Part shown: positions 1 to 52,451 of the stretch, piece by piece
How positions within the stretch are numbered: position 1 is the stretch's first letter
How the letters are laid out: every line of letters starts with the position of its first letter
Source of the DNA: Bacteroidales bacterium
GTDB lineage: Bacteria > Bacteroidota > Bacteroidia > Bacteroidales > JAGONC01
NCBI GenBank assembly: GCA_028716265.1
Contig: JAQUQD010000013.1
Location: forward strand, 1 to 52,451
DNA length: 52,451 nt
Reading direction: 5' to 3'
The notes under the pieces: model-generated
Databases searched by the model: none
The model's input: only the letters and a program-made list of their open reading frames with translations
What the model was told of the DNA's origin: nothing
Position numbers and translations under genes: made by a program

Positions 1-320
1 TTGACAAATTCAGTTTCAGCCATACATATTTCTCCTGGTTTTGGCCAAGAAGGAGCTACCGTCTTGACACGAACCTGCACGGAGGCACCAGAGCCTACGT
101 CATGACCGGTCAGTATGAGAAAGTCTTCCCAATGGACATCTACCCGCTTCAGCTCATTAAGGCCATCCTGATCAAGGACATTGACCTGATGGAGAACCTG
201 GGGATCTATGAAGTGGATGAGGAGGATTTTGCCCTGTGTGAATTTATCGATACATCAAAAACAGAGATCCAGTCCATCATAAGAGACGGGCTGGACCTTA
301 TGAGACAGGAAATGAACTAA
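1..320 (+). CDS. nqrA: Na+-NQR subunit A, C-terminal fragment
   Basis: This is the end of NqrA, the peripheral quinone-interacting subunit of the Na+-translocating NADH:quinone oxidoreductase. The reading frame is already open at the window edge (first full codon at base 3) and runs to a TAA at 318-320, so only about 105 residues are visible and the start lies outside. The visible part contains the family's conserved tail: TNLHGG, then MTGQYEKVFPMDIYP, then acidic residues ending in LMRQEMN. It is the first gene of a tight same-strand run, with nqrB starting 28 bases downstream. The internal ATG at 102 is not a start, because family-typical sequence continues upstream of it. The identification is very secure. 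Confidence 0.95.
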   Translation, partial: DKFSFSHTYFSWFWPRRSYRLDTNLHGGTRAYVMTGQYEKVFPMDIYPLQLIKAILIKDIDLMENLGIYEVDEEDFALCEFIDTSKTEIQSIIRDGLDLMRQEMN

Positions 321-348
321 ACCGACGATAATACCTAGTATCTTTTGA

Positions 349-1506
349 ATGAAATCACTTCGAAAGCACCTTGATAAGATAAAGCCCCAGTTCATGAAAG
401 GGGGAAGGTTTGAAAAGCTGCATTCTACCTTTGATGCATTTGAGACCTTTTTGTTCGTCCCGGATAAAGTCACATTTAAGGGCAGCCATATTCGAGACAG
501 CATCGACCTTAAGCGGACCATGTCGACTGTCATTGTAGCCCTCCTTCCTGCGCTGTTATTTGGTATTTACAATGTTGGTTACCAGCATTATATTTCTTAC
601 GGCGAGCATCCCGGTTTCTGGCAGATCGTTGGCTACGGGCTTCAGAAAGTGTTGCCTCTTATCGTTGTGTCTTACGGAGTCGGACTGGGTATCGAATTTA
701 TTTTTGCCCAGTATCGTGGTCACGAGGTCAATGAAGGATACCTGGTCACAGGAATGCTGATTCCTTTGATCCTGCCTCCGGATATTCCTTTATGGATCGT
801 AGCGTTGTCTGTCGCCTTTGCGGTTATATTTGGCAAGGAGGTGTTCGGTGGTACCGGGATGAACGTACTTAATCCTGCCTTGCTGGCCCGTGGATTCCTG
901 TTTTTTGCCTATCCGGCAGCCATGACCGGCGATAAGGTCTGGATTGCCGGCAAAGCCGATGCCTATTCCGGTGAAACCGTCCTGGGCCATGCCATGATCG
1001 GCAATTCCGACCAGATCAATGATCCGATGGGTATGTTCATCGGCCTGGAGCCCGGATCCATTGGCGAGACCTCCGTGATCGCGATCCTCATCGGAGCGGC
1101 TATTCTTCTTTTTACGGGGATTGCCAGCTGGAGGATCATGCTGGCAACGATGCTGGGAGCCACGGCCCTTGGTTTACTGGTCAACGCCATCGGGGCCAAT
1201 GAGTACATGAGGTTGCCCTTCTATTTTCATTTCCTGATGGGTGGCTTTGCATTCGGTTTGGTCTTTATGGCTACGGATCCTGTGACCTCCGCCCAGACCA
1301 ACAGGGGTAAGTGGATCTATGGCGTTCTGCTGGGTGCACTGATCATCATCATCAGAGTTTTCAATCCGGCATATCCTGAAGGAGTCATGCTAGCCATCCT
1401 ACTGATGAATGTTTTTGCACCGTTGATCGACCACTATGTCATTCAGGCCAATATCCGCTATCGGGTAAAGAGAGCGAAAGCCGCCCGTGTACATATCGTT
1501 AAGTAA
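349..1506 (+). CDS. nqrB: Na+-NQR subunit B
   Basis: NqrB is a polytopic inner-membrane subunit that carries covalent FMN and riboflavin and takes part in Na+ transfer. At 385 residues it has the usual family length, with a soluble N-terminus of about 55 residues followed by many hydrophobic helices. The family stretch GGTGMNVLNPALLARGF is present. The flavinylation site appears as YSGET with Thr at about residue 210, matching the SGxT form recognised by the ApbE flavin transferase encoded five genes downstream. Start at 349, 28 bases after nqrA; nqrC follows after 18 bases. All family landmarks that I can check are present and the gene looks functional. Confidence 0.97.
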   Translation: MKSLRKHLDKIKPQFMKGGRFEKLHSTFDAFETFLFVPDKVTFKGSHIRDSIDLKRTMSTVIVALLPALLFGIYNVGYQHYISYGEHPGFWQIVGYGLQKVLPLIVVSYGVGLGIEFIFAQYRGHEVNEGYLVTGMLIPLILPPDIPLWIVALSVAFAVIFGKEVFGGTGMNVLNPALLARGFLFFAYPAAMTGDKVWIAGKADAYSGETVLGHAMIGNSDQINDPMGMFIGLEPGSIGETSVIAILIGAAILLFTGIASWRIMLATMLGATALGLLVNAIGANEYMRLPFYFHFLMGGFAFGLVFMATDPVTSAQTNRGKWIYGVLLGALIIIIRVFNPAYPEGVMLAILLMNVFAPLIDHYVIQANIRYRVKRAKAARVHIVK

Positions 1507-1524
1507 CCTGAAATACAAAAGTTT

Positions 1525-2262
1525 ATGAGCAATTCGTATATATTCAGATATGCAGCCATCATGGTGATACTGGTGGCTGTCATTCTCTCCTCAGCTGCAA
1601 TGATCCTGAAGCCGTTGCAGGACAAGAACATTGCCATTTCGAAGATGCGGGGTATTCTTGAGGCCTGTAATCTTCAACCGACTGCTGAGGATGCTGTCCC
1701 GATGTATGAAACTTATATTGCCCGTGAAGTTGTTATCGATCCCCGGGGGGAGGAGATCAGCATCTATGACATGAAATCAAAGCAGTTCATCACAGGCAAT
1801 ACAAGAGCATTCGATGTCAACCTGAAAATCCAGCTCAAGCGGAAAGCAGCCGGCGAGGATTATATCTTACCGTTGTACATGTACATCAACCAGAATGATA
1901 CATTACTGGTCATCCCGGTGCAGGGGAGGGGGTTATGGGGACCTATCTACGGGAATATTGCACTTAAGACGGACAGGAATACCATTGGGGGAGCCAGGTT
2001 CTTCCACGACAAGGAAACTCCGGGCCTGGGTGCAGAGATCGATCAGCACTGGTTCAGCGACCAATTCAAGGGAAAACAGATCTTCGACGAGAACGGGAAA
2101 TTTATCTCAGTCAGGCCGATCAAGGGTGGCGTTGGGAAACTGCCGGAGAACCAGAGGATTCATGGAGTGGATGCTATCTCAGGAGGTACCATCACCAGCA
2201 ACGGACTTGGCAACATGATCGAGGATGTGATGGGAATTTATGTCGTTTATCTTACTAAATAG
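1525..2262 (+). CDS. nqrC: Na+-NQR subunit C
   Basis: NqrC is anchored by one N-terminal helix (about residues 8-27) and exposes a periplasmic FMN-binding domain. The protein has 245 residues. The covalent FMN motif is seen as DAISGGTITS with the acceptor Thr at about residue 222, near the end as expected for this family. GLGAEIDQHWF in the middle of the soluble domain is also typical. The gene sits 18 bases after nqrB and 9 bases before nqrD. The modifying enzyme ApbE is encoded in the same run. The assignment is secure from motif, length and position. Confidence 0.96.
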   Translation: MSNSYIFRYAAIMVILVAVILSSAAMILKPLQDKNIAISKMRGILEACNLQPTAEDAVPMYETYIAREVVIDPRGEEISIYDMKSKQFITGNTRAFDVNLKIQLKRKAAGEDYILPLYMYINQNDTLLVIPVQGRGLWGPIYGNIALKTDRNTIGGARFFHDKETPGLGAEIDQHWFSDQFKGKQIFDENGKFISVRPIKGGVGKLPENQRIHGVDAISGGTITSNGLGNMIEDVMGIYVVYLTK

Positions 2263-2271
2263 TTATGATCC

Positions 2272-2928
2272 ATGAGTAAGCAACAAAAAGAGAGGGAATC
2301 GCTTTTCTCGCCGAGGTACCGCAAACTGATCAGGAATCCTTTGAGTATTGAGAATCCGATTACTGTCCAGGTACTTGGTATCTGCTCTGCACTGGCAGTC
2401 ACGACAAAGCTTAAACCAGCATTCGTCATGGCCTTGTCGGTCACTGTAGTGGTTGCACTGGCCAATGTTGTCATATCCCTTTTAAGGAATGGTATTCCGC
2501 CCAGAATAAGGATCATCGTCCAGCTGACCGTGGTGGCTGCCCTGGTGATTCTTGTCGACCAGGTCCTGAAAGCATTCGTCTACGATGTCAGTAAGCAGTT
2601 GTCGGTCTTTGTCGGCCTGATCATCACAAATTGCATCCTGATGGGTCGTCTGGAAGCTTTTGCCATGGCCAACAAACCATGGCCGGCTTTTTTGGATGGG
2701 ATAGGTAACGGACTGGGATATAGCTGGATATTGATAGCCCTTGGCTTTTTCAGGGAACTCTTTGGTAATGGAACCCTCTGGGGATACCGGATCATTCCTC
2801 AATCTTTTTATGAAGCAGGGTATAGCAATAACGGACTGCTTATTTTACCGCCGGCCGCATTGATCCTGGTGGGGACCATTATCTGGATACAGCGTTCCAG
2901 GAACCGGAGCCTTATCGAAGAGTATTGA
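2272..2928 (+). CDS. nqrD: Na+-NQR subunit D
   Basis: NqrD is one of two related six-helix membrane subunits (with NqrE) that together hold an intramembrane iron-sulfur centre. The 218-residue protein shows the two expected cysteines, in GICSALAVTTKL near the N-terminus and ITNCILMGRLEA in the middle. NPLSIENPITVQVLGICSALAV is the usual beginning of the mature domain. I chose the ATG at 2272, nine bases after the nqrC stop. Family residues look intact. The cluster-binding role is known from the Vibrio enzyme and is inferred here from the conserved cysteines. Confidence 0.96.
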   Translation: MSKQQKERESLFSPRYRKLIRNPLSIENPITVQVLGICSALAVTTKLKPAFVMALSVTVVVALANVVISLLRNGIPPRIRIIVQLTVVAALVILVDQVLKAFVYDVSKQLSVFVGLIITNCILMGRLEAFAMANKPWPAFLDGIGNGLGYSWILIALGFFRELFGNGTLWGYRIIPQSFYEAGYSNNGLLILPPAALILVGTIIWIQRSRNRSLIEEY

Positions 2929-2950
2929 TCATACTGTAACCATTACGACC

Positions 2951-3568
2951 ATGCAAGAATCCATCAACATATTCATCAAATCGATCTTTATCGATAACAT
3001 GATCTTTGCCTATTTCCTGGGCATGTGTTCATACCTGGCTGTGTCCAAATCGGTAAAGACTGCTGTCGGACTCGGGATCGCTGTTATTTTTGTGCAAGTG
3101 ATCACCGTGCCGGTGAATTACTTGCTCAACAAATACATGCTAACACCAGGGGCTCTGACATGGATCAGTCCGCAATTGGCCGATGTGGATCTTAATTTCC
3201 TGAGTTTCATCATGTTCATAGCAGTCATCGCCTCTATTGTACAGCTGGTGGAGATGATCATCGAGAAGTTTTCCCCTGCTCTTTACAATTCGTTGGGGAT
3301 TTTTCTACCTTTAATCGCCGTAAACTGTGCTATACTTGGGGGATCTCTTTTCATGCAGGAGTGGGAATTTGAAAATTTCGGTCAGACGGTCGCCTTCGGG
3401 CTTGGCTCAGGCATCGGATGGGCACTGGCGATCATTGCCATAGCCGCCATCAGGGAAAAGATCCGATATTCTGCCATTCCCGGGCCATTACGAGGCCTTG
3501 GGATCTCTTTCATCCTGACCGGCCTGATGGCCATCGCTTTCATGAGCTTCCTGGGAATTAAATTATAA
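2951..3568 (+). CDS. nqrE: Na+-NQR subunit E
   Basis: NqrE is the inverted partner of NqrD in the membrane core of the sodium pump. It has 205 residues and about six hydrophobic helices. The two cluster-ligand cysteines appear in FLGMCSYLAVSKS and AVNCAILGGSLFM, mirroring those of NqrD. The family signature GLGSGIGWALAIIAIAAIREK is present towards the end. It begins 22 bases after nqrD and ends 22 bases before nqrF. No anomalies were seen. Confidence 0.96.
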   Translation: MQESINIFIKSIFIDNMIFAYFLGMCSYLAVSKSVKTAVGLGIAVIFVQVITVPVNYLLNKYMLTPGALTWISPQLADVDLNFLSFIMFIAVIASIVQLVEMIIEKFSPALYNSLGIFLPLIAVNCAILGGSLFMQEWEFENFGQTVAFGLGSGIGWALAIIAIAAIREKIRYSAIPGPLRGLGISFILTGLMAIAFMSFLGIKL

Positions 3569-3590
3569 CGAGAACTAAATCTGCAATACA

Positions 3591-4850
3591 ATGCTTTTAC
3601 AGATCGGTGCCGGATCAGTGATCATCTCTGGGACAGTGGCGTTCCTGGTGGTCATTCTGCTTCTTGTCGGGATCCTGCTTTTTGCCAGGAAGAAGCTTAC
3701 CCCGCAGGGTAAGGTGAACATTCTGATCAACGATGAGAAGGAACTGGAGGTGGAACCTGGCTCTTCGCTTCTGGTGACGCTGGCCAACGAGCATATTTAC
3801 CTTCCGTCTGCCTGCGGAGGAGGGGGTACCTGCGCCATGTGCCGCTGCCAGGTTCTGGAAGGCGGGGGTTCCATCCTGCCGACGGAGGTCAATTATTTCA
3901 CCCGGAGGGAGCAACACGATCAATGGCGCCTGGGATGCCAGGTGAAGGTCAGACAGGATCTGAAGATCCATATCAATCCGGAGATCTTCGGCATCAAGAA
4001 GTGGGAGTGTGAGGTGATCTCCAACCGCAATGTCGCCACCTTCATCAAGGAATTCAAAGTGAAGCTTCCTGAAGGCGAGCACCTGGAGTTCAGGTCAGGG
4101 GGTTATATTCAGATCGACGTGCCGCCGTGTGAGGTGGATTACGGCAAGGATATCTTCGTGGAGGAGGAATACCGGGATGAGTGGGATAAGTACCACATGT
4201 GGGATCTGAAGATGAAGAACAGTGAGCCGGTCTTCCGTGCCTATTCCATGGCCAACGAGCCGGCTGAAGGCAACATCATTATTCTCAACATACGTATTGC
4301 CACTCCCCCCTTCGATCGCAAAACAGGCCGTTTTATGAATGTCAACCCCGGCATTTGCTCCTCTTTCGTGTTTTCAAGGAAACCGGGCGACAAGGTCACT
4401 ATTTCCGGCCCCTACGGAGAGTTTTTTATCAAAAATACCAACCGTGAAATGATGTTCATCGGCGGTGGAGCCGGCATGGCACCCATGCGTTCCCACATCT
4501 TTGACCAGTTCAAGACACGGAACACCAGCCGTAAAGCTACTTTCTGGTACGGCGGCCGTTCAAAACGCGAGCTGTTTTATATGGAGGATTTCGAGGAGGT
4601 CGCCAGGACCCACCCGAACTTCAAATTCTTTATCGCTCTCTCTGAACCCAAACCTGAGGATTACTGGAACGGATATACTGGATTTATTCACCAGGTGCTT
4701 CTGGATAATTACCTCTCCCGTCACCCTGAGCCCGAAGAGATCGAGTATTATCTGTGCGGACCGCCCATGATGAACCAGGCCGTATTAAAGATGCTGGATG
4801 ACTACGGGGTACCCAAGGAAATGATCGCTTTTGATGACTTCGGCGGATAA
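3591..4850 (+). CDS. nqrF: Na+-NQR subunit F, NADH-oxidising
   Basis: NqrF is the electron-input subunit: it oxidises NADH through FAD and passes electrons to a 2Fe-2S centre. The 419-residue protein has an N-terminal membrane helix (about 8-31) and a ferredoxin domain with Cys75, Cys81, Cys84 and Cys116 in the C-x5-C-x2-C...C arrangement. A ferredoxin reductase part follows, with an FAD-binding RAYS motif at about 216-219 and the nucleotide-binding GGGAGMAP at about 291-298. Near the C-terminus is YYLCGPPMM, then the terminal DDFGG. It is the last nqr structural gene; apbE follows after 18 bases. Confidence 0.97.
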   Translation: MLLQIGAGSVIISGTVAFLVVILLLVGILLFARKKLTPQGKVNILINDEKELEVEPGSSLLVTLANEHIYLPSACGGGGTCAMCRCQVLEGGGSILPTEVNYFTRREQHDQWRLGCQVKVRQDLKIHINPEIFGIKKWECEVISNRNVATFIKEFKVKLPEGEHLEFRSGGYIQIDVPPCEVDYGKDIFVEEEYRDEWDKYHMWDLKMKNSEPVFRAYSMANEPAEGNIIILNIRIATPPFDRKTGRFMNVNPGICSSFVFSRKPGDKVTISGPYGEFFIKNTNREMMFIGGGAGMAPMRSHIFDQFKTRNTSRKATFWYGGRSKRELFYMEDFEEVARTHPNFKFFIALSEPKPEDYWNGYTGFIHQVLLDNYLSRHPEPEEIEYYLCGPPMMNQAVLKMLDDYGVPKEMIAFDDFGG

Positions 4851-4868
4851 ACATACAAATGACCCCTT

Positions 4869-5879
4869 ATGATCAGGTGGTGTACCATAGGTATTGTTTT
4901 GATCATCCTTGGAGCAGGATGCTCAAAGATCTACAAGAAAATGACCATCAACGGACAGACGCAGGGAACATACTATGCGGTCACCTATTATGATTATGAG
5001 GGCAGGAATTTCCGGCCCGCTATCGACTCGATCCTGATGGCCTTCGATCAGTCGGTGTCGCTCTGGAACAACCATTCCATTATCACCAGGGTGAATAACA
5101 ACGATTCCGCCGTCGTTCTCGATGATTGGTTTGTTGACCTGTTTCACAAGAGCCAGGAGGTGTCGCGTAAGACATCCGGTGCTTTTGACATGACCGTTGG
5201 ACCGCTGGTCAGCGCATGGGGATTTGGGTTGGAGAACCGGCACACGATGGACTCAGCAAACGTTGACAGCATTCTCCGGTTTGTCGGCTATCGGCTCGTC
5301 GGACTGGAGAATGGGAAAGTTGTCAAGCAGGATCCCCGCATCCGCATCGATTTCAACGCCATCGCCCAGGGCTATGCGGTCGACGTGCTCGCCGCCTTCA
5401 TGGAATCGCAACAGGTCAGGATCTTCCTGATCGACATCGGAGGTGAGGTGCTTGCCCGCGGATTGAAACCGGATGGATCGAAATGGCGGGTAGGCATTGA
5501 AAAACCGGCCTCGGATCCATCGGATAACCGTCAGCTGAAAGCCATCCTTGAAGTGATGGATGAAGCAATAGCCACTTCCGGCAATTATAGAAAGTTTTAC
5601 GAGGAAAACGGGATCAGGTACTCCCATACTATCGATCCCTCAACAGGATACCCCGCCCGCAATTCCCTGCTGAGCGTTTCTGTAAGAGCGAAAAGCTGCT
5701 GGGAAGCAGACGCATACGCAACTGCATTCATGGTGATGGGACTCGACAAATCGCTGGATTATCTGGCCTCCGATGATGACCTGGATGCTTACCTGATCTA
5801 TGCTGACTCTTCCGGAGCACTCCAAACGACGATTACCAGAGGATTCAAAAAGATCCTTGCAGAAGAGGAGCATGAATGA
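4869..5879 (+). CDS. apbE: FAD:protein FMN transferase (ApbE), lipoprotein
   Basis: ApbE transfers FMN from FAD onto threonines of target proteins outside the cytoplasm. Its natural targets here are NqrB and NqrC, encoded just upstream. The 336-residue protein begins with a hydrophobic lipoprotein-type signal ending LGAG before Cys18, so it is probably anchored on the outer face of the inner membrane. Family landmarks are GTYYAVTYYD, FDMTVGPLVSAWGFG, DFNAIAQGYAVD, the IDIGGEV strand and the C-terminal EADAYATAFMVMG, which includes the Asp/Thr metal and FAD ligands. It is co-directional with the nqr operon, 18 bases behind nqrF, and almost certainly co-transcribed. Confidence 0.95.
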   Translation: MIRWCTIGIVLIILGAGCSKIYKKMTINGQTQGTYYAVTYYDYEGRNFRPAIDSILMAFDQSVSLWNNHSIITRVNNNDSAVVLDDWFVDLFHKSQEVSRKTSGAFDMTVGPLVSAWGFGLENRHTMDSANVDSILRFVGYRLVGLENGKVVKQDPRIRIDFNAIAQGYAVDVLAAFMESQQVRIFLIDIGGEVLARGLKPDGSKWRVGIEKPASDPSDNRQLKAILEVMDEAIATSGNYRKFYEENGIRYSHTIDPSTGYPARNSLLSVSVRAKSCWEADAYATAFMVMGLDKSLDYLASDDDLDAYLIYADSSGALQTTITRGFKKILAEEEHE

Positions 5880-5899
5880 GTGACAGGATGCAGAAACAT

Positions 5900-6109
5900 T
5901 CAGTTCTCTCTCTTTTTGTTCTCACAGTCAGGTCCCCCATCTCCGTGACCGCAACTGCATGCGGTTCTATCCCCAGTCGTGGGATCAACTGAGCTGCAGC
6001 TTTTTTCGAACTGTCCTGTTTTTTTTACGAACATTTTGATGGCGATACCGGCGAAGGCCAGGGCCAGTAGAATGATGGTTATTAGAAGTACTTTAAACAT
6101 TATGTGCAA
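5900..6109 (-). CDS. small four-cysteine membrane protein, possible NQR maturation factor
   Basis: This is a protein of at most 69 residues: one N-terminal membrane helix (about 5-26), then a short soluble tail with four cysteines at 38, 51, 53 and 62 (C-x12-C-x-C-x8-C) and a charged end. The ATG three codons in (base 6100) is an equally good start. It lies tail-to-tail with apbE, 20 bases away. The layout (one helix plus a C...CxC...C tail, encoded beside nqr/apbE) recalls NqrM, the proteobacterial factor needed to mature the iron-sulfur centre of Na+-NQR. I did not see clear sequence identity to NqrM, so a maturation or metal-handling role is inference from context and cysteine pattern. Confidence 0.7.
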   Translation of the reverse strand: MHIMFKVLLITIILLALAFAGIAIKMFVKKTGQFEKSCSSVDPTTGDRTACSCGHGDGGPDCENKKREN

Positions 6110-6133
6110 CTATCTTTTACCAGTTTTGGGTAT

Positions 6134-6172
6134 TGGAATTTGTTTGGAATTTATCTCCTGGAATTTGGAATT
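6134..6172. repeat. heptamer repeat, TGGAATT type
   Basis: Units of seven bases: TGGAATT occurs at 6134-6140, 6145-6151, 6159-6165 and 6166-6172, with TATCTCC filling 6152-6158. The array starts 14 bases beyond the stop of the minus-strand 490-residue gene. An 18-base stretch starting at 6135 differs by one base from a segment found at 23793 and, inverted, at 31462. It is not a coding sequence in any frame that I recognise. Confidence 0.7.
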
Positions 6173-6185
6173 TTCTTCTGTTATC

Positions 6186-7658
6186 CTACAGAAGTTTCAG
6201 TTGTCCGTATTTTCCCGACAAACGTTTGTATTTTTTATTTCTTAGGCCAATATACCCTTTTTTGAAGAATACAAAATTGCTAGACCTGTCCAGCTTCAGG
6301 TTGGAAAGGATATTCTTATCGCTGGTATCCCTGAACTGAACCACATAGTTGGTCACGTCAGATATGTGACGTGGCTCATTGTATTGGGACAGGTATTCCT
6401 GCACCAGTTCCTTGATGGTTCCGGTTTTGACCTCCTTCCATTTTTTCAGTGAATAGGTGCTGGTCTTCCCGATTGCAATGATCTCGTCGATGCTAAGGAT
6501 GGATGACCGGAGGGATTCGATGTTATGGGGGGTTTTTGGTGTGATGGCCGCCAGCTCCCTGTGGATGTCGTAAAGTTGCATCGGCTTGCCATGCTTTGTT
6601 AAAATATCGATGATGTATTCCGAAAGCTTGACAAGTGTATTGCGGGCGATCACCAGCTGGTTATCGGACGAGATCTCGATCTGAAGCTCTTCCTGGGCGA
6701 TATGGATGCATACAGGGCGGATGCGGTCGAGCAGGGAAGGATCATCCTCTTTCAGAAATGGCCGCAGAAACTGATCCAGGTCTAGCCGATAGGTTCGATC
6801 AATCCGTTTGTTCTTCCGCTGATAAAGGTCATCGTAAAACGATACGAAATCGAAAATATGAAAATTTTCGTTCCTGATCAGGTAATAATTCTTGTAGGTG
6901 AACTCTTTATCCTGAAAGGTACTGTAACTTTTGGACAGGAGGATTGAAAAAACGAGGGTATAGAACTTGGGTGTGAGATTAAGCTCTTCCTTTGCGTTGA
7001 TCCTGTCAGCGACCGAACTGTCGATCAGTATGAAATCGCTTTTACTGCTGAGCTTATACTGAAAATAGCTTTTCAGGTAATCCTGTTCCCTGGTGAACCG
7101 GGTTATGGTATCTTCGATCTTGTAGGGGATCAGCTGTGAGATCTGACGGATCCGTTCTCGGGTGATATGATAAAGATCACCGATGGACTGAAGAGTCATC
7201 TTGGTCTTGTCGCCAAAGTATCCAAAATTATGTTCAAAGATGAAGTATTCCCTTTCGTTTAATATTTCCCTGAATATCAGCAGAAAGTATCTGAAGAAAG
7301 GAAAACGTTTTTCAAAAAAGTCGTTTCGGTACACCTCAGTTTTTGCGGAGGGGATCCCAAAATTTTCAAAACAGAAGAATTTGAATTTTTCAAACGTAAT
7401 ATCTTCATCGTTGACTTCCAGATCCTCGATGCTCACATGATACTCCTCAATATACTTCCTGGCCAGAGCCATAAGCTCCAGGTTGGTTTTTTCGCCGCAA
7501 TTCCGGATCTTTTTAAAGTTCTCGTTCTTCAGATAATACAAAAGAATTTTGTAAAGAGTTTCCAGAGAGCCTTTGATACAAACGTTCTTGGTTCGTTCCG
7601 ACAATCCGGCAAACTCTTTCAGTTCCTCGATGTGATAGTTAGTAAGTGTCGTGGCCAT
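6186..7658 (-). CDS. alpha-CTD / sigma-4 / HARE-HTH hybrid protein
   Basis: This 490-residue cytoplasmic protein has no signal or membrane segments. Residues 15-68 resemble the helix-hairpin-helix of the RNA polymerase alpha C-terminal domain (LSERTKNVC ... FKKIRNCGEKTNLELM). Residues 133-180 look like sigma-70 region 4: LNEREYFIF, then TLQSIGDLYHITRERIRQIS. Two similar C-terminal segments, about 345-407 and 413-475, have the HARE-HTH winged-helix pattern (HGKPMQLYDIHREL ... TYSLKKW; YNEPRHISDVTNYV ... FFKKGYIGL) known from the RNA polymerase delta subunit and chromatin proteins. Sigma region 2 is absent, so it is not a sigma factor by itself. It is single-gene, with a clear TAnnTTTG promoter upstream. 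A role in transcription or DNA binding is inferred from the domains. Confidence 0.75.
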   Translation of the reverse strand: MATTLTNYHIEELKEFAGLSERTKNVCIKGSLETLYKILLYYLKNENFKKIRNCGEKTNLELMALARKYIEEYHVSIEDLEVNDEDITFEKFKFFCFENFGIPSAKTEVYRNDFFEKRFPFFRYFLLIFREILNEREYFIFEHNFGYFGDKTKMTLQSIGDLYHITRERIRQISQLIPYKIEDTITRFTREQDYLKSYFQYKLSSKSDFILIDSSVADRINAKEELNLTPKFYTLVFSILLSKSYSTFQDKEFTYKNYYLIRNENFHIFDFVSFYDDLYQRKNKRIDRTYRLDLDQFLRPFLKEDDPSLLDRIRPVCIHIAQEELQIEISSDNQLVIARNTLVKLSEYIIDILTKHGKPMQLYDIHRELAAITPKTPHNIESLRSSILSIDEIIAIGKTSTYSLKKWKEVKTGTIKELVQEYLSQYNEPRHISDVTNYVVQFRDTSDKNILSNLKLDRSSNFVFFKKGYIGLRNKKYKRLSGKYGQLKLL

Positions 7659-7713
7659 AGCAATGTGGTTTGAGGAGGTACAGATTAAAACTGGGTTGCG
7701 TTAAAAAACGACA

Positions 7714-7744
7714 CAAATATAATAAATAAGAATACGGAAAGCAA
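7714..7744 (-). promoter_or_regulatory. promoter of the alpha-CTD/sigma-4 hybrid gene
   Basis: Read on the minus strand: TTG (7742-7744), 20 bases, then TATATTTG (7714-7721), a full match to the Bacteroidota -33/-7 consensus. It lies 55 bases upstream of the ATG at 7658. Confidence 0.6.
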
Positions 7745-7801
7745 GAACTCTTTTGTTAAAAGAATAAAAATTCTTTATGATCCATTTTTTCTTCATGTAA
7801 A

Positions 7802-8572
7802 TCAGCTGCGGAATGCATAGCAAACGATTGAACATGCCTGGGCAGCATTGAGTGATTCAGGTGCAGCAGGGGAGATTCCTGCATGGGGTGGGAAGGATGG
7901 AATGGTCAGCCGGACCTGGACATAGGGCAGCAATTCTGGTGAGATCCCGGTTGATTCATTTCCCAGGAGAATGATTCCCGTTTTGCCCAATGGTACCTGG
8001 TGTATGTCCATCCCATCCAGCAGGCATCCGTAGACGGTCAGCCCGGGATTGTGAAGGTCGAGAAAATCCTTCAGCACGATGGAATGCACATGGACACGGG
8101 CAAGGGATCCCATGGATGACTGGACGACCTTCGGATTATATGCATCGACGCAGCCTGTGGAGCAGAGGAGATGACGGATACCGAACCAGTCAGCCGTACG
8201 TATGATCGTTCCGAGGTTTCCTGGATCACGGATCTCGTCAAGCATAAGGATAAGTTCACCGGCAAGAGCTGATGGGACAAGCACGGAGTCGGGTATTTCA
8301 ACCAATGCCAGGACATCCTGGGGAGTGACCAGGGCACTGACTGCTTTCATTTCTTTTTCAGTGATGGTGCTCCAGCGGTCAGCGGCTTTCCCGAGATGAT
8401 CGGAATAGCGTGCTATCCAATCCTGCGTGGCATAGATGCTGTGGATGGCAAGTGAACTCTCGAGGAGATCCAGAACGGTCTTGGTACCCTCTGCAATGAA
8501 CAATCCTGACGTTTCCCTGAATTTGCCGGTTTTCAGTGACCGGATGAACCGGATGGAGGATTTGGAAAGCAT
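7802..8572 (-). CDS. TrmH/SpoU family RNA 2'-O-methyltransferase
   Basis: This enzyme would transfer a methyl group from AdoMet to a ribose 2'-OH in rRNA or tRNA. The 256-residue protein has an N-terminal substrate-binding domain (RSLKTGKFRETSGLFIAEG) and a SPOUT knot. Motif 1 is DEIRDPGNLGTIIRTADWFG, motif 2 is IILLGNESTGIS and motif 3 is IPSF...ESLNAAQA. Motif 3 carries an insertion-like PPHAGISPAAP between the IP and ESLN halves. The exact target nucleotide cannot be told from the sequence. It lies downstream of the rpsF-rplI operon but is separated from it by a terminator, so it probably has its own promoter. Confidence 0.88.
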   Translation of the reverse strand: MLSKSSIRFIRSLKTGKFRETSGLFIAEGTKTVLDLLESSLAIHSIYATQDWIARYSDHLGKAADRWSTITEKEMKAVSALVTPQDVLALVEIPDSVLVPSALAGELILMLDEIRDPGNLGTIIRTADWFGIRHLLCSTGCVDAYNPKVVQSSMGSLARVHVHSIVLKDFLDLHNPGLTVYGCLLDGMDIHQVPLGKTGIILLGNESTGISPELLPYVQVRLTIPSFPPHAGISPAAPESLNAAQACSIVCYAFRS

Positions 8573-8594
8573 GTTTTGCGTAAATCACAAAAAA

Positions 8595-8632
8595 TCCCGG
8601 TAAACTGAGCGAATAACGGCAGTGTACCGGGA
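8595..8632 (-). terminator. rho-independent terminator of the rpsF-rpsR-rplI operon
   Basis: The perfect arms TCCCGGTA (8595-8602) and TACCGGGA (8625-8632) are extended, after one mismatch, by ACTG/CAGT. On the minus strand the stem is followed directly by six T (plus-strand A at 8589-8594). It sits 22 bases past the rplI stop and 22 bases before the methyltransferase start. Confidence 0.85.
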
Positions 8633-8654
8633 GAATGTTTACTTAACAGGACCC

Positions 8655-9104
8655 TTATTCGGCAACAACCTCAAAGTTCAGTTTAACCTTGATATCCTTA
8701 TGAAGGTTGATCATCGCTTCATAGGTCCCTAATTCTTTGATACTATCGCCGTCGATGCTAATCTTTTTCCGGTCGATTTCATAGTTGAACTGTTCCTTGA
8801 TTGCCTCAGCGATCTGAATGGCATTTACCGAACCGTATATTTTCCCTGTGGGGGCAGCTTTGGCACCGATCTTCACGGTAAGGTTACCGAGCGCTTTCGC
8901 CAGCGTGTCGGCGTCCATACGTGTCTTGTTTTCCTTAAAGGCTTTTTGTTTTTGGATTTCGGCCACCATCTTTTTGTTGGATCCGGTGGCAGGAATGGCA
9001 AAACCTTTAGGGATCAAATAGTTTCGCCCATATCCATCTTTTACGTGGATGATCTCGTTCTCATAACCCAGGTTGGGTATGTCTTTTTTCAGAATAACTT
9101 CCAT
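8655..9104 (-). CDS. rplI: 50S ribosomal protein L9
   Basis: L9 binds 23S rRNA near the L1 stalk through its N-terminal domain. At 149 residues it has the normal family length. The signature start MEVILKKDIPNLGYENEIIHVKDGYGRNYLIPKGFAIPA is clear, followed by the long connecting helix and the C-terminal domain. It is the last gene of rpsF-rpsR-rplI, ten bases after rpsR, and is followed by a strong terminator. Standard and intact. Confidence 0.98.
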   Translation of the reverse strand: MEVILKKDIPNLGYENEIIHVKDGYGRNYLIPKGFAIPATGSNKKMVAEIQKQKAFKENKTRMDADTLAKALGNLTVKIGAKAAPTGKIYGSVNAIQIAEAIKEQFNYEIDRKKISIDGDSIKELGTYEAMINLHKDIKVKLNFEVVAE

Positions 9105-9114
9105 AGCATCCTCC

Positions 9115-9387
9115 TTATTTTAAAAGATCAGCAACATAGGGGAGTAAAGCCAGGTGCCTGGCTCTTTTGATCGCCTGAGCGACTTTCTTCTGGTACTTGG
9201 TAGAGGTGCCGGTTATCCTACGCGGAAGTATCTTGCCCTGCTCATTGACAAATTTCAGCAGGAAGTCGGCATCTTTATAGTCGATGTACTTGATCCTGTT
9301 CTTCTTGAAGCGGCAGTACTTCTTTTTTTTGATATCAACCGCAATGGGGGTTAGATATTTGATTTCTGTATTTCCCTGATTTGTCAT
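9115..9387 (-). CDS. rpsR: 30S ribosomal protein S18
   Basis: S18 pairs with S6 in the platform of the small subunit. The 90-residue protein shows the family core: [60 protein letters not shown]. It is in the middle of the S6-S18-L9 operon, 10 bases upstream of rplI and 19 bases behind rpsF, the typical bacterial order. No anomaly was seen. Confidence 0.98.
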
Positions 9388-9406
9388 CGCATTCTGGTAT
9401 TAAATG

Positions 9407-9781
9407 TTACGCCTCTGCATTTTCTTCAGTTTTAGGAAGTTCCGCTTCTTTCTTGCTGCGTCTTTTCTCATTATACACAACGGCGTGTTTATCGAGCCTG
9501 ACCGTGAGGTAGCGGATGACACGTTCATCGCGTTTGAAGTTGGTCTCGAGCTCTTTTACGATGGCTACATCGCTTTTGAACTCGATCAGATGGTAAAATC
9601 CGGTGGATTTTTTCTGTATGGGATATGCCAGTTTACGCAATCCCCAGTAGTTCTCATGGATGATCTCTGCACCCTTTTCTTTGAGAAAACTACTGAATTT
9701 AAGAACCGTTTCCTTCATCTGTTCTTCAGACAAAACGGGAGTCATAATGAAAACGGTTTCATACTGGTTGATCATCTTCAA
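9407..9781 (-). CDS. rpsF: 30S ribosomal protein S6
   Basis: S6 is the partner of S18 on the 16S rRNA platform. It has 124 residues and begins [42 protein letters not shown] is the central family stretch, and an acidic tail (PKTEENAEA) closes the protein. It is the first gene of the operon; a consensus promoter lies 40 bases upstream. Autoregulation through an S6:S18 mRNA leader is known in many bacteria, but I did not identify the structure here. Confidence 0.98.
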
Positions 9782-9820
9782 TAGTTTAGATTAAGGATTA
9801 AGGTATTTAAAAATGGAGTG

Positions 9821-9851
9821 CAAAAGTAGGAATAATTTGATTAATAGCCAA
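9821..9851 (-). promoter_or_regulatory. promoter of rpsF-rpsR-rplI
   Basis: Minus strand: TTG (9849-9851), 20 bases, TACTTTTG (9821-9828). It is a consensus Bacteroidota promoter, located between the wecB stop and the rpsF start, 40 bases before the rpsF ATG. Confidence 0.68.
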
Positions 9852-9865
9852 ACTGTGCTGAAATT

Positions 9866-11011
9866 TTATCCAAGGCAATCCAGCATGGTCCGGCAAATGA
9901 ACGATGCAGCGTGTCCGTCGCCGAAGATGGGAGGGAAGGAAAGGGCAGGGGACGACTCAAACCGTTGGTAGGCTTTCCTAATCTTTTTGGGATCTGCATC
10001 AGCCAGGATGGCCGACCGCGTGGCAGTGATCTCTTTCCATTCGGTTTCTGCCCTGAGGATGATGCAGGGTTTGCCGAAGAAGTATGCTTCCTTCTGCACG
10101 CCGCCTGAATCGGTCAATATCAGATGGGCATTTTTTTCAAGAACCAGCATGTCGAAGTACGCAACGGGCGTGGCCAGGATGCATTCTCCGGCCATAAGTG
10201 CTTTCAATAATGGATCGGGCACTGACTTTCTGAGTAGGGAGGATGTCCGTGGATGCAGAGGGACGATGGTTTTTTTGCCCGACGCGTGCGTGATTTCGAG
10301 AAGGGCAGTGAACAGGTTGGTCAACCGTGCGGGATCGTCTGTGTTTTGTGCGCGGTGGAGCGTGGCCAGGTGATACCGGCCAGGTTCCAGCCCATACTCT
10401 TCAAGGATCCGTGATCTTTCTTCGGCAAGAGCCTGGAAATGAAGGCAGTTGTCGTACATCACGTCTCCGCAATGATAGATCACGGGATGATCGGGGTCGT
10501 GGAAAGCGCCCCGATGATGAACAAGTCCCTCCTTTTTCAGATTGCGCATCCCTGTTTCGGTGGGTGTAAACAGAAGAGTGGAAACGTGGTCACTGAGTAC
10601 CCGGTTGATCTCTTCCGGCATGGACTTGTCGTAGGAGCGCATACCTGCCTCGACATGGATGACAGGGATATGAAGTTTGGAGGCGGCCAGTGCGCCGGCC
10701 AGGGTGGAATTGGTATCGCCATATACCAGCACGGCATCAGGAGGATTGGTCAGGAACTCCTTTTCCAGGAGGCTGATCATCAATGCAGTTTGCTTCCCAT
10801 GACTGTGAGAGCCCACGGCCAGGTTTACCTCAGGACGGGGCAGCTGAAGCTCTTCAAAGAACACTTCCGACATTTCATGGTCATAATGCTGACCTGTATG
10901 GATGATGCGCTCGGTTATTTCCGGGGAAAAGATTTCCCTGACCGCACGGCTCACCGCTGCAGCTTTAATGAACTGAGGTCTAGCTCCGACCACTGTTGTA
11001 AGATGCATCAT
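9866..11011 (-). CDS. wecB: UDP-N-acetylglucosamine 2-epimerase (non-hydrolysing)
   Basis: This enzyme interconverts UDP-GlcNAc and UDP-ManNAc, a precursor for surface polysaccharides. It has 381 residues, the usual length for a single epimerase. Seen motifs are the N-terminal VGARPQFIKAAAVSRA, HTGQHYDHEMSEVFFEEL, VYGDTNSTLAGALAA, HVEAGMRSYDKSMPEEINR and DSGGVQKEAYFFGKPCI near the C-terminus. Its ATG overlaps the radC stop (the two share 11008-11011), so it is probably translated from the same message. No other ManNAc gene is visible here. Substrate specificity follows the family and is not proven by sequence alone. Confidence 0.92.
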   Translation of the reverse strand: MMHLTTVVGARPQFIKAAAVSRAVREIFSPEITERIIHTGQHYDHEMSEVFFEELQLPRPEVNLAVGSHSHGKQTALMISLLEKEFLTNPPDAVLVYGDTNSTLAGALAASKLHIPVIHVEAGMRSYDKSMPEEINRVLSDHVSTLLFTPTETGMRNLKKEGLVHHRGAFHDPDHPVIYHCGDVMYDNCLHFQALAEERSRILEEYGLEPGRYHLATLHRAQNTDDPARLTNLFTALLEITHASGKKTIVPLHPRTSSLLRKSVPDPLLKALMAGECILATPVAYFDMLVLEKNAHLILTDSGGVQKEAYFFGKPCIILRAETEWKEITATRSAILADADPKKIRKAYQRFESSPALSFPPIFGDGHAASFICRTMLDCLG

Positions 11012-11697
11012 ACCATCATGTTCTCATCTGCAAAGCTAAAATAATTCTCTTCACCGATAATGATATGATCCAAAATTTGAATGTCCAGGAGTGCTCCGGC
11101 GTGTATCAGTTTCTTGGTCAGGGTAATGTCTGCCTGGCTGGGTTCCACGTTACCCGAGGGGTGGTTATGGCACAGGATGAGCGAGGAGGCGAACCGGTCA
11201 ATGGCGACCTTGAAGATGCGTTTGGGGTCGGCTACGGTCCCCGCAGTGCCTCCTTCGCTGATCTTTTCCTGGCCTACGATCTTATTGGCCCTGTCCAGCA
11301 GGAGCAGCCAGAATCCCTCGTATTTTTTTTCAGCCAGTTCGACCTGGAAGAACTCGAAGACATCTTTGCTCGATTGGATCTTTTTCCGCTGGATCACTTC
11401 AGAACCCCTTCTGCGGCGCCCCAGCTCCAGTGCGGCAATGATGGTGATGGCCTTCGCCTGTCCAATACCCCGGAAATGCATCAGTTCGCTGATCTGCATC
11501 TTCGAGAGTTCGATCAGGTTGTTCCGGGATTCAATAAGGATCGTTTTTGCCAGATCCAGTGCCGATTGATTCCGGGATCCCGTACCCAGAAGGATGGCCA
11601 GCAATTCAGCGTCGCTGAGCGAATGCTTGCCCTTGATCAGCAGCTTTTCGCGTGGCCGGTCATCCTCGGCCCATTTGCTGATGGGTAGGTGGTTCAT
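11008..11697 (-). CDS. radC: RadC family JAB domain protein
   Basis: This is a 229-residue protein of the RadC/UPF0758 family. The N-terminal half has a helix-hairpin-helix (LMHFRGIGQAKAITIIAALELGRR). The C-terminal JAB domain holds the metal-binding signature LILCHNHPSGNVEPSQAD. The biological role of the family is unsettled; the old DNA-repair name for radC came from a misassigned mutation in E. coli. Its end overlaps wecB by four bases (ATGA arrangement), implying translational coupling. It is a complete chromosomal copy, not one of the shorter mobile-element RadC proteins. Confidence 0.93.
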   Translation of the reverse strand: MNHLPISKWAEDDRPREKLLIKGKHSLSDAELLAILLGTGSRNQSALDLAKTILIESRNNLIELSKMQISELMHFRGIGQAKAITIIAALELGRRRRGSEVIQRKKIQSSKDVFEFFQVELAEKKYEGFWLLLLDRANKIVGQEKISEGGTAGTVADPKRIFKVAIDRFASSLILCHNHPSGNVEPSQADITLTKKLIHAGALLDIQILDHIIIGEENYFSFADENMMV

Positions 11698-11867
11698 GGG
11701 AACTCTGTTTACCTGTTAATACGGAAACAGACAAAATGTTACCCTGTGGGAAAGAGGTTCCATCACAGAACATTCGAAGTGGAATTAGAACTGGAAGGAG
11801 AAAGAGAATGAAGAAAGGAAAGAAGAAATAGGAATGAAGGCTTTGTGCTTCAATGCATCGCAATAGG

Positions 11868-12122
11868 CTATTGCAGCTCGTTGAGATGCCTGGTAAGGCT
11901 CGATTTGAGGTTGCCGGCCTTGTTCTTGTGCACAAGAAGCCGCTTGGAATTTTTGTCGATCAGGCTGATGAGGCCGGGCAACTTTTCCTCGGCAGATTTT
12001 TTGTCGGTCAATGCCCTGAAATCCCTAACCGCATTGCGCATGGTCTTGGCAAAGTAACGGTTATTGGTTTTCTTTTTCTCGGTCTGCCGGATTCTTTTCA
12101 GTGAAGACTTGTGATTCGCCAT
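11868..12122 (-). CDS. rpsT: 30S ribosomal protein S20
   Basis: S20 binds 16S rRNA and is usually monocistronic. The 84-residue, very basic helical protein starts MANHKSSLKRIRQTEKKKTNNRY, the family hallmark, and ends with the helix containing KNKAGNLKSSLTRHLN. It lies 18 bases downstream of tRNA-Glu on the same strand, so the two probably share a transcript. The 170 bases after its stop hold a purine-rich tract on the plus strand (11793-11838) and nothing coding that I can support. Confidence 0.97.
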   Translation of the reverse strand: MANHKSSLKRIRQTEKKKTNNRYFAKTMRNAVRDFRALTDKKSAEEKLPGLISLIDKNSKRLLVHKNKAGNLKSSLTRHLNELQ

Positions 12123-12140
12123 TTCCTTACATCTTTTGAT

Positions 12141-12215
12141 TGGTAGCCCGTAGGGGAATCGAACCCCTGTTACCAGGATGAAAACCTGACGTCCTAACCC
12201 CTAGACGAACGGGCC
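12141..12215 (-). tRNA. tRNA-Glu (anticodon TTC)
   Basis: The full cloverleaf can be read on the minus strand. The acceptor stem is GGCCCGT/ACGGGCT with a G-T closing pair, the seven-base anticodon loop TTTTCAT gives anticodon TTC, the T arm is GGGGTTCGATTCCCC, and the 3' CCA is encoded (12141-12143). Length is 75 bases including CCA. Confidence 0.96.
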
Positions 12216-12240
12216 GTTTTTGCTGGTAAAAACAGGAGTG

Positions 12241-12267
12241 CAAAAGTAGAGATATTTTTTTTACAAA
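12241..12267 (-). promoter_or_regulatory. promoter of tRNA-Glu and rpsT
   Basis: Minus strand TACTTTTG at 12241-12248, with TTTG at 12264-12267 upstream. The spacer of 15 is shorter than usual. It lies 25 bases from the tRNA 5' end. The -7 box equals the one of the rpsF operon. Confidence 0.5.
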
Positions 12268-12328
12268 AAGAAATTTATATAAAAAATATTAAGAGGCTCG
12301 GAACGATGGCAATGAGTATCTTGATAAA

Positions 12329-12409
12329 TTGTTCAATTGTTCTATTGTTCAATTGTTCTATTGCTAATTGCCAATTGCCAATTGCCAATTGCCAGTTGCC
12401 AACTACCTA
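12329..12409. repeat. octamer then heptamer tandem repeat
   Basis: Four octamers (TTGTTCAA and TTGTTCTA alternating, 12329-12360) are followed by heptamers of the TTGCCAA type (12361-12402) and a CTACCTA end. The last heptamer contains the TAG stop of the minus-strand gene at 12403, so read from that gene the heptamers come first and the octamers second. The same order of modules is found after the gene ending at 49054. Confidence 0.85.
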
Positions 12410-13098
12410 CCGCTCTCAAACTCCGCATGATCTCCCTGGAACCGGAATCCCAGCCGCTTGCCGGTTTTGATGAGCATGCTGTCGAGTGTGGTCCGCATCT
12501 CATCTACGGTTACCTCTTTCACTGCGTCGAACGGTGGTGTCAGCAGGTCGAAATTGATGGTGTAAAGGATCGAAGACTCGATGATCTGTCGGGCTGCTTC
12601 CCTGTTGATCACCGTATTGCCAAAGTTGTTGAACAAAAAACCGATCTCACGTTTTCCCTCGATGAAATAATGCATATCCTTGTTGATAAAAACTCGTCCG
12701 ATAAGGTAGCCGATATCGTTGACACGGTTGTATTTGAATGAATCGGAGAGGAAATTGTAAATGTTGATCACTCCGCAGAAGGACCGATCCTTATCTTCCC
12801 TGACGTATGGAGTCTTCATGACCTCATGGTATCGGGAGAACTCGAAGACATTGGTATGCATGACAAAGAGCAGGATGTCGCCGGCAAATTTCAGTTCCAT
12901 CTGAAATTCACCTTTGTCCGTGAACTCAAAAGGGATATTGGATTTGTCGCGTGCGGTCCTTTGGGAATATTCCTGGGCCATTTCGCGAATGATGTTCTTG
13001 AATTCCTGGAATGTCCGGTAGGTATTTCGGTAGACCTGTTGTTTGAGGGAACCTTTTTTGATCAGGCTGTTGAAGACCTCTTCGTATTTTCCTTTCAT
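12403..13098 (-). CDS. conserved protein of unknown function
   Basis: This is a 231-residue soluble protein without signal peptide or membrane segments that I can see. I take the ATG at 13098 (MKGKYEEVFNSLIKKG); a longer frame exists but would run into porT. The sequence is rich in aromatic and acidic residues (FEFSRYHEVMK, FSDSFKYNRVNDIGYLIGRVFINKD, IGFLFNNFGNTVINREAARQIIESS). I recognise no domain. It follows porT by 55 bases in the aspC-hldA-porT run and is probably its last gene. The final codons (Gly-Arg-stop) lie inside a heptamer repeat, so the C-terminus may have been set by the repeat. Confidence 0.75.
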   Translation of the reverse strand: MKGKYEEVFNSLIKKGSLKQQVYRNTYRTFQEFKNIIREMAQEYSQRTARDKSNIPFEFTDKGEFQMELKFAGDILLFVMHTNVFEFSRYHEVMKTPYVREDKDRSFCGVINIYNFLSDSFKYNRVNDIGYLIGRVFINKDMHYFIEGKREIGFLFNNFGNTVINREAARQIIESSILYTINFDLLTPPFDAVKEVTVDEMRTTLDSMLIKTGKRLGFRFQGDHAEFESGR

Positions 13099-13153
13099 GG
13101 TTATGAAAATTAAATCATTATTGACGGTATGCAGCGGATAGACCGGGGCAACT

Positions 13154-14017
13154 CTATTCAAACGTGAATGTAAGCTGGAAAATCTTTGACCGGAGCTCTT
13201 CGATCGAATCGGTGTAAATATTGTCCTCTCTTTCCAGGATGTCCTTGAATCCATATCCCATTTTCAGTTCCACGCCAAACTTGAAATAGGTGGTGTAAAA
13301 ATCAAATCCGATACCTCCTTCGGCCAGCAGATCATTCATGCTGATCTTCACATGCTTGTTCTCAGCTTCATCGGCCATTTTTTTGGATTCCTTGGCAAGA
13401 TCCAGCGAATATTTCATTCCGGCAAGGACATACACGCGGGTATTCTGGATCCGCATGGCTTTGTATTTAATATGGATTGGAAATTCAACAAGTGTTGAAT
13501 ACACTTTTTTATCAGATACCAACGTGTCGGGTGAGAAGCCTGGTAAGTTCTGGTCATCATATTCAATCTCGTAGACAAGGTCACGTTCTCCAAAGGCGAG
13601 GTCGGGGACGAACCTGAGGTCAAAGTAGTCTCCCAGCCTGAGGTTAGAAACAATCCCGATAGTAAAACCAAACGATGCCTTGCTGTCGAGGGAAAGCACC
13701 CGGGCGCTGTCAGCCACGAAGATATCCGGGACGTATTGTTTTTTGAACCAGATTTCCTCCAGGTTGTCCACTGGTTTGAGGGAAAAGAACATCTGGTTCA
13801 TGGCCAGGGTAAATCCGAAGTGATAGGGCGCGTTGTCGAATTTCTGCAGGTTGGGTACCTTGTTTACCTGCGTCCATCCGTTCAATGAGTAAAGCATCAG
13901 GGCAATCAGCAAACGGATGGATATGGTTGAAATGTCCTTCAATGATATCGGTTTGAATTTCTTTACAAAACGGCTCGGGGAGAGATTTATTTTTAACTGG
14001 CTGGCAAAGGTAGGCAA
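13154..14017 (-). CDS. porT: PorT family outer-membrane protein (T9SS)
   Basis: PorT is an outer-membrane beta-barrel protein required for the type IX secretion system of Bacteroidota. The gene encodes up to 287 residues. A basic start is followed by a signal-like helix (ISIRLLIALMLYSLNGWTQ), then a barrel-like sequence of alternating strands. Family stretches are PYHFGFTLAMNQ, GIVSNLRLGDYFDLRFVPDLAFGERDLVY, LVEFPIHIKYKA, GIGFDFYTTYFKFGVELKMGYG and the C-terminal IEELRSKIFQLTFTFE ending in Phe-Glu. The true start may be a later codon. It begins 10 bases after hldA and likely shares its message. Three T9SS-tagged proteins occur elsewhere in this window, which fits. Confidence 0.88.
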   Translation of the reverse strand: MPTFASQLKINLSPSRFVKKFKPISLKDISTISIRLLIALMLYSLNGWTQVNKVPNLQKFDNAPYHFGFTLAMNQMFFSLKPVDNLEEIWFKKQYVPDIFVADSARVLSLDSKASFGFTIGIVSNLRLGDYFDLRFVPDLAFGERDLVYEIEYDDQNLPGFSPDTLVSDKKVYSTLVEFPIHIKYKAMRIQNTRVYVLAGMKYSLDLAKESKKMADEAENKHVKISMNDLLAEGGIGFDFYTTYFKFGVELKMGYGFKDILEREDNIYTDSIEELRSKIFQLTFTFE

Positions 14018-14027
14018 ATTTTCCTGA

Positions 14028-15041
14028 CTATGGTGCCAGATGCATCAATTCATTCAGAAGGCGTGCTTTGTCGATGGGGACCACTCCAACCGATTCGCAG
14101 ACCAGTCCTCCGGCAAGGTTTGAGACCGTGGCGATGTCGAGGGGTATCATTTTCAACGCAAGGCACAATGCAGCCAGGCTGATCACCGTATCTCCTGCAC
14201 CGGAAACGTCGGCGATGCTCCTGACATAAGCGGGGACTGAATGTGTGATATAGGCATGTACACCCATCCGGGAGCTGATGAATACACCTTTATCCGAGAG
14301 GGTGACCAGCATGTGGTCGATGTCTTGTTTTTTCTGGAACGCCTGAACAGCTTCACGAAGATGGTCCGTGTCGTCGGGATCGAAGTCGATCTTCAGGCCT
14401 TCAATGAGCTCTTTCAGATTCGGTTTGAACATGGCTACGGATCGATATTCGCTGAAGTTGCGCTTTTTCGGATCGACGGCTACGGGTATGTGCAACTCGC
14501 CTGCCCGTGATGTGATCTTCTGGATCACTTTATCGGTGAGCACTCCTTTGTTGTAATCCTGTATGATAATGATATCCACAGGACATGTCTTAACCAGCTG
14601 AGTGAACCGCTGGAGCAGGTCTTCGGTTTCCCTGGCATGCAAATCCGTATCGTTTTCCTCATCCACTCTCAGCATTTGGTAGTTGTTGCCGATGATGCGG
14701 AATTTGGTGGTAGTGATCCGATCCCTGCTCCGAACGATGCCTTCGGTGGTCAGCTCTTCTTTTTCAAGTAGCTGCAGGAATTCATCCCCTTTGGGGTCAT
14801 TGCCGATGACCGAGCACAGGATGGGATGACTGCCGATGGCTTTGATGTTCAGGGCGACATTGGCAGCACCTCCCAACAGGCTTACCCTCCGGTTGACGGT
14901 TACGATGGGTACGGGAGCTTCCGGTGAGATCCGGTCCACCTTTCCCCAGATGTAGGAATCAATCATCACATCACCGACAATCAGTACGTTGAGACTGGCT
15001 GCCTCATTGAAATACTTTTTGATATCTTTTTTGCCAAGCAT
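14028..15041 (-). CDS. hldA: D-glycero-beta-D-manno-heptose-7-phosphate kinase
   Basis: This ribokinase/PfkB-family kinase phosphorylates heptose-7-phosphate at C1 in ADP-heptose synthesis for lipopolysaccharide core. The 337-residue protein carries VLIVGDVMIDSYIWGKVDRISPEAPVPI, the sugar-binding LLGGAANVALNIKAIGSHP, FRIIGNNYQMLRVDEEN and the catalytic DVSGAGDTVISLAAL. It covers only the kinase half; the nucleotidyltransferase domain fused to it in E. coli HldE is missing and must be encoded elsewhere. The partner epimerase hldD is at 23831. It is placed between aspC and porT in a same-strand run. Confidence 0.9.
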   Translation of the reverse strand: MLGKKDIKKYFNEAASLNVLIVGDVMIDSYIWGKVDRISPEAPVPIVTVNRRVSLLGGAANVALNIKAIGSHPILCSVIGNDPKGDEFLQLLEKEELTTEGIVRSRDRITTTKFRIIGNNYQMLRVDEENDTDLHARETEDLLQRFTQLVKTCPVDIIIIQDYNKGVLTDKVIQKITSRAGELHIPVAVDPKKRNFSEYRSVAMFKPNLKELIEGLKIDFDPDDTDHLREAVQAFQKKQDIDHMLVTLSDKGVFISSRMGVHAYITHSVPAYVRSIADVSGAGDTVISLAALCLALKMIPLDIATVSNLAGGLVCESVGVVPIDKARLLNELMHLAP

Positions 15042-15071
15042 AGGAAGTGATTGATGGCGTTTGATATTCTG

Positions 15072-16274
15072 TTAACTCAGTTCAGTCACTGCCTGACGGA
15101 TGCGGATCATGGCTTCTGTGAGCTGTTCCACGGATGTGGCGTAGGATATCCTGATGCAATCAGGATCCCCGAACGCAGTCCCGGGGACGGTAGCGACGAA
15201 CACCTTGTTGAGTATGTAATTGCATAGATCGTCACTGCTTCTGATCTGGGTTGTACCTGCTCTTTTATCGATGAGCTGACGGATGTTCGGGAAGACGTAA
15301 AATGCTCCTTCCGGTACATTGGTCCGGAATCCGGGTATCGTGTTGAGTTCTTTGATCACCAGGTCGCGCCTTTCCCTGAAGGCATGGATCATCGTGCGAA
15401 GGTCCCTGCTTTCTCTGGGATCGGTCAGTAATGCGCTGAGTGCTGCCCGTTGCGCGATGCTGCTCGTCCCGGAGGTCATCTGACCCTGGAGCTTATCGCA
15501 TGCTGCCGCGATCTCCCGAGGCGCGCCCATGTAACCCAGCCTCCAGCCCGTCATGGCAAAACCCTTGGAAACACCGTTCACCGTAACGACCTTGTCCCTG
15601 ATGAAATCAAACTGTGCAATGCTTTCATTCGTGCCTGTAAAATTGATGAGCTCATAGATCTCATCCGAGATGATATACAGCTCCTCCCTGGAAGAGAGGA
15701 CCATGGCAATCTCCTGGAGCTCTTTTTTGGTATACACCGAACCTGTGGGATTACAGGGGCTGCTGAAGATCATCAGCCGTGTCCTGTCCGTCAGTGCATT
15801 TTCGATCTGCCGTGCGGTCACCTTGAAATCATTTTCGATCAGGGCAGGGATGTACACCGGGATGCCCTGTGCCAGCTTTACCAGCTCACGGTAGCTCACC
15901 CAGTAGGGGGCGGGCAGGAGGACCTCATCACCAGGATTGACCAGGCAAAGTACCGCATTGGCAATGGAATGTTTCGCCCCTGCCGAGACCACGATCTGCT
16001 CGGCGGTAAAATCCAGGTTGTTATCCCGTTTGAACTTAAGGCAGATGGCATCGCGAAGATCTTTGTACCCGGGAACGGGAGAATAGAAGGTATAATTCAG
16101 GTCAATGGCATTTTTAGCAGCCTGCTTGATATAATCCGGAGTATAGAAATCCGGCTCCCCGATGCTCAGATTGATCACATGATTGCCCCGTGCAGCCAAT
16201 TCCCTGCACATCCTCGACATGGCGAGGGTTTCGGATTCAGATAAACCGTTCACTCTGTCAGACAAACGTATCAT
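15072..16274 (-). CDS. aspC: aspartate aminotransferase, class I
   Basis: This is a PLP-dependent aminotransferase, 400 residues, of the type that moves the amino group between aspartate and 2-oxoglutarate. Typical pieces are LSIGEPDFYTPDYIKQAA, PAPYWVSYRELVKLAQG, SSPCNPTGSVYTKKEL and YIISDEIYELINF. The Schiff-base lysine lies in VNGVSKGFAMTGWRLGY, and the substrate-carboxylate arginine in CIRISYATS. It matches bacterial subgroup Ib enzymes. It is the first gene of the minus-strand run aspC-hldA-porT-unknown, with a TAnnTTTG box about 46 bases upstream. Exact amino-acid preference cannot be fixed from sequence. Confidence 0.92.
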   Translation of the reverse strand: MIRLSDRVNGLSESETLAMSRMCRELAARGNHVINLSIGEPDFYTPDYIKQAAKNAIDLNYTFYSPVPGYKDLRDAICLKFKRDNNLDFTAEQIVVSAGAKHSIANAVLCLVNPGDEVLLPAPYWVSYRELVKLAQGIPVYIPALIENDFKVTARQIENALTDRTRLMIFSSPCNPTGSVYTKKELQEIAMVLSSREELYIISDEIYELINFTGTNESIAQFDFIRDKVVTVNGVSKGFAMTGWRLGYMGAPREIAAACDKLQGQMTSGTSSIAQRAALSALLTDPRESRDLRTMIHAFRERRDLVIKELNTIPGFRTNVPEGAFYVFPNIRQLIDKRAGTTQIRSSDDLCNYILNKVFVATVPGTAFGDPDCIRISYATSVEQLTEAMIRIRQAVTELS

Positions 16275-16319
16275 TACCAGTTCAGTTTTATGAAAAAAAT
16301 TACATTGTTAGCGGATGAA

Positions 16320-16327
16320 CAAAGGTA
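16320..16327 (-). promoter_or_regulatory. -7 box of the aspC promoter
   Basis: Minus strand TACCTTTG, 46 bases before the aspC ATG. No clear TTG lies at the expected -33 distance. It is back-to-back with the plus-strand box at 16352. Confidence 0.42.
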
Positions 16328-16351
16328 GAGAAAATAATCGTTCCGAATGAT

Positions 16352-16359
16352 TATCTTTG
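16352..16359 (+). promoter_or_regulatory. -7 box upstream of the 173-residue gene
   Basis: Plus strand TATCTTTG, 25 bases before the ATG at 16385. A matching TTG upstream is not evident. Confidence 0.42.
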
Positions 16360-16384
16360 ATGCACAAATTATACCAGCCACCTT

Positions 16385-16906
16385 ATGGAAACTTTCCTTG
16401 ACATTGCCAAATACATCCTGCCATCCCTTGTGGTACTGGTCACAGCCTATCTTGTGATACGTTCCTTCCTGGAGAATGAACAGAGGAATTTGGAAGCGGA
16501 ACGCCGTACCGGATGGGACAAAACACTTCTCTCACTCCGTTTACAGGCCTATGAGCGGATGATCCTTTACCTGGAACGGATCACGCCGGCCAATCTGATC
16601 ATGAGAGTGTCGAAGCCGGAAATGGATGCCGAACAACTTCAAACGGTGATGGTCCGGACCATTCGGGAGGAATTCGATCACAACCTGTCCCAGCAGCTGT
16701 ACCTTTCCGACGAAGCCTGGGGCCAGATCAAAAAAGCCAGGGAGGACCTGATCCGGATGATCAACACAGCCGCAACACGGATTGAGCTAAATGCTCCGTC
16801 GCATGAACTGGCATCGGTCCTTTTCGGGGACCTCCAAAAGGAAGATGATCTCCCTTATGAAAAGGCTATCCGCTTGCTTAAGAAAGAATTCAGGGAGATG
16901 AAATAA
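16385..16906 (+). CDS. membrane-anchored protein of unknown function
   Basis: The 173-residue protein has one N-terminal helix (about 10-28, YILPSLVVLVTAYLVIRSF). A charged, probably helical cytoplasmic part follows (LRLQAYERMILYLERITPANLI, then a helix with IREEFDHNLSQQLYLSDEAW). The last third, PYEKAIRLLKKEFREMK, is amphipathic. I recognise no named family. It stands alone between divergent aspC and the EamA gene. The regular helix-like composition and good length suggest a real, conserved scaffold-like protein, but the function is unknown. Confidence 0.75.
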   Translation: METFLDIAKYILPSLVVLVTAYLVIRSFLENEQRNLEAERRTGWDKTLLSLRLQAYERMILYLERITPANLIMRVSKPEMDAEQLQTVMVRTIREEFDHNLSQQLYLSDEAWGQIKKAREDLIRMINTAATRIELNAPSHELASVLFGDLQKEDDLPYEKAIRLLKKEFREMK

Positions 16907-16983
16907 AAAAACCACTACTTTTGGATTTTCCGTGGTTCATGGTAATGATACCATTGTATAACGGATCCTTAGTATAAAACTCT

Positions 16984-17892
16984 GTGGAAAAGCAACGATC
17001 TTCTTTTATCGGCGCTGCTGCAGTAAGCGTCGCCGCTATGCTGTGGGGGTTGGACGGAATTGTGCTGACGCCGCGACTGTATAACCTCAATATCGGTTAT
17101 GTGGTATTCATGCTGCATTTGATCCCGTTTTTGATCATGAACCTGTTCATGTTCCGTGAATACCGCCACCTGTCGCGGTTCACCGCCGGGGATGGGATCC
17201 TGTTCAGCCTGGTGGCGCTCACAGGCGGGGTCATCGGTACGATGGCCATCGTGAAGGCGCTGTTCCTTGTAAATTTCCAGAACCTGACCGTGATCGTGTT
17301 GCTTCAGAAACTTCAACCAGTGTTTGCCATTTCCCTTTCTGCTCTTTTGCTGCGCGAAGCTATCGGAAGGAAATTTATCCTTTGGTCTGCCCTTGCAATC
17401 CTGTCGGGATATTTCCTGACTTTCGGCTGGCGCTTGCCCGATTTTTCGACAGGTTCCAGGACGTTCACCGCAGCCTTGTACTCGCTGCTTGCAGCTGCTT
17501 CTTTCGGGAGCTCGACCGTTCTGAGCAAGAAGATCCTGATGCGGTTTGATTTCAGGACAGCCACCTTTTTCCGGTACGGATTGACAGCATTGATCATGCT
17601 GCTCTGGGTGCTTGGCACCGGAAAAGCGAATCAACTGAGCATAACGACTCCCGCGAACTGGTTGATTTTCCTGATCATCGCCTTCACTACGGGTTCCGGG
17701 GCCATCTTCCTTTATTACTTTGGATTGACACGCATCAAGGCCATCGTCGCCTCCGTCTGCGAGCTTTTCTTCCCTTTTTCAGCCATCCTGTTCGATTATA
17801 TTTTCAACGGCACACTGCTCACCGCTATCCAATGGGTCAGCGCCGCAGTGATGGTCTTTGCCATTTTCAACCTTAACCGTTCTTCGGATTAG
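16984..17892 (+). CDS. EamA-family (DMT) transporter
   Basis: This is a 302-residue inner-membrane protein with about ten hydrophobic helices in two homologous halves, the drug/metabolite transporter fold. The N-terminal half starts AAAVSVAAMLWGLDGIVLTP. The second half begins ALYSLLAAASFGSSTVLSKKIL and ends in the EamA-like SVCELFFPFSAILFDYIFNGTLLTAIQWVSAAVMVFAIF. The start codon is GTG at 16984, which gives the most complete first helix. The substrate is not predictable. The stop codon overlaps the convergent ECF sigma gene by four bases. Confidence 0.85.
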   Translation: MEKQRSSFIGAAAVSVAAMLWGLDGIVLTPRLYNLNIGYVVFMLHLIPFLIMNLFMFREYRHLSRFTAGDGILFSLVALTGGVIGTMAIVKALFLVNFQNLTVIVLLQKLQPVFAISLSALLLREAIGRKFILWSALAILSGYFLTFGWRLPDFSTGSRTFTAALYSLLAAASFGSSTVLSKKILMRFDFRTATFFRYGLTALIMLLWVLGTGKANQLSITTPANWLIFLIIAFTTGSGAIFLYYFGLTRIKAIVASVCELFFPFSAILFDYIFNGTLLTAIQWVSAAVMVFAIFNLNRSSD

Positions 17893-18401
17893 TTGGCGTA
17901 TTCCAGATCTTTCAGTTCTTCCATGAGTTTTTTCCGTGTGAAGAAGATACGGCTTTTTACCGTTCCGATAGACAGATCAAGCGCCTCGGCGATCTCTTTG
18001 TACTTAAAACCATTGGTAAGCATTTCAAAAGGCTTGCGATGGTTTTCTTCAAGCTGTGCAATACGCTGCAGGATGTCTTTGGTGTTTATCCGGCTTTCTG
18101 CGGATTCAGCCTCTGAAATGCTAGTATTGTTCATATAGTACAGGTCGTCGGTCGTATCCACGATGGTATTGGCCCGGACATTCCTGCGGTAATTGTTGAT
18201 AAAAGTGTTTTTCATGATGGTGTAAGCCCAGGCTTTCAGGTTGGTGTCAGGCTGGAACTGTTCCCGGTGGGTAAGTGCCTTGACAAACGTATCCTGAACC
18301 AGGTCCTTTGCGTCTTCCTCGTTTGAGGTAAGCAGATTGGCAAAGTAACTCAGGTTATCCTTCAGGCTGATCAGTTTATAGTTGAATTCGAACTGTGTCA
18401 T
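17889..18401 (-). CDS. ECF-type RNA polymerase sigma factor
   Basis: A group-IV sigma factor of 170 residues. Region 2 is seen as EDAKDLVQDTFVKALTHREQF...NLKAWAYTIMKNTFINNYRR, and region 4 as KPFEMLTNGFKYKEIAEALDLSIGTVKSRIFFTRKKLMEEL. There is no adjacent anti-sigma gene: the neighbours are a convergent transporter and, beyond a 275-base gap, a MerR-type regulator. Regulation by a membrane partner is therefore not indicated locally. A TAnnTTTG promoter lies upstream. Target genes are unknown. Confidence 0.92.
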   Translation of the reverse strand: MTQFEFNYKLISLKDNLSYFANLLTSNEEDAKDLVQDTFVKALTHREQFQPDTNLKAWAYTIMKNTFINNYRRNVRANTIVDTTDDLYYMNNTSISEAESAESRINTKDILQRIAQLEENHRKPFEMLTNGFKYKEIAEALDLSIGTVKSRIFFTRKKLMEELKDLEYAN

Positions 18402-18439
18402 GGCATAGAGTGTTTAATTACTGTTTAATAATTTCGAGA

Positions 18440-18469
18440 CAAAACTAAACAAAAATTGAGCACAATCAA
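18440..18469 (-). promoter_or_regulatory. promoter of the ECF sigma gene
   Basis: Minus strand TTG (18467-18469), 19 bases, TAGTTTTG (18440-18447), 39 bases before the ATG at 18401. Confidence 0.52.
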
Positions 18470-18592
18470 TAATTATGAAAGAAAAGTTCTTAAAAAATTG
18501 TTAAATAATGCAATAAATTACCGAGTTATTGATAATCAGTGAGAATAGATTGATTATATATAAAGTTTAATATGGGTTTTGAAATGTTAAAC

Positions 18593-18634
18593 GAGAGGAG
18601 AAAAGAGAGAGGAGATAGGTGAGAGGAGAAAGGA
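18593..18634. repeat. purine heptamer repeat, GAGAGGA type
   Basis: Six consecutive seven-base units: GAGAGGA, GAAAAGA, GAGAGGA, GATAGGT, GAGAGGA, GAAAGGA. The array begins about 43 bases beyond the stop of the MerR/B12 gene (minus strand), in the 275-base gap before the ECF gene. The rest of that gap is AT-rich and holds nothing else that I can name apart from the ECF promoter. Confidence 0.75.
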
Positions 18635-18676
18635 ATTTTTTTATTAAGGTATGGGGGTTATTGATGGGGAGTAATG

Positions 18677-19564
18677 TCAGTGGGGAGTGATGAGGTTTTT
18701 AAAATGGATGGGATCGTTGATCCTGATCACGTTGGACGGCAGGGGATCGGTAAGTTGGAGGGCCTGATTGCCTGTGATGTAAAGGATTTTGGATGGAAAG
18801 TCATCTGCCAGCTGTCTGACATAGGCTTCCGCGTCGGGTACATTCATAGCTGCGACCAGGGAAGTGACCAGCACGTCGGGATCCTTGAAACGGGCTACCT
18901 CAAGTACATTGCTGTAAGGCACGGACTGCCCCAGGTAGATGATCCTGTGGCCGGCTTTTCGCACCAGGTAGCTGTAAAATAAAAGTCCCAGTTCATGAAG
19001 CTCGTTCTCGGGGAGGAACAGGATAAACCGTTTGGAATCCCTGGATGGTCCGACGACCAGGCTGTCAATAGCCACGAGCAACTTCTGCCGGAGCAGGTTG
19101 GTGACGAAATGTTCCTGTGCGGGATTGATACTTCCCGAAAGCCAGAGAATGCCGATTCTTTCAAGGAATGGGTAGATGATCTTAAGCACTGTATGTTCAA
19201 AGCCCAGGTTGAGTGTCGATAGGTTGATGGTCTTTTCGAATAGGGGCTCGTCCAGATCCACCATCGCCGTGACCAGGTTATCGATCCTGATCTCTTCAGC
19301 CTGGGGATGGTAATAAAGGCTCATCATTTTCTCTCCCAGTTCTTCATCCGACAGTTCGCTGAGCTGCGAGATCTTGAAACCCTGCTTCAAAAGCACCGAA
19401 ATGTTGAGCAGCCGTTTGAGATCGTTATCGCAATAATACCGGATATTCGTGGAGGTTCTTTTTGGTCTTACCACTTTGTAGCGCTTTTCCCAGATACGGA
19501 TCGTATGCGCCTTGATACCCGTGAGCTTTTCCAGGTCTTTGATAAGGTAAGTTCCTTGTGCCAT
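18677..19564 (-). CDS. MerR-type regulator with B12-binding domain (CarH-like)
   Basis: I take the ATG at 19564 (MAQGTYLIKDLEKL; 295 residues), since the upstream 16 codons do not fit the family. Residues 4-70 form a MerR winged helix (HTIRIWEKRYKVVRPKRT). Residues 85-165 form the helical B12-binding cap, with the CarA/CarH-type W-x9-EH signature (Trp141, Glu151, His152). A Rossmann-like domain follows with E188-L-H190-E-L-G193, where His190 is the lower cobalt ligand position. In CarH this architecture senses light through adenosylcobalamin. Here light sensing is inference, as no carotenoid or photolyase gene is adjacent. The domain call itself is strong. Confidence 0.87.
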   Translation of the reverse strand: MAQGTYLIKDLEKLTGIKAHTIRIWEKRYKVVRPKRTSTNIRYYCDNDLKRLLNISVLLKQGFKISQLSELSDEELGEKMMSLYYHPQAEEIRIDNLVTAMVDLDEPLFEKTINLSTLNLGFEHTVLKIIYPFLERIGILWLSGSINPAQEHFVTNLLRQKLLVAIDSLVVGPSRDSKRFILFLPENELHELGLLFYSYLVRKAGHRIIYLGQSVPYSNVLEVARFKDPDVLVTSLVAAMNVPDAEAYVRQLADDFPSKILYITGNQALQLTDPLPSNVIRINDPIHFKNLITPH

Positions 19565-19659
19565 GGCAATGAAGTTGTCTAATGGTCTTTCTCTATCCAT
19601 TAAACAATACAATTATACAAATGTTTCGGAAAAGGAGGGAATTATGCAAATAGGAATGC

Positions 19660-22275
19660 TTAAACCTTTTGCAGGTTCGCTTTTGCTTTTTTGAGGGCAT
19701 CAGCTATTCCATCCGGTTTTTTCCCGCCTGCAGTGGCAAAGTGAGGCTGTCCACCTCCACCTCCCTGTATCTCCGATGCCAGATCGCGGATCAGATTTCC
19801 TGCATGCAGGTTCCTGGTTTGCACAAGGCTGTCCGAAATCATGATGGCCAGGTGAGCCTTGTTCCCGATTTTCGCTCCCAGGACCAGGAACAGGTCCTGT
19901 ACTTTGTCCCTCAGGCGGAAGGCAAGGTCCCGGATACCCTCTGCGTCGAGATCGACAGTATCGGCTATAAAAGTGATCGGGCCGATCTTTTCTGACTGAA
20001 GGAGGAGGCGTTCTTCCAGGTGTTGAATTTTTTCACTGTGGAGTTCATCAAGCTTTTTCTGCATCCCGATGTTCTTATCCAGCAGTTCCTGCACTGCTTT
20101 CACCACATTCTGCGAATTTTTGAGCAGGTTTTTCAGCTCTTTTACGGTGGTTATGTGGCCATTGATAAAGTTCAATGCCGTATCTCCAGTGACAGCTTCG
20201 ATCCTTCTGACTCCGGCGGCTGTGGCCTCCTCGGCGACGATCTTGAACAGTCCGATCTGTCCGGTAGCGTGCACATGCGTACCGCCACAGAGCTCAACGG
20301 ATTCGCCAAAGCGGATCACCCTCACCTGTTCTCCGTACTTTTCGCCAAAGAATGCCAGTGCGCCCATCTCCAGTGCTTTTTCCATCGGTACCAGCCTGTT
20401 TTCCTGCAGGGTATGGTTCTCCCTTATCTGCCGGTTGACAATGGCTTCCACCCGGGCAAGCTCCTGTTCGCTTACCTTTTGAAAATGACTGAAGTCGAAC
20501 CGAAGATGGTCAAATCCCACGAAGGATCCCTTTTGTTCAACGTGTTTTCCCAGGACCTCGCGCAACGCATGATGCAACAGGTGTGTGGCTGAGTGATTCC
20601 TGGCGGTTTGCATCCTTTTTTCAAGGTCGACCGTCCCCGTGAATGATGCCGCTGGATCGGAGGGCAAGTGACTGGTAATGTGAAGGATAAGGTTACCCTC
20701 TTTTTTCGTATCAAGGATGGGGATACGCTCATTCTCATTGGAAATAAATCCGGTATCGCCGATCTGTCCTCCGCTTTCCGCATAGAAGGGTGTGGTGTCG
20801 AAGACCAGCTGGTAGCTTATGGATCCTTTGGCTTTGACCTGGCGGTACCTGGCGATCCTGATCTCTGTCCGGGTCTGGTCATACCCAGTAAAGGTCCCGG
20901 GTGCCCGGGCGTCGAGGATGATCCAGTCGTCGGTATCCAGCTGGGTAGCCTTCCTCGACCGTTCTTTCTGGTCATGGAGGCCCTTTTGAAACCCGTCCAT
21001 ATCCACCTCTTTCCCGAGTTCTTTTGCCAAGAGCTGGGTCAGGTCGATTGGGAAGCCGTAGGTGTCGAAAAGTTCAAATGCAAACTTTCCGTCGATGTGT
21101 TGTGTCACCGGCCGGGTCTGGATATATTGTTCAAAACGTTTAATGCCAATGGAAAGGGTTCGGAGGAATGCTGTTTCTTCTTCGGCGATCACTTTTCCGA
21201 TCAGATCCTTTTGCTGACTGATTTCCGGGAAAACGGCCGCCATTTCCTTAACCAGCACCGGCACGAGCTCACAGATGAAAGGTTCTTTCTGATCCAGGAA
21301 CGTAAACCCGTACCTTACCGCTCTTCGCAGGATACGGCGGACCACATAGCCCGCATCCTTATTGGAGGGCAGCTGTCCGTCAGCGATGGCAAATGCGATC
21401 GCCCTGAAATGGTCAGCCACAACGCGTATAGCGATGTCCTTTTCAATGGAATGTCCGTAGGAGACGCCCGTTATGCGGCAGATCTCCCGGATGAGCGGCT
21501 GGAAAACATCCGTATCGTAATTGGATGTTTTTTTTTGGAGAACCATGCACAACCGTTCGAATCCCATGCCCGTGTCCACGTGTTTCTGAGGCAGGTTTAC
21601 CAGTGCTCCGCCGGAGGTCCTGTTGAACTCGATGAACACCAGGTTCCAGATCTCCATGACCAGCGGATGTCCCCGGTTGATCAGGGTATGTCCTGGGATC
21701 TCCTTTCTTTCCAGGTCGTCGCGAAGGTCGGCATGGATCTCCGAACATGGTCCGCAGGGTCCTGTGTCTCCCATTTCCCAGAAGTTATCCTTTTTGGTAC
21801 CATAGATGATCCTGTCTTCCGGGATGATCCCGCGCCAGCACTGATAGGCCTCTTTGTCTTCAGGCAGACCTTCCTCCGGATCCCCGCCGAAGACCGAAAC
21901 AAACAGCCTGTCTTTGTCGATCCGATAGACTTCCGTCAGCAGTTCCCATGCCCATTGAATGGCTTCCTTCTTGAAATAGTCCCCGAAAGACCAGTTACCC
22001 AACATTTCAAACATGGTGTGGTGATAGGTGTCGAGTCCAACCTCCTCCAGATCATTATGTTTACCTGAAACCCGAAGGCATTTTTGTGTGTCGGCAACGC
22101 GGGGATACCTGCTCTGGGCATGTCCGAGGAAAACATCCTTGAACTGGTTCATTCCGGCGTTCGTGAACATGAGCGTGGGATCATCCTTGATGACCATCGG
22201 TGCGGATGTGACGATATGATGCCCCTTGGATTTAAAGAAGTCCAGGAAGGTTTCTCTGACAACTGCTGACCTCAT
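19660..22275 (-). CDS. alaS: alanyl-tRNA synthetase
   Basis: AlaRS charges tRNA-Ala. The 871-residue protein has the class II core (FFKSKGHHIVTSAPMVIKDDPTLMFTNAGMNQFKDVFLG; GMGFERLCMVLQ). It also has the editing domain with its zinc-site motifs HSATHLLHHAL and CGGTHVHATG, and the C-terminal glycine-rich C-Ala stretch GGGGGQPHFATAGG. All modules and motifs are in place. It is divergent from the M23 peptidase gene with facing promoters in the 128-base gap. Large open frames on the opposite strand are shadows of this gene. Confidence 0.98.
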   Translation of the reverse strand: MRSAVVRETFLDFFKSKGHHIVTSAPMVIKDDPTLMFTNAGMNQFKDVFLGHAQSRYPRVADTQKCLRVSGKHNDLEEVGLDTYHHTMFEMLGNWSFGDYFKKEAIQWAWELLTEVYRIDKDRLFVSVFGGDPEEGLPEDKEAYQCWRGIIPEDRIIYGTKKDNFWEMGDTGPCGPCSEIHADLRDDLERKEIPGHTLINRGHPLVMEIWNLVFIEFNRTSGGALVNLPQKHVDTGMGFERLCMVLQKKTSNYDTDVFQPLIREICRITGVSYGHSIEKDIAIRVVADHFRAIAFAIADGQLPSNKDAGYVVRRILRRAVRYGFTFLDQKEPFICELVPVLVKEMAAVFPEISQQKDLIGKVIAEEETAFLRTLSIGIKRFEQYIQTRPVTQHIDGKFAFELFDTYGFPIDLTQLLAKELGKEVDMDGFQKGLHDQKERSRKATQLDTDDWIILDARAPGTFTGYDQTRTEIRIARYRQVKAKGSISYQLVFDTTPFYAESGGQIGDTGFISNENERIPILDTKKEGNLILHITSHLPSDPAASFTGTVDLEKRMQTARNHSATHLLHHALREVLGKHVEQKGSFVGFDHLRFDFSHFQKVSEQELARVEAIVNRQIRENHTLQENRLVPMEKALEMGALAFFGEKYGEQVRVIRFGESVELCGGTHVHATGQIGLFKIVAEEATAAGVRRIEAVTGDTALNFINGHITTVKELKNLLKNSQNVVKAVQELLDKNIGMQKKLDELHSEKIQHLEERLLLQSEKIGPITFIADTVDLDAEGIRDLAFRLRDKVQDLFLVLGAKIGNKAHLAIMISDSLVQTRNLHAGNLIRDLASEIQGGGGGQPHFATAGGKKPDGIADALKKAKANLQKV

Positions 22276-22318
22276 TCCTTATAAATAAAATGTTAATAAG
22301 TATTCACGAATTTTGGAG

Positions 22319-22348
22319 TTGCAAAATTAGTTTTTTTACTTAATTTTG
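22319..22348 (+). promoter_or_regulatory. promoter of the M23 peptidase-merR pair
   Basis: Plus strand TTG (22319-22321), 19 bases, TAATTTTG (22341-22348), 55 bases before the ATG at 22404. It interleaves with the alaS box on the other strand. Confidence 0.6.
22322..22329 (-). promoter_or_regulatory. -7 box of the alaS promoter
   Basis: Minus strand TAATTTTG, 46 bases upstream of the alaS ATG. It lies inside the spacer of the oppositely directed promoter, so the two could compete. Confidence 0.48.
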
Positions 22349-22403
22349 CACCACAGTCATACCTTAATTACCCATAACCTGACTGATAAGAGATCGAACG
22401 CTT

Positions 22404-23375
22404 ATGGCCAAAAATCAATTTCTGATTGATCTAAACTCTCTCCAGATCAAAAAGTTCAGAAGGTCATTCAGGGATCGTCTCAAGCGTTTTCTTACCGTTC
22501 TCGCCACGGGGCTGGTTTTCTCCGTGGCGGTCATGTCGGTGGCCTATTCCATTTTCGATTCACCGGAGGAAAAAATGCTCAAGCGTGAGTTGGAGCAATA
22601 TTCTCTTCAGTATCAGGTACTCAGTGACAGGATGAAGCTTGTTTCGGATGTATTGAATGACCTTCAGGACAGGGATGACAATATTTACCGTGTGATTTTC
22701 GAATCCGAGCCGATCCCTTCGGGTATCCGCAAGGCCGGTTACGGAGGGGCTCACCGGTACGATCAGCTGGAGGGTTATAAGAACTCGGAGATCATGATCA
22801 ATACAACGCGCAAGCTGGACGAGACCATGCGTCAGCTCTATGTTCAATCCGTTTCGTTCGACCAGGTCTATGAACTTGCTAGGAACAAAGAAAAAATGCT
22901 GGCCTCCATTCCTGCCATCCAACCCATTCATAACCTTGATCTGCGAAGGATCGCCTCCTATTTCGGAGTCAGGACCGATCCATTTTACAAGGTGAAAAAA
23001 TTCCATTACGGTGTCGATTTTTCAGCACCCATCGGTACAGAGATTTATGCAACGGGAAATGGCAAGGTCGTAGAGGTTAGTAGTTCTGCGAGGGGTTATG
23101 GCAGGACCATCGTCATCGACCATGGGTACAGCTATCATACACAGTATTCCCATCTTTCCAGGTTTGCGGTACAACCCGGACAGGAGGTGAAACGCGGGCA
23201 GGTCATCGGTTATGTTGGTAGTACCGGTAAATCTTCCGCACCGCATTGTCATTACGAGGTTCACAAGAACGGTGTTCCCGTCAATCCGATCTTCTACTTT
23301 TTCAACGATCTTTCACCAGCAGACTTTGAGGAGATCCTTGTTCTTTCGTCGCGTGACAGCCAGACGATGGATTGA
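22404..23375 (+). CDS. M23 family metallopeptidase, membrane-anchored
   Basis: This is a 323-residue protein of the LytM/lysostaphin type that would cut peptidoglycan peptide bridges or regulate amidases. It has a cytoplasmic start, one membrane helix (about 27-50, FLTVLATGLVFSVAVMSVAYSIF) and a coiled-coil segment (about 52-90). The C-terminal zinc peptidase domain shows HYGVDFSAPIGTEIYATGNGKVV, HYSYHTQYSHLSRF and APHCHYEVHKNG. The His...Asp and HxH metal ligands are present, so it may be active. It is followed without a gap by a MerR-type gene (stop and start overlap as TGATG). Confidence 0.92.
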   Translation: MAKNQFLIDLNSLQIKKFRRSFRDRLKRFLTVLATGLVFSVAVMSVAYSIFDSPEEKMLKRELEQYSLQYQVLSDRMKLVSDVLNDLQDRDDNIYRVIFESEPIPSGIRKAGYGGAHRYDQLEGYKNSEIMINTTRKLDETMRQLYVQSVSFDQVYELARNKEKMLASIPAIQPIHNLDLRRIASYFGVRTDPFYKVKKFHYGVDFSAPIGTEIYATGNGKVVEVSSSARGYGRTIVIDHGYSYHTQYSHLSRFAVQPGQEVKRGQVIGYVGSTGKSSAPHCHYEVHKNGVPVNPIFYFFNDLSPADFEEILVLSSRDSQTMD

Positions 23376-23746
23376 TGACTCCAGGTTTATCCATGCCGTA
23401 CAAACCCCACAGGATCAAAAAACTTTACTACTCTATCAGCGAGGTTGCCGCGATGTTTGATGTCAATGCCTCTCTGATCCGTTTCTGGGAAAAGGAATTC
23501 GATATCCTGCGGCCCACGAAGAATAAAAAGGGAAACCGGCTGTTCACCCAGGAAGATGTTGAAAACATATACCTTATCTATCATCTTGTCAAAGAGCGGG
23601 GATTCACTCTGGAAGGTGCAAGGAATCAGCTGGGCCAGAATTATGATGAAGTGCAGCGTCGTGCACAGGTGTCGCAATCCCTTTCCCGTATCCGCGGATT
23701 TTTAGAGGAGATCGACAGGATCCTGGCCGGGGAGGGGAAACAGTAG
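23375..23746 (+). CDS. MerR family transcriptional regulator
   Basis: A short regulator (123 residues from the ATG at 23375; a start at 23393, MPYKPHR, is equally plausible). The winged helix begins KLYYSISEVAAMFDVNASLIRFWEKEFDILRPTKNKKGNRLFTQEDVENI, and a helical tail follows. No effector-binding domain or cysteine sensor is present, so it resembles the small Bacteroidota MerR proteins of unknown signal. It is translationally coupled to the M23 peptidase gene upstream. Its last codons read CAG TAG, and the stop falls inside a heptamer repeat. Confidence 0.87.
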   Translation: MTPGLSMPYKPHRIKKLYYSISEVAAMFDVNASLIRFWEKEFDILRPTKNKKGNRLFTQEDVENIYLIYHLVKERGFTLEGARNQLGQNYDEVQRRAQVSQSLSRIRGFLEEIDRILAGEGKQ

Positions 23747-23830
23747 GCGGTCGGCGATAGTAGCCAGTCAGTACCTTTAGGTTTTGGAGGTTGGGATTTG
23801 TTTGGAATTTGGTGCTTGGAATTTGGGATT
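23742..23830. repeat. two-part heptamer repeat between convergent genes
   Basis: Starting on the merR stop codon are AGTAGGC, GGTCGGC, AGTAGCC and AGTCAGT units. A second part then contains GGGATTTGTTTGGAATTTGG (23793-23812) and further TTGGAAT / TTGGGAT units that run up to the hldD stop at 23831. The 20-mer recurs exactly, inverted, at 31462-31481. Confidence 0.82.
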
Positions 23831-24796
23831 TCAGAAGTACCGGCCCTCTGTCAGATACCCTTTGATGTATTCGTCAATTCCTTCCTCCAGGGTATAAAAT
23901 CCAACGTCGTAACCTGTGTTTCTCAGCTTATCCATCCTGGCTTCGGTGAAATACTGGTAACGTGATCCGATATCATCAGGCAAGGGGATGAAATCGATCT
24001 TTTCTTCTTTGTTCATCGCCCTGAACACAGCTCTGGCCAGGTCGATGAATGTCCTGGCCTTCCCTGTTCCCAGATTGTATATCCCGTTGTCGGGCCTACG
24101 GTTCATCATAGAATGGATCACGTTGATGACATCCTTAACGTAGATGAAGTCCCGGAGCTGCATGCCATCCTTATAGCCAGGGTGGTTCGACCTGAACAGG
24201 CGGGTTCGGCCTGTAGAAATGATCTGGTTGTAGGAATGGAAAATGACCGAAGCCATCCGTCCTTTGTGATATTCGTTCGGGCCGTAGACATTGAAAAACT
24301 TCAGGCCTGCCCAGAAGGGCGGTTTTTCTTTCTGCAGAAGAACCCACTTGTCGAATTCATTCTTTGATTCTCCGTAGGGATTAAGCGGTCTGAGTCTGGG
24401 TACCAACTCATGGGCATCGTCGTACCCCAGTTCACCCAGGCCGTAAGTAGCCGCCGAGGAAGCATAGATCAACGGTATCCGGAACTCGCTGCAAAGATCC
24501 CACAGCGATTTGGAATAATCCAGATTAAGTTCCTGGAATATACGCTTATCTGACTCTGTGGTGTCCGTACGCGCTCCAAGGTGTATGATAAACTGAACAT
24601 CGGTACGATGATCCCTGAGCCATCCAAAGAACTGATCCCGCGGGACCTGCTCCAGGAATGTTTTATGATTGATGTTATTGTTTTTCAGGGATCTGGAAAA
24701 ATCATCCACAACGATCAGCTCTTTATGGCCTTTGTTATTCAGCTTGTTGACCATGCAACTGCCAATAAAACCTGCGGCTCCTGTAACAACGATCAT
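23831..24796 (-). CDS. hldD: ADP-L-glycero-D-manno-heptose 6-epimerase
   Basis: This is an NADP-dependent short-chain dehydrogenase/epimerase that inverts C6 of ADP-heptose, the last step before lipopolysaccharide core assembly. The 321-residue protein starts with the nucleotide-binding MIVVTGAAGFIGSCMV. It shows HLGARTDTTESD, the substrate-region YASSAATYG, the catalytic YGESKNEFDKW (Tyr...Lys) and the HldD-like FFNVYGPNEYHKGRMASV. It works with HldA encoded at 14028. It is monocistronic and convergent with merR across a repeat-filled gap. Confidence 0.94.
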   Translation of the reverse strand: MIVVTGAAGFIGSCMVNKLNNKGHKELIVVDDFSRSLKNNNINHKTFLEQVPRDQFFGWLRDHRTDVQFIIHLGARTDTTESDKRIFQELNLDYSKSLWDLCSEFRIPLIYASSAATYGLGELGYDDAHELVPRLRPLNPYGESKNEFDKWVLLQKEKPPFWAGLKFFNVYGPNEYHKGRMASVIFHSYNQIISTGRTRLFRSNHPGYKDGMQLRDFIYVKDVINVIHSMMNRRPDNGIYNLGTGKARTFIDLARAVFRAMNKEEKIDFIPLPDDIGSRYQYFTEARMDKLRNTGYDVGFYTLEEGIDEYIKGYLTEGRYF

Positions 24797-24934
24797 AGGT
24801 AATGCTCTCTGTGATTTGTTTATGTAAAGATAATGGATATTTATCAGGAATCAAACGATGAAACTGTTAAATTCATATACCGTGTTTTTTTTATTCAGAC
24901 GTATATCATGATCTTTTACATTAAATAAATTGAT

Positions 24935-24942
24935 TAGGTTTG
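24935..24942 (+). promoter_or_regulatory. -7 box upstream of the MFS gene
   Basis: Plus strand TAGGTTTG, 38 bases before the ATG at 24981. The surrounding 184-base gap to divergent hldD is AT-rich. The -33 element is not clear. Confidence 0.4.
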
Positions 24943-24980
24943 CACATTCAATTTTTTACTGATCATTAATTATCACTTCT

Positions 24981-26396
24981 ATGACTGAAAAAGTAAAGCA
25001 GTTGCTCAGCGACTCAAAGGCTGCACGGTGGACAGCGCTCGCGCTGGTGTCCATCACGATGCTGGCAGCCTATTATTTTGTGGATATGATTGCCCCCCTG
25101 CAGTCCCTTCTTGAGGTCAATTATGGATGGTCGCCGAGGAGCTACGGTCTCTTCTCGGGTTCTGAGTACCTGTTGAACGTGCTGGGTTTTCTGATCATAT
25201 CAGGGATCATCCTCGATAAAATGGGGATCCGTTTCACCGGTCTACTGGCCACCCTGGTCATGCTGGGAGGAGGATTGATCAAGATGTACGCCCTTACATC
25301 CTATTTTCGCAACGGTGGTTTCGGATTCGACTTTTTCAATTCCTTCTGGACTGCTATGCCTGCTACAGCTAAGCTGGCTGCACTGGGTTACGGGATTTTC
25401 GGGATAGGGGTTGAAATGGCCGGTATCACCACATCGAGGACCATTGTGAAATGGTTCAAGGGCAGGGAGCTGGCCTTTGCCATGGGGATGCAGCTGGCTA
25501 CTGCCAGGATGGGTGCATCCGTGGCTTTCTTTTTCTCGGCACATATGGCGGGTGTAAAGACCATCGCCGGCATCCCCCAAGGAAATGTCCTGAATCCTGT
25601 CTGGGTAGGGATTGCGCTGGTGACCATCGGCTTTCTGACATTTTTGACCTATACGTTCATGGATGCCCGTTTGGATAAACAGACCGGACAAATCGGCCCG
25701 GTGGCGGATCCTACGGATGAATTCCATGTAAGAGATCTGCGCAAGATCATCACCAACAGGGGATTCCTGCTCATCGCCCTGCTGTGTGTGCTTTTCTATT
25801 CCGGTGTCTTCCCCTTCCTGAAATACGCCGTGAACATGATGCAGAATAAACTGGGCGTCTCAGCCGAGGTCGGGGGAATGATCTCGGGTCTGCTCCCGGT
25901 TGGGACCATCATTCTGACTCCTCTGATCGGGACCTACCTTGACAACAAAGGGAAAGGAGCGACCATGATGATCTTCGGGGCGGTCTTGCTTACCCTGGCG
26001 CACCTGACCTTTGCCCTCGTGCCCCTGAATATGTTCATTGCCATCACTGCCATTATAGTTCTGGGAATAGCATTCTCCCTCGTACCTGCTTCTATGTGGC
26101 CATCGGTGCCGAAAATCGTGGAAGAGAAATATTTAGGCTCCGCATACGCACTTGTTTTCTGGATCCAGAACATCGGATTGCTGCTGATACCCTGGCTGAT
26201 AGGATATCTTCTTGAAGCGGTAAATCCGGGTGTTGCTGAAAAAATTAAGGGAGGTGAACCTGCAACCTACGATTACACAATTCCTATGCTCGTTTTTGCC
26301 GGTCTCGGTGTACTGGCCATTTTTCTTGGCTTCCTGCTCCGCAGGGAAGAGCGAATCAAACATTACGGACTGGAAGACCCCAACAAGAAGAAATAG
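24981..26396 (+). CDS. MFS transporter
   Basis: A 471-residue major facilitator with about twelve hydrophobic helices. The first loop motif region reads ILDKMGIRFTGLLATLV. Helix 4-5 includes FGIGVEMAGITTSRTIVKWFKGRELAFAMGM, a pattern common in nitrate/nitrite- and oxalate-type facilitators (R-x-K-W-F near G-R-E). A basic cytoplasmic tail ends in NKKK. The substrate is unknown; a small organic or inorganic anion is a guess from the WF-K-GRE region only. It is monocistronic, with a weak terminator-like hairpin 28 bases after the stop. Confidence 0.85.
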   Translation: MTEKVKQLLSDSKAARWTALALVSITMLAAYYFVDMIAPLQSLLEVNYGWSPRSYGLFSGSEYLLNVLGFLIISGIILDKMGIRFTGLLATLVMLGGGLIKMYALTSYFRNGGFGFDFFNSFWTAMPATAKLAALGYGIFGIGVEMAGITTSRTIVKWFKGRELAFAMGMQLATARMGASVAFFFSAHMAGVKTIAGIPQGNVLNPVWVGIALVTIGFLTFLTYTFMDARLDKQTGQIGPVADPTDEFHVRDLRKIITNRGFLLIALLCVLFYSGVFPFLKYAVNMMQNKLGVSAEVGGMISGLLPVGTIILTPLIGTYLDNKGKGATMMIFGAVLLTLAHLTFALVPLNMFIAITAIIVLGIAFSLVPASMWPSVPKIVEEKYLGSAYALVFWIQNIGLLLIPWLIGYLLEAVNPGVAEKIKGGEPATYDYTIPMLVFAGLGVLAIFLGFLLRREERIKHYGLEDPNKKK

Positions 26397-26423
26397 CAAC
26401 GGTTCTTACAACAACCCTGCACC

Positions 26424-26456
26424 TTTGATCAACTTTACGGATCAAATTAATTTTTT
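26424..26456 (+). terminator. possible terminator after the MFS gene
   Basis: Arms TTTGATC (26424-26430) and GATCAAA (26440-26446) enclose a nine-base loop; TTAA and six T follow. The stem is AT-rich, so strength is uncertain. Confidence 0.45.
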
Positions 26457-26527
26457 GACGGAGGGTCTGCCGTTAAATCGCAGAAAAATGTACCTTCGCA
26501 TGTCAATACCTATTAAAAATTAATTGT

Positions 26528-29485
26528 ATGAATAGACTGAATATCAATTTTTTACGAATTTATATCGGCATCGCTGCCTTATTTTTGACATCATTGAGCC
26601 AGGCTCAGATCAGTCGCGAGGGAGTGCCTCCCAGTTTTTCGCTGGAAGGGCTGTCATCCGAGGTACCTGTGATTACCCTGGAGCCGCTGTCTCCCGATGT
26701 GATCGCAACCCTCGACGACAACCTCAAAGACGGCCCCGGGCCCTACCGCATCGGGAAAACGCTTCCAGTGGGGGTGACCTGTGATAACGCAGGCCTGTGG
26801 GAAGATATGGCTGACGGAGCCAGTGTGTGGCGTTTAAAGATACAAGCTCCAGGTGCACTCGCGGTGAGCCTTTATTTCGATCATTTCTTCCTGCCTGAAG
26901 GCGGCGAACTCTACGCCTATAATGACATGAAAAACCAAGTCATCGGCGCCTTTACCGATTTCAACAATGATCCTACAGGGTTGTTTTCCATGGAGATCAT
27001 CCAGGGTGAATCCGTGACGCTGGAATATTTCCAGCCGGCATTGACCGCCCTGCAACCGATCATCAGTATATCGGATATGGCATACATTGTCAGGGGTGTC
27101 TCCTTTGAAACGGTGCCCGGAAGCGGGAGGGATCAGTCGGAATGGTGCATGATCAATGTCAATTGCCCGGAAGGCGACAACTGGCAGGAAGAGAAGAGGG
27201 GGGTGGTCAGGCAGTATATGATCTTGCCTGACGGATGGATCGGCTGGTGCTCGGGCTCCCTGATCAACAACACAGGATGGAACCTCCTTCCTTATGTGCT
27301 TTCAGCTCAGCACTGCGGCGATGGATGCACTCCTACCATGTTCAACCAGTGGATCTTTTATTTTAAATATGAAGCTGCCACGTGTTCGGGAACGAATGGG
27401 CCAACCAATTTTACCATCAACGGTTGTGCACTCAAAGCAGAAGGAAGTGCTGATACCGGCTCTGACTTTGCTTTGTACCTTCTGAATCAGGATCCTCCTG
27501 AATCTCACGCACCCTTCTGGAATGGGTGGAACCGTACCAATACACCCAGCCAGAGCGGAGCATGCATTCATCATCCCAATGGGGATATCAAGAAGATTTC
27601 TACGTATACCACCACGCTTCAAAGCGGAGAATGGAACGATAACGGAGTACCCTCGCATTGGATCGTCAAATGGGCACAGACCGAGAACGGGACATCGGTG
27701 GTGGAAGGCGGTTCTTCCGGCTCTGCGCTATTTGACAGCGAACACAGGATCGTCGGCGGATTGACCGGATCCTATATTGCACTGGACTGCGACAATCCCG
27801 GAGGATATTCTTCCTTCTACGGAAAAGTATACTGGTCCTGGGATAAAATGGGCAGTGCTTCGAACCAGCAGCTGAAATACTGGCTCGATCCGGACAATAC
27901 CGGAGAGGAATACCTGTCGGGAACATCAGGTGTGGCTCCCATCGCTAATTTCAAGGCCAATGATCCTACCGTCCCCCCGGGCACACCAATCGATTTCACC
28001 GACCTTTCGATGGCAAATCCCACCCAATGGTCGTGGACCTTCACCGGAGGAGAACCTTCCAGTTCCACGGAAAAGAATCCCCAGGATATCGTATATAACT
28101 CCTACGGCTCGTACACCGTGAAGCTGACAGCCTCCAATCCGTACGGTTCCGATACGGAGACCAAGACCGCCTACATCGTGATCGGGGATCCACCCGCCGC
28201 TGATTTCTATGCTCAGGAAACGACCCTCATCGCAGGAAATCCTGCCTATTTCCTGGATGCTTCGACCAATAATCCTACATCATGGAGCTGGCTTTTTGAA
28301 GGTGGTACACCCAGTGCTTCCCTGGTCAAGAATCCGGGTCCGATTTATTATAATACTGCCGGTGTCTATCCGGTACGATTGATTGCCACCAATGACTTTG
28401 GTAACGACACCGAACTAAAGGAAGGCTACATCACGGTGCTGGGACCTCCTCGCGCCAACTTTGCAGCCAACGAGACAACGATTCCCATTGGAGGTTCAGT
28501 GAACTTTACGGATCTGTCGACAGGAGACCCCATCTCCTGGCAATGGAGCTTCCAGGGGGGTGAACCTTCCTCCTCATCTGAACAGAATCCGCAGAACATT
28601 GTTTATAATGAAGCAGGCGAATACGATGTGTCGCTGACGGTGACCAGCGACATCGCCACGGACGACACCACCATGGTTGGTTATATCAAGGTGGTGTCTG
28701 CTCCTATACCGAACTTTAACTCTCCCAACCGTTATATCCAGGCTGGAACATCAACCACATTCACCAACATGACTTCCGGCAATCCCACTGCATGGCTCTG
28801 GGAATTCGAGGGTGGTACTCCCGCTACATCGGATCAGGAGAATCCCGGTGAGATCGTTTATAATTCGGTGGGTGATTTTGACGTGAAGCTCACTGCAACC
28901 AATGATTTCGGCTCGGAAACCATTACCAAATCCAACTATATCCATGTGGGTGACACGCCACAGGCCGATTTCACGGCCAGTGCAACATTCATCGCGGCCG
29001 GACAGAGCATCAATTTTACTGACCTGACCCTCAACAATCCCACCACCTGGTCGTGGGTGTTCGAGGGAGGAACGCCGGGAACGTCCTCTGTTAAAAATCC
29101 AGCTATTACCTACAATGAGATCGGAAAATTTGATGTTACATTAACGGTGACCAATTCCTACGGTCAGGATACGGAAGTCAGGAATGATTTTGTCGAGGTG
29201 GGGTATGTCGGGATGGAAGATGTTACGCTTACTTCAGACAGGATTGAACTTTATCCCAATCCAACCACCGGTACCTTTACCCTTGAAATGAATGGCAATG
29301 TGAAGGACGTAGTCCAAATCAGCTTTTATAATGCAACGGGCAGGCGTGTTTTGGATATACCCAGGGAAGACGTTACCCTTTACCGGATGCAGATCGATCT
29401 GGAAGGTAATCCTCCCGGAGTTTACCTGCTCAGGGTGCAGACGGAAGAGGATGTCATCATCAAAAGGATAGCCCTTGTGAAATAA
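26528..29485 (+). CDS. secreted lysyl-endopeptidase-like protease, five PKD domains, T9SS tag
   Basis: This 985-residue exported serine protease starts with a signal peptide ending near LSQAQ, followed by a propeptide-like region. The trypsin-fold domain has His262 (SAQHCGDG), Asp313 (DTGSDFALYLL) and Ser397 (GGSSGSALFD). HHPNGDIKKIS and the many cysteines match the Lys-specific API/Lys-C protease group. Five PKD-type domains of about 83 residues follow (472-890), each with the WSWxFxGGxP pattern. A T9SS type A sorting domain (LYPNPTTGTF...GVYLLRV...KRIALVK) is at 907-985. It is probably secreted through T9SS to degrade proteins. A paralogue follows 20 bases downstream. Cleavage specificity is inferred. 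Confidence 0.9.
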   Translation: MNRLNINFLRIYIGIAALFLTSLSQAQISREGVPPSFSLEGLSSEVPVITLEPLSPDVIATLDDNLKDGPGPYRIGKTLPVGVTCDNAGLWEDMADGASVWRLKIQAPGALAVSLYFDHFFLPEGGELYAYNDMKNQVIGAFTDFNNDPTGLFSMEIIQGESVTLEYFQPALTALQPIISISDMAYIVRGVSFETVPGSGRDQSEWCMINVNCPEGDNWQEEKRGVVRQYMILPDGWIGWCSGSLINNTGWNLLPYVLSAQHCGDGCTPTMFNQWIFYFKYEAATCSGTNGPTNFTINGCALKAEGSADTGSDFALYLLNQDPPESHAPFWNGWNRTNTPSQSGACIHHPNGDIKKISTYTTTLQSGEWNDNGVPSHWIVKWAQTENGTSVVEGGSSGSALFDSEHRIVGGLTGSYIALDCDNPGGYSSFYGKVYWSWDKMGSASNQQLKYWLDPDNTGEEYLSGTSGVAPIANFKANDPTVPPGTPIDFTDLSMANPTQWSWTFTGGEPSSSTEKNPQDIVYNSYGSYTVKLTASNPYGSDTETKTAYIVIGDPPAADFYAQETTLIAGNPAYFLDASTNNPTSWSWLFEGGTPSASLVKNPGPIYYNTAGVYPVRLIATNDFGNDTELKEGYITVLGPPRANFAANETTIPIGGSVNFTDLSTGDPISWQWSFQGGEPSSSSEQNPQNIVYNEAGEYDVSLTVTSDIATDDTTMVGYIKVVSAPIPNFNSPNRYIQAGTSTTFTNMTSGNPTAWLWEFEGGTPATSDQENPGEIVYNSVGDFDVKLTATNDFGSETITKSNYIHVGDTPQADFTASATFIAAGQSINFTDLTLNNPTTWSWVFEGGTPGTSSVKNPAITYNEIGKFDVTLTVTNSYGQDTEVRNDFVEVGYVGMEDVTLTSDRIELYPNPTTGTFTLEMNGNVKDVVQISFYNATGRRVLDIPREDVTLYRMQIDLEGNPPGVYLLRVQTEEDVIIKRIALVK

Positions 29486-29505
29486 GCTGATCCGGAACGC
29501 GTTTA

Positions 29506-31434
29506 ATGAGGATAATGATCAAGCGTTTCCGCATCTTTTGGGGGTATTTACCGCACGGGTATATCGTATTCCTTTTTTTTCTCGGAACAGAGGCTCACCT
29601 CCAGCCGTCACAATCCGGCTTACTACCTTCCATACGGTACGGATTGACACTGGATACCCATGAATTACGGATCGCTGCCGTCGACCTGGAGTCAATCCGA
29701 CTGGATGACCAGGCGAGGGAAGAAGGGGAGTATCCATACCGGATTGGAGTCCTGATTCCTGTAGATATTGATCCGGACCATACCGGACAATGGATTTCTA
29801 TTCCCGGAAAAGGAAGGTTGTGGCATCTTACCCTGAGGGCTGAGGGTGCAAAGGCATTGTCACCTTACTTTGATCTTCTTTACATACCCGACGGGGGTGA
29901 ACTGTATCTGTATAATGACCTGGCATCCAGTATCCTTGGTGCCTATACAGCTGCCAATAATCCACCGTACCAATCATTTGCCACTGAGTTTGTCGCTGGC
30001 AACTCAGTCACTTTGGAGTATTTTGAGCCATATGGACTTGGTGAATCCTTAAAGCTGCACATAACTGACATAGGCTATTTCTATCGGGGCATCCATGGTG
30101 GGGGTGATCTGTCTGAGAGGGGCTTTGGCAATTCGGGCATTTGCGAGGTGAATGTCAATTGTGATGAGGGGAACAGCTGGAGGGATGAAAAGAAAGGAGT
30201 GGTCCGGATCCTGAGCAGGGTGGGTTCATCCCTTTTCTGGTGCACCGGATCGTTAGTTAATAATGTGAAACTGGATTTTACTCCCTATGTCCTGACCGCT
30301 GACCACTGCGCTTTTTACAATGATCAGTATGCCAGCACCTCCGACCTGGCACAGTGGGTGTTTTATTTCAATTATGAGTCGTCCCACTGTGCTGATCCCC
30401 TATCGGAACCGGATTACAATACGCTGGTGGGAGCGACCCTGAAAGCACACGGGGGCAGCACCGGTGATACGGGCTCTGATTTTTATCTAGTATGCCTCAA
30501 TAACATCGTGCCGGCTGCATATGAGCCGTTTTTCCTGGGTTGGGACCGGCAAAATGTCACATCACCGGAAGGTGTGGGCATTCATCATCCGCAGGGAGAC
30601 ATCAAGAAAATATCGACCTACACGCAGCCCACCATTTCCACACAATGGTCAAACAACGGGCTTCAGTCGCACTGGCTGGTCAACTGGACGGAGACATCCC
30701 ATGGTCATGGCGTTACGGAGTCCGGTTCATCGGGTTCGCCTCTTTTCAACGAACATGGTCTGATTGTGGGTACGCTGACAGGGGGAGAGTCATCCTGCGG
30801 CAATACTGGAGGTGCTGACTTTTACGGTAAATTTTCTTACCACTGGAAGTCCAATGGATCAACTCTGGGTGAACAGCTTGAACCCTGGCTGGATCCGGAC
30901 CAGGAAGGAATTCTGGTACTGGGGGGAACTTACTACGAGAATATCGTCGTTGCGCTGTTTAAATCGGATACGACCGTGGTCCCGATCAATGGAATGACTG
31001 ATTTTGTGGATCTTTCAACGGGCAAGCCCGAACAATGGCAGTGGTATTTTGAAGGGGGGAGCCCGTCTGTATCTACAGTGCAGAATCCGGAAGGGATCGT
31101 ATATTCTTCCTATGGCACATATGATGTCAGGCTGATCTGCGGTAATGAGGTCAATTCGGATACACTTTTCCTAAAGGATTACATCCGCGTCGAACCTGTC
31201 GTCGTCCCCAATCCTTCCCATGATGAATTCCGGATCTTCTGTGGAGACAAAAGCAACACGCCCGACCGGATCGAAGTGTTCAATACCCTGGGCCAGAAGG
31301 TTCAATTCCTGATTAGCGGCACCGGTTCATCGACGCTTACACTTGATCTGGCAGGATTGTCGGCCGGGATGTACCTTGTCCGGATAAGGGCAGAATCCTA
31401 TTCGTTTACAGGGAAGCTCTGGTTGGTACCGTAG
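29506..31434 (+). CDS. secreted lysyl-endopeptidase-like protease, one PKD domain, T9SS tag
   Basis: A 642-residue paralogue of the preceding protease. The N-terminal region aligns throughout (PYRIG, GELYLYND, NSVTLEYFEP). The catalytic triad is His267 (LTADHCAF), Asp325 (DTGSDFYLVCL) and Ser409 (SGSSGSPLF), with the same HHPQGDIKKIS stretch. Only one PKD domain is present (about 478-565, QWYFEGGSPS), then a T9SS sorting domain with NPSHDEFRI...GMYLVRI. The signal peptide is a long hydrophobic stretch, about 12-30. The two genes are 20 bases apart and likely one transcript, arising by tandem duplication with loss or gain of PKD copies. Confidence 0.9.
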   Translation: MRIMIKRFRIFWGYLPHGYIVFLFFLGTEAHLQPSQSGLLPSIRYGLTLDTHELRIAAVDLESIRLDDQAREEGEYPYRIGVLIPVDIDPDHTGQWISIPGKGRLWHLTLRAEGAKALSPYFDLLYIPDGGELYLYNDLASSILGAYTAANNPPYQSFATEFVAGNSVTLEYFEPYGLGESLKLHITDIGYFYRGIHGGGDLSERGFGNSGICEVNVNCDEGNSWRDEKKGVVRILSRVGSSLFWCTGSLVNNVKLDFTPYVLTADHCAFYNDQYASTSDLAQWVFYFNYESSHCADPLSEPDYNTLVGATLKAHGGSTGDTGSDFYLVCLNNIVPAAYEPFFLGWDRQNVTSPEGVGIHHPQGDIKKISTYTQPTISTQWSNNGLQSHWLVNWTETSHGHGVTESGSSGSPLFNEHGLIVGTLTGGESSCGNTGGADFYGKFSYHWKSNGSTLGEQLEPWLDPDQEGILVLGGTYYENIVVALFKSDTTVVPINGMTDFVDLSTGKPEQWQWYFEGGSPSVSTVQNPEGIVYSSYGTYDVRLICGNEVNSDTLFLKDYIRVEPVVVPNPSHDEFRIFCGDKSNTPDRIEVFNTLGQKVQFLISGTGSSTLTLDLAGLSAGMYLVRIRAESYSFTGKLWLVP

Positions 31435-31435
31435 C

Positions 31436-31508
31436 TGCCTATAAATCCCAAATCCCTAGGACCAAATTCCAAACAAATCCCACCCCCTTGGGGAGGGGCT
31501 ACTGGCTA
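31436..31508. repeat. two-part heptamer repeat between convergent genes
   Basis: It lies between the protease stop and the rluD stop. Read on the minus strand, rluD ends CAG TAG and is followed by CCAGTAGCC, then GGGATTTGTTTGGAATTTGG (31462-31481) and GGGATTTGGGATTT-like units. The parts and order match 23742-23830. Confidence 0.82.
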
Positions 31509-32555
31509 CTGAACATACGATCTCCATTTATCAACTACCTGTGCCATATCGGGAGGCAGTTCGGTATCGAACTCCAGCAGCCTGCCTGTCGCCGGATGCC
31601 TGAAGCTAAGGTAGCGTGCATGCAGTGCATGACGAGGCATGATCCTGAAGCAGTTGCCGACAAACTGTCTGTATTTTGTGAAGGTAGTACCTTTAAGGAT
31701 CTGGTTGCCGCCATAGGTCTCGTCATTGAACACAGGGTGACCGATAAATTTCATATGCGCCCTTATCTGGTGCGTCCGTCCTGTTTCAAGCATGCATTCG
31801 ATCAGGGTTGTGTACCGGAAACGTTCCAGCACCCTGTAATGCGTAACAGCGTGCTTTCCATGTTCCCCTCCGGGAAAAACCGACATCGTCTTCCTGTCTC
31901 TCAGGCTCCTGCCGATATGTCCGGTAATCGTACCCTTATCTTCTTTAAGGTCTCCCCACACCAGTGCCGTATATTTCCGGTCGATCCGGTGGTAAAACAG
32001 CTCCCTGGCTATCAGCGACTGAGCAACTTCATTCTTGGCTATGATCAGGATCCCGGAGGTATTTTTGTCGATACGGTGAACCAGGTATGGCGTGGCTTTC
32101 AGCCCTATTTTGTGTTGATGTTCAAAGTAGTAGGTCAATGCATTCACCAGTGTGCCCGTATAATTACCGAAGGCCGGATGTACAACCATACCTGCTTCCT
32201 TGTTGACAATCACCAGGTCGTCGTCCTCATATACGATCTGAACAGGGATGTTTTCTGGTATGATCTCCATCTCCCTGGGTGGAAAGCTCAGGACGATGGA
32301 GATCTGGTCACCGGGTTTGATCCGGTAGTTTGACTTGACTGGTTGATCATTCACCAGGATGTTGCCTGCTTTAGCGGCAGCTTGTATTTTTGTTCTGGAG
32401 GCATTCTCGATGCGCGTAGTCAGGAACTTGTCGATGCGAAGCAGCCCCTGACCTTTGTCGACGCGAAGGCTGAAGTGTTCAAAAAGTTCACTTTGTTCTT
32501 CCTGGACATCGTCAGTGTCATCAGGCCGGGGATCAAAGAAGGTGAGGGAGTTCAT
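31506..32555 (-). CDS. rluD: RluA-family 23S rRNA pseudouridine synthase
   Basis: A 349-residue pseudouridine synthase. It has an acidic N-terminal leader (about 30 residues) and an S4 RNA-binding domain (about 38-90, LLRIDKFLTTRIENASRTKIQAAAKAGNILVN). The catalytic domain contains HRIDKNTSG with the essential Asp163, and ARELFYHRIDRKYTALVWG. The S4 domain and active-site context fit RluD, which modifies helix 69 of 23S rRNA, but RluC-like substrates cannot be excluded. It starts four bases after the stop of the T9SS cargo gene upstream, and its own stop (CAG TAG) falls inside a repeat. Confidence 0.9.
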   Translation of the reverse strand: MNSLTFFDPRPDDTDDVQEEQSELFEHFSLRVDKGQGLLRIDKFLTTRIENASRTKIQAAAKAGNILVNDQPVKSNYRIKPGDQISIVLSFPPREMEIIPENIPVQIVYEDDDLVIVNKEAGMVVHPAFGNYTGTLVNALTYYFEHQHKIGLKATPYLVHRIDKNTSGILIIAKNEVAQSLIARELFYHRIDRKYTALVWGDLKEDKGTITGHIGRSLRDRKTMSVFPGGEHGKHAVTHYRVLERFRYTTLIECMLETGRTHQIRAHMKFIGHPVFNDETYGGNQILKGTTFTKYRQFVGNCFRIMPRHALHARYLSFRHPATGRLLEFDTELPPDMAQVVDKWRSYVQ

Positions 32556-32559
32556 CTTC

Positions 32560-34728
32560 TCAACGAATGATCATCAGTTTGCCGGTAAAGTACTGGGCAG
32601 GATTGGTCCCCCTGAGGATTACGAAATACATGCCTTCGCTCAATGGATCTATGTTCAGTTCACTGGAATAGGATCCTTCAAAAACCAGCTGACCAGTCAG
32701 ATTCAGTACCTGAAGAGTGAGATGGTCAAACAGAGCCAGGTCGTTCAGCTCCACGGGCAGACGGAGATGGATCGTCCCTGTTTGTGCCGGATTCGGGTAA
32801 ACTACAAGGTACTTCTGGTTCTGTTCCGCAGGAGCCGGTTCTTTTTCAGTCAAGGACTTTCCGACGACAGGACGCATCATGACGGCTCCGTTCTGAATAC
32901 TTTGGGTCCATTCGCCTGTCGTGTTGTAAAAAAGATATTGCTGCGACTGGTTATGCCTGTCGAATCCAATGTTCAGGTTGTCATCGGTTGTCTGGATCCA
33001 TCCGATGTAGAAGGTCGAGGCGATGGCGATGGCGGTGTCAAGGACATAGGTGTGGAACTGGTTGATAGTCTTTGTAAATACAGGTTTTTTGACCTCCTGA
33101 AGATATTTACGTTCTCCGGGAACCCCATTGTCATCTTTCCACACCCCCAGGTAAAACTGTTCCTGGTTGGCTCCGGTTCGGGTTTCGTTGAAATACATCT
33201 GGATGGCCCTTAGCGTATCAGGTTCTTTCAGGGTGAACCGGTAAGCCAGCTGTGATCCTTCAGGGGTCAGGCCGTAACCTGCTTCTGCAGTGCCATCATC
33301 ATAGGCAAAATAATTCCCGAAAAACTGCGTGGCCCATAGGGTGTCGTTCAAACCTTCATAACTGCCTGACCCCGTGGTCAGGTAATGAGCTATCCTGAAA
33401 ATGGCACTGTCTTTTTTGTATTCGACTGGAAAAAATCCGAAGCAAACCGGAGGTTTGGCAAAATCAAGGTAATCCAGGTACCCCGATTGATAAACAGGAG
33501 ATATATCCCAGTTTCCCCGCAGGCAGGTGTCCAGCGGGATCAGATTCTGATCATAAAGGACATAACGGTAAGACGTGTTGTGAATAAGCGTGTCCAGGTT
33601 AGTGATGACCATTTCGATCGAATCCTTCATCATGTTCGTCGGATCACTCATATACTGGCTATATGGCATGGATTCATACTGTTTGATCATGGATGGAGGA
33701 CGGTCGACAAACGACAGGATCTTGAAGGTTGTATCATGAACCGTCCGGTTGATGTTCAGATAGACAAGATCGATGTTCCAATGGTCGGCATTGCTTTGCC
33801 AGCTGGGAAGGGAGTTATCCGCCAGGCTGACATAGTTCCTGAACCGGAACCGAAAATCTGACCGCAGCCACTTCTCGTTCACCACCGGGATCATAACACG
33901 TCTGAAATAGGACAGGGGATTATCCTTTACATAAAAATTCGTGTCGAGTTTCTGGCCGGTGGCAGCCCAGATGATATCCCAGTCCACTTCGGGTTCGAAG
34001 ACAGAATCGCAGGGCAGGGTGCTCTGATCTCCCGGGATCAGAGAATACTGTCCTCCGTGAAGGATCAGGTATGGATTCACGGAAATCCAGACCGGGTCGC
34101 CGGGAAGGCTGCATGGTAAAAGCAGGGAGTCGCCGGGGTAATAATTTTTATCAATGGTATAAATGGTTGAATCGACCCGGACAAAAACCGAATCGCCTGT
34201 GTAGACACCGAAGTCAAGCTCAAGCAGGTCGGTAAGCTCAGGGGCATTGCCGCGGCCCTGGGGCTGATAGTAGAAACTGAGATAAATCGAATCGGCGGTT
34301 GTAATTTTTCGTGCAACAGGTGAAAAAACAGAATCCAACCGGATCAACCGGGAGGTAAGGGCATCTGCCTGAAATACAGCGGGTCCCGGGACTGCATCCG
34401 GGTAGATCTCTCCCTTATCGTTAATGGCATCCAGAGTTGCCACTCCCAAGTTCGGTGGATTGACAGGATAGTCGGTATTGATAAAAGCAAACCGATCCTG
34501 CCACCTTTCGGATGACGGAAAGATGTCCCTGTCGGAGAAATCATCCAGGAATGGAAGAGTGACGGGTGCCTCCACCGTGGATCTGGCATTTTTTAGCAGG
34601 GAAGCATCGATGACAGGCTTACTGCGTAACATGACGGAATTGGTCTGCAACTCCGTGATGACTTCCTGCGAAAAGGCAGATGCACAGGTGATCAACGCGC
34701 CCAATATAACCAGTATCTTTCTCATCAA
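32560..34728 (-). CDS. secreted protein of unknown function with T9SS sorting domain
   Basis: A 722-residue protein. A signal peptide (MRKILVILGALITCASAFSQE) is followed by a large beta-rich, Asp- and Tyr-rich region beginning VTLPFLDDFSDRDIFPSSERWQD. The C-terminal 80 residues form a T9SS type A sorting domain (VVYPNPAQTGTIHLRLP...GMYFVILRG...GKLMIIR). No catalytic motif is recognised in the middle; it may be an adhesive or surface protein. Its ATG overlaps the stop of the PASTA gene upstream by four bases, and rluD follows after four bases. The three minus-strand genes therefore look like one operon. Confidence 0.85.
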   Translation of the reverse strand: MMRKILVILGALITCASAFSQEVITELQTNSVMLRSKPVIDASLLKNARSTVEAPVTLPFLDDFSDRDIFPSSERWQDRFAFINTDYPVNPPNLGVATLDAINDKGEIYPDAVPGPAVFQADALTSRLIRLDSVFSPVARKITTADSIYLSFYYQPQGRGNAPELTDLLELDFGVYTGDSVFVRVDSTIYTIDKNYYPGDSLLLPCSLPGDPVWISVNPYLILHGGQYSLIPGDQSTLPCDSVFEPEVDWDIIWAATGQKLDTNFYVKDNPLSYFRRVMIPVVNEKWLRSDFRFRFRNYVSLADNSLPSWQSNADHWNIDLVYLNINRTVHDTTFKILSFVDRPPSMIKQYESMPYSQYMSDPTNMMKDSIEMVITNLDTLIHNTSYRYVLYDQNLIPLDTCLRGNWDISPVYQSGYLDYLDFAKPPVCFGFFPVEYKKDSAIFRIAHYLTTGSGSYEGLNDTLWATQFFGNYFAYDDGTAEAGYGLTPEGSQLAYRFTLKEPDTLRAIQMYFNETRTGANQEQFYLGVWKDDNGVPGERKYLQEVKKPVFTKTINQFHTYVLDTAIAIASTFYIGWIQTTDDNLNIGFDRHNQSQQYLFYNTTGEWTQSIQNGAVMMRPVVGKSLTEKEPAPAEQNQKYLVVYPNPAQTGTIHLRLPVELNDLALFDHLTLQVLNLTGQLVFEGSYSSELNIDPLSEGMYFVILRGTNPAQYFTGKLMIIR

Positions 34729-35594
34729 TCGATTGAATCCATTTGTAACAGTTCGTCATTGGTGTATTGACTCCCGGTAGTATCCGTTGTCTGGTAACGT
34801 CTGACCAGTGACTCGAAATTGAAATTTCTCTCTGAGCGAAGCCATAGATGAACCTCTGATCCTATAGTGGCACTCAGACTGCCCGTGAACTCAGGTGCCT
34901 GCCTGTAAACACGGTAGAACTCCGCTTCATCCTGATCCAGTAAACGAATGCTCCCAACATTCAACGCGGCTTTGTGCAAGGTCAGTGAGGCTTGATCAAG
35001 TGTCATTCCAGTGACCAGAGGGACCGGAACATCGGTTTGGTCTGAGCTTTTACCGACGATTAAGTCAATGGTCGACTCCTTGTGCACAACCGTTCCCGGC
35101 TCAAGGGTGTCATTGTCATAGATCTGGTACTTGATCAAATTACCGCTTTCAATATCGGGATCCGTTACAAACGTCAGCTTGCCAGACTTCAATCCGTAGG
35201 TCTCAAGCAGTGACGCGGCCTGTCGGAGCGATAGGTCCCTCAGGTCAGGCATCTCGATTTTTTCCGGAAGCTTCGCCACAACGGTCAGGTAAACGTTTCT
35301 CCCTTTCTTCACCGGGGAGTTGGGAACAGGATCCTGCAACAGGATGCTGCCAGGACTGTTTTTGGTGTTGTAGACCGAGTCGATAACGGTGAACTTGAAT
35401 TTATAGGTGTCCTCATACGTTCCCAACTCATCAACGGTCTTTCCTGTGAAATCGGGAAGGGAGATGCTTTGCCCGTGCAGTGTATAGTTGTCAAGCAGTT
35501 TAAAGACCAAAAGGGCCAGGCCAATGGTCAGCAGGATCGCAATGAGTAAATGTTTGAAAAAAGTTTTGCTCGCTAAAAACCGCAGGAAGTTCAT
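34725..35594 (-). CDS. PASTA-domain membrane protein
   Basis: A 289-residue protein with a short cytoplasmic start and one helix (about 14-34, LLIAILLTIGLALLVFKLL). Three extracellular PASTA repeats follow, about 42-110 (SLPDFTGKTVDELG), 112-187 (EMPDLRDLSLRQAASLLETYGL) and 188-255 (PVPLVTGMTLDQASLTLHKAAL). PASTA domains bind peptidoglycan stem peptides or muropeptides in kinases and penicillin-binding proteins, but here no kinase or transpeptidase domain is attached. It is divergent from ddl, consistent with a cell-wall theme. A TAnnTTTG box lies 76 bases upstream. Confidence 0.88.
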   Translation of the reverse strand: MNFLRFLASKTFFKHLLIAILLTIGLALLVFKLLDNYTLHGQSISLPDFTGKTVDELGTYEDTYKFKFTVIDSVYNTKNSPGSILLQDPVPNSPVKKGRNVYLTVVAKLPEKIEMPDLRDLSLRQAASLLETYGLKSGKLTFVTDPDIESGNLIKYQIYDNDTLEPGTVVHKESTIDLIVGKSSDQTDVPVPLVTGMTLDQASLTLHKAALNVGSIRLLDQDEAEFYRVYRQAPEFTGSLSATIGSEVHLWLRSERNFNFESLVRRYQTTDTTGSQYTNDELLQMDSID

Positions 35595-35669
35595 CTGTTG
35601 AGAATAGCCTGTTTTCAGAGGTTAAATATACTGGTTAACTTGAAAAATCGTTAAATATTGTTCGCGGCG

Positions 35670-35677
35670 CAAAGATA
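35670..35677 (-). promoter_or_regulatory. -7 box of the PASTA gene
   Basis: Minus strand TATCTTTG in the gap between the divergent PASTA and ddl genes. The upstream element is not clear. Confidence 0.42.
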
Positions 35678-35716
35678 CAAATTATGTCATTACCTTTACG
35701 GGGCAATAACCAGGTT

Positions 35717-36694
35717 ATGAAAAAGCGGATTGCACTCGTTACTGGTGGTTATTCGGGTGAACGAGAAATCTCACTTAAAAGCGGGCAGGAAGTTTACAGG
35801 CATATCGACCGGTCGGTGTTCGATGTGTACATGATCCATATTGGTCAGGAAAACTGGTTTTATATCACCGATACCGGAGACCGGTATCCTGTCGACAGGA
35901 ATGACTTCTCTGTTTCGGTGGAAGGCAATCGACACACATTCGATTGCGTGTTCATTGCCATACACGGCACACCTGGAGAAGATGGAAAGCTCCAGGGGTA
36001 TTTCGATCTGTTAAACATACCCTACACCTCCTGCGGCCGGACTACTTCCAGTGTCACGTTCAATAAATTTTTCACCAACAGGATAGCCCGGGCGATAGGA
36101 GTCCGGACTCCTGATGCTCTTTTTTTTACATCGGAACAGCCGGTTGATCACCAGCAGATCATCCGGACACTAGGTCTGCCCTGTTTTGTCAAACCCAATA
36201 ACGGAGGCTCCAGCGTGGGCATCTCCCGCGTCGAGGTGCCTGGTGATCTGGACCTGGCCATCCATAAGGCTTTCCATGAAGACAGCGAGATTGTGATCGA
36301 AGCGTATCTTCCCGGGTTTGAGCTTACCTGCGGGATGTTACGCTCCGGAGGCCGGCTGATCGTTTTTCCGCTGACAAAGATCATCAGCCGAAAAGTCTTT
36401 TTCGACTATGAAGCAAAATACACGGATGGTATGGCTGAGGAGATCACACCTGCACCCGTGGATGACGGACTTAGGGACAGGTGCCAGGAGCTGTCGCGGT
36501 ATTTGTATCAACAACTGAATTGCCGCGGAATAGTCCGGTTTGATTATATTGTCAGCGGGGAGGATCTGTATTTCCTTGAAGTGAACACCATTCCCGGTTT
36601 TACCCGGAACAGCATCGTGCCCAAAATGGCGATCGCCATGGGATTGTCGCTAACAGAGCTTTACACCATGGCCATCGAAGATGCGTTAAGATAG
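35717..36694 (+). CDS. ddl: D-alanine--D-alanine ligase
   Basis: This ATP-grasp enzyme makes the D-Ala-D-Ala dipeptide for peptidoglycan precursors. I start at the ATG at 35717 (MKKRIALVTGGYSGEREISLKSG, 325 residues); an upstream ATG at 35684 would add eleven atypical residues. Seen motifs are IHGTPGEDGKLQGYFDLLNIPYT, the ATP-binding KPNNGGSSVGISRV, YEAKYTDG and EVNTIPGFTRNSIVPKM near the C-terminus. It is divergent from the PASTA gene and its 3' end overlaps the convergent rdgB gene by 34 bases. Confidence 0.95.
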   Translation: MKKRIALVTGGYSGEREISLKSGQEVYRHIDRSVFDVYMIHIGQENWFYITDTGDRYPVDRNDFSVSVEGNRHTFDCVFIAIHGTPGEDGKLQGYFDLLNIPYTSCGRTTSSVTFNKFFTNRIARAIGVRTPDALFFTSEQPVDHQQIIRTLGLPCFVKPNNGGSSVGISRVEVPGDLDLAIHKAFHEDSEIVIEAYLPGFELTCGMLRSGGRLIVFPLTKIISRKVFFDYEAKYTDGMAEEITPAPVDDGLRDRCQELSRYLYQQLNCRGIVRFDYIVSGEDLYFLEVNTIPGFTRNSIVPKMAIAMGLSLTELYTMAIEDALR

Positions 36695-37281
36695 TCCATC
36701 AGCTTGCGAAAAGCCCTGTACCGGTGACTGACCTGGTTCTTCTGCTCCAGGTTCATTTCAGCAAAGGTTTGATTGAATCCGTCAGGCAAAAAGATCGGGT
36801 CGTATCCGAAACCTTCCGTGCCCCTTTTTTCGGTGATGATCGTTCCCTGTGCGACTCCTTCAAACTGAGCCTCCTTCCTGTCGATAATGAGGGATATGAC
36901 CGTGCGGAACCTGGCTCTGCGGTTCAAGGAGCCTTCCAACTCCCGGAGCACTTTGTCCATGTTCTTATCAAAATTCTTTTCTTCCCCTGCATAACGGGCA
37001 GAGATGACGCCCGGGCGATTGCCGAGGGCCTTCACCTCAAGGCCGGTATCATCTGCAAAGCAGGGGATTCCAGCAATCCTGTAAACCGTCCATGCCTTGA
37101 GTGAGGCGTTCCCTTCCAGGGTGTCCATAGTTTCGGGGATATCCTCAAGGTAACCGATATCCTTCAGACTAAGCAGCTGGTACCGGTTCAGGTGTGGGAA
37201 ATAACGCTGTGTACTTGCAAAAAGATCCCTTATCTCGGTTAGTTTATGATGGTTTTGAGTTACAAAAACCAGACGGGTCAT
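36661..37281 (-). CDS. rdgB: dITP/XTP pyrophosphatase (RdgB/HAM1)
   Basis: This enzyme hydrolyses non-canonical purine triphosphates (dITP, XTP) to monophosphates, cleaning the nucleotide pool. I choose the ATG at 37281 (MTRLVFVTQNHHKLTEI, 206 residues), one base after the FKBP stop; the longer frame overlaps FKBP. Motifs are the N-terminal TQNHHKL (usually TxNxxK), FADDTGLEV, GVISARYAG, GFGYDPIFLPDG and the C-terminal SHRYRAFRKL. The last 34 bases overlap ddl on the opposite strand, adding a short tail NASSMAMV. It is co-transcribed behind the FKBP gene. Confidence 0.93.
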   Translation of the reverse strand: MTRLVFVTQNHHKLTEIRDLFASTQRYFPHLNRYQLLSLKDIGYLEDIPETMDTLEGNASLKAWTVYRIAGIPCFADDTGLEVKALGNRPGVISARYAGEEKNFDKNMDKVLRELEGSLNRRARFRTVISLIIDRKEAQFEGVAQGTIITEKRGTEGFGYDPIFLPDGFNQTFAEMNLEQKNQVSHRYRAFRKLMDYLNASSMAMV

Positions 37282-37282
37282 G

Positions 37283-38017
37283 TTATTCAAAACTAAGTAA
37301 CTCGATCTCGAAGATAAGAGTTGAACCAGGGGGTATCGGACCAACACCCTGGTCTCCGTAACCAAGGTGGGGTGGGATATAAAGAATGCATTTTCCTCCG
37401 GGTTTCATTAGTTGAAGCCCTTCCGTCCATCCCGGTATGACGCCATCCAGCTGAAATGTCAGCGGTTGTCCCCTGTCGTAGGATGAATCGAATACACTGC
37501 CATCGATCAATGTGCCCTTATAGTGAACCGTCACTTTGGATGTGGGAACTGGATTTGAACCTTCACCTTCCTGGATCATTTTGTACTGCAAGCCGCTGGG
37601 TAATTCCATTACGCCACTATTCTTGCGGTTTTCAGCCAGGAATGCGGCAGTGGCAGCCTTGTTCTGTTCGAGGATAACATTATCCTCCTTTTGTTTTTCA
37701 GCAGAAAGCGTCGTCTGGTAGATGGTCATGAGCGAGTCGGTTTGCTCTCTGGTGAATAAGCTTGCACTTCCGTTAAATCCATCGCGGATGGCGGAGGTCA
37801 GAATATCCAGGTTGACTTCCTTCATGAATCCTGGTAATCGTACCCCAAGATCATGACCCACCAGATAGCTTATCGTGTCCATCCAAGTGGTCAGCACTAT
37901 GTGCTCTACCCTGGGCTCTGTTTTGACTTCCCTGGCTTTACCTTTCTTTTGGGCCTCAGCCGCATTCGTCCAGATCAACGCACTGACTATGAGTAGAATT
38001 AATGATTTCTTCTTCAT
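37283..38017 (-). CDS. exported FKBP-type peptidyl-prolyl isomerase
   Basis: This is a periplasmic or surface folding helper. I choose the ATG at 38017 (MKKKSLILLIVSALIWTNAAEAQKK, 244 residues), which gives a clean signal peptide. An N-terminal FKBP dimerisation-type region (about 45-135) precedes the catalytic FKBP domain (about 140-244): KVTVHYKGTLIDGSVFDSSYDRG, FQLDGVIPGWTEGLQLMKPGGK, IPPHLGYGDQGVGPIPPGSTLIFEIELL. The Mip/FkpA-like layout is complete. It is first in a pair with rdgB. The promoter faces that of the MnmD-like gene. Confidence 0.93.
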   Translation of the reverse strand: MKKKSLILLIVSALIWTNAAEAQKKGKAREVKTEPRVEHIVLTTWMDTISYLVGHDLGVRLPGFMKEVNLDILTSAIRDGFNGSASLFTREQTDSLMTIYQTTLSAEKQKEDNVILEQNKAATAAFLAENRKNSGVMELPSGLQYKMIQEGEGSNPVPTSKVTVHYKGTLIDGSVFDSSYDRGQPLTFQLDGVIPGWTEGLQLMKPGGKCILYIPPHLGYGDQGVGPIPPGSTLIFEIELLSFE

Positions 38018-38038
38018 GGTCTTTATTTTAAGAAGGCG

Positions 38039-38066
38039 CAAAGATAAGTGTTTTCTACATTTGCAA
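38039..38066 (-). promoter_or_regulatory. promoter of FKBP-rdgB
   Basis: Minus strand TTG (38064-38066), 17 bases, TATCTTTG (38039-38046), 21 bases before the ATG at 38017. Its -33 element directly abuts the plus-strand -7 box at 38056-38063. Confidence 0.6.
38056..38063 (+). promoter_or_regulatory. -7 box of the MnmD-like gene
   Basis: Plus strand TACATTTG, 30 bases upstream of the chosen ATG at 38094. No strong TTG lies at the expected upstream distance. Confidence 0.48.
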
Positions 38067-38093
38067 CCGGATGAACCTGAAAAATTGAATCCG

Positions 38094-38783
38094 ATGCAAA
38101 TGAATGTTGTCCGGACAGCTGACGGATCTTCAACCCTGTATGTTGCGGAACTGAACGAACACTATCACTCTATCTATGGTGCGGTAAGGGAATCCAGTCA
38201 TGTCTTCATAGCCTGCGGGCTCATGTCATTGCCTGCAGGAATGCATACCGTCCGCATCTTTGAAATGGGATTTGGCACGGGGCTGAATGCTTTTTTAACG
38301 TACTACCATGCGATCGGTGGTGATAAAGAGATACGGTATACCGCTGTTGATGCTTTTCCGATTGGGCAGGATGATATATCCCAGCTGAATTATCCCGGAT
38401 ACCTTGGTTATCCGGACGCTGGTGAAGTTTATCAAAGGATAACGGGATCAATATGGGGGGAACCTGTTGACATCGGCAGTCATTTTTCACTCCTTAAGAT
38501 TGTGGCAAGGATCGAGGAATATGATTTCCATGATTTCTATGATCTGGTCTATTATGACGCTTTTTCTCCTGAGGTTCAGCCAGAATGCTGGGAGCCGGAG
38601 ATCTTTTTCAGGATTCATCAGCACATGAATCCGGGTGGTATCCTCGTTACCTATTCCTCAAAGGGTGCGGTGAGGAGGGCGCTGACTCAGGCCGGATTCA
38701 TCGTTGAGAAGCTTCCCGGACCGCCGGGCAAACGGGAGATCCTCAGGGGAAAAACAGGGAAAAGTAGAAACGATGTAGTATGA
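38094..38783 (+). CDS. MnmD-like tRNA wobble-uridine methyltransferase
   Basis: A 229-residue AdoMet-dependent methyltransferase of the MnmC N-domain/MnmD type, which methylates 5-aminomethyl-2-thiouridine at the tRNA wobble position. The family stretches are HYHSIYGAVRESSHVFI, the AdoMet loop EMGFGTGLNAFLTY and the catalytic YYDAFSPEVQPECWEP. They are followed by TYSSKGAVRRAL and LPGPPGKREILRG. The C-terminal FAD domain of MnmC is absent, as in MnmD. The start at 38094 (MQMNVVR) is chosen because the promoter box lies just upstream; the open frame itself continues further but overlaps FKBP. Confidence 0.88.
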   Translation: MQMNVVRTADGSSTLYVAELNEHYHSIYGAVRESSHVFIACGLMSLPAGMHTVRIFEMGFGTGLNAFLTYYHAIGGDKEIRYTAVDAFPIGQDDISQLNYPGYLGYPDAGEVYQRITGSIWGEPVDIGSHFSLLKIVARIEEYDFHDFYDLVYYDAFSPEVQPECWEPEIFFRIHQHMNPGGILVTYSSKGAVRRALTQAGFIVEKLPGPPGKREILRGKTGKSRNDVV

Positions 38784-38858
38784 AGGATGAAGAATGTAGT
38801 ATGAAGAATGTAGTATTAAATATTTCATATTTCATTCTACATTCTTCATCCTTCATAC
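38779..38858. repeat. long perfect inverted repeat built from heptamers
   Basis: Two perfect 22-base arms (38779-38800 and 38837-38858) are separated by 36 bases. Each arm is itself made of seven-base units (GAAGGAT, GAAGAAT, GTAGTAT and their complements). It begins on the MnmD stop codon and ends eight bases before the acylphosphatase stop. It could act as a bidirectional terminator, although no T-run follows. Confidence 0.85.
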
Positions 38859-38865
38859 GGACGGC

Positions 38866-39132
38866 TCACTTGATAGTAAATCCGGTGAAATTTCTGGGTT
38901 CCTGGTCCATGATCTCAATGTTTTCAACGATGGCCCAGGGAGGACCGTCGTGGCACCAGCGGATGAATGATTCGACCGTTTCTTCCGGTCCTTCTGCTTC
39001 AATATGGACACTGCCGTCCGGCCTGTTCTGTACATAACCCTTAACATTATGCAACCGTGCCTGCTGCAGGGTATAATAGCGAAAACTGACTCCCTGCACC
39101 CGTCCATATATACAGATGGAAACCGATCGCAT
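38866..39132 (-). CDS. acyP: acylphosphatase
   Basis: A small enzyme (88 residues) that hydrolyses carboxyl-phosphate bonds. It has the canonical ferredoxin-like fold signature: SICIYGRVQGVSFRYYTLQQA with the catalytic Arg, then GYVQNRPDGSVHIEAEGPEE with the catalytic Asn. It starts one base after the stop of the unknown 189-residue gene and is convergent with the MnmD-like gene across a hairpin. Length and motifs are normal. Confidence 0.93.
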   Translation of the reverse strand: MRSVSICIYGRVQGVSFRYYTLQQARLHNVKGYVQNRPDGSVHIEAEGPEETVESFIRWCHDGPPWAIVENIEIMDQEPRNFTGFTIK

Positions 39133-39133
39133 G

Positions 39134-39703
39134 TTATGGGGATAAGCGCTTCATCATCAATGAAGTAACCTTATCAAACAGTTGATGAGGGGTAAACAGG
39201 CGCCAGTCAAGATCGTTCAGTTTGCCGCCAAATGCGATATAATAATCGACATTGGCATTCTGGAACTCCCGTATTACATGGTCGCGGAAGTTGATAGCCG
39301 CGATCCAGCCTTTCTCGATATCCTCAAACCATTCCTGGTAGTAGTCATCATCAGAGAAATGGTAATTGAGTATATTTTCCCCGATCAGGATGAACTTGTC
39401 GATGCCGTGGCTTATCAGATGCTCGATGATATTACGTTTGAGGTACATGATGTCGTTGTTGATGGCATCATTCCATTCGCCGATCATTTCGATGATACAG
39501 TATCCCAGGGCATAGTCAGTGAAAAGGATCTTGATGTACAGGGTAGGAGAGCCGATTTCGTCCCATTGGGGATGAATATAATAATTATAAACGCAATTGC
39601 TGAACTCGAATTCGCTGTATTCCTTTCCGTAGAATGGCGACCATTCGTCTTCTGAGGCTACATACTCGTGCCTCCATGCATAAAAAGGTTCAATGGTATG
39701 CAC
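39134..39703 (-). CDS. conserved protein of unknown function
   Basis: A 189-residue acidic, aromatic-rich soluble protein (MHTIEPFYAWRHEYVASEDEWSPFYG; YIHPQWDEIGSPTLYIKILFTDY; HGIDKFILIGENILNYHFSDDDYYQEWFEDIE). No signal, membrane segment or recognisable catalytic motif is present. It has two alternating hydrophobic strand/helix blocks, which suggests an alpha/beta fold. It is immediately followed by acyP (one base apart), so the two are probably co-transcribed from the TAnnTTTG box 21 bases upstream. I recognise no family name. Confidence 0.78.
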   Translation of the reverse strand: MHTIEPFYAWRHEYVASEDEWSPFYGKEYSEFEFSNCVYNYYIHPQWDEIGSPTLYIKILFTDYALGYCIIEMIGEWNDAINNDIMYLKRNIIEHLISHGIDKFILIGENILNYHFSDDDYYQEWFEDIEKGWIAAINFRDHVIREFQNANVDYYIAFGGKLNDLDWRLFTPHQLFDKVTSLMMKRLSP

Positions 39704-39723
39704 TCATTGGCTACTTGGTGAGG

Positions 39724-39731
39724 CAAAGATA
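39724..39731 (-). promoter_or_regulatory. -7 box of the 189-residue gene and acyP
   Basis: Minus strand TATCTTTG, 21 bases before the ATG at 39703. Two TTGCAGG heptamers lie upstream at 39757-39770. Confidence 0.45.
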
Positions 39732-39815
39732 ACGCATATTGGGGTGAAGTGTCTTATTGCAGGTTGCAGGTTGAATATCAAATCAGAAATTAACCTGCAC
39801 CCTTTAACAAGAATC

Positions 39816-40793
39816 TTAGTTGCATTTCAGCACGGTCTCGATCTGGTATTTAGCTGACTCCAGGTAATTCCCGAACAGGGCATTCTTATACGATACGCAT
39901 GCGGAGGTGTTTTCTCCCTTTCCCAGGTAGGCGTTTCCCAGCTCGTAGTAGAATTTCGCTTTCGTTTCGCTGGCCGATTCCTTTTCCAGTGCGATCCCCT
40001 CATTTGCCGCCTCGATGGCTGCATCCCATTGAGAATCCTTATTGTGGCAGAGTGCCAGGAGATAGAAAACATCGGACTTGGGTTCGCCGTAGGTTCTGGA
40101 CAGGTTCAACAGGGGTATGGCCTGCTGAAAATTGCCTGCCTTGACGGCTTTATTCCCGTTCACCAGCAGGTTGTCCCTGACCACATTGCCTGCAGTGGTG
40201 GCTGTTTTTTCATCATTGGATAACCTGGCATATACAATGGCCTTATCCATGGCCGCGATCATTGCATCGGTATTGTCCTGCTTTTTGTAAACCAGTCCTT
40301 TGGTCAGATACGCCTTGGCGTATGTCGAATCGTAGGAGAGTGCCCGGTCGAAGCATAGAAGAGCGCTGTCATATTTTTCACTTTTGTAAAGATCATTGCC
40401 CTGGCTGAAATAGAGCTTAGGGACAATTTCATTTACTTTGGCCGCTATCTCTTTGTTTCCTGCCTTCTCCGCGAGTTCAATGGCCATAATGTAATTGGGA
40501 ATAGCTTCAGCAATGTTCTTAGCCTTATACAGATCCGCAGCATAATTGATCTGAAGACGTGGCAGCTGTGTTTCGATCATATTTCTGAGGGTATCAGCTT
40601 CAGCTCCTACTTTCAGCGCCATTTCATGCGCAAGGTTGAATTTGTCGATGGCAGTTTTCAGGTCGGTGTTGGCCAATGCAACACCTGCATTGTACGTATT
40701 GATGACATCCTCTTTGGTCTGGGCGGTAAGGAACACCGTCGAACCGGCAAGTAACGTGACCATCAGGGCACGGTAAAACGATAACACTCTCAT
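39816..40793 (-). CDS. exported TPR protein
   Basis: A 325-residue protein with a signal peptide (MRVLSFYRALMVTLLAGSTVFLTAQ) and at least five tetratricopeptide-like repeats. Clear ones are around NTYNAGVALANTDLKTAIDKFNLA, YAADLYKAKNIAEAIPNYIMAIELA, GNDLYKSEKYDSALLCFDRALSYDSTYAKAYLTKGLVYKKQ and YELGNAYLGKGENTSACVSYKNAL. It probably acts as a periplasmic or surface protein-interaction scaffold. It stands alone with a TAnnTTTG box 55 bases upstream. No partner can be named. Confidence 0.85.
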   Translation of the reverse strand: MRVLSFYRALMVTLLAGSTVFLTAQTKEDVINTYNAGVALANTDLKTAIDKFNLAHEMALKVGAEADTLRNMIETQLPRLQINYAADLYKAKNIAEAIPNYIMAIELAEKAGNKEIAAKVNEIVPKLYFSQGNDLYKSEKYDSALLCFDRALSYDSTYAKAYLTKGLVYKKQDNTDAMIAAMDKAIVYARLSNDEKTATTAGNVVRDNLLVNGNKAVKAGNFQQAIPLLNLSRTYGEPKSDVFYLLALCHNKDSQWDAAIEAANEGIALEKESASETKAKFYYELGNAYLGKGENTSACVSYKNALFGNYLESAKYQIETVLKCN

Positions 40794-40848
40794 TTTTAAT
40801 CTTTTTTATTAAACCTACTATGAATTTTACTACTCATGAAAAAGTTGG

Positions 40849-40856
40849 CAAAGATA
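40849..40856 (-). promoter_or_regulatory. -7 box of the TPR gene
   Basis: Minus strand TATCTTTG, 55 bases before the ATG at 40793. No matching -33 element is evident. Confidence 0.42.
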
Positions 40857-40906
40857 ATAAAAATCTCAAATTTGGGCGTTTTCCACTCAATTTCTATGCC
40901 AGAAGT

Positions 40907-43339
40907 CTAAAAGATCTTCGGATACTGGAAGGGATTGACCTCGTGCATGATCTGGTACACAACTTCGAAGACATCCTCTGCACTGGGATTGGAAAAGTAA
41001 TCCCCGTCGGTGGTATAGGCCGGGCGGTGCTCTTTGGCAGTCAACGTGCGGGGTTCTGCATCAAGATGATAAAATCCTTTTTGTTCTTCTAGCACTTTTT
41101 GCATCATATAGGCCGTAGTACCGCCTGGCACGTCCTCGTCAAAGAACAGGATGCGGCTGGTTTTTTTCAGCGAGCGGGCGATGACATGGTGGATATCGAA
41201 CGGAAGCAATGTCTGAACATCGATCAGCTCAGCGCTGATGCTGAACTGATGAAGCTGCTCCAGGGCCTCTTCCGCAATTCTCACGCAGGATCCGTAGGTG
41301 ACGATGGTCACATCTGTTCCCTGGTGAATGATCTCTGGAACGCCCAGGGGGATCCTGAAGTGTCCGAGGTTTTCGGGTAGTCGTTCCCGGAGCCGGTAGG
41401 CATTCAGGGGCTCGATGACCAGTGCCGGCTCATCGCTAGTCAGCAACGTGTTGTAGAAGCCGGCCGCCTGTGTGAGGTTGCGGGGCACCAGTACGTGCAT
41501 CCCGCGAATCGAGTTGATGACCATGCTCAGTGGTGAGCCCGAATGCCAGATCCCCTCCAGCCGGTGCCCCCTTGTGGAAATGATCAGGGGTGCCTTCTGA
41601 CCTCCTCTGGACCTGTACTGCAATGTGGCCAGGTCATCGCTCATGATCTGGAGAGCGTACAATAGGTAGTCGAAGTACTGGATCTCGGCGATCGGCCTTA
41701 ATCCCCTCATCGCCATACCAATGCCCTGACCCACGATGCTGGCTTCGCGGATGCCCGTGTCGGTCACCCTCAACTCCCCGTACTTGGCCTGTAATCCTTC
41801 CAGTGTCTGGTTGACGCCACCGATCTTACCGACATCCTCTCCGAAAATGATCAGTTCCGGGTAAAGTTTGAAGAGTTGGTCAAAATTGTCACGTAGAACC
41901 TGCCTGCCTGGCACCCAGGGCGAGCTATCGGTGTAAATGGGGCTGATCTCCTCTGTGACGTTCAACAGGCGGTGGTCCGATTCACTGTAAAGGAAGGAGC
42001 TATATCGTTCATGGCCTTCCTTCATTTCCGCCTCCAGCCACAGGGTCACTTTTTCCCTGAGAGAATTTTCAGGATTCGAGCAGCTGTCGCATATCAGCCG
42101 GAGGATCTTCCGGGCTGAGGAAACGATGTCCTTCCGGATGGGGTCGGCTATCTTTACGAGATCGGTTTTTATGGATTCGATCTTTGCAGTTTTGGCGCAG
42201 TTGCAGCCGGCCAGATCGACCAGCCTGATGAAGTGGCCCCGTTTTTCACGAAAGGGCGCCATAAAATGTTCCCATGCGCTGTCGCGGGCCTGCCTGATCC
42301 TCTCGGTGGCCGCTATCTCCATTTCATCCAATGTTGCCTCGGTGGCAATACCCTCGGCCAGGATCCAGTCCCTCATCCTGCGGATGCAATCGAATTCCAG
42401 CTCCCATTCCAGCCGTTCCAGGCTTTTATACCGTTCATGGGATCCCGAGGTGGAATGTCCCTGTGGCTGCGTTAGTTCAGTCACGTGGAGCACGACAGGA
42501 ATATGGTTTTTCCGGCAGATGGCGATTGCCTCGGTAAATGTTTTTCGCAATGCAGGATAATCCCAGCCCTTTGCCTGGTAGATGTGCAACCCATTCGTAT
42601 CCTTTTCTTTCTCAAAGCCTTTCAGTGCTCTGGAGATGCTTTGTTTGGTAGTCTGGTACTCATTCGACACCGAGATGCCGTATCCGTCATCCCAGATGAA
42701 CATGGCCATGGGGACCTGCAGTACACCTGCGGCGTTGATCGTTTCAAAAAAGAGGCCTTCCGAGGTGCTGGCATCACCGATCGTTCCGAAAGCAACTTCA
42801 TTGCCGTGAACAGAAAACTCAGAGCTCCCAGCCAGGTCAGAATTCTGTCGGTAGATCCTGGAGGCCAGGGCCAGCCCCAACAAACGGGGCATCTGGCCTG
42901 CTGTCGGAGAGATGTCGGCTGATACGTTCTTATGCTGGGTTTGGGATTTCCAGTTCCCAGCCGAGTCGAGGATCCGCGTACCAAAGTGGTTGTTCATCAT
43001 GCGGCCACCGCTGGTGAGATTCGTTTCCAGGTCGGTATCCCCGTAAAGCTGCGCAAAGAACTCCTCCGGTGACATCAGCCCTGAGGCCATCATGAAAGTC
43101 TGATCCCTGTAATATCCCGAACGCCAGTCGCCGTTGCGGAACACCCTGGCCATGGCCAGCTGGGGAACCTCCTTCCCGTCGCCGAAGATACCAAACTTCG
43201 CTTTACCCGAAAGCACTTCTCTCCGTCCCAGCAAGCTGGCCTGACGACTCTCCAGTGCAATCTGGAAGTCGTACAGGACTTCCTTTTTATTGAATGGATA
43301 TTTCTTTTTTGGTGAATATGCTGGTTTTTTCATTTCCAC
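40907..43339 (-). CDS. fused alpha-beta 2-oxoacid dehydrogenase E1
   Basis: An 810-residue single-chain E1 with the alpha and beta subunits joined. The alpha part (about 1-400) holds the thiamine diphosphate region (FGTIGDASTSEGLFFETINAAGVLQVPMAMFIWDDGYGISV). The beta part (about 466-810) holds FGEDVGKIGGVNQTLEGLQAKYGELRVTDTGIREASIVGQGIGMAMRGLRPIAEIQYFDY and FFDEDVPGG. It would decarboxylate branched-chain 2-oxoacids or pyruvate; the sequence alone does not decide. E2 and E3 are not in the window. The fusion is a known Bacteroidota form. It is the only gene of its transcript, with a TAnnTTTG box 28 bases upstream. Confidence 0.9.
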   Translation of the reverse strand: MEMKKPAYSPKKKYPFNKKEVLYDFQIALESRQASLLGRREVLSGKAKFGIFGDGKEVPQLAMARVFRNGDWRSGYYRDQTFMMASGLMSPEEFFAQLYGDTDLETNLTSGGRMMNNHFGTRILDSAGNWKSQTQHKNVSADISPTAGQMPRLLGLALASRIYRQNSDLAGSSEFSVHGNEVAFGTIGDASTSEGLFFETINAAGVLQVPMAMFIWDDGYGISVSNEYQTTKQSISRALKGFEKEKDTNGLHIYQAKGWDYPALRKTFTEAIAICRKNHIPVVLHVTELTQPQGHSTSGSHERYKSLERLEWELEFDCIRRMRDWILAEGIATEATLDEMEIAATERIRQARDSAWEHFMAPFREKRGHFIRLVDLAGCNCAKTAKIESIKTDLVKIADPIRKDIVSSARKILRLICDSCSNPENSLREKVTLWLEAEMKEGHERYSSFLYSESDHRLLNVTEEISPIYTDSSPWVPGRQVLRDNFDQLFKLYPELIIFGEDVGKIGGVNQTLEGLQAKYGELRVTDTGIREASIVGQGIGMAMRGLRPIAEIQYFDYLLYALQIMSDDLATLQYRSRGGQKAPLIISTRGHRLEGIWHSGSPLSMVINSIRGMHVLVPRNLTQAAGFYNTLLTSDEPALVIEPLNAYRLRERLPENLGHFRIPLGVPEIIHQGTDVTIVTYGSCVRIAEEALEQLHQFSISAELIDVQTLLPFDIHHVIARSLKKTSRILFFDEDVPGGTTAYMMQKVLEEQKGFYHLDAEPRTLTAKEHRPAYTTDGDYFSNPSAEDVFEVVYQIMHEVNPFQYPKIF

Positions 43340-43367
43340 GCCCGATGATAGGTTACGATCGTGGAAA

Positions 43368-43375
43368 CAAAAATA
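43368..43375 (-). promoter_or_regulatory. -7 box of the fused E1 gene
   Basis: Minus strand TATTTTTG, 28 bases before the ATG at 43339. Confidence 0.42.
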
Positions 43376-43393
43376 GGGTAAAATTGTTCATGG

Positions 43394-44632
43394 CTACTTA
43401 AACCTCACTTCCAATACTTCGTCCCAGCTAATTTTAACCAGTGAAGCATCATCCCCGATGATCAGGATCCCGTCGTTGGCGCGGGAAACATCCTGCATGT
43501 TGCCAAGGATCAATTTTTCTCCGCTTTTCAGCGAGATTTGAGCAGAAAGATCATCCAGCGGCATGATCGAGCTGATATTCCGGAAAGGGATCTGGTATTC
43601 GATGTTCCCTGTCTTACCTTGAAGGAACTCCGCATCGAAGGCTTCATCCAGGTCATATACAATGCCTCCCGACAGGGTCTGTCCCCCCCTGGTGAAAACA
43701 ATGCCCCGCAGGGATTCAATCTCTGGAAAATCGCAACGGGTGGGACCTTCGTGTGTGGTATTCCAATCAAACGTTGCCTTGATGAACTGATCCCAGGGGA
43801 TTTTGATTCGCCCTATCCCCTCGATGGTCACGACGATGCCCCTATTTTCTTTGTTTACGTCGTTACTGCCGGTCAGCATGAACTCTTCACCCGTGACCAG
43901 GATCACCTGTGACCCTTCTCTTTGCTTGATGATCGAGTGAATAGTACCCAAGAGGACTCCCATCTTTTCATCATCGTTATAACCGTTCAATACATCGCTT
44001 GCCAGCCGTTCGTCCTGGTCCCATTCGATCTGGCCTGTGAATTCACCCAGCATCGTATAGACAGTACCGGTAAGCGGATTACCGAAACGTTCCGTAAGTT
44101 CAGCGGGCGCATCCATGAATTCAACTTTTTTAATATCATCCCAGGTCAGTTTGACTTGGCCTTCTTTTTTATCAATGATACGGAGCGTGGCGCCAACATC
44201 ATTGGAGCCATTCTTAAGGTGATAAATAAAATTGTTCTTCAGCTGCAGATCGACCCTTGAATCGCTGATCACTTCAAGAGAACGGATATCCCCAAACTGG
44301 CATTCAAAAGTGTGAATCTGCATGAATGCCTGGTCAACTTCAATGTTAAGCAATTCACCACCCCTGGCGTCCTCAATGACTACAACTTTATTATTATCTA
44401 GACGAGAAAAGTACGGTAAGTAATCATTTCCCGATTTGGTGGAGTTGAACAGGTCGGTCCACATCACCTCTTCATTGCCCCAGCGGATGGGGCCGCTATA
44501 GGAAAGACCGTCTTTGGTGGTGATAACTCCGAATAGATAATGGTTTAAGGGCTGAGCAAAACCAGCATTTAGTACCCCTGTAAATAGTAAAAGTAAGAAG
44601 ATCACTCGCGAGGAGGTAATTGAGTTTTTCAT
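43394..44632 (-). CDS. secreted protein with three-fold internal repeat
   Basis: A 412-residue protein with a signal peptide ending near VLNAGFAQ. The mature part is three cycles of about 125 residues. Each has an X segment (pattern G-x-V-x-T-x2-G-x2-hydrophobic-SG-x-I-x-W/Y) and a Y segment ending in VKxxWDxxxxxxF: KLTWDDIKKVEF, KIPWDQFIKATF, KISWDEVLEVRF. The Y segments also share a DV...GI.I core (SNDV, SNDV, MQDV). No enzyme motif is seen; a beta-rich binding or structural protein is likely. I do not recognise the family. It is monocistronic. Confidence 0.8.
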   Translation of the reverse strand: MKNSITSSRVIFLLLLFTGVLNAGFAQPLNHYLFGVITTKDGLSYSGPIRWGNEEVMWTDLFNSTKSGNDYLPYFSRLDNNKVVVIEDARGGELLNIEVDQAFMQIHTFECQFGDIRSLEVISDSRVDLQLKNNFIYHLKNGSNDVGATLRIIDKKEGQVKLTWDDIKKVEFMDAPAELTERFGNPLTGTVYTMLGEFTGQIEWDQDERLASDVLNGYNDDEKMGVLLGTIHSIIKQREGSQVILVTGEEFMLTGSNDVNKENRGIVVTIEGIGRIKIPWDQFIKATFDWNTTHEGPTRCDFPEIESLRGIVFTRGGQTLSGGIVYDLDEAFDAEFLQGKTGNIEYQIPFRNISSIMPLDDLSAQISLKSGEKLILGNMQDVSRANDGILIIGDDASLVKISWDEVLEVRFK

Positions 44633-44861
44633 GGTGGAGATTGATATGATTGCGATATAGGACGGAGATGAACAGGTAATTGTTACAGGCTATTCTGAAA
44701 TTTAAAGCTCATACAGGGGATTCGTGATCATGAAAAAGATCTTTGCGTTATTCGAACCTTTGTGCCATATTGCCATTGAGCAGGAGATCGTTGATTTGCG
44801 GGATGAAAGTGGCAAGCGGGAAGGGGACGGAGGTGAGGATACGGATCCCATTCGCTTCTTT

Positions 44862-45605
44862 TCACTCCAGCCTCTTAAAGCAAAAATACCAGTCCAGGCA
44901 ACGCAGCTCCCCTTTTTTGTAATCCTCTTCGCGTTTCTTGGCAGCCTCAATGGTCTCCGGGCTTGCCACAATGATATCATCTCCCGGCTGCCAGGAGGCA
45001 GGAGTGTTCACCTGATACTTGTCCACGGTCTGCAAAGCGATCAGCAGCCGTTCGATCTCTTCCATGTTGCGTCCCACGGTCTGTGGATAATAGAGAATGG
45101 CCCTCACGACATTGAACGGATCAATGATGTAAACGGCACGCACGGTCCGGGTGGATGCTGCGTGCGGATGGACCATCCCAAACATTCTTGAAACGTCCAT
45201 GCGGACATCGGAAATGATCGGGAACCGGATCTGAATGCCTTTGTGGCCCCTGTACTCCAGATTTTCCATCGAAGCGATCCAGTCCATGTGGTTATCGTAA
45301 CCGTCTACTGAAAGTCCTATCAACTCACACCCCAGCGCTTTGAAATCATCCTGCATCAGCGCAAATTCCAGCAGCTCGGAGGTGCATACGGGCGTGAAGT
45401 CGCTCGGATGGCTGAAAAGGATCTTCCACTTTCCCTGATAATCCTCCGGGAAATACATGATCCCCTGCGATGTGGCCACCTTGAACGATGGAACCGTATC
45501 GCCGATCAGAAGGGGATAGGAGGGGGTGGATAGCGCATGGGAATTTATCTGGACCAGCGTAAGAATTGAAATTACCAGGATTAGCTTTGTCATTAAGGTT
45601 TTCAT
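44862..45605 (-). CDS. exported Prx6-type peroxiredoxin
   Basis: A thiol peroxidase of 247 residues from the ATG at 45605; the longer frame has an unlikely leader. The start MKTLMTKLILVISILTLVQINSHALS is a signal peptide, so the enzyme should be exported. The catalytic motif FSHPSDFTPVCTSE holds Cys74. The later GLSVDGYDNHMDWIASME and YYPQTVGRNMEEIERLLIALQTVD fit the Prx6 group, and the C-terminal extension to KKGELRCLDWYFCF is complete. Two more cysteines near the C-terminus (RCLDWYFCF) could act as resolving residues. It stands alone; 229 bases to the next gene hold nothing that I can identify. Confidence 0.87.
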   Translation of the reverse strand: MKTLMTKLILVISILTLVQINSHALSTPSYPLLIGDTVPSFKVATSQGIMYFPEDYQGKWKILFSHPSDFTPVCTSELLEFALMQDDFKALGCELIGLSVDGYDNHMDWIASMENLEYRGHKGIQIRFPIISDVRMDVSRMFGMVHPHAASTRTVRAVYIIDPFNVVRAILYYPQTVGRNMEEIERLLIALQTVDKYQVNTPASWQPGDDIIVASPETIEAAKKREEDYKKGELRCLDWYFCFKRLE

Positions 45606-45717
45606 TGAATCTAATTTTGATGAATAATGAGTAAACCATGAATGACTCATAAAGTTGTTCGGTGGTAGGTTAATGTTTTGTTAAAAAATGGAAGGGTAAG
45701 CTACAAACTTCCAGCTA

Positions 45718-45794
45718 CCAACTGCCAACTGCCAACTGCCAACTGCCAACTGCCAACTGCCAACTGCCAACTGCCAACTGCCTACTGCCTACTG
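45718..45794. repeat. perfect heptamer tandem array, CCAACTG x9 plus two variants
   Basis: Nine exact copies of CCAACTG (45718-45780) are followed by two CCTACTG copies (45781-45794). The last units supply the TAG stop and final codons of the MATE gene. It is the most regular of the heptamer arrays in the window. Confidence 0.95.
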
Positions 45795-47083
45795 ATCACC
45801 AGAACCTTCCTTGCGTAAAAACCTAGCATCACACCCCGCGTTACCATAAACAGGATCATCGCCAGCCAGAGCCCATGGTTACCGATGTATTCCCTGGAAA
45901 TGAAATAGGTGGGAAGAAAGATAAGGAATGTCGCCACGAAGAGGGTGTTTCGCATGGGTGCGGCCGTTGTGGCTCCGATGAACACTCCATCCCAGATAAA
46001 AGCCGCAAAGGAGAGAAAGGGGACCAGCACTACCCATGGCATATAGTCCTTTGCCAGGGAGATGAGCGGCTGGTTGTCCGTCAGGATCCTCAGAATAGCT
46101 TCGTCCCAGACAAGATAAATGATCGTGAAGGGTATGCTCAGGAAAAAGCCCCAGACGAAAAGGTGACGGATCACGGCTTTTAACCTCACCGGATCCCTTG
46201 CGCCAACATATTTCCCTACCAACGACTCGGCCGCATAGGCGAATCCGTCGATGAAATAGGAGAAAATGAACAGAAACTGAAGCAGCAGCGTATTGACAGC
46301 CAGGATGCTGTTGTTCTCGGCGGCCGAACGTGCGGTGAAGAAGGAAAAGGTGACGATCAGGAATAGCGTCCGGAGAAGGATATCCTTGTTAACAACGAAA
46401 AACCTCCGGAAGGCATCCCATTGCCTGAGTGCTGCCATCTCGAAGTACTTGCCCAGCCTGGAATAATACCGAAGAAAAAGAATGACAGCCAGGAGCAGCC
46501 CCCCGTATTGTGCAAGCAGGGAACCCAGGGCCACACCTTCTACCTTCATCCCCAATCCATAGACAAAAAGGAAATTCAATCCGATATTGAGCACATTAAC
46601 CGTGATGGCGATGATCATGGTCATCCTGGCCATCTGCATTCCCAGAAACCAGCCTGTAAAGGCATAAAGGCATAATGTTGCCGGCGCTGACCATATCCGG
46701 ATCGAATAATACTGCCTTGCAAGCACCTCCACCTCTTCTGTGCCTTGAATGAGGTAAAAACTCAGAGAGACGATCGGTTTTTGGAGAAGGACGATCAGTA
46801 ACCCGGCTCCCAGCGCAACCACCAACGACCGGGCAAGGATGACGATCATTTCGCGCAGATCCCTCGCCCCATAAGCCTGTGCAGTGAAGCCGCTGGTTCC
46901 CATGCGCAGGAATCCGAAGCCCCAGTAAATGAAATTGAAAATGATCACGCCCAGTGCGATGGCACCTACATATACTTCTGAACCGAGATGACCCATGATC
47001 GCCAGGTCAACCATCCCCAGCAGGGGAACGGTGACGTTGGAGATGATGTTGGGAAGAGCAAGCCTGAGGATCTGCCGGTTCAC
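45782..47083 (-). CDS. MATE family efflux transporter (DinF-like)
   Basis: A 433-residue multidrug/toxin extrusion-type membrane protein with about twelve helices. The start is [38 protein letters not shown]. The Asp in [11 protein letters not shown] and the [15 protein letters not shown] stretch are typical of the DinF branch. It is driven by Na+ or H+; the coupling ion is not decided. The substrate is unknown. The protein ends SRQ, encoded inside a heptamer array. A TACCTTCG box (47102-47109) on the minus strand might be a variant promoter. Confidence 0.9.
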
Positions 47084-47257
47084 TGTATGTGAGTTTCACG
47101 GCGAAGGTAAGCAATAAAAACAGATGCTTTTCAGGGCTTTATTCCATGATCCAGCTGATGATCTTTTCAGGCTGGGAAACCGATGATGGTGAATTTTCAC
47201 CACCGTATTGCCCGAAGGATGATTATTAAAAGGGTGAGATGCAATACGCACGAGATA

Positions 47258-47521
47258 TCAATCAAAAAATTCGAAAAGGTATTTTTCATCATAATCAATT
47301 TCAAATAGCTTCAAGAATTCAAGGTATTCATAATGGAATGTCTTTTTTCGATGCTATTCCTGTTGGTTCAGTATATAATTAATGACATTATGCTTCTTGT
47401 TAGTCAAAATCCCTGCTATAAATTTATGCAGTTCTTCCCTCAGATTTGAATCGATAAGGGCTTTCGGGTGTTTGACTGCAAAAACTATATGAATATAAAG
47501 TTGTGAATATGTGTTTGGCAT
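47258..47521 (-). pseudogene. decayed, internally deleted IS200-type transposase (RAYT-like)
   Basis: A single minus-strand frame of 88 codons matches the two ends of Bacteroidota IS200/Y1 transposases. The start MPNTYSQLYIHIVFAVKHPK runs to GILTNKKH, then jumps straight to NVINYILNQQE and a C-terminal FEIDYDEKYLFEFF. The middle third, which should hold the His-hydrophobic-His site, is missing without loss of frame. An in-frame TAG (47354-47356) stands where homologues read His in EEHHKKKTF. It is not functional as a transposase. I found no intact copy in the window. Confidence 0.82.
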
Positions 47522-47594
47522 GACAACATGATTTTATTGTTAATCCGGTATGGGCTTATTTTGTTACCCTGTTTTGACGAAATTTTTAAACATG

Positions 47595-47611
47595 GCGTGC
47601 CTACGGCACGC
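47595..47611. repeat. REP-like hairpin 1
   Basis: Perfect GCGTGCC / GGCACGC stem with a TAC loop, 74 bases upstream of the transposase remnant's start. It is the palindrome type that accompanies RAYT transposases. Confidence 0.75.
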
Positions 47612-47641
47612 AAAATGCAATATGGGGCCGTTGGATCATTT

Positions 47642-47680
47642 CTACCGACATTGGGCTCCGATGGAGCCCAATGTCGGTAG
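47642..47680. repeat. REP-like hairpin 2, 18-base perfect stem
   Basis: A perfect 18-base stem (47642-47659 and 47663-47680) with a GAT loop; the core pairs GGGCTCC with GGAGCCC. It is 30 bases from hairpin 1. The gene-free stretch 47084-47761 otherwise holds only the transposase remnant and AT-rich sequence. Confidence 0.85.
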
Positions 47681-47761
47681 CCCTTCCGTAGATTGGCGAT
47701 TTTCAGGTAAATGATTTCCGTTACACGAATTTCCCTAAATTTCGACCCGAAATGAACAGGT

Positions 47762-49054
47762 ATGGAATTGCTACGATTAGCGTTGACTCCCCTCGAAAAG
47801 AAAACGTTCCGCCTTCATATTGCCTATTCTGCGATCGAAGGCGTCATACTCGGCGTTCTGGCTCTGAATGAATTTGTCTTTATCAAGAGCCTCAAAGGCT
47901 CCAGCTACCAGCTGGGGATTCTTTTCCAGTTTTCGGTGATCGTTTACCTGCTGCTGATCGTCGCCAATGAATTCCTTCGCAGGATCAAAAACAGGAAGAG
48001 ATTGTTGATGATCACGGCATTCATTACGCGAACGCCTCTTTTTCTGCTGGTATTGTTTCCGGCATCCCAGGCAATGTACACCGATGGAATGCTTTATCAT
48101 ATGGCCTTTCTGGCCATTTTCCTGTTCTTCTATCTTTCAACGCCTGTCGTTTACCCTCTGATCACCCTGTTTTTAAAGACCAACTACACCCATCACCATT
48201 TCGGACGGCTTTATGGCATCGCAACTGCCCTGAACAAGCTGATTCTGATCATCACCACTTTCGTCTACGGTCTGATCCTAGATGCGGATCACTATGCGTT
48301 TACATACATCTTTCCTGTCATCGCCATCCTGGGGATCATTTCCATCAATCTCTTATCGCGGATTGATTACCGGGAATCCACGGAGGTTTCATTGCCACAG
48401 ACCATTGGCCAGTCCATTGGGAGCTCGGTGGCCAAAATGATCAGGATCCTGCGCAGTAATAAACCTTTCTGGAGTTTTGAGCTAGCATTTATGATCTATG
48501 GATTCGGATATATGATATCCATTGCACTGATCGTACTTTTCTACGAAGAAGCATTGCATCTGAATTATACAAGTGTGGCGTTCTATCGCAACGGGTATAC
48601 TATTCTTTCCATCCTCCTGTTGCCATTTTTCGGGCGATTGCTTGGCGTGATGGATCCGCGAAAGTTTGGCGCATTTACCTTTGCTGCCCTCTTCCTGGCC
48701 CTGCTGGCTGTCGTACTTACCGAATATATCCCTGCCAGTTATGAAATGTGGGATATACGCGTCTATTACTTACTGATCTTTTTTGTCGTCCTGTTCGGCA
48801 TCTTTGATGCCATGATGGCCCTGCTCTGGTACATCGGTTCAGCCTATTTCTGTTCGCGGGAGGAAACCGCCGACTACCAGGCAGTGCACCTGGCCCTTAC
48901 CGGTATCCGCGGTATCTTCGCCCCTCTTGTGGGAGTGTTGTTTTACGAATGGATAGGTTTTACAGGCGCTTTCATCATCGCAATGATTTCCCTGCTGGTT
49001 GGCATCTGGGTGGTGATGCGGTCCTACCGGAGGGAGCGGATCGGAGGGAGTTGA
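47762..49054 (+). CDS. MFS-type membrane protein, substrate unknown
   Basis: A 430-residue integral membrane protein with about twelve hydrophobic helices and an MFS-like two-halved layout. The start is LLRLALTPLEKKTFRLHIAYSAIEGVILGVLALNEFVFIKSL. Loop 2-3 carries the basic RRIKNRKRLLM, in the place of the MFS motif A. The second half begins at SNKPFWSFELAFMIYGFGYMISIAL. I cannot name a subfamily or substrate. It has no operon partners. The stop lies at the start of a heptamer repeat. The upstream region holds the transposase remnant, so its promoter may have been altered by that insertion. Confidence 0.8.
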   Translation: MELLRLALTPLEKKTFRLHIAYSAIEGVILGVLALNEFVFIKSLKGSSYQLGILFQFSVIVYLLLIVANEFLRRIKNRKRLLMITAFITRTPLFLLVLFPASQAMYTDGMLYHMAFLAIFLFFYLSTPVVYPLITLFLKTNYTHHHFGRLYGIATALNKLILIITTFVYGLILDADHYAFTYIFPVIAILGIISINLLSRIDYRESTEVSLPQTIGQSIGSSVAKMIRILRSNKPFWSFELAFMIYGFGYMISIALIVLFYEEALHLNYTSVAFYRNGYTILSILLLPFFGRLLGVMDPRKFGAFTFAALFLALLAVVLTEYIPASYEMWDIRVYYLLIFFVVLFGIFDAMMALLWYIGSAYFCSREETADYQAVHLALTGIRGIFAPLVGVLFYEWIGFTGAFIIAMISLLVGIWVVMRSYRRERIGGS

Positions 49055-49112
49055 CGGTAGCCAGTCAGCGGTCAACGGTAGAACAATAGAACAATTTAAC
49101 AATTTGACAATG
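49053..49112. repeat. heptamer then octamer repeat after the MFS-type gene
   Basis: From the stop codon on, four heptamers (GACGGTA, GCCAGTC, AGCGGTC, AACGGTA; 49053-49080) are followed by G-plus-octamer units GAACAATA, GAACAATT, TAACAATT, TGACAATG (49081-49112). Module order is the same as at 12329-12409 read from its gene. Confidence 0.82.
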
Positions 49113-49161
49113 TGTCAGTTATTCCCCACCTGAGAGGTGTTAACATTTTTTAACACTCTTT

Positions 49162-49177
49162 TACGAAAATTTTCGTA
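49162..49177. promoter_or_regulatory. BlaI operator 1 (upstream)
   Basis: The perfect 16-base palindrome TACGAAAATTTTCGTA ends eight bases before the -33 TTG of the blaI promoter. Confidence 0.7.
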
Positions 49178-49184
49178 CTAAAAC

Positions 49185-49215
49185 TTGATTTCTGGTCGTT
49201 ATAGAATTAATTTTG
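49185..49215 (+). promoter_or_regulatory. promoter of blaI-M56
   Basis: TTG (49185-49187), 20 bases, TAATTTTG (49208-49215), a full consensus match, 29 bases before the ATG at 49245. It is framed by the two palindromic operators. Confidence 0.72.
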
Positions 49216-49216
49216 T

Positions 49217-49234
49217 CTACGAAATCATTCGTAG
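49217..49234. promoter_or_regulatory. BlaI operator 2 (at the transcription start)
   Basis: CTACGAA-ATCA-TTCGTAG, perfect seven-base arms, one base beyond the -7 box. It shares the core TACGAAnnnnTTCGTA with operator 1; centres are 56 bases apart. Repressor bound here would cover the start of transcription. Confidence 0.72.
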
Positions 49235-49244
49235 ATTTAACGAC

Positions 49245-49637
49245 ATGAAGAATGAACCCATGATCCCCAAACCAACCGACGCTGAACTGGAGATACTATC
49301 CATCCTATGGGACAGCGGACCCTGTACGGTCAGGTTTGTCAATGACAAGTTGAATGAGATCCGGCCGGTGGGGTACACTACCACACTGAAATTCCTTCAG
49401 ATCATGACCGACAAAGGCATCGTGACCCGTCATGCGGATGGCAGGACACACGTGTATACCGCTAACCTGAAGAAAGAAAACGTACAGAACCAGCTCCTGG
49501 AAAAACTGATGGACGCTGTTTTTGGAGGTTCTGCACAACAGCTGGTATTGCAGGCTCTTGGAAATTATCGGGCATCACAATCAGAACTTGCTGAAATCAA
49601 GGCTCTTATCAACAAACTGGAAGGAGGGAGCCTATGA
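49245..49637 (+). CDS. blaI: BlaI/MecI-type repressor
   Basis: A 130-residue winged-helix repressor. I start at the ATG at 49245 (MKNEPMIPKPTDAELEILSILW), because a longer frame would begin inside the promoter. DNA-binding helices are TVRFVNDKLNEIRPVGYTTTLKFLQIMTDKGIVTRHADGRTHVYTA. The C-terminal dimerisation part (ENVQNQLLEKLMDAVFGGSAQQLVLQAL) carries the site usually cut on induction. Its stop overlaps the start of the M56 gene by four bases, the standard sensor-repressor arrangement. The two palindromes around its promoter indicate autoregulation. The regulated function need not be beta-lactam resistance. Confidence 0.92.
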   Translation: MKNEPMIPKPTDAELEILSILWDSGPCTVRFVNDKLNEIRPVGYTTTLKFLQIMTDKGIVTRHADGRTHVYTANLKKENVQNQLLEKLMDAVFGGSAQQLVLQALGNYRASQSELAEIKALINKLEGGSL

Positions 49638-51700
49638 ATACTTTGGGAATTCTGATACAGGAATCCCTGGTCCATACCCTGGGCTGGACCCTTCTCCATT
49701 CCCTGTGGCAGGGATTGGTCATTTTTATAGTATACAGGACCATCATCATGTTGATACATCCTTCCCATATAAGATCAAGGTATATTCTTTCGGTGGCAGC
49801 GCTGTCTCTGATACCCCTTTCTGCGGTCATCACCTTTGCAGTGCTTTACCCTGGACAATACGTTCCCTCGGCCGTTTCATCCCCGGTTAGCCAGACGGAT
49901 CCCATTACACGGACCGCATCAGCACTATTCATTTCCTATACCGGAGACCTGATTCCTGGTCAACTCAGTATCAGGACATGGTACAGTTCTCTGCTGGCAT
50001 TCCTGAACGGCCACATGGACGTCATCGCTACCGGATGGATCGCCGGGATACTGTTCTTCCTTATCAGAACGACAGGCGGTTATTATTGTGCACACCGGTT
50101 GAGATACCGTCATGTTCTTGATGTCGGCCACAACTGGGAAAAGAGGCTGGAGGAACTGCGGAAAAGGATGGGCATCAGGTGCAATGTACGTTTGGCGGAG
50201 TCATTAAAAACTAGCGTCCCATCCGTTATTGGATTCTTCAGACCGGTGATCCTTGTCCCGGCCGGCGTGCTGACGCAGATACCTGCCGATCAGCTTGAAG
50301 CAGTCCTTGTCCATGAGCTGGCCCATATTCTCAGAAAAGACTATCTGGTCAACCTGCTTCAGGTTGTTGTTGAGGCATTTTTCTTTTTCCATCCGGTCGT
50401 CTGGTGGTTGTCCGGCCGGATACGTACCGAAAGGGAATTCATATGCGATGACCTTGCGCTGGCGTACTGCCAGAATCCGTTGATCTATATAAAGGCCCTT
50501 ACCAGCATCCAGGTGTCGTCCCAGCGACCGCCCCTTTTCGCTGCTGCCCTGACTTCGGGTAAAGATCAACTCTTGATGCGGATAAAAAGAATGATCAGTC
50601 CACATACCTATAAACCTATTAATTCAGGAGGATCCATCATGTTGCTGCTGACATTTACCATCGTCACAGTCGCTGCCAGCGCTGCCCTCGCCATCAAATC
50701 AGATCCGGGCCAGAACGTTTCAAAGCTTCTGCCCGGCATCGGCGATATCCAACCTTTATCGTTCAAGCATTCTGGAACCATCGCCTTTTATCCTGGACAG
50801 GCCTCTCCTTACCAAAAGCCTGGTCAAGAGGACGGCGGAACGATGACTGTTATAAAGGATACGACAAACAGGACCGATACGGCGATGGCCGACCAGGAAC
50901 GGAGATCAAAGGAGCAGTATGAGAAACAGCTTCAGCAGCAGGAATTGGCACGCGAGCGCCTGCAGGAAGCTATCAAGGAACATCAGGAGGCCATTGAGCA
51001 ATACCGGGAGACCTGTCGCCAACAGTATGAATTTGGGATGCAACAGTACAAGGAGGCATTGAAAGAGGCAGAGAAAAAGATGCAGGAGTTATACTTGGAA
51101 GATAGCCTGGACAAAAAAACACTTTATTTTTTCTTCCCACCGGATGGCTTGAAGCTACCTCCGGATATCTACTCTCCGGACGGTTTCTATTTCGATTTCG
51201 GACCTGACATGCATTCATTCGCATGGCCGGATGATAGTGTTTTCCGCAAGCATCCTTACTTTTTCACCGACTCTCTGCCCGGGAGACTTTATTTTTTTCC
51301 TGATCCATTGGATCCGGACTCCGATTTGGAGGATATACGATTTAAATACCCGATCCCGTATGACCTGAAACTTCCTGATATCTATTATAATTATCCTGAC
51401 CTGGAAGATTTGCCGGAGTTTAAAGACTTGCAGCTTCCTGATGTACCCGATCTTGAAGAAATTTATGTAATACCTTACCAGCATGCTATCCAGAAGACGG
51501 AGACCATCATGAAAGGCGAATTGCTGAAAGATGGGATCATTATCAATGATGGGAGTTATGTTGTCTTTATTGATTCAGGGATGATGTCGGTCAATGGCGC
51601 AAAGCAGCCACGTGAGGTGTTCAAGAAATACAAACGCCTGGTGGAGACGGCAACAGGGGAGGGGCTGAAGAAAGGACTCACTTTCTTTTTCTTTTATTAG
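49634..51700 (+). CDS. M56 (BlaR1-like) metallopeptidase with unusual extracellular domain
   Basis: A 688-residue membrane zinc protease that would cleave the repressor upstream. Four hydrophobic segments can be seen at about residues 10-35, 48-75, 125-145 and 337-358. The gluzincin site VHELAHILRKDY (HELAH at 227-231) and the REFICDDLAL ligand region are intact. After the last membrane helix come a long coiled coil (about 420-500) and a segment rich in Asp, Pro, Tyr and Phe (about 500-620). A small end domain (MKGELLKDGIIINDGSYVVFIDSG) follows. No penicillin-binding sensor domain is present. The 3' end overlaps the convergent K+ channel gene by 23 bases. Confidence 0.88.
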   Translation: MNTLGILIQESLVHTLGWTLLHSLWQGLVIFIVYRTIIMLIHPSHIRSRYILSVAALSLIPLSAVITFAVLYPGQYVPSAVSSPVSQTDPITRTASALFISYTGDLIPGQLSIRTWYSSLLAFLNGHMDVIATGWIAGILFFLIRTTGGYYCAHRLRYRHVLDVGHNWEKRLEELRKRMGIRCNVRLAESLKTSVPSVIGFFRPVILVPAGVLTQIPADQLEAVLVHELAHILRKDYLVNLLQVVVEAFFFFHPVVWWLSGRIRTEREFICDDLALAYCQNPLIYIKALTSIQVSSQRPPLFAAALTSGKDQLLMRIKRMISPHTYKPINSGGSIMLLLTFTIVTVAASAALAIKSDPGQNVSKLLPGIGDIQPLSFKHSGTIAFYPGQASPYQKPGQEDGGTMTVIKDTTNRTDTAMADQERRSKEQYEKQLQQQELARERLQEAIKEHQEAIEQYRETCRQQYEFGMQQYKEALKEAEKKMQELYLEDSLDKKTLYFFFPPDGLKLPPDIYSPDGFYFDFGPDMHSFAWPDDSVFRKHPYFFTDSLPGRLYFFPDPLDPDSDLEDIRFKYPIPYDLKLPDIYYNYPDLEDLPEFKDLQLPDVPDLEEIYVIPYQHAIQKTETIMKGELLKDGIIINDGSYVVFIDSGMMSVNGAKQPREVFKKYKRLVETATGEGLKKGLTFFFFY

Positions 51701-52451
51701 GCTTCACTGGCTTTCTGGTAAGTTTCACTCCACATTTCTTGCAATAACTCGCCCCGGGTTCATGGTTATGTTCTCCGCATGACCAGCAGTATATCATGGC
51801 TGCGTCATTTTGTTTCTTTTGCAATTGCTGTGCTTTCGACATTTCCATGGTTATAATTCCCGTGGGCACTGCGATGATGGCGTAACCGATGATCATGATC
51901 ACGGAAGCTATGATCTGGCCCAGAGGTGTGGCGGGTGTTATATCCCCGTACCCTACGGTTGTTATGGTGACGATTGCCCAGTAGATGCTCACCGGAATGC
52001 TGGTGAATCCCCTTTCCGGACCTTCGATCAGGTACATGAATGCTCCCACGATCACCACGATGGTGAGGATGACTTCCAGAAAAACGATGATCTTGTGCCT
52101 GCTTTCCTTCATGGCGATGACAAGAACGTTGGAAGCTGCCAGAAAACGGCCAAGTTTGAGGATACGAAAGATCCTCAGCATCCGTATGATACGGATGATG
52201 ATCAAGTACTGGGAACCGACAAGAATTAAGCTTAAATAAGTCGGGAGTAAGGCAACCAGGTCAACGATACCGTAAAAACTGGTTATGTACTTTATGGGCC
52301 GACCGATGGTCCAGATCCGCAGCAAGTATTCCAGGGTAAAGAGTGCGGTCACGGTCCATTCAATCGCTTTGAGGAATCCGCCGATGGAGGCTTTGACAGC
52401 GGGTATGCTATCGAGCATAACGATCAGAACGCTGAACAGGATCGTGAACAA
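51678..52451 (-). CDS. voltage-gated K+ channel with C-terminal zinc ribbon, partial
   Basis: The visible 257 codons (the start is beyond the window edge) encode a six-helix Kv-type channel. S1 begins at the edge, S4 is IIIRIIRMLRIFRILKLGRFL with regularly spaced arginines, and the selectivity filter is TITTVGYGD. After S6 (IIASVIMIIGYAIIAVPTGIITM) comes a short cytoplasmic linker and a CxxC...CxxC zinc ribbon (CWSCGEHNHEPGASYCKKCG), then a very basic tail. The gene is convergent with the M56 peptidase gene and overlaps it by 23 bases. The missing part is probably only a short cytoplasmic leader. Confidence 0.92.
   Translation of the reverse strand: MFTILFSVLIVMLDSIPAVKASIGGFLKAIEWTVTALFTLEYLLRIWTIGRPIKYITSFYGIVDLVALLPTYLSLILVGSQYLIIIRIIRMLRIFRILKLGRFLAASNVLVIAMKESRHKIIVFLEVILTIVVIVGAFMYLIEGPERGFTSIPVSIYWAIVTITTVGYGDITPATPLGQIIASVIMIIGYAIIAVPTGIITMEMSKAQQLQKKQNDAAMIYCWSCGEHNHEPGASYCKKCGVKLTRKPVKPNKRKRK

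Follow-up and report, generated by a model that had tools for sequence, protein, structure and literature searches.

Bacterial HARE-HTH proteins that combine features of the RNA polymerase (RNAP) alpha subunit with those of sigma factors were reportedly described by Aravind and Iyer in 2012 (Cell Cycle 11:119), and they reportedly carry the same three domain types as the 490-aa protein analyzed here, which is encoded in a 52,451-nucleotide stretch of Bacteroidales DNA (the window). The domain architecture is therefore probably already known. What appears to be new is the division of the family into short and long forms, a fixed locus beside a ribosomal-protein operon, the retention of DNA-contact residues, and an operon in which DndC is replaced; we found no description of any of these in the searchable literature.

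Several better-known proteins resemble parts of this architecture. The recognition motif TRERxRQ is identical in region 4 of RpoD/SigA, but the 490-aa protein lacks region 2 and hence any core-binding or -10 melting domain. RNAP delta (RpoE) resembles its first winged helix but consists of one HARE-HTH domain and an acidic tail; the 490-aa protein ends in a basic sequence (KKYKRLSGKYGQLKLL), carries a pair of winged helices in its C-terminal part and has further modules besides. The defence-linked protein MzaA (NF041931, PADLOC) shares a sigma-4 domain and is the best NCBIfam match of the 490-aa protein (E 4.5e-7), though the match scores 29 bits where the cut-off is 800 and covers only about 40 residues, at the extreme C terminus of the 726-position model. 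PglW of type 2 BREX likewise has several wHTH modules behind an RNAP alpha-CTD-like domain, but differs in its kinase, its NERD nuclease (in type 2 BREX) and its inactive STAND ATPase, with no sigma-4 domain described (PMC12839542).

Module architecture and DNA-contact residues

We confirmed that the 490-aa ORF joins an alpha-CTD-like helix-hairpin-helix, a sigma-70 region 4 and a pair of HARE-HTH-like winged helices (Table 1). The preliminary description of this DNA had the module order and coordinates right, and the modules it named stand, but it overlooked the middle alpha/beta region, which may hold two more winged helices, judging from its secondary structure and a match to SelB.

The Pfam model Sigma70_r4 matched residues 133-173 at E 3.5e-5 and 23.7 bits, just below the curated cut-off of 24.1 bits. 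Homologues L008, L010 and L013 score above it with the same model, 28 of the 33 aligned homologues match (E <= 0.01), and the sigma-4 portions of many NCBIfam sigma models matched the 490-aa protein as well. The putative alpha-CTD and HARE assignments come by way of homologues. RNA_pol_A_CTD gave no direct Pfam match in the 490-aa protein; it reached 38.8 bits in homologue L016 (cut-off 23.8) and matched 4/33 aligned homologues (Pfam, E <= 0.01). When aligned by hhalign, the N-terminal family profile matched the alpha-CTD of the genome's own RpoA (E 4e-5, 31% identity, probability 70), and its best match among PDB sequences was RNAP alpha, weak at E 0.034. HARE-HTH had no Pfam match in the 490-aa protein and none over threshold in the search of its own genome; it scored 26.9 bits (Pfam cut-off 25.9) at 347-392 of homologue L012, a region with an equivalent in the 490-aa protein, and matched 5/33 aligned homologues (Pfam, E <= 0.01). 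The NCBIfam RNAP-delta model matched two stretches of the 490-aa protein, including residues 345-386, at E 8.7e-5, below the model's cut-off, and a profile of the two winged helices retrieved no delta chain from PDB sequences, giving only unrelated weak matches. Each of the three Pfam domains expected from the preliminary description thus exceeds its curated cut-off in some homologue, with sigma-4 alone near the cut-off in the query.

That description also proposed that a sigma-2 core-binding domain is missing, and the profile scans agree, with neither Sigma70_r2 nor any other sigma-2 family found in the 490-aa protein or in any of the 33 homologues. The RNAP alpha N-terminal assembly domain had no match in the same set of proteins, and a separate, complete RpoA is encoded elsewhere in the genome. 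No profile scan of the 490-aa protein found an enzymatic domain.

A confident AlphaFold2 model built from the family alignment (mean pLDDT 88.5, pTM 0.73) agrees with the expected structure, showing both the sigma-4 and the winged-helix folds. Foldseek placed a SelB tandem winged-helix fragment (1lva) first and also returned Thermus sigma-A region 4 on -35 DNA (1ku7) and RNAP delta (9a6y), each of the latter with probability 1.00, with no match of the model reaching E 0.001. VIA-align superposed the first C-terminal winged helix on Bacillus subtilis RNAP delta (2m4k, 9a6y) over 65 residues with an rmsd of 2.1-2.3 and a Z of 8.2-8.4, a middling score that other winged helices equal. Whole-model Foldseek matches to sigma-A over ~240 columns had an rmsd near 23 and were discounted as fold matches.

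We compared contact residues using the E. coli RpoA and RpoD numbering. The alpha-CTD residues R265, N268, N294 and G296 correspond to R22, N25, N53 and G55 of the 490-aa protein, and K298, S299 and E302 to K57, T58 and E61. Short forms of the family (see below) retain nearly all of these: R22, G55 and K57 in 20/20, N25, N53 and T58 (as T/S) in 19/20, and E61 in 18/20. Sigma-70 R584, E585, R586, R588 and Q589 correspond to R167, E168, R169, R171 and Q172; these positions, together with the equivalent of T583, are invariant in all 20 short forms, and E168, R169 and R171 are invariant in 13/13 long forms as well. The genome's own RpoA and RpoD carry equal contact residues, except for a serine in place of T58, and the TRERxRQI motif is common to this RpoD and the 490-aa protein. 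Since the base-reading residues are invariant, we favour sequence-specific reading of -35-like and UP-like DNA. The earlier suggestion that the protein touches promoter DNA at several points gains support at the sequence level from the conserved contact residues in both polymerase-derived modules.

Table 1 Features of the window and of loci encoding long relatives
Feature	Position	Strand	Basis or remark
Complete ORF, short form of the alpha-CTD/sigma-4/HARE family	6186..7658	(-)	490 aa, ATG to stop
Alpha-CTD-like helix-hairpin-helix, residues ~5-73	7440..7646	(-)	Homologue domain matches, contact residues, hhalign
Sigma-70 region 4, residues ~133-190	7089..7262	(-)	Pfam and Foldseek
Recognition helix TRERIRQI, residues 166-173	7140..7163	(-)	Equivalents of sigma-70 contact residues
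Middle alpha/beta region, residues ~200-338	6645..7061	(-)	Secondary structure and SelB match
First HARE-HTH-like (delta-subunit-like) winged helix, residues ~340-408	6435..6641	(-)	Profiles and VIA-align
Second winged helix, residues ~412-475	6234..6425	(-)	AlphaFold2 model, VIA-align
Predicted own promoter, TTG-N20-TATATTTG	7714..7744	(-)	Some 86 to 56 bases upstream of the start codon
Stretch like TTTAACAAAA-AGTTCTTGCTTT	7740-7770		Around and upstream of the -33 box
SpoU-family RNA methyltransferase	7802..8572	(-)	Conserved upstream neighbour
rplI	8655-9104		Further upstream of spoU
rpsR	9115-9387		Further upstream of spoU
rpsF	9407-9781		Further upstream of spoU
69-aa ORF	5900-6109	(-)	Downstream
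Four-gene operon without DndC	L050:7984-14086		
Four-gene operon without DndC	L051:8749-14797		
Four-gene operon without DndC	L090:4786-10890		
Four-gene operon without DndC	L098:9687-15521		
Four-gene operon without DndC	L156:1-5683		
Long-form neighbourhood with HATPase_c_3	L101:3712-11102		806-aa long form
Long-form neighbourhood with HATPase_c_3	L104:9509-17272		866-aa long form
Wadjet-like genes beside a long form	L056:1203-9919		

A short clade beside ribosomal-protein genes

The family has two forms, of which the short one is about 490 aa long with one alpha-CTD. In a tree of 44 proteins, a single branch (99/100; 98% of bootstrap trees) separates the short forms from all the others, though the bootstrap was not fully settled and several long-form rows sat on long branches. 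Proteins from one taxonomic family group together in this tree, a pattern that fits vertical descent. The short form was present, in one copy each, in all five genomes of the window's family. Either form was found in 39/393 sampled genomes of the order, 11/295 of the class and 5/395 of the phylum, counts that are lower bounds since few candidates were scored per genome. Searches of phage and viral contigs for the family gave no match, and a plasmid search gave one weak partial match, from Segatella copri.

In 17 of the 19 assessable loci, the short-form gene comes directly after spoU, with both genes on one strand, and rplI, rpsR and rpsF precede spoU wherever the contig reaches far enough. 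Its promoter appears to be its own: a Bacteroidota-type TAnnTTTG box occurs within 140 bases upstream of 18/20 short forms, compared with a mean of 3.0 and a maximum of 7 in shuffled sequences. The gene is under strong purifying selection (dN 0.056 versus dS 0.82-1.35 against the nearest relative). The stretch resembling TTTAACAAAA-AGTTCTTGCTTT near the -33 box recurs in the close relatives L039, L040 and L042 and is a candidate operator, which may serve autoregulation. The 69-aa ORF downstream encodes a small, membrane-anchored, Cys-rich protein with no Pfam match.

Long relatives and the DndC position

Most complete long forms are about 590-870 aa; an additional region usually separates alpha-CTD from sigma-4, and some long forms have a C-terminal helicase-associated domain. 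Unlike the short clade with its fixed locus, they are scattered. At five loci (L050, L051, L090, L098 and L156), three genes come after the long gene in the same orientation, encoding in turn a conserved ~60-aa protein, an ABC ATPase of DndD-like type and a fused DndE::HerA, and a sixth locus of this kind (L155) is interrupted by the contig end. Nine comparison loci (L157-L165) have a DndC-like gene in that position in 9/9 cases and no alpha/sigma/HARE gene; they come from the same order or class, their DndE::HerA is only about 30% identical, and one of the nine was profile-checked. The ~170 bases that separate the long gene from dndD are not a promoter region, since they encode the conserved small protein. 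The ATPases of the cassette are DndD-like, because the CxC zinc hook that PbeC-type ATPases carry is absent from them. A 2024 survey of Dnd systems reports DndDE pairs without DndC, as well as small proteins in CxC-type systems, and a text search of the survey found no alpha-CTD/sigma-4 protein (PMC10853773).

Other long forms adjoin HATPase_c_3 proteins (L101, L103, L104) or HsdR (L054), and at L056 Wadjet-like DUF3584 and DUF7281 genes, together with RmuC, lie directly upstream of a divergent long form. The L101 and L104 neighbourhoods have in common HATPase_c_3, a ~655-aa radical-SAM-like protein and upstream neighbours of ~450-550 aa, and are possibly another conserved system. For many long forms no defence gene is evident nearby; the defence association is real for the Dnd-like cassette and is not universal among long forms.

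The preliminary description had suggested a DNA-modification link. This is supported for the long relatives that stand in operons with DndD and DndE::HerA, but not for the gene in the window, which has housekeeping neighbours: no DndD-DndE pair lies beside the ORF, and DndE::HerA had no match in the window's genome or its four family members. As a tentative proposal, the long relatives could belong to an undescribed DndD-DndE::HerA system, in which the alpha-CTD/sigma-4/HARE protein and the ~60-aa protein substitute for DndC, the sulfur-transferring component. Promoter-like DNA, and not phosphorothioation, would then be what a DNA-scanning ATPase is aimed at or regulated by, and the short form would be a related housekeeping branch of the alpha-CTD/sigma-4/HARE protein.

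Proposed role and competing readings

We give about an even chance to the view that the 490-aa protein is a stand-alone chromosomal reader of promoter-type DNA that modulates transcription. Its identity as a sigma factor was rejected on the missing region 2, and without sigma-2 it should not initiate transcription itself. The alpha-CTD module would read an A/T-rich (UP-like) minor groove and the sigma-4 helix a -35-like (Bacteroidota -33) element, with the tandem delta-like winged helices giving extra contacts to DNA or a partner; the protein would then modulate transcription at a set of promoters, where it might block or compete with the holoenzyme or bind the upstream promoter alongside it. 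We infer DNA binding, promoter targets and the sign of regulation alike.

The window's genome has one copy of this housekeeping gene, with no defence genes around it, so we favour a transcription modulator over a defence factor. Sigma-4 and alpha-CTD folds can serve as generic DNA-binding modules in the defence proteins DndH, BrxL and PglW, with no polymerase link, and the long relatives that head the five DndC-replacing operons, or adjoin HATPase/radical-SAM, HsdR or Wadjet-like genes, would suit a role in an anti-invader or DNA-modification system, as its component for DNA targeting or sensing that works in trans with partners encoded at other places in the genome. Our analysis makes such a role unlikely for the short form, given a clade that is separate from the long forms, vertically inherited and placed among ribosomal-protein genes, in genomes of the window's family where DndE::HerA was not matched.

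It is also quite unlikely that the protein is a polymerase-bound factor whose sigma-4 module sits on the beta flap or displaces sigma-4 while the other modules redirect polymerase. The delta-like winged helices and the retention in the short clade of the sigma-70 F563 equivalent (F/Y in 19/20) and E555 equivalent (20/20) are consistent with polymerase binding, but a plain sigma-4 fold would keep these flap-site residues too, and the protein has no sigma-2, no alpha-NTD and, given its basic C terminus, no delta-type acidic tail. A chromosome-organising (nucleoid-type) protein with little sequence preference might be expected to carry many DNA-binding modules and no enzyme, and to occur in one copy in every genome of the window's family, but the invariant base-reading residues point to sequence-specific reading, and we consider this role very improbable.

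If the favoured reading, a promoter-type-DNA reader, is true, a protein that has the polymerase's upstream promoter-reading surfaces and lacks its core-binding surface would compete for promoters, or mark them, in a general way, which is of interest for gene control in Bacteroidota. The alpha-CTD/sigma-4/HARE module in the DndC position suggests, in turn, that defence systems may choose or regulate their targets by promoter recognition.
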